Shown here: piece after piece, positions 1 to 22,978 of the stretch | Numbering within the stretch: position 1 is the first letter of the stretch | Layout: every line of letters begins with the position of its first letter | NCBI GenBank assembly: GCA_016193065.1 | Contig: JACPSX010000183.1 | Location: 1-22,978 of the forward strand | Direction: 5' to 3' | DNA length: 22,978 nucleotides | Source: Candidatus Tectimicrobiota bacterium | GTDB taxonomy: Bacteria; JACPSX01 | The notes under the pieces: generated by a model | What the model saw: the letters and a program-made list of their open reading frames with translations, nothing else | What the model was told of the DNA's origin: nothing | Database searches by the model: none | Translations under genes and position numbers: made by a program

Positions 1-354
1 AGGACTCCCGGAGCGGAACCTGGACGGAGCAGCGAGCACCCAGAGCGGGTACCCTTCCAGGGTGGCGCCACCGAGGCCTGGGCCGGATGAAAGCTGGAGA
101 TGACCGCAGGGAATTCCGGAAGGTTCGTCCGAGCGCAGGCCCGAGAGAGTCGCTGCGGAACACCCGCGATGTGGGTGCGGAAGCGAAGAGCGGGAGGCCG
201 TCCCCTTGCTACGGATTCGCAAGAACTGGGGGTGGGCAAGAAGCGGGAAGTCCTTGACAAGAGGGGAGAGGATGCTAACAATGGATTGCGTCGGCTCCGG
301 AACACGGTTTTTCCCACGGCGACCTCGTCTACAACCAGCAGAAGGAGGTTCTCC
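1..354. other. Unassigned 5' end of window, no gene supported
   Basis: No coding region is convincing here. A frame continuous with the downstream dehydrogenase is open from position 100, but its translation is arginine- and glycine-rich and resembles no protein I know. Two perfect palindromes sit close together, GGGTACCC at 47-54 and GGTGGCGCCACC at 61-72, so the left end may be structured. The stretch from about 100 to 280 is purine-rich on the + strand. I considered RNase P RNA and a group II intron fragment but see no diagnostic conserved core for either. Confidence 0.4.
254..281 (+). promoter_or_regulatory. Possible sigma70-type promoter for the dehydrogenase-clpC-arginase group
   Basis: A perfect -35 hexamer TTGACA (254-259) is followed after 16 bases by a weak -10, TAACAA (276-281), preceded by TG at -14/-15 in an extended -10 arrangement (TGCTAACAAT). 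It lies about 75 bases upstream of the ATG at 355. The -10 match is poor, so this is a tentative call. Confidence 0.35.
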
Positions 355-1116
355 ATGCGATTGCAGGGCAGAGTAGCGATTGTCACCGGCGGTGGCCACG
401 GGATTGGCCGGGCCTATTGCCTCGGCCTAGCCCGGGAGGGGGCCACGGTGGCGGCGGCCGACATTGATGGAGAGGCAGCCCGCGAGACCCAGCGGGAAAT
501 CGAGAAATTAGGCGGCAAGGGGCTGGGGTTGGAGACCGATGTGGCGAGCGTCGAAAGTACTCAGATGATGGCCCAGCGCACGCAGGAAACCTTCGGGAGC
601 ATTGATATCCTGGTGAACAACGCCGCGGTCTTTTCCACCATCCCCATCTCCCGTGTCCCCTTCGATCAAGTTCCGCTGGACGAGTGGGATCGGGTCATGA
701 CGGTCAACCTGAAAGGGTTGCTCCTGTCTTGCCGGGCGGTGGTCCCCGTCATGCGCCGGCAAAAAAAGGGGAAAATCATCAACATTTCCTCGGCCTCCAT
801 TTATAAAGGGACCGGCAACCGGATCCACTACGTGACTTCAAAGGCCGGAGTCATCGGCTTCACCCGCACGCTCGCCCATGAACTGGGGGACGACGGAATT
901 TGCGTAAACGCCGTGGCTCCAGGGTCCACTTTGAGCGAATCCCCCAAAGACACATCGGCCGTCGCCTTCCGGCAGTCGGCCGTGTCAGATCGCTGTCTGA
1001 AGAGAATCGAGACCCCACAAGATCTGGTCGGGGCCATTCTCTTCCTGTCCTCAGACGACAGTGATTTCATCACAGGCCAGACCATCGTGGTGGACGGGGG
1101 CAGCAGCTTGATCTAG
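355..1116 (+). CDS. SDR family NAD(P)-dependent oxidoreductase
   Basis: A 253-residue classical short-chain dehydrogenase/reductase, a Rossmann-fold enzyme oxidising or reducing alcohol/ketone substrates with NAD(P). Visible motifs are the cofactor loop TGGGHGIG (residues 11-18), Asp near residue 62 (TDVA), NNAA (88-91), the active-site Asn in VNLKG (about 118), catalytic Ser146, and YVTSK giving Tyr159 and Lys163. The C-terminal TGQTIVVDGG is typical. An acidic residue after the second strand (AAADID) suggests NAD(H) preference, which is inference. The substrate cannot be told. The start at 355 is chosen because AGAAGGAGG lies six bases upstream and residue 1 fits the family; the frame stays open upstream to position 100, but that extension looks non-coding. 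The stop is 38 bases before clpC, so the two are probably cotranscribed. Confidence 0.9.
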   Translation: MRLQGRVAIVTGGGHGIGRAYCLGLAREGATVAAADIDGEAARETQREIEKLGGKGLGLETDVASVESTQMMAQRTQETFGSIDILVNNAAVFSTIPISRVPFDQVPLDEWDRVMTVNLKGLLLSCRAVVPVMRRQKKGKIINISSASIYKGTGNRIHYVTSKAGVIGFTRTLAHELGDDGICVNAVAPGSTLSESPKDTSAVAFRQSAVSDRCLKRIETPQDLVGAILFLSSDDSDFITGQTIVVDGGSSLI

Positions 1117-1154
1117 GATGATTGGAGAAAGCGTAGTGAGGAAGAACCGCCTCC

Positions 1155-2726
1155 ATGTATAAGTATTTTCGCTTTTTTACCGAACAGGTCATCGAGGCAA
1201 TTAACATCGCCTCCTCGGAGATGATGAATCTCCAGCAGACGGAACTAACCCCCGAATTCCTCCTGATCGGCCTCCTGGAACAGGAGGATTCGCTGGTCTT
1301 GAAGATCTTCCGAGAAATGGGCTTTGAACCCCAATCCATGAAAGACCAGATTCTCGATCGCATTTACGCCGCCCAGGAAAATCGCCCGAAACATCCCAGA
1401 ACCGGCCCCATGCAGATTTACATTTCCCGGGAGACCGAGCAGGTCCTCCAGATCGCCAAGCGCGAGGCGGACTCGCTGAAAGACAAGTTTGTAGGGGTGG
1501 GGGCCCTCTTTCTGGCCCTCCTGGATGTCTCCTCCGGCTCCACCTCTTCTCTCCTCCGGGATCTGGGGATCCATTACGAAAAAGCCAAGAACGCCTTGCT
1601 CAGGTTACGAGGGGGCCGCCTGGTCGAAGATCGAGAATCCGAAATGCGCTACGACGTGCTGCGAAAATACACCACGAACCTCACGGACTTGGCCCGCCGC
1701 GGCGAACTCGACCCGGTCGTCGGCCGGGAAACGGAAATCAACCGGGTCATCCAAATTCTTTCCCGGCGCAAGAAGAACAACCCGGTCCTCATTGGAGAGC
1801 CCGGGGTTGGCAAGACGGTCATCGTCGAAGGGCTGGCCCAAAGGATCGTGGACGCGGATGTCCCCGAGAACCTTCTCAACAAGCAGGTCCTGCAACTGGA
1901 GATGTCCGAGGTGATTGCGGGTGCCAAGTTCAGGGGGGAATTCGAAGAGCGGCTCAAAGCCATCAAGGATGAGGTGATCTCCGCGGCGGGCCAGGTCATC
2001 CTGTTCATCGATGAGCTGCACACGGTCGTGGGGGCCGGGGCGGGGGCCGGAGGACTGGACGCCTCCAACATGCTGAAGCCGGCCCTGGCGCGTGGCCAGT
2101 TGCAATGCATCGGGGCGACCACCTTGGAAGAATACAAGAAGCATGTTGAGCAGGACAAAGCCCTGGAGCGCCGCTTCCAAACCGTGCTCATCAAAGAACC
2201 CACGGTGGAAGAGACTTACAGTGTGTTGCTGGGGCTAAAATCCAAGTACGAAAGCCATCACCAAGTGCGTTTCACGGACGAAGCATTGCTCCTGGCAGCA
2301 AAGCTCGCGGAGCGTTACATTGCAGACCGTTTCCTGCCCGACAAGGCCATCGACCTGGTGGACGAGGCAGGCTCCAAGAAACACCTCGACCTGAATTACA
2401 TCCCCTCCGACCTCCGCAAACTTCAAAAAGAGCGAGATCAAACGCTCCACTACCAGCGCAAGGCTTACGAGGCGGAAGACTATGAAGCGACAGCCCGCTA
2501 CCAGCAGCAAATTCTTCTGTTAGGAAAAACTCATGCGGATGGAGGACAACCTGCACCGGCGCATCATCGGTCAGGACAATGCCGTGAAAGCCGTCAGCAA
2601 TGCCATCCGCCGCAACCGGGCGGGATTGAAGGAGCAGAATCGTCCCATTGGGTCCTTCCTCTTTCTGGGCCCCACGGGGGTGGGAAAGACAGAGCTGGCC
2701 AAAGCACTCACCGAATTTCTCTTTGA
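1155..2726 (+). CDS. clpC: ClpC-type AAA+ ATPase, N-terminal part (N-domain and D1), frame broken
   Basis: This is the front half of a Hsp100 unfoldase that feeds substrates to ClpP. Residues 1-150 are a Clp N-domain with two repeats. D1 follows, with Walker A GEPGVGKT (214-221), Walker B VILFIDE (281-287) and an arginine pair in ALERRF (about 336-341). A short coiled-coil segment (about 410-456) replaces the long ClpB middle domain, favouring ClpC. Homology stops at Leu456 (base 2522); the remaining 67 residues, Gln- and His-rich, are out-of-frame translation of the D2 region. The segment that normally joins D1 to D2, with the VVSxWTGIPV motif, is absent, so about 40-50 residues are missing as well as the frame being shifted (+1). 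Read with the 2533-3513 entry. The cause, assembly error or real lesion, cannot be settled here. Confidence 0.85.
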
Positions 2727-3513
2727 CGATGAAAACAAACTCATCCGACTGGACATGTCCGAATTCATGGAGCGCCACACGGGCTCCAAACTCATCGGGT
2801 CTCCTCCGGGATACGTGGGCTACGGGGAAGGAGGGCAACTCACCGAGAAAATTCGTCGCAACCCCTATGCGGTCATCCTCCTCGACGAGCTTGAGAAAGC
2901 CCACCCCGACATCTTCAACATCCTGCTGCAGATTCTGGACGACGGCCGGCTTACCGACTCCCAAGGGCGCACGGTCAGTTTCAAGAACACTATCATTATC
3001 GGAACCTCAAATATCGGCAGCGAGCTCATTACCCGGGAGGCTCCGGAAATCGGTTTCGGCAGGGATTTCACCCAGCAGCGCTACGAAGACATAAAGAAGA
3101 TGGTTCTCCACGAAGTCAAGAAAGCCTTTAAACCCGAGTTCCTAAACCGCATTGACGACCTGATCGTCTTCCACCAGTTGACGAAGGCGCACATCCGTCA
3201 GATCGTTGACCTCCTTCTGGCCACCCTGGCCAAGCGTCTCCTAGAGCAAGGGCTCACCATCGAGATGCGTGACGAAGTCCGAGAAAAACTGGCCGAGGAG
3301 GGTTACGACCCCTTCTACGGCGCCAGGCCATTGCGGCGCGCCGTGGAAAACCTCGTTGAGAACCCTCTGGCCCAGAAAGTCATCACCCGGGAGTTTTCCC
3401 GGGGGGATCGGATTGAGATTGCCCTGGAGGCGGGGGAGATTGTTTTCACCAAACCCGCCGGGCAAGCCGTTCCCCACACCCTGCCATCCTCATGGGACCG
3501 GTCGACGTCTTAG
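2533..3513 (+). CDS. clpC: ClpC-type AAA+ ATPase, C-terminal part (D2 and C-domain)
   Basis: This is the back half of the same ClpC. It begins exactly at the D2 boundary ([15 protein letters not shown]), with Walker A GPTGVGKT (residues 46-53), Walker B AVILLDE (113-119), [13 protein letters not shown] pore-loop region, and the FLNRIDD sensor/arginine-finger region. An IGF tripeptide at bases 3049-3057 matches the ClpP-docking loop of ClpA/ClpC/ClpX, so the ancestral protein worked with ClpP. An AGGA lies seven bases upstream of the ATG at 2533, so independent translation is possible, although homology in this frame also covers the two or three codons before it (GAA AAA CTC). The 3' end overlaps the arginase start by 22 bases. 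It overlaps the upstream clpC frame by 194 bases because of the frameshift. Confidence 0.85.
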
Positions 3514-4394
3514 GCGTCCCCCTGGATCTGGGGGCCGGTCGACGAGGGGTCGACATGGGCCCCAGTGCCCTGCGAGTTGCAGGGCTCCATCGCACACTGC
3601 GGGGGTTAGGGCACCAGGTCATCGATTGCGGGGACCTGTCGATCCCCATTGCCGAAACGCGCTCCTTCGGCCATGCTCACCTGAAATTTCTCCAGGAAAT
3701 CGCGGAGACCTGCACCCGGCTGGCCCGGGAAGTCGAAGGGGTTTTCCGAAAAGGAGGATTCCCTCTGGTATTGGGGGGAGACCATTCGCTGGCCATCGGA
3801 AGCGTGTCGGGAGCGGCTTCCTATTGGGGTCCGTCGAAGTTTGGTCTCATCTGGTTTGACGCCCACGGGGACCTTAACACCCCGGCCACAACTCCGACCG
3901 GAAACATCCACGGCATGCCCCTTGCCGTGTTGCTGGGCTACGGGGATCTTCAGCTTGCAGAGCTTGGGAGTACCCGTCCCAAGCTGTCAGGCAAAGACAC
4001 CGTTTTGGTAGGGGTGCGCCGCCTGGATCCAGGCGAGAGGGAACTGCTCGCCGCGAGCGGGGTGACGGTTTTTACCATGCGCGACATCGACGAAATGGGG
4101 ATGAAGGCCGTGATTCAGGCGGCCCTGAAGATCGCAACGGCCGATGGAAAACCGCTCCACGTGAGCTTTGATATCGATGTCATCGATCCCGGCTACGCGC
4201 CCGGTGTGGGAACCCCTGCCAACGGGGGAATCACTTACCGGGAAGCCCACCTGGCCATGGAGCTCATCGCGGATTGCCAGCGCCTCTCTTCCTTTGATTG
4301 CGTGGAAATTAATCCCCTTCTTGACAACCGCAACCGCACCGCCGCCCTGGCGGTGGAACTGATCGGTTCCGCCTTCGGCAAATCCATCCTTTAA
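3492..4394 (+). CDS. rocF: Arginase
   Basis: A 300-residue ureohydrolase of the arginase family, hydrolysing L-arginine to ornithine and urea with a binuclear manganese centre. Metal ligands are visible as His98 (GGDHS), Asp123, His125 and Asp127 (DAHGDLNT), and Asp227/Asp229 (SFDIDVIDP). The substrate-binding GNIHGMPL (about 138-144) and EINPLLD (about Glu272) motifs are those of Bacillus-type arginases rather than agmatinases. Length is normal. The ATG overlaps the clpC frame by 22 bases and no clear Shine-Dalgarno sequence precedes it, suggesting translational coupling. The role could be arginine catabolism or nitrogen supply; the neighbours do not decide it. Specificity for arginine over formiminoglutamate is likely but inferred from motifs. 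Confidence 0.88.
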
Positions 4395-4503
4395 GCGGCC
4401 GCCACAAAACGCTAAACCCATAGGCGCGCACACGTGCGAGGTGGATCTCCTCTTGCCAGCGGGATCTTTTGAGCAGACCGGTGTTCGGAGACCATTTCAG
4501 CAT

Positions 4504-4524
4504 CCGCCGGCCTACTTCCGGCGG
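4504..4524. terminator. GC-rich hairpin between convergent genes, possible bidirectional terminator
   Basis: A perfect 7-bp stem, CCGCCGG (4504-4510) and CCGGCGG (4518-4524), with a 7-base loop lies in the 163-base space between the ends of the arginase (+) and the DUF4124-like gene (-). There is no U tract on either side, so intrinsic termination is uncertain. The position is what one expects for a shared terminator. Confidence 0.3.
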
Positions 4525-4557
4525 CGGCGGGGATTCGATCCGGAGTCAGCCCTCGGA

Positions 4558-5091
4558 TCAGAAGCCGAGCTTGCGGCCGAATCGCTCCCGGAGCTCCCGC
4601 TCTTCTCTCAGGGAAACGTGCGGGAAGCGAAAGAGCCCCTTGTCGTAGCGGTAGCGGCCAATCCACACGAAGTTCGGATCAAGACGATCCTGTCGGGGAA
4701 CAAGGAAGCTTTCCGGAAAGAGAAGTTCCCGTGACTGGAACCGCGGGCGCTGGGCCAGCAGGGGCTTGGGCTTCGGGATAATCCGGAACGAAGGTGCAAA
4801 CGGTTTATGAAACTCCTTACGGGGCTCGATCCTATTTGGAGAAGGGGCCGGGCTTACTGTGACGCCTTGAATCCAAGCTGGTTGCGGAGTCCAGAACCGG
4901 ATTTCGATCTGTGCGTCGCTCCGGGCAGGGATTTGCCCGGGGTTGTCCGTAAAAAAGATCTCCCCGTTTGGACCGACCCCACGGTAGATGGTTTCTGCCT
5001 GAGCCCAGGGAGCTAAAATGACTACCAGGAAAAGAGTCAACCCCCAGAGGCTTCGGAAATTTCCTCTTCTCTTTTCCGTGCCGTGGAGCAT
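4558..5091 (-). CDS. Exported DUF4124-like protein
   Basis: A 177-residue protein of unknown function. Residues 1 to about 32 form a signal peptide: basic start, hydrophobic core LWGLTLFLVVILAPW, then AQA before ETIYR. The next segment (YRGVGPNGEIFFTDNPGQIP) matches the DUF4124 pattern of a short aromatic strand, a Gly-containing turn and FTDxP. The rest is Pro/Arg/Phe-rich without a recognised domain and ends in a charged segment. A strong GGGAGGAG precedes the ATG. Only 12 bases separate it from the upstream htrA stop, so the two are very likely cotranscribed and both products would act outside the cytoplasm. A link to envelope protein quality control is inference from position only. Confidence 0.75.
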   Translation of the reverse strand: MLHGTEKRRGNFRSLWGLTLFLVVILAPWAQAETIYRGVGPNGEIFFTDNPGQIPARSDAQIEIRFWTPQPAWIQGVTVSPAPSPNRIEPRKEFHKPFAPSFRIIPKPKPLLAQRPRFQSRELLFPESFLVPRQDRLDPNFVWIGRYRYDKGLFRFPHVSLREERELRERFGRKLGF

Positions 5092-5103
5092 AGCAACTCC
5101 TCC

Positions 5104-6564
5104 CTAGCCTGTGACGTTCATCGCCACGAACAGGTGGGTCCCCCGGCGGTTGATCAGGAGCAGGACCGTCCCATCCAGCCCGCTTTCCCTGACTACACGC
5201 CAGAAGTCTCGAACCGTCGGCACCTCCTGCTCATCCACTTCCTGGACCACATCACCTTGGCGAATTCCGGCCCGATCGGCCGGCCCCCCCGGCACCACCC
5301 GGGTAACGACCACTCCTCGAGTTCGGGACAGGCCCAGCCCCCGGGCTAGATCCGGGGTGAGATCCTGAACGGTCATCCCAAATTCCGGCGCGGCGGGAAC
5401 CGAACGGCCGGCTCGCTCCTCTTTCAGCTCGGCTACGGTCACCCGGAAAATCTGCTCCTTGCCTTTCCTGAGAATCCGCAGCGGGATCTCTTTGCCCACG
5501 GGGGCGTTCGCCACCAGCCGAGGAAGCTCCACGATCTCCTCCACCGCTTTCCCATCAAAGGAAACAATGATGTCACCGCGCAGGATCCCCGCTTTCTTGG
5601 CCGGCCCCCCTTCGCTGACCTCGGTTACCAGGGCCCCTTGCGGGCGGGAAAGCCCCAGGGACTTTGCCAAGTCCGGTGTCACGGCCTGGATCTGAACCCC
5701 AAGCCATCCGCGCGTGACGGAGCCTTTGTCCCGCAGCTGCAAGAGGATCGGCTTGGCCAGATTCACCGGGGTAGCGAAGCCCAGTCCCTGGCCGCCGGCA
5801 ATGATCGCTGTATTGATGCCGACGATTTCCCCTCGCATGTTGATGAGAGGCCCGCCACTATTGCCGGGGTTGATGGACGCGTCGGTCTGGATAAAGTCGT
5901 CATACGGGCCTGCTCCAATAATTCTCCCTTTGGCGCTCACGATCCCCGTGGTTACCGTATGTCCAAGACCAAAAGGGTTGCCGATGGCCATCACCCATTC
6001 CCCGACGCGCAATTTGTCCGAATCCCCCAAGTGGGCAAATGGCAGCGGCTGCGGGGAAGAAATCTTGATGAGAGCCAGATCGGTTTTCGGATCGCGCCCC
6101 ACGATTTTTGCGTCGTATTCCTGCTTATCCGACAGGATGACTTTGATCTCGGAGGCCCCCTCGACCACGTGATTGTTTGTCACGATGTACCCATCTTTGT
6201 TAATGATGAAGCCGGACCCCAAGCTTTGGCGTTTAAATTCCTGCTGGGGAATATCCCCGAAGAAGCGGCGGAACAGATCTTCAAACGGATTGCCTTGAAA
6301 GGGGCTCTCTCCGGAAGGACCGCGCGGTGGGCTTTCTCCCCTCACTACTTGGGTGGTGCTGATATTGACGACAGAGGGCTTGAGCTTCTCCGCCAGATCC
6401 ACAAAAGGCGGCAGTTCGACCTTCGGAGTAGCTGCCAGGCCGCCCTCGGTCCACAAGTTCTGCCCCCACCCAGTGCCAGAACCTGGAAGGATCAGAAAAA
6501 GGATCAAGACAACACACAGTGCCCCTGAATTCCGGCGACTCCATGGACCGAGCGAAATCCTCAT
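5104..6564 (-). CDS. degP: HtrA/DegP family periplasmic serine endoprotease
   Basis: A 486-residue DegP/DegQ-type protease that degrades or refolds misfolded envelope proteins. It has a signal sequence (residues 1 to about 35, core ALCVVLILFLIL), a Q-linker/LA-loop-like segment (about 75-112), and a trypsin-like domain with the triad His132 (TNNHVV), Asp162 (TDLALIK) and Ser236 (GNSGGPL). Two PDZ domains follow, about 285-380 and 392-480, each with a GGPA..AGI..GD pattern. Length and domain order are typical of full-size DegP. Start at 6564 is chosen because it gives a good signal peptide and follows a GGGAG. It sits between lon upstream (172-base gap) and the DUF4124-like gene downstream on the same strand. 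DegP versus DegQ/MucD naming is not resolved. Confidence 0.93.
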   Translation of the reverse strand: MRISLGPWSRRNSGALCVVLILFLILPGSGTGWGQNLWTEGGLAATPKVELPPFVDLAEKLKPSVVNISTTQVVRGESPPRGPSGESPFQGNPFEDLFRRFFGDIPQQEFKRQSLGSGFIINKDGYIVTNNHVVEGASEIKVILSDKQEYDAKIVGRDPKTDLALIKISSPQPLPFAHLGDSDKLRVGEWVMAIGNPFGLGHTVTTGIVSAKGRIIGAGPYDDFIQTDASINPGNSGGPLINMRGEIVGINTAIIAGGQGLGFATPVNLAKPILLQLRDKGSVTRGWLGVQIQAVTPDLAKSLGLSRPQGALVTEVSEGGPAKKAGILRGDIIVSFDGKAVEEIVELPRLVANAPVGKEIPLRILRKGKEQIFRVTVAELKEERAGRSVPAAPEFGMTVQDLTPDLARGLGLSRTRGVVVTRVVPGGPADRAGIRQGDVVQEVDEQEVPTVRDFWRVVRESGLDGTVLLLINRRGTHLFVAMNVTG

Positions 6565-6736
6565 TTTCAGTTACTCCCGTCCGCGCTTTGAATGGTTGGG
6601 GACTCGCTGGATTCAGCGCTTTGGCTGGTCGATTCCCCGGCAGCAGTGGAATTCCCTCGGCCTTTAACCGGCCCCCAGGGGAAACACTTGCGGGCAACCT
6701 CCCCTCGATTCCAGGAACGGGTCGGCAGGCCTCCGG

Positions 6737-7525
6737 TCAGGCCCCCACCTTGCGTCGTCTCCGATTTCTTTCCTCCAGCTCCACGGGGCCTGGCCGCGAA
6801 TCCTCTTCCGCAGCTTCCGGAACCCGGCCGTCGGAAAAGACCAGTTTAATAACTTCCTCCATTTTGCTGATAAAGCGAAATTCCAAGCCGCTCTTCATGT
6901 GGTCCGCAATCTCGCTCAAATCCTTTTCGTTCTTGCTTGGCAAAATGATCGTCGTGATCCCTGCCCGCTTGGCGGCCAGGACCTTTTCTTTGATCCCCCC
7001 TACGGGCAACACGAGCCCTCTCAGGGTAATTTCCCCGGTCATGGCCGCATCGCCCCGAACCGCCCGGTTGGTTAAGAGGGAGACCAGCGCCACAAACATG
7101 GTAATTCCCGCCGAGGGTCCGTCTTTCGGGATGGCCCCGGAGGGGACGTGAATGTGAATATCACTCTTATCGTAGAAATTAGCCGGGATCCCCAAGGCCT
7201 TCGCGCGGGAGCGCACATAGCTCAGGGCCGCCTGGGCCGATTCTTTCATCACGTCTCCGAGCTGCCCGGTCAGCGCGAGGTTCTTTTGCCCCGGCATCTT
7301 GGTCGCTTCCACAAAGAGAATGTCTCCTCCCGTTGAGGTCCAGGCCAATCCCGTAGCAACGCCGGGGACGGAAGTGCGCTCGGCCACCTCCGAGAAAAAC
7401 TTGATGGGCCCCAGATAGCGGGAAATGTCCTCGCCGGTCACCCGGGCGGGATCCTGTTTGCCGTCGGCCACTTCTTTGGCGATCGCCCGGCAAATCCCGG
7501 CAATTTCCCTCTCCAGATTTCTCAC
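6737..7525 (-). CDS. lon: Lon protease, C-terminal part (lid helices and protease domain), frame broken
   Basis: This is the proteolytic end of a Lon (La) ATP-dependent protease. It opens in the AAA+ lid region (GVRNLEREI), continues with the link to the protease domain, and carries the Ser-Lys dyad: Ser138 in PKDGPSAG and Lys181 in GGIKEK (43 residues apart, as in E. coli Lon). Homology in this frame extends upstream to base 7579 ([17 protein letters not shown]), so the GTG at 7525 is simply the first possible start and is preceded by a modest GAGAGG. Together with 7576-9099 it forms one lon gene broken by a -1 frame change and loss of about 28 residues. Intact catalytic residues suggest the fragment is either recently broken or an artefact. 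Confidence 0.85.
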
Positions 7526-7575
7526 TCCGGCCTCTCGGGTATAGGAACGAATGATTGTTTGCAGCGCATCTTCCG

Positions 7576-9099
7576 TTAACCCGGAAGCTCCAGGACTTCC
7601 ATCCTGTCCCTGAGGGCAGGAGGGACTGGTTCCAGGATGTTCGCCGTGGCAATGAACATCACCCGGGAGAGATCAAAGGGCACATCGAGATAATGGTCGG
7701 AGAAGGAAAAATTCTGTTCCGGGTCGAGAACCTCCAAGAGGGCCGAGGAAGGATCCCCCCGGAAGTCGATGCCGATCTTATCCACCTCATCCAGCATGAA
7801 AATGGGGTTGTTGGAACCCGCTTTCTTGAGCCCTTGGATGATCCGGCCCGGCAGGGCCCCCACGTACGTGCGGCGATGCCCCCGAATTTCGGCCTCATCC
7901 CGAACTCCTCCGAGAGAAATCCGCGCAAAGCGGCGTCCGATGGCGCGGGCAATCGAGCGCCCGAGGGAGGTCTTTCCGACTCCCGGAGGTCCCACAAAGC
8001 ACAAAATGGGCCCTTTCAGGTTCTGCTTCAATTTCCCCACCGCCAGGTATTCCAGTATCCGTTTCTTGACCCTTTCCAGGTTAAAATGATCCTCATCGAG
8101 GATCTGTTTGGCCTTCTCCAGATCGAGGTTGTCTTCGGTGCTGACAGACCAGGGGAGATCCACGAGCCAATCCAGGTAGGTACGAGAGACCGTGTACTCG
8201 GCTGCCGCGGGCGACATGCGCGATAGGCGATCGAGCTCCTTTTCAGCGGCCTCGGCAGCCTCCTTGGGCATGTGGGCTTTGCCAATTTTATCGCGCAGCT
8301 CTTTAATCTCCTGGGTACGCTCGTCCTCTTCTCCAAGCTCTTTCTGAATGGCCTTCATTTGCTCGCGCAGGTAGTACTCCCGTTGGGTTTTCCCCATGCC
8401 TTCCTGGATCTGGGACTGGATCTTGTCCTTGAGCTCCAGAACCTCCTTTTCCCGGTTGGCCAGGATGTTCACTTTTTCCAGGCGCTCTTTGACGTCCAGG
8501 ATCTCCAAAATCTCCTGCCTCACCGAAGCCGGCAGGTTGAGGTTTGAGGCGACAAAATTCGCCAGATGAGAGGTGTCCTCCAGTTGCATGGTCAGGTGGG
8601 AAATATCCGAAGACAAATAGGGAGCCAGATCGACCAGTTTCTTGAAGAGGGCTTTCAAGTTGATGGCCAGGGCCTCGACCTCAACCCCCTCCGCCGCCCG
8701 ATCCTTGAGTTCTTCAACCCGGACGTGAATATAGGGCTCCCCCCCCAAAAACTCCGTCGCCTTGAACTTACCGATCCCCTGGACAATGACGTTTTTCTTG
8801 CCGTCTTGAGTCTTGAAGACCTTCAGGATCTGGGCAATCGTCCCAACCAGGTACAGATCATCCGGGGTCGGATCCTCTATTTCCGAGCTCTTTTGCGTAA
8901 TAACACCGATTAGCTCTTCGCGGGCCACCGCGTCCTCAACCAGGCGAACAGACTTCTCCCGGCCCACGACCAGAGGCAAGATCAAGCCAGGGAACAGGAC
9001 CGTTCCTCGCAGCGGCAAAATCGAAAGCTCAGAGGGGAAGGAGGCTTTTTCCCCTCCAACTTCTTCGGGGTTTCCCGGTGATTTTCCCAATAAATTCAT
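7576..9099 (-). CDS. lon: Lon protease, N-terminal and ATPase part, frame broken
   Basis: This 507-residue frame covers most of Lon. It has the substrate-binding LON N-domain (about 25-215, starting [11 protein letters not shown]), a coiled-coil segment (about 215-300), and the AAA+ core with Walker A GPPGVGKT (370-377) and Walker B IFMLDEVD (433-440). It ends at a TAA directly after [12 protein letters not shown]. In Lon proteins this motif is followed by YTxEEKxxIAxxxLxPKQ, which is absent; the conserved sequence resumes in another frame at TEDALQ. A full Lon is about 800 residues; the two pieces plus a gap of about 28 add up to that. The ATG at 9099 has GAGG nine bases upstream. A good promoter lies at 9165-9193. 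Confidence 0.88.
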
Positions 9100-9164
9100 T
9101 CGGATATCCTCGCTCCGACGCGCGGAGTCGCAGAAGATTGTTCTTTGAACCGCACAGCAGAAAC

Positions 9165-9193
9165 AATAAATAATATTAATTTGTCTTTGTCAA
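9165..9193 (-). promoter_or_regulatory. Probable lon promoter
   Basis: On the minus strand a perfect -35 TTGACA (9193-9188) is followed after 17 bases by TTTATT (9170-9165) within an AT-rich tract that contrasts with the surrounding GC-rich DNA. It lies about 65 bases upstream of the lon ATG. The TGA inside the -35 is the stop codon of the bactofilin gene, so the signal is embedded in the end of that gene. No CIRCE-like inverted repeat was seen nearby. Confidence 0.55.
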
Positions 9194-9651
9194 ATTTTTT
9201 GATTGTCCTGCTGGCTAAGATTGTAGGGAGGGACGGGGGCAAATACCCGATCGGGCTCCCTCCCCTCCGCGTCCTGACTCCGCTCTGCATCGAGCGCGGT
9301 CATTCGGCAATGCCCTTCGTACACAGCACCCTCTTCAACGACCAGAATCGGCGTGCTGACATCCCCCAACAAAACGCTCCCTTTCTGGATTTCGATGCGG
9401 TGGCGAGCTCGCACGTTCCCGCTAATTTTTCCACACCCGATCAACGTCCCCACATTGATCTCGGCCCGAACCTCCGCGCTTTCCCCGACAATGAACGTGT
9501 CCGGAGACAAGATCTCTCCCTCGAATTTTCCGTCCACCCGCACCGTTCCCTGAAAGGAGAGGATACCGTGAAACTGGGTCCCCTCCCCTAAAAAGGCTCG
9601 CAACGTCTCCCGGTTTGCCCCTTCTTTTTTTCCAACAGACTTCAATCCCAC
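9190..9651 (-). CDS. Bactofilin (polymer-forming cytoskeletal protein)
   Basis: A 153-residue bactofilin. The central part (about 22-120) shows the repeating short strands of the bactofilin beta-helix (FHGILSFQGTVRVDGKFEGEI, then SAEVRAEINVGTLIGCGKISGNVRARHRIEI, then GSVLLGDVSTPILVVEEGAVYEGHC), flanked by disordered tails. Members polymerise without nucleotide at the membrane or cell pole; in myxobacteria, bactofilins are tied to ParAB placement (established knowledge). The start codon is GTG at 9651, supported by AGGAGGTGA seven to twelve bases upstream, which itself forms the last codons and stop of parB. Spacing to parB is four bases, so it is surely cotranscribed with parAB. The protein ends with a polar tail (SQQDNQKI). 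Confidence 0.9.
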   Translation of the reverse strand: MGLKSVGKKEGANRETLRAFLGEGTQFHGILSFQGTVRVDGKFEGEILSPDTFIVGESAEVRAEINVGTLIGCGKISGNVRARHRIEIQKGSVLLGDVSTPILVVEEGAVYEGHCRMTALDAERSQDAEGREPDRVFAPVPPYNLSQQDNQKI

Positions 9652-9655
9652 AGGC

Positions 9656-10516
9656 TCACCTCCTGTCGGCTCGCTTCGCTTTGCTTAAAATGTCGGCAAA
9701 TGCTTGCAGGTCGTCAAGCGAATAATAGGAAATAACCAGAGCCCCTCTTTCGGCCGTGCCCCGAATTTGAACCCGGGTCATCAAGGCGCGACTCAACTGC
9801 TCAGCCACTGCCTGCAAATGAACATCCTTTTGGGCCCCCCTTTTTCTCTCTTCCGGCTTGCGTGCCCGCACCACGGCTTCTTCGGTTTGCCGGACCGAAA
9901 GACCCTGCCGGAGGATCTTGCCGCAAAGCCCCTTTTGTTCTTCCGCCGATTTCAGCCCCAAAAGGGCCCGGGCGTGCCCCATGGTCAAGCGGCCCGCCAC
10001 CACCTCCGCCTGAATCTCCGGCGAAAGCTTTAACAGCCTGACCTGATTTGCCACGGAACTGCGGTCCTTTCCGACCCGGCGGGAGATCTCTTCCTGGGAG
10101 AGGCCAAATTCCTCGGAGAGCCTCTGGTACGCGTGCGCTTCTTCGATCGGGTTCAGATCTTCCCGCTGGAGGTTCTCAATCAGCGCGACCTCCAAGCGAT
10201 CGGCGCTGCTCACCTCCCGCACCACGGCCGGCACTGTAGAGAGCCCCGCCAAGCGGGCCGCACGCCAGCGGCGCTCTCCGGCCACGAGCTCGTAGCTCCC
10301 CTCGGACCTCCTCTGAACGAGGACAGGCTGCAATACCCCTCTGGACCGGATCGATTCGACAAGCCCATCGAGCCCCTGCGGATCCGGAGACAGGCGCCGA
10401 GGTTGATCGGGATTGGGCACGATCGCGTCAATGGGGATTTCCTCTATCCACCGCCCATCCTCGACTCGATCCGAGAGCAGAGCCTCCAATCCTCTACCGA
10501 GAGCCTTGCGTTGCAT
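9656..10516 (-). CDS. parB: Chromosome partitioning protein ParB (Spo0J)
   Basis: A 286-residue ParB-family CTPase clamp that binds parS and spreads on DNA. It shows the N-terminal ALGRGLEALL motif for ParA interaction (residues 5-14), the CTP-binding Box with GERRWRAAR (about 80-88) and ENLQRE (about 114-119), a helix-turn-helix (LSQEEISRRVGKDRSSVANQ, about 139-158) and a C-terminal dimerisation region. Length is typical. The ATG lies within the end of parA, overlapping it by 23 bases, as in most chromosomal parAB pairs. The cognate parS is at 11354-11369. Products act at the origin region in segregation and SMC loading (family knowledge). Confidence 0.96.
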   Translation of the reverse strand: MQRKALGRGLEALLSDRVEDGRWIEEIPIDAIVPNPDQPRRLSPDPQGLDGLVESIRSRGVLQPVLVQRRSEGSYELVAGERRWRAARLAGLSTVPAVVREVSSADRLEVALIENLQREDLNPIEEAHAYQRLSEEFGLSQEEISRRVGKDRSSVANQVRLLKLSPEIQAEVVAGRLTMGHARALLGLKSAEEQKGLCGKILRQGLSVRQTEEAVVRARKPEERKRGAQKDVHLQAVAEQLSRALMTRVQIRGTAERGALVISYYSLDDLQAFADILSKAKRADRR

Positions 10517-11270
10517 GGTCCAGTAATTCCTCTGCCAGAGTGCGATAGGCCTGCGCCCCCCGGGAACGGGGGTCGTACAACAAGATGGGCAATCCGTGGC
10601 TTGGTGCCTCGCTGAGGCGGACGGTCCGCGGGATCACGGTAGTAAAAACGGTGCCCTCAAAGTGGCGGCGAACCTCGTCAGCCACCTGCTGGGAGAGCAG
10701 CGTGCGCACGTCAAACATCGTCAGCAAAACCCCTTCAATGGAGAGGTCCGGATTTAGATTCTGCTTGATCCGGCGGATCGTTCGGAGCAACTGGGTCAGC
10801 CCTTCCAGAGCGAAAAATTCACACTGCAAGGGTATCAGGACGCCGTTGGCCGCCGTAAGGGCGTTGAGCGTCAACAGCCCCAATGAAGGAGGAGAATCAA
10901 TTAGAACATACTCAAAGCGATCGTGCACACCGTTCAACGCCCGGCAGAGGCGCTTCTCCCGCTCTTCCAGAAAGACAAGCTCAATCTCGGCTCCAATGAG
11001 GTCCACCGTGGCCGGGAACAGATAGAGGTTGGAAAGCTGGGTGGGAACAATCGCCTTTTCTGCCGGCTGCAGTCCCAGGAGACACTGATAAACGGTCACA
11101 TCCACGTGATTCTTGTCGATGCCTACCCCGCTGCTGGTATTGCCTTGCGGGTCCAGATCGATGAGTAGCGTGGGGTGCCCCGCCAGGGCCAATGCTGCCC
11201 CCAGATTAATGGCGGTGGTTGTTTTCCCTACCCCCCCCTTCTGGTTCGCGATGGCAATGACGCGCCCCAA
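10494..11270 (-). CDS. parA: Chromosome partitioning ATPase ParA (Soj)
   Basis: A 258-residue ParA/MinD-type ATPase. The deviant Walker A KGGVGKTT with signature lysine begins at residue 11, followed by DLDPQGNTSSGVG (about 39-51) and the Walker B region YVLIDSPPSLG (about 122-132). No N-terminal DNA-binding domain is present, so this is the short chromosomal type. The start is TTG at 11270; a run of G just upstream could serve as Shine-Dalgarno, and residue 2 onwards (GRVIAIANQKGG) is where the family begins. It overlaps parB by 23 bases. A promoter candidate and parS lie in the 102-base space upstream, so ParB binding there could feed back on expression. Confidence 0.96.
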   Translation of the reverse strand: MGRVIAIANQKGGVGKTTTAINLGAALALAGHPTLLIDLDPQGNTSSGVGIDKNHVDVTVYQCLLGLQPAEKAIVPTQLSNLYLFPATVDLIGAEIELVFLEEREKRLCRALNGVHDRFEYVLIDSPPSLGLLTLNALTAANGVLIPLQCEFFALEGLTQLLRTIRRIKQNLNPDLSIEGVLLTMFDVRTLLSQQVADEVRRHFEGTVFTTVIPRTVRLSEAPSHGLPILLYDPRSRGAQAYRTLAEELLDHATQGSR

Positions 11271-11311
11271 ACCCGACCCCCCCGTTTAAAGCCCTTGACA
11301 AATCAGCCGTA

Positions 11312-11341
11312 ATTCTACTCTCGCCGGAGGATGAAAGGCAA
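11312..11341 (-). promoter_or_regulatory. Possible parA promoter
   Basis: On the minus strand TTGCCT (11341-11336) and TAGAAT (11317-11312) are separated by 18 bases, giving 4/6 and 5/6 matches to sigma70 hexamers. The -35 lies 12 bases from the parS palindrome, so ParB bound at parS would sit against RNA polymerase here. Confidence 0.4.
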
Positions 11342-11353
11342 GTTGTTTCCCGT

Positions 11354-11369
11354 TGTTCCACGTGGAACA
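11354..11369. promoter_or_regulatory. parS: parS centromere site
   Basis: TGTTCCACGTGGAACA is a perfect 16-bp palindrome and matches the widespread chromosomal parS form TGTTnCACGTGnAACA; with the flanking T and A it is an 18-bp perfect palindrome (11353-11370). It starts directly after the rsmG stop and lies upstream of parA. It would load ParB next to the parAB genes and about 4.5 kb from the putative oriC. No second copy was noticed in the window. Confidence 0.93.
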
Positions 11370-11372
11370 AAC

Positions 11373-12128
11373 CTACAGCCCGCGACGTCGAATGGTCACA
11401 AACCGGAGCCGTGCTCCCCACGGGGACAAGATCTCTTGTACTCCTTCCAGATCTCCCCCAAAGCGCTCACAACGGCCGGATGCCTGGGCGATTTCTTGCT
11501 CAAACCCCTCGCCTTTTTGGGTAATGAGAACTCCTCCAGGACTCATCAGGGGAAGACAGGAGGAAACAAGCCGGGGGAGCTTCAGGGCCGCCCTGGAAAC
11601 CACGACCTGAAACTGACCCCTCCAGGACTCATCCCGGGCCAATTCCTGAAGGTCCGCCCCCACCACGTGCAGGCCAGGGAGCCCCAGCAGAGCAGCCATA
11701 TGTTTCAAAAAACTCGCTTTCCGGCGGGAGCGCTCGAGCAAAGTCCAGGTCCCTTCCGGATGCAAGATCTTCAGCGGGATTCCCGGGATGCCGGCGCCGC
11801 TTCCCACATCCAGGAACCTTCCGCCCGGCTCCTCCTGGGGTAAGGGCCAGAGGGCAGCAGCAGCAAACAGGGATCTGATAATCCCGGCTTCGTCGCGCAG
11901 TCCCGTCAAATTCACCACCCGATTCCAGCGCTGAATCTCTCGGAGGTAGGTCAGGAAGAAGGCCTTTTGCACGGGCTGCAAGGAGACCCCTAACCGCTCA
12001 AATTCTAGGGAAAGAAGGTCTTCAAGCGGTGCGTTCATGGGGGAGGCAGATTTCACAGGCTTGCCGGGACGCCAGATCCCGCGCCCAGAGGCCCATCTCC
12101 CGGACCGGGACTCGGCCCCCTTGCTCAC
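11373..12128 (-). CDS. rsmG: 16S rRNA (guanine-N7) methyltransferase RsmG
   Basis: RsmG (GidB) methylates N7 of G527 in 16S rRNA with S-adenosylmethionine. The translation shows QRWNRVVNLTG, the SAM motif FLDVGSGAGIPGIPLKI, the ERSRRKASFLKHM segment and VVSRAALKLPRLV, all typical. The frame starts at GTG 12128 (251 residues) with an AGGA nine bases upstream; an internal ATG at 12038 gives a more usual length of 221 residues but has no Shine-Dalgarno, only a C-rich stretch. I give the longer form; the true start may be 12038. It normally follows mnmE and mnmG in this cluster, but here it directly follows jag. Confidence 0.9.
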   Translation of the reverse strand: MSKGAESRSGRWASGRGIWRPGKPVKSASPMNAPLEDLLSLEFERLGVSLQPVQKAFFLTYLREIQRWNRVVNLTGLRDEAGIIRSLFAAAALWPLPQEEPGGRFLDVGSGAGIPGIPLKILHPEGTWTLLERSRRKASFLKHMAALLGLPGLHVVGADLQELARDESWRGQFQVVVSRAALKLPRLVSSCLPLMSPGGVLITQKGEGFEQEIAQASGRCERFGGDLEGVQEILSPWGARLRFVTIRRRGL

Positions 12129-12182
12129 GCCGGTTCCTGGTCTCCCCTGCTAATCCCGGGAACAGAACGGGCAGACTGGATG

Positions 12183-12848
12183 TCACGGATTAGGCAGCTC
12201 AGGGGCAGCCTCTTCTCTTCTCCGGAGCAGGGCGATCATCACTTGGCGGTGGTCCCCATCCCCGGTGCTGAACGTCTCGACAAAGCGGTCATTTTTTAAC
12301 GATAGATGGATGACGCGTCGATCCCACGAACTCATGGGAGCCAGGGTGACAGCCTTGCCTGAAGATTTGACCTCTTGGGCCGCCTTTCGAGCCAAGCTCT
12401 GGAGGCGCTCAATACGCCTCTCCCTGTACTCCGCGGTGTCAATCACAACCCGGGTCCGTTCCCCCCCCACCGCCCTCCGGTTCACGATTCGGTTGACAAG
12501 ATACTGGAGAGCATCGATCGTCTCGCCGTGCCGCCCAATCAGCAACCCGCCGTCACTGCTGAGAATCTTCAAGCTGACCGTGCCGTTCTCTTCCTGTCCT
12601 TGTGCGGTCCCATTCACACCCATCCGCTGGAGCAATGCCTCCAGAATCTCCACGGCACGCTGGACTGCGGATGTCGTCGGTGTGCGGCCCACCCGGATCC
12701 GCACATTGGCGCTGCCGAAAAATCCCAGAAGGGGACGATTTTCTTCCAAAACCTCGACGACTACTTCCTCCCGTCTTGCTCTCAACCGGCTCAAGGCTCT
12801 CTCAATCGCCTCGTCAATTGACTTCCCTTCTTCCTCAATCCAGTCCAT
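12183..12848 (-). CDS. jag: RNA-binding protein Jag/KhpB
   Basis: A 221-residue protein of the Jag (SpoIIIJ-associated, KhpB) family. Domains in order are the Jag-N segment (residues about 1-52: EEEGKSIDEAIERAL... ENRPLLGFFGSANVRIRV), a KH domain with GLLIGRHGETIDALQYLVNRI (about 100-120), and an R3H domain near the end (RRVIHLSLKNDRFVETFSTGDGDHRQVMI). KhpB proteins bind RNA and affect cell elongation and membrane insertion regulation in several bacteria; the exact role here is unknown. AGGAG precedes the ATG at 12848. It lies 34 bases downstream of yidC, its usual partner. Confidence 0.94.
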   Translation of the reverse strand: MDWIEEEGKSIDEAIERALSRLRARREEVVVEVLEENRPLLGFFGSANVRIRVGRTPTTSAVQRAVEILEALLQRMGVNGTAQGQEENGTVSLKILSSDGGLLIGRHGETIDALQYLVNRIVNRRAVGGERTRVVIDTAEYRERRIERLQSLARKAAQEVKSSGKAVTLAPMSSWDRRVIHLSLKNDRFVETFSTGDGDHRQVMIALLRRREEAAPELPNP

Positions 12849-12882
12849 CTTGATGATCTCCTACCTGCTCCCTCCGGGCCCT

Positions 12883-14460
12883 TTACGAAGCCCGTTCCCG
12901 GCTCTGTTGCCAATTCATGAAATATTGCTGGGCGATGGTCAGGACGTTGTTCACAAGCCAGTATATGACCAGCCCCACTGGAAAATTCAGGAACATAATC
13001 GTGAAGACAATCGGCATCAGCATCATGATCTTGGCTTGCATGGGATCCGCTGCCGAGGGAGTCATTTTTTGTTGGATCACCATGGAGATCCCCATGAGGA
13101 TGGGCCAAACGTAGTACGGGTCTTTGGCCGAAAGATCCGTGATCCACCAGAAAAACGGCGTGTGTCTCAGCTCAATGGCGTCCAAAAGCACCCGGTAAAG
13201 AGCAAAAAATACAGGGATTTGTAGTAACATGGGGAAGCAGCCACCCATGGGAGTTAGCTTCCGTTCCCGGTATAGGCTCATGACTTCCTGATTGAGGCGC
13301 TGCTTGTCGTTCTTGTAGAGCTGTTGCAGTCTTTTGATTTGTGGTTGGAGCGCTTGCATCTTCTGCATGGACTTAAAGCTTTTGTGGGTCAAGGGGGAAA
13401 AGAGCACTTTGATCACCACCGTCAGCAGAATAATGGCCACCCCGTAGTTCTTGGTGAACCCATACAAAAAGCGCAGCAAATCCAAGAGCGGCTTGGCCAG
13501 AAAGCTAAACCAGCCATAATCGATCACGCGCTCCAGCCCTACTCCCAGAGCCTCCAACCGTTCATGCTCTTTGGGCCCGACAAACAGCGAAAATCGCCTC
13601 TCCCCAGGGGGGAGGCTCAACCCAACAAAGTCTCTCTCCGCGGTATCCCGGAAGAAAATCGCCTCTTGTCCTCTTTGGGCCAAGAAAGCCGCGAGAAAAT
13701 ACTTGTTTTGCAGGGCGGCCCACTTCACCTCCCCGGAAACACGAGAGGGGGCACCCCCGGCTACAGGCTCCTCTTTCTCAAGTTTCTCATTACTGAACGC
13801 CACCGGCCCCTCATATCCACCCGACTGGCTACTGTCGCTCCCTTGCCCAAGTCCGGGGCCCCAAAAAACCGCCAAAGAGCTCAGGTCCTCGTTTCCTCCT
13901 TTGGCGACGACTTCCGTTTCGATCTGATATTTCCCCCGCTGGAAACGGAACCGCTTTTGGATTTCCAGCCCGGAATCGGTCTTTAGTGAGAATACGAGGT
14001 CTGCGCTTGGCGCCCTTCCGTCCACGGTCAGGGAGCGCCGGGAAGCCGCGTATATCCCCTCATTGGCGAGTCTCGAGAGCTCATCGGATGGGAACTCCAG
14101 ATAGAGCGGGAGCGCAGCGCCAGGGGTGTCCCTTACCATGTCGATGGGCTCACCCTGCATTGAGACCCGGTAGTTTTTGAGGAGATATTTCTTGATCTGC
14201 CCTCCCCGGGTTGTAAAAACAACCCTCACCAGATCGGTTTCCACGACCACATCCTGGCCGCGAGAGTCACTCGAGGGAAGGCTCTGCGGTGTGGGCGCGA
14301 CGGCAGGGGCTTCCTTCTGGGCAGGTGCGACGGCTGGTGTTTTCTCCTTGTCGGGGGTGGCTGGTTTCTCCCGCTGGGTCGCTGGCGGGGCAAAGAGGAC
14401 TTGATACAGAACGATGATGACAAACGAAAGAAGCACAGCAAGAATCGCTCGTTTTTCCAT
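12883..14460 (-). CDS. yidC: Membrane protein insertase YidC
   Basis: A 525-residue Gram-negative-type YidC, which inserts and folds inner-membrane proteins alone or with SecYEG. An N-terminal membrane segment (about 5-25, AILAVLLSFVIIVLYQVLF) is followed by a Pro/Ala/Lys-rich linker, a large periplasmic beta domain (about 70-310), and the conserved five-helix core (about 330-515) including LQPQIKRLQQLYKNDKQRLNQEVMSLYRE, GGCFPMLLQIPVFFALYRVL, DPYYVWPILMG and FPVGLVIYWLVNN. The large periplasmic domain distinguishes it from Gram-positive SpoIIIJ and supports a diderm host. AGGTAG precedes the ATG. It sits upstream of jag. Confidence 0.97.
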   Translation of the reverse strand: MEKRAILAVLLSFVIIVLYQVLFAPPATQREKPATPDKEKTPAVAPAQKEAPAVAPTPQSLPSSDSRGQDVVVETDLVRVVFTTRGGQIKKYLLKNYRVSMQGEPIDMVRDTPGAALPLYLEFPSDELSRLANEGIYAASRRSLTVDGRAPSADLVFSLKTDSGLEIQKRFRFQRGKYQIETEVVAKGGNEDLSSLAVFWGPGLGQGSDSSQSGGYEGPVAFSNEKLEKEEPVAGGAPSRVSGEVKWAALQNKYFLAAFLAQRGQEAIFFRDTAERDFVGLSLPPGERRFSLFVGPKEHERLEALGVGLERVIDYGWFSFLAKPLLDLLRFLYGFTKNYGVAIILLTVVIKVLFSPLTHKSFKSMQKMQALQPQIKRLQQLYKNDKQRLNQEVMSLYRERKLTPMGGCFPMLLQIPVFFALYRVLLDAIELRHTPFFWWITDLSAKDPYYVWPILMGISMVIQQKMTPSAADPMQAKIMMLMPIVFTIMFLNFPVGLVIYWLVNNVLTIAQQYFMNWQQSRERAS

Positions 14461-14650
14461 TGGATCTACCTATGTGGTACGGATTTCATCCCTGCGGGCC
14501 GCTGCAAAACGCCGACACCCCCGCATTGGTGCAGCGCCCGCTCCAGCATCTGGCGAGTGTCCTCCCGGCGTCCCTCTCTGCCGTCTCGGTTGTCCCCGTC
14601 ACGGCGGCAGGATCTGTTGGGCGGCTGGCCTTGGCCTCCTCGGGGCCTTT
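14461..14650. other. yidD-yidC spacer with an unconvincing small frame
   Basis: This 190-base spacer on the minus strand holds a 63-codon frame (GTG at 14657 down to 14466) that overlaps the yidD stop by seven bases and has AGGAAG just before the GTG. The translation is Arg/Gly-rich with no recognised domain. It may simply be a leader or spacer upstream of yidC; no promoter stands out. Confidence 0.3.
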
Positions 14651-14893
14651 TCAGCACCTTCCTGGAGGGAAATCAACGCCCCCGGGGTGGAACGGGTGAC
14701 ACCGCAGGATCCTGCCCAGAGCAAGCCAGCATCCCCGCAGCACGCCGCAGCTTTGCACCGCCAAGCGCGCGTATTCCGAGCACGAAGGGTAGAATCGGCA
14801 ACAGCGCGGCAGGAGAGGGGAAAAGAGGCGCTGGTACACCCCGATGGCCCCCACGAAAAGACCTGGTACAGGATTCCGCTCTTGCCTGTTCAC
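14651..14893 (-). CDS. yidD: Membrane protein insertion efficiency factor YidD
   Basis: An 80-residue YidD. The conserved core is complete: [25 protein letters not shown], the cysteine set, and [12 protein letters not shown] near the end. Family members sit at the inner membrane and aid YidC-dependent insertion. The start is GTG at 14893, inside the last codons of rnpA (4-base GTGA overlap), indicating translational coupling. yidC begins 190 bases further downstream. Confidence 0.93.
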
Positions 14894-15255
14894 CCCATTT
14901 TCCCTTCCGAAAAGTGCGCCAGCGCCCCAAGGACTTCCCGGCAGGCTACCTCAAAGGATACCTCCAGCAGAGCCGGTCGGGCAATGAACACCATATCCAG
15001 CCCGCCGGGAAGGCGCTCCTTGTGGCGGCGCAGGATTTCCCGCAACCGCCTTCTGGCCCGATTCCGTTGGACGTGAGTTCCCAGAGAACGAGCCGCCGCC
15101 AAACCCACCCGTGTTTTTCTTTCCACCCCCGGCACCCACACCAGAACAATACAGCGACATACCTGGCGCCGTCCCAAATTATAGACCAGCCGGAAATCTT
15201 GGCTCTTACGTAAACGCCATTTCTTCGGCCAGCTAAGGTCTGCCCTCTTCTCCAT
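14890..15255 (-). CDS. rnpA: Ribonuclease P protein component
   Basis: A 121-residue RnpA, the protein subunit of RNase P that matures tRNA 5' ends. Typical features are [17 protein letters not shown] near the start, [28 protein letters not shown] (the RNR motif region) and DMVFIARP. The start is placed at ATG 15255 because it gives the family length; the frame is open further upstream, but that part is the other-frame translation of rpmH. No clear Shine-Dalgarno sequence is seen, and a GTG at 15270 overlapping the rpmH stop is an alternative start. The gene lies 11 bases after rpmH and overlaps yidD. Confidence 0.93.
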
Positions 15256-15266
15256 CCCAATGGATA

Positions 15267-15401
15267 TCACACCGCGAGCCGTTGTCTCCCTTTCGCACGC
15301 CGGGCCTTCAAAACCAGACGCCCCCCCTTGGTTTGCATTCGAGCCCTGAAGCCGTGGGTGCGCTTGCGCTTGACATTGCTTGGCTGGTAGGTCCTTTTCA
15401 C
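15267..15401 (-). CDS. rpmH: 50S ribosomal protein L34
   Basis: A 44-residue L34: [17 protein letters not shown], then [26 protein letters not shown]. Start is GTG at 15401 with AGGGAG about eight bases upstream, and stop TGA at 15269-15267. A run of seven G (plus-strand C at about 15320-15327) encodes Lys-Gly-Gly and is read in frame, so the gene is intact. Basic, complete and of normal length. It heads the minus-strand origin-proximal block (rpmH-rnpA-yidD-yidC-jag) and diverges from dnaA. Confidence 0.95.
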
Positions 15402-15467
15402 TTGTGGCTCCCTTTGCCTGTTTTTCGCTTCGCGAAGGCATTAAAACTTCCCAAGGAGAAACTCGCA

Positions 15468-15497
15468 ACTTTAAAAATTTTATCTCCTTTTTGTCAA
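15468..15497 (-). promoter_or_regulatory. Probable rpmH-rnpA operon promoter
   Basis: On the minus strand TTGACA (15497-15492) is followed after 18 bases by TAAAGT (15473-15468), within an AT-rich tract. It lies about 70 bases upstream of the rpmH GTG. The -35 is perfect and the -10 is 4/6, with alternatives one or two bases away. Confidence 0.5.
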
Positions 15498-15697
15498 GAA
15501 ATATTTTGTCCTGTTTCCATCACTAGTTGCAAGCCAGAAGCCGTAGAAGCCGCGCCGAATCGGGTTTCTCCTCTCTCACCCTCGCCGAACCCCTTTCCGG
15601 GACGGACTTGTCCGGGGTCCCTTTCCCTATGGAAGGCCAAATCCTCCAGTCTCCATAACAAACGCATTATCAAGTGGTTGCATTTTCTCCTGCGGCC

Positions 15698-15726
15698 TTG
15701 ACCTGGGGAAACCCCTCTGCTAGGAT
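15698..15726 (+). promoter_or_regulatory. Probable dnaA promoter
   Basis: TTGACC (15698-15703) and TAGGAT (15721-15726) are separated by exactly 17 bases, a good sigma70-type pair. The transcript would have a leader of about 220 bases carrying the DnaA-box cluster at 15879-15910, consistent with autoregulation by DnaA. The spacer contains GGGGAAACCCC, a small inverted repeat of unknown meaning. Confidence 0.6.
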
Positions 15727-15951
15727 GCGCCATCTCGGATCGACTGAAAAGGGGAGTTGCGCTTGGCTGGGCAACCAGCTACGTGGCCTCCTTTCACTGT
15801 GCGCGCAAGAGTCCGGCCCGCCACCATCGGGAAGATTCCAGGGCGGGCCAGACTCTATCAGGCGGAAGGTACCTTTAGTTATACACAGTTGTGGAAAACC
15901 CTGTGGACAACTTCCACAACCAGACCTGCATCGCAAGGGGGCAATTTCTCC

Positions 15952-17292
15952 ATGCGTGACCTTTGGTACAAAAGCTTAAAAGAGATTGAAAAAAAGGTAA
16001 GTCGGCAGATTCTTGACACCTGGTTCCGGCCCATCTCCATCCATTCTGTCTCTCCTGGAAGGGTCGAGATTGCCGTCCCGAACAAGTTTTACAAAGACTG
16101 GCTGGCTGAGCATTATCATGTCCTCATCCGGGATAGCGTCAGTTCCATTGCAGGCCGTCCCCTGGAAGTCTCCTGGGTCGTCGACGAGAGCTTGTCCCTG
16201 ACGGATTCCAACCCGGAGGACCTTCCCGACAGGAAGTTTGCCCCTTCGGCTCCTGAGCCAGAACCTTTGTCTTGCACCTTTTTGAATCCCCGTTACACCT
16301 TCTCAAGTTTCGTGGTCGGATCCTGCAACCAGTTTGCTCACGCTGCCTGCGTTGCCGTGGCTGAGACTCCCGCCTATACCTACAATCCCCTTTTCATCTA
16401 CGCAGGGGTGGGGCTGGGCAAGACCCACCTGATGCACGCCATTGGCAACTACTTGTGCACCACCAGAAATTCCACCCGGCTTGCCTACATTTCCTCGGAG
16501 ACCTTCGTCAATGATCTGATCCTCTCCATCCAAAGAGATCGAACGGCAGAATTTCGGGCCAAGTACCGCAACATCGACGTCCTGCTGATGGATGATATAC
16601 AGTTCCTGGCTGGAAAAGACCGTTCTCAGGAGGAATTCTTCCACACGTTCAATACACTGTTCGACTCGCGCAAGCAAATCGTCCTGTCCTGCGATCGCTA
16701 CCCGCGGGACATCCCCACGCTTGAGGAGCGCCTGCGCTCGCGATTCGAGTGGGGCTTGGTCGCTGACATGCAGCCCCCCGACCTGGAAACCAAAGTGGCG
16801 ATTCTCAACCAGAAAGCAGAAGAACGGGGGGCTCTCCTTCCCCAGGACGTGTCCCTATTTATCGCCGCCAAGATCAAATCCAACGTCCGGGAACTGGAAG
16901 GCTGCCTGAATCGCCTCATGGCCCTTTCCTCTCTGTCGGGACGGCCCCTCAGCTTGGCGCTGGCCGAAGAGACCTTGCAGGACTTTTTTTCCCGCCCTAC
17001 GGCTTCCCCGGATCTCAATGCAATCCAGAATGCCGTGGCTGAGTACTTCCATCTGCGCCCAGGGGATCTCAAATCCAAGCGCCGCACTCGTTCTATTGCC
17101 CTGCCTCGCCAGGTGGCCATGTACCTGTGCCGGCAGCTGACCTCCGCATCTCTGCCTGAGATTGGCCGTTTCTTCGGGGGCAAGGATCACACCACCGTCA
17201 TTCATGCCTGCAACAAGATTCTCAATTCCCTGGCCAAAGACCCCAAGATTGCCGCCTCGGTAAACGACCTCCTGCGCACCCTGAAGACCTGA
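15952..17292 (+). CDS. dnaA: Chromosomal replication initiator DnaA
   Basis: A 446-residue DnaA that binds TTATnCACA boxes and opens the origin. Domain I (residues 1 to about 80, MRDLWYKSLKEIEKKV...TWFRPI) is followed by a short Pro/Glu-rich domain II (about 85-105), domain III AAA+ with AGVGLGKTHLMHAIGN (Walker A beginning with Ala rather than the usual Gly, still within the P-loop consensus), Walker B VLLMDDIQFL, and domain IV with the DnaA signature GGKDHTTVIHAC. The ATG at 15952 is chosen over the upstream in-frame start at 15757 because homology begins here and AGGGGG lies about 12 bases upstream. Length is typical. DnaA boxes lie on both sides of the gene. Confidence 0.97.
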   Translation: MRDLWYKSLKEIEKKVSRQILDTWFRPISIHSVSPGRVEIAVPNKFYKDWLAEHYHVLIRDSVSSIAGRPLEVSWVVDESLSLTDSNPEDLPDRKFAPSAPEPEPLSCTFLNPRYTFSSFVVGSCNQFAHAACVAVAETPAYTYNPLFIYAGVGLGKTHLMHAIGNYLCTTRNSTRLAYISSETFVNDLILSIQRDRTAEFRAKYRNIDVLLMDDIQFLAGKDRSQEEFFHTFNTLFDSRKQIVLSCDRYPRDIPTLEERLRSRFEWGLVADMQPPDLETKVAILNQKAEERGALLPQDVSLFIAAKIKSNVRELEGCLNRLMALSSLSGRPLSLALAEETLQDFFSRPTASPDLNAIQNAVAEYFHLRPGDLKSKRRTRSIALPRQVAMYLCRQLTSASLPEIGRFFGGKDHTTVIHACNKILNSLAKDPKIAASVNDLLRTLKT

Positions 17293-17492
17293 AAAATCCG
17301 TGGGATCTCTGGGACTTTTGTGTTAAAATTTAAAGGATTACCAGATTGCCGGGGAGGCAGGGTAACCATTGTGAACAACTTGTTCTCGCCGAGAGTCTCT
17401 GTGTTCGACGTTGGTTTTGAGGGTTATCCACATATTCACACTACGGATCCTATGACTCTCCAATTTCTAAATCTCTGAGGAGGAGAGCGGAT
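17293..17492. other. oriC: dnaA-dnaN spacer with DnaA box, probable downstream half of oriC
   Basis: A 200-base spacer with a perfect DnaA box TTATCCACA (17424-17432), a one-mismatch box ATATTCACA directly after it (17432-17440), and TGTGAACAA (17370-17378, one mismatch, reverse). An AT-rich stretch around 17318-17340 (GTTAAAATTTAAAGGATTA) could be the unwinding element. The 13-base inverted repeat GAACAACTTGTTC lies at 17373-17385. A strong GAGGAGGAG for dnaN closes the region. The arrangement resembles bipartite origins such as that of Bacillus subtilis. Confidence 0.6.
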
Positions 17493-18587
17493 ATGGAGTT
17501 TCGCGTCTCTAGAGAACCGCTCCTGAAGGTCGTGCAGAGACTGCAACCAGTGGCTGAAAGGAAAAGTACGCTACCGATTCTCGGCAACATTCTCATCTCG
17601 GCCAAAGCCAACGGCGTTGATTTCTACGCAACGGACCTGGACATCGGATACCGAGACTTTACGGAAGCGGAAATCAAGAAGGAAGGAGCCATAACGGTTC
17701 CAGCCAAATCTCTTCACGAGATTCTGCGCGAGCTTCCTCCTGGAGTTCAGGTCCGGGTGGATGAAGAAAAACAACGACTCCTCCTGCAGGCAGGCAATTC
17801 CAAATTTCGGCTTCCTGTTATGTCTCCTGAAGAGTTCCCATCGTTCCCAAACTACTCTAAGGAAAACTCGCTGGAAATTTCCGCGGAAATCCTCGCGGAA
17901 ATGATCCGTAAGACCATCTTCGCCATTTCCCCGGACGAAACCCGCTATACTCTGAACGGGGTCCTTCTCCAGCAAGACGAATCAGAAATGCGCATGGTGG
18001 CCACGGACGGTCATCGCCTGGCTATGATCCGGAAAAAAATTGCTGCGGGCTCCCCACGGAAAGCCATTATTCCCCGCAAGGCCCTGTCTGAGATCCGCAG
18101 GTTGTGTGAGGAAGAATCAGGAAACCTCTCCCTCATCCTCACGGAAACCCACCTGGTCGTCCTCCAGGGAGGGGTGATTTTCTTCAGCCGCTTGATCGAG
18201 GGGGAGTTTCCCGATTATCGCCAGGTGATCCCCAAAGAATGCAAGCGTTCGATCTCCGCGGAGCGCAAGCTCGTTTGGGATGCGGCCAGGCGAGTCTCTT
18301 TGCTGGCGGGAGAAAGGACGAAACCCGTTCGTCTGGAAATCTCTCCGGGAAGCCTCTGGATGCGTTCCCAGACCCCCGAGCTGGGAGAGGCGGAAGAACA
18401 AATTCCTGTTCGTTATGAAGGAGATGAGATCACCATTGGTTTCAACGGGCGCTACATCACGGAAGCCCTGGCGGCTCTGGACAGCCAAGAGGTTACCCTC
18501 GAGCTAAACGAACCCCTCACGCCCGGGATCCTGCGGCCGTTTCAAGATGAGGAATATCTCTGTGTGATTATGCCCATGCGGTTGTGA
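17493..18587 (+). CDS. dnaN: DNA polymerase III beta subunit (sliding clamp)
   Basis: A 364-residue beta clamp, which tethers Pol III and many repair proteins to DNA as a dimeric ring. Characteristic segments are KSTLPILGNIL (about 24-34), FRLPVMSPEEFPSFP (about 105-119), RYTLNGVLL (about 152-160), ATDGHRLAMI (about 171-180), EGEFPDYRQVIP (about 235-246) and the terminal IMPMRL, which forms part of the hydrophobic partner pocket. Length matches the family. The ATG follows GAGGAGGAG. dnaN ends 13 bases before recF. Confidence 0.97.
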   Translation: MEFRVSREPLLKVVQRLQPVAERKSTLPILGNILISAKANGVDFYATDLDIGYRDFTEAEIKKEGAITVPAKSLHEILRELPPGVQVRVDEEKQRLLLQAGNSKFRLPVMSPEEFPSFPNYSKENSLEISAEILAEMIRKTIFAISPDETRYTLNGVLLQQDESEMRMVATDGHRLAMIRKKIAAGSPRKAIIPRKALSEIRRLCEEESGNLSLILTETHLVVLQGGVIFFSRLIEGEFPDYRQVIPKECKRSISAERKLVWDAARRVSLLAGERTKPVRLEISPGSLWMRSQTPELGEAEEQIPVRYEGDEITIGFNGRYITEALAALDSQEVTLELNEPLTPGILRPFQDEEYLCVIMPMRL

Positions 18588-18600
18588 TGGTTGAAAAGAG

Positions 18601-19734
18601 GTGCCAGAAAGCGGCGTGCTGACAAAGGTATCCACGTACGGGTTCAGAAATTTATTAGACCAGGAGTTTTATCCCGCGGCGGGGCTGAACATCCTGTTAG
18701 GAGAAAATGCTCAGGGAAAGACCAACGTTCTTGAGGCCATATACCTCCTTAGGCATGCCCGATCTTTCCGGCCGGGAGGGCTTACGGACTACTGCCGATG
18801 GGGGCAGAGTGCCTTTGCCCTGGCCGCTATGATCCAGTTAGAGGGGGAGGCGCGGCAGGATCTGAGAATCCTTTTTGAGAATGGCAAGCGCAAAGCAACG
18901 GTCAACGGGAACGGCTGCGCCACAAGTCAAGGGTCGCTAAGGAGCGGCATGAGGGTTTGCGGTTTGTTCCCCGAAACGGTGGCTTGGTTGGAGGGAACAG
19001 CCTCTTCGCAGCGCCGCTATCTCGACCAGATGATCGTGAACATCGATGGGACCTACCTGCCGCTGGTGAGAGCGTTTCACCATGCCCTGGCCCAGAGAAA
19101 CGCCCTTCTCAAGATGTCTTCCTATCCCGGCTGGGATCTGGCTATGGAAAGCTGGGAAGAGAAGCTCGCTTCCTTGGGTTCCCGGATCATTCTGACCCGC
19201 AGGTTCTGGGCCGCGGCGATTCAGAAGCGGGTAGCGCTGGCGGGAAAAAGCTGGCCGGGGGATGTCCGGGTGGAGATTTCCTATACGCCGAGCGGCGAGG
19301 ATTGGGCGGGCGAGGACCAGGCTGAGGAGCTCCAGGCCGGACTGGCTGCTGGTTTGCGCCGCTGCCGGCCGGAAGAGAAGCGCTACGGTGCGACGCTCGT
19401 CGGACCCCATCGGGACCGGGTCCGTTTTTTCAATGGGGGGGTGGATCTAAAACCCTGCGGCTCACGAGGCGAGAGATGGCTTGCCGCCATCCTCTTGTTG
19501 GTTGCCGAGGTCTCCCTGTGCCGGGAGGCCGGCTATAGCCCGATTGTTCTCATGGATGAGATTGAGGCGGAACTGGACAACTGCCGGGCGGCTAGCGCGG
19601 CGCTGCTCGTGGAGAAATTCGAGTGCTGCCAGGTCTTCGCGACGAGCCTTGGCAAGGGAGCCTTGTGGGCTGTGTGCTCAGGGAAAAGCCAGGTTTTTGA
19701 AGTGAGGCAAGGGCAGTTGAGGACCGCAGCGTAA
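18601..19734 (+). CDS. recF: DNA replication/repair protein RecF
   Basis: A 377-residue RecF, an SMC/ABC-type ATPase that helps load RecA at gaps. Visible are the early RNL motif (YGFRNL), Walker A GENAQGKTN (about 34-42), a QRRYLD segment (about 138-143), the TLVGPHRDR motif (about 261-269), a modified ABC signature GSRGERWLA (usually SRGQQR), and Walker B IVLMDEIEAELD. The altered signature is a mild divergence, not obvious damage. Start GTG at 18601 is likely but has only a weak purine-rich AAAAGAG upstream; GTG at 18616 is an alternative. The stop TAA abuts the gyrB ATG, so the two are translationally coupled. Confidence 0.92.
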   Translation: MPESGVLTKVSTYGFRNLLDQEFYPAAGLNILLGENAQGKTNVLEAIYLLRHARSFRPGGLTDYCRWGQSAFALAAMIQLEGEARQDLRILFENGKRKATVNGNGCATSQGSLRSGMRVCGLFPETVAWLEGTASSQRRYLDQMIVNIDGTYLPLVRAFHHALAQRNALLKMSSYPGWDLAMESWEEKLASLGSRIILTRRFWAAAIQKRVALAGKSWPGDVRVEISYTPSGEDWAGEDQAEELQAGLAAGLRRCRPEEKRYGATLVGPHRDRVRFFNGGVDLKPCGSRGERWLAAILLLVAEVSLCREAGYSPIVLMDEIEAELDNCRAASAALLVEKFECCQVFATSLGKGALWAVCSGKSQVFEVRQGQLRTAA

Positions 19735-22185
<2,451 letters not shown>

Positions 22186-22229
22186 GAGAGCGGGCACAAA
22201 GTTAAGCTTCTGCACAAAGAGGAATAGCG

Positions 22230-22978
22230 ATGGCGGAGGTTTCAGCTCCGGAAGAGAAGCCGGTTCCAATCAAGATCGAAGATGAGATGAGGCAGTCCTA
22301 TCTGGATTACGCCATGAGCGTGATCATCGGCCGGGCCCTGCCGGATGTCCGGGATGGGCTCAAGCCCGTTCACCGCCGCACCCTCTTTGCAATGCACGAG
22401 ATGGGCCTTTTGTGGAACAAACCGTACAAGAAATCAGCCCGGCTCGTCGGAGACGTCATCGGTAAATATCATCCCCATGGGGACGCGGCGGCCTACGATA
22501 CCATCGTGAGGTTGGTGCAGGACTTTTCCATGCGCTATCCGCTGATCGATGGGCAGGGAAACTTCGGCTCCATCGATGGCGACGCAGCAGCAGCCATGCG
22601 CTACACGGAGATCCGCATGGCTCGCATTGCCCATGAGCTGCTGGTAGACATCGACAAGGAAACGGTTAATTTCGTCCCCAATTATGACGAATCCCAGCAG
22701 GAGCCGCAGGTTCTCCCTTCCCGGATTCCGAACCTCCTGATCAACGGGTCTTCGGGAATCGCCGTGGGGATGGCGACGAATATCCCTCCTCATAACTTGG
22801 GGGAGGTTGTAGACGGCTTGACCATGCTCCTCGACAATCCCCAGGCCACAATTGAGGATCTCATGGCCGAGATTAAGGGGCCCGACTTCCCCACCGCGGC
22901 CTTTATCCACGGGCGCCGCGGAATCGGGGAAGCGTATCGCACAGGTCGCGGCCTCCTTCAGCTCAGGGCTCGGGCCTT
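22230..22978 (+). CDS. gyrA: DNA gyrase subunit A, 5' part (runs off window)
   Basis: The first 249 codons of gyrA, open to the window edge. The translation starts [20 protein letters not shown] and shows [27 protein letters not shown], the quinolone-resistance region [13 protein letters not shown] (81-93), [11 protein letters not shown], and the catalytic tyrosine at residue 125 in [16 protein letters not shown] precedes the ATG. At the position equivalent to E. coli Ser83 it has Ala86, while the Asp87 equivalent (Asp90) is kept. GyrA rather than ParC is supported by adjacency to gyrB. Confidence 0.97.

Follow-up and report, generated by a model that had tools for sequence, protein, structure and literature searches.

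The clpC gene in the window (the whole stretch of 22,978 nt that was analysed) lacks a segment between its D1 and D2 ATPase domains, and its reading frame breaks at the same point. On the sequence evidence, we consider this lesion very probably an artefact of assembly rather than a true property of the organism. No unusual protease biology is inferred from it because short stretches are missing from many other genes of the same draft genome as well. A second gene of the window, lon, is affected as well. The features concerned are as follows:

1155..2522, + strand: 5′ part of clpC, encoding the N-domain and the D1 ATPase with its lid, up to Leu456 (open reading frame; Pfam Clp_N, AAA, and AAA_lid_9; 44-53% identity to relatives)
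2520..2524, + strand: probable false join between the D1 lid and D2, with about 137 nt absent, i.e., the rest of the linker including VVSxWTGIP (relatives carry 141 nt more, in frame; the coding frame switches at 2525)
2524..3513, + strand: 3′ part of clpC in another frame, encoding the D2 ATPase with the IGF loop and the D2-small domain (Pfam AAA_2 and ClpB_D2-small; IGF loop)
7576..9099, − strand: 5′ part of lon, encoding the substrate-binding domain and the AAA domain (Pfam; TIGR00763 positions 2-497; E. coli Lon 10-492)
6737..7591, − strand: 3′ part of lon, encoding the end of the AAA lid and the proteolytic domain (Pfam Lon_lid and Lon_C)
7579..7591, − strand: probable second false join of the window, with a loss of about 91 nt from the AAA lid of lon and a broken frame (alignment to E. 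coli Lon; relatives)

Structure of the clpC gene

The open reading frame of clpC spans 1155-2726 (+), and the last D1 residue is Leu456, encoded by TTA at 2520-2522. After Leu456, this first frame continues for 67 residues which are unrelated and match nothing. D2 is read in another frame, GAA AAA CTC ATG CGG from 2524, which remains open to 3510; a TAG of the same frame lies immediately 5′ of D2 at 2521-2523. Pfam assigns Clp_N, AAA, and AAA_lid_9 to the first frame, up to residue 451, and AAA_2 and ClpB_D2-small to the second. By a coding-potential model trained on the same genome, the frame changes at 2525, and both halves have full coding potential with no internal stops or decay. The preliminary description had read the N-domain and D1 cleanly to Leu456 (base 2522), with D2 resuming in another frame, and the open reading frames, Pfam matches, and coding potential agree with this to the base.

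The continuous frame with a VVSxWTGIP linker that is expected of a ClpC was found in none of the frames of the window gene, and we judge its absence to be an artefact. No WTGIP-like motif is present in any frame of clpC or of the whole window. This motif search and the comparison with 75 homologues confirm the earlier claim that the D1-D2 linker with its VVSxWTGIPV segment is absent from all frames. The joint carries no run of N.

Assignment to ClpC and size of the missing segment

Read over its two frames, the window gene has the N-domain, the two AAA modules, and the D2-small domain of ClpC (Pfam). The [ILV]GF loop, by which ClpC binds ClpP, is present in D2 as EIGFGRD; the pattern occurs in 9 of 16 relatives with a short linker vs 3 of 59 with a long one. 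A UVR-like stretch of 14 residues is ClpC-like, as are the 17 residues which begin the middle domain, the remainder of which is lost at the join. We take the protein for a ClpC because its middle domain begins in a UVR-like manner and D2 carries the IGF loop. The protein would thus resemble ClpC, the Clp/Hsp100 AAA+ unfoldase of ClpCP, in its N-domain, D1, short UVR-like middle-domain start, D2 with IGF loop, and D2-small domain. It differs in that about 46 residues are missing between the D1 lid and D2 and that the frame is broken, which we attribute to the assembly.

For comparison, 80 relatives of clpC were fetched, 75 of which align to both halves of the gene. Every one of the 75 has a single frame across the joint. 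Sixteen of them have a short ClpC-type linker, 120-144 nt longer than the window joint, and in 13 of these 16, the difference is exactly 141 nt. The others form a group with a long ClpB-type middle domain, and most of these carry about 320-345 nt more than the window. When the 4 nt that the window has at this place are subtracted from 141 nt, the loss comes to about 137 nt (46 residues), the VVSxWTGIP segment included; this estimate presupposes a ClpC, and for a ClpB, the loss would be about 330 nt. The closest ClpC relative in the collections searched is about 51% identical, and these collections contained no close relative that could serve as a partner for comparison at the DNA level.

A single-base error was rightly dismissed in the preliminary description, and a programmed frameshift is rejected because 46 residues are absent.

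The locus might also be read as a functional split, with D1 and D2 made as two polypeptides and translation of D2 starting anew at the ATG at 2533, downstream of a TAGGA-like element. There is indeed an ATG in the D2 frame, 9 nt from its start, preceded by TAGGA at a distance of about 7 nt. However, the D1 frame runs through its 67 additional residues in non-coding sequence, the conserved linker is absent and not redistributed, and the 75 aligned relatives are all single-frame fusions. We regard such a split as extremely unlikely. It is just as hard to credit that the organism encodes D1 and D2 of a ClpC paralogue as unlinked polypeptides which assemble into separate rings.

A second break in the window: lon

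The lon gene is broken in the same manner, on which the preliminary description was silent here. In the alignment with E. coli Lon, residue 492 falls at 7579, and residue 519 falls at 7591 in a different frame; about 91 nt are therefore lost, and the relatives give the same size. Two further full-length Lon-type genes are located at 2093-4375 of locus L152 and at 3467-5791 of locus L153, which brings the number of Lon proteases in the genome to three or more.

Similar losses across the draft genome

We scanned for coding-frame switches inside genes in the window and 60 other contigs or parts of contigs, one of which consisted of N (632 kb readable, about 22% of the genome), with four other genomes (about 754 kb) as controls. 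The scan gave 21 candidates in the 632 kb of this genome vs 2 in the controls (binomial p = 6e-6). Several candidates were validated by family profiles that match one gene on both sides of the break; natural gene overlaps or antisense shadows (e.g., C177 at 15511 and the minus strand of the window at 2519) were excluded from the validated hits. The same defect thus occurs in unrelated genes on unrelated contigs of one draft, above the level of the controls. This genome-wide pattern was beyond the view of the preliminary description.

The losses were sized from profile or BLAST coordinates, so each figure may be off by a few bases. In clpB (contig C177, at about 5235), about 70 nt are lost inside D1 and the frame is changed; this clpB is the only one seen in the sampled part of the genome. 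Profile-confirmed losses affect acetolactate synthase (14 nt) and the genes for a DctM protein (32 nt), a ParA-like ATPase (25 nt), UbiD (23 nt), and a molybdopterin oxidoreductase (about 4 nt). The frame of a PAS-NtrC regulator on C181 is broken too, and argB lacks its end and runs on into argD. At a nuoL/nuoM junction, one gene lacks its end and the following gene its start, a loss of about 150 nt. In a complex I cluster (locus L204 on C21, 686-12902), NuoL-like and NuoM-like genes each occur twice in the space of 12 kb. In a second NtrC-type gene (sigma-54 activator, C191, about 2296, − strand), the frame is broken by a 7-nt tandem duplication (GGGAGGA twice), which could be either an assembly error or real slippage.

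The draft consists of 294 contigs, and the N runs within them are 4 to 60 bases long, with some lengths that do not fit the frame. In cmk (cytidylate kinase), 12 residues (36 nt) are missing and drawn as 4 N, and in nuoH, 56 N stand in place of about 51 nt, and the frame is not kept. One part of rpoC lies at an end of C263 and the other at an end of C112, and about 27 residues between them are absent. This gene is single-copy and indispensable. As rpoC cannot be lost, the short gaps must stem from the assembly, which affects indispensable single-copy genes as well (rpoC split; 36 nt of cmk as 4 N). Short stretches have remained unassembled throughout the genome, at contig ends, in N gaps, and at silent joins, and the clpC break is a silent join.

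A real deletion could have inactivated this copy of clpC, the resulting pseudogene being tolerated thanks to a second clpC elsewhere. Such a second gene, for which the preliminary description had suggested a search, was found across contigs C237 and C227; it is split between the two with a few residues missing, has a VVSRMTGVP linker, and could replace the clpC of the window. Likewise, the lon of the window could be replaced by the two other full-length Lon-type genes, on C109 and C60. Nevertheless, neither half of clpC contains stops or decay, and losses also occur in clpB, acetolactate synthase, subunits of NADH dehydrogenase, and rpoC at contig ends. We consider a real deletion improbable. 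The preliminary description had left the choice between a misassembly and a real lesion separating the two ATPase rings; the recurrent losses strongly favour the former, and the latter has gained no independent support.

Proposed origin of the break

The missing clpC segment and the many like losses with their sizes are observed, and to account for them we infer a joining step of the following kind. Two contigs ending inside clpC would have been ordered by read pairs and butted at about 2520-2524. The roughly 137 unassembled bases would have been dropped at this join, by which the linker would be gone and the frame shifted. The cause may be a scaffolding or gap-closing step that set small gaps to zero. 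At this place, the organism most likely has an ordinary, intact clpC.

The case resembles frame-breaking joins in draft metagenome assemblies in its short out-of-frame losses in conserved genes on many contigs, its estimated N gaps, and its gene splits at contig ends, and we found no difference from them. A literature search for this class of artefact returned nothing.

Neither secondary structure nor repeats point to a biological mechanism of deletion at the joints. When folded as single strands, the clpC, lon, and clpB joints do not exceed shuffled sequences in stability (z = −0.45, −0.76, and 0.02, respectively), by which a deletion caused by a DNA hairpin was rejected. A collapse caused by repeats was rejected too, since the 21-mers on either side of the clpC and lon joints are unique in the sampled sequence.

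Implications

The clpC break tells us nothing about the biology of the organism and serves only as a warning on this draft genome, in which frame-breaking losses amount to roughly one per 30-60 kb of sampled sequence. A phylum-level search returned this genome alone, and the draft thus appears to be the sole representative of its phylum in the collections searched. This assembly should not be used as a basis for claiming that genes of this lineage are broken, split, or missing.
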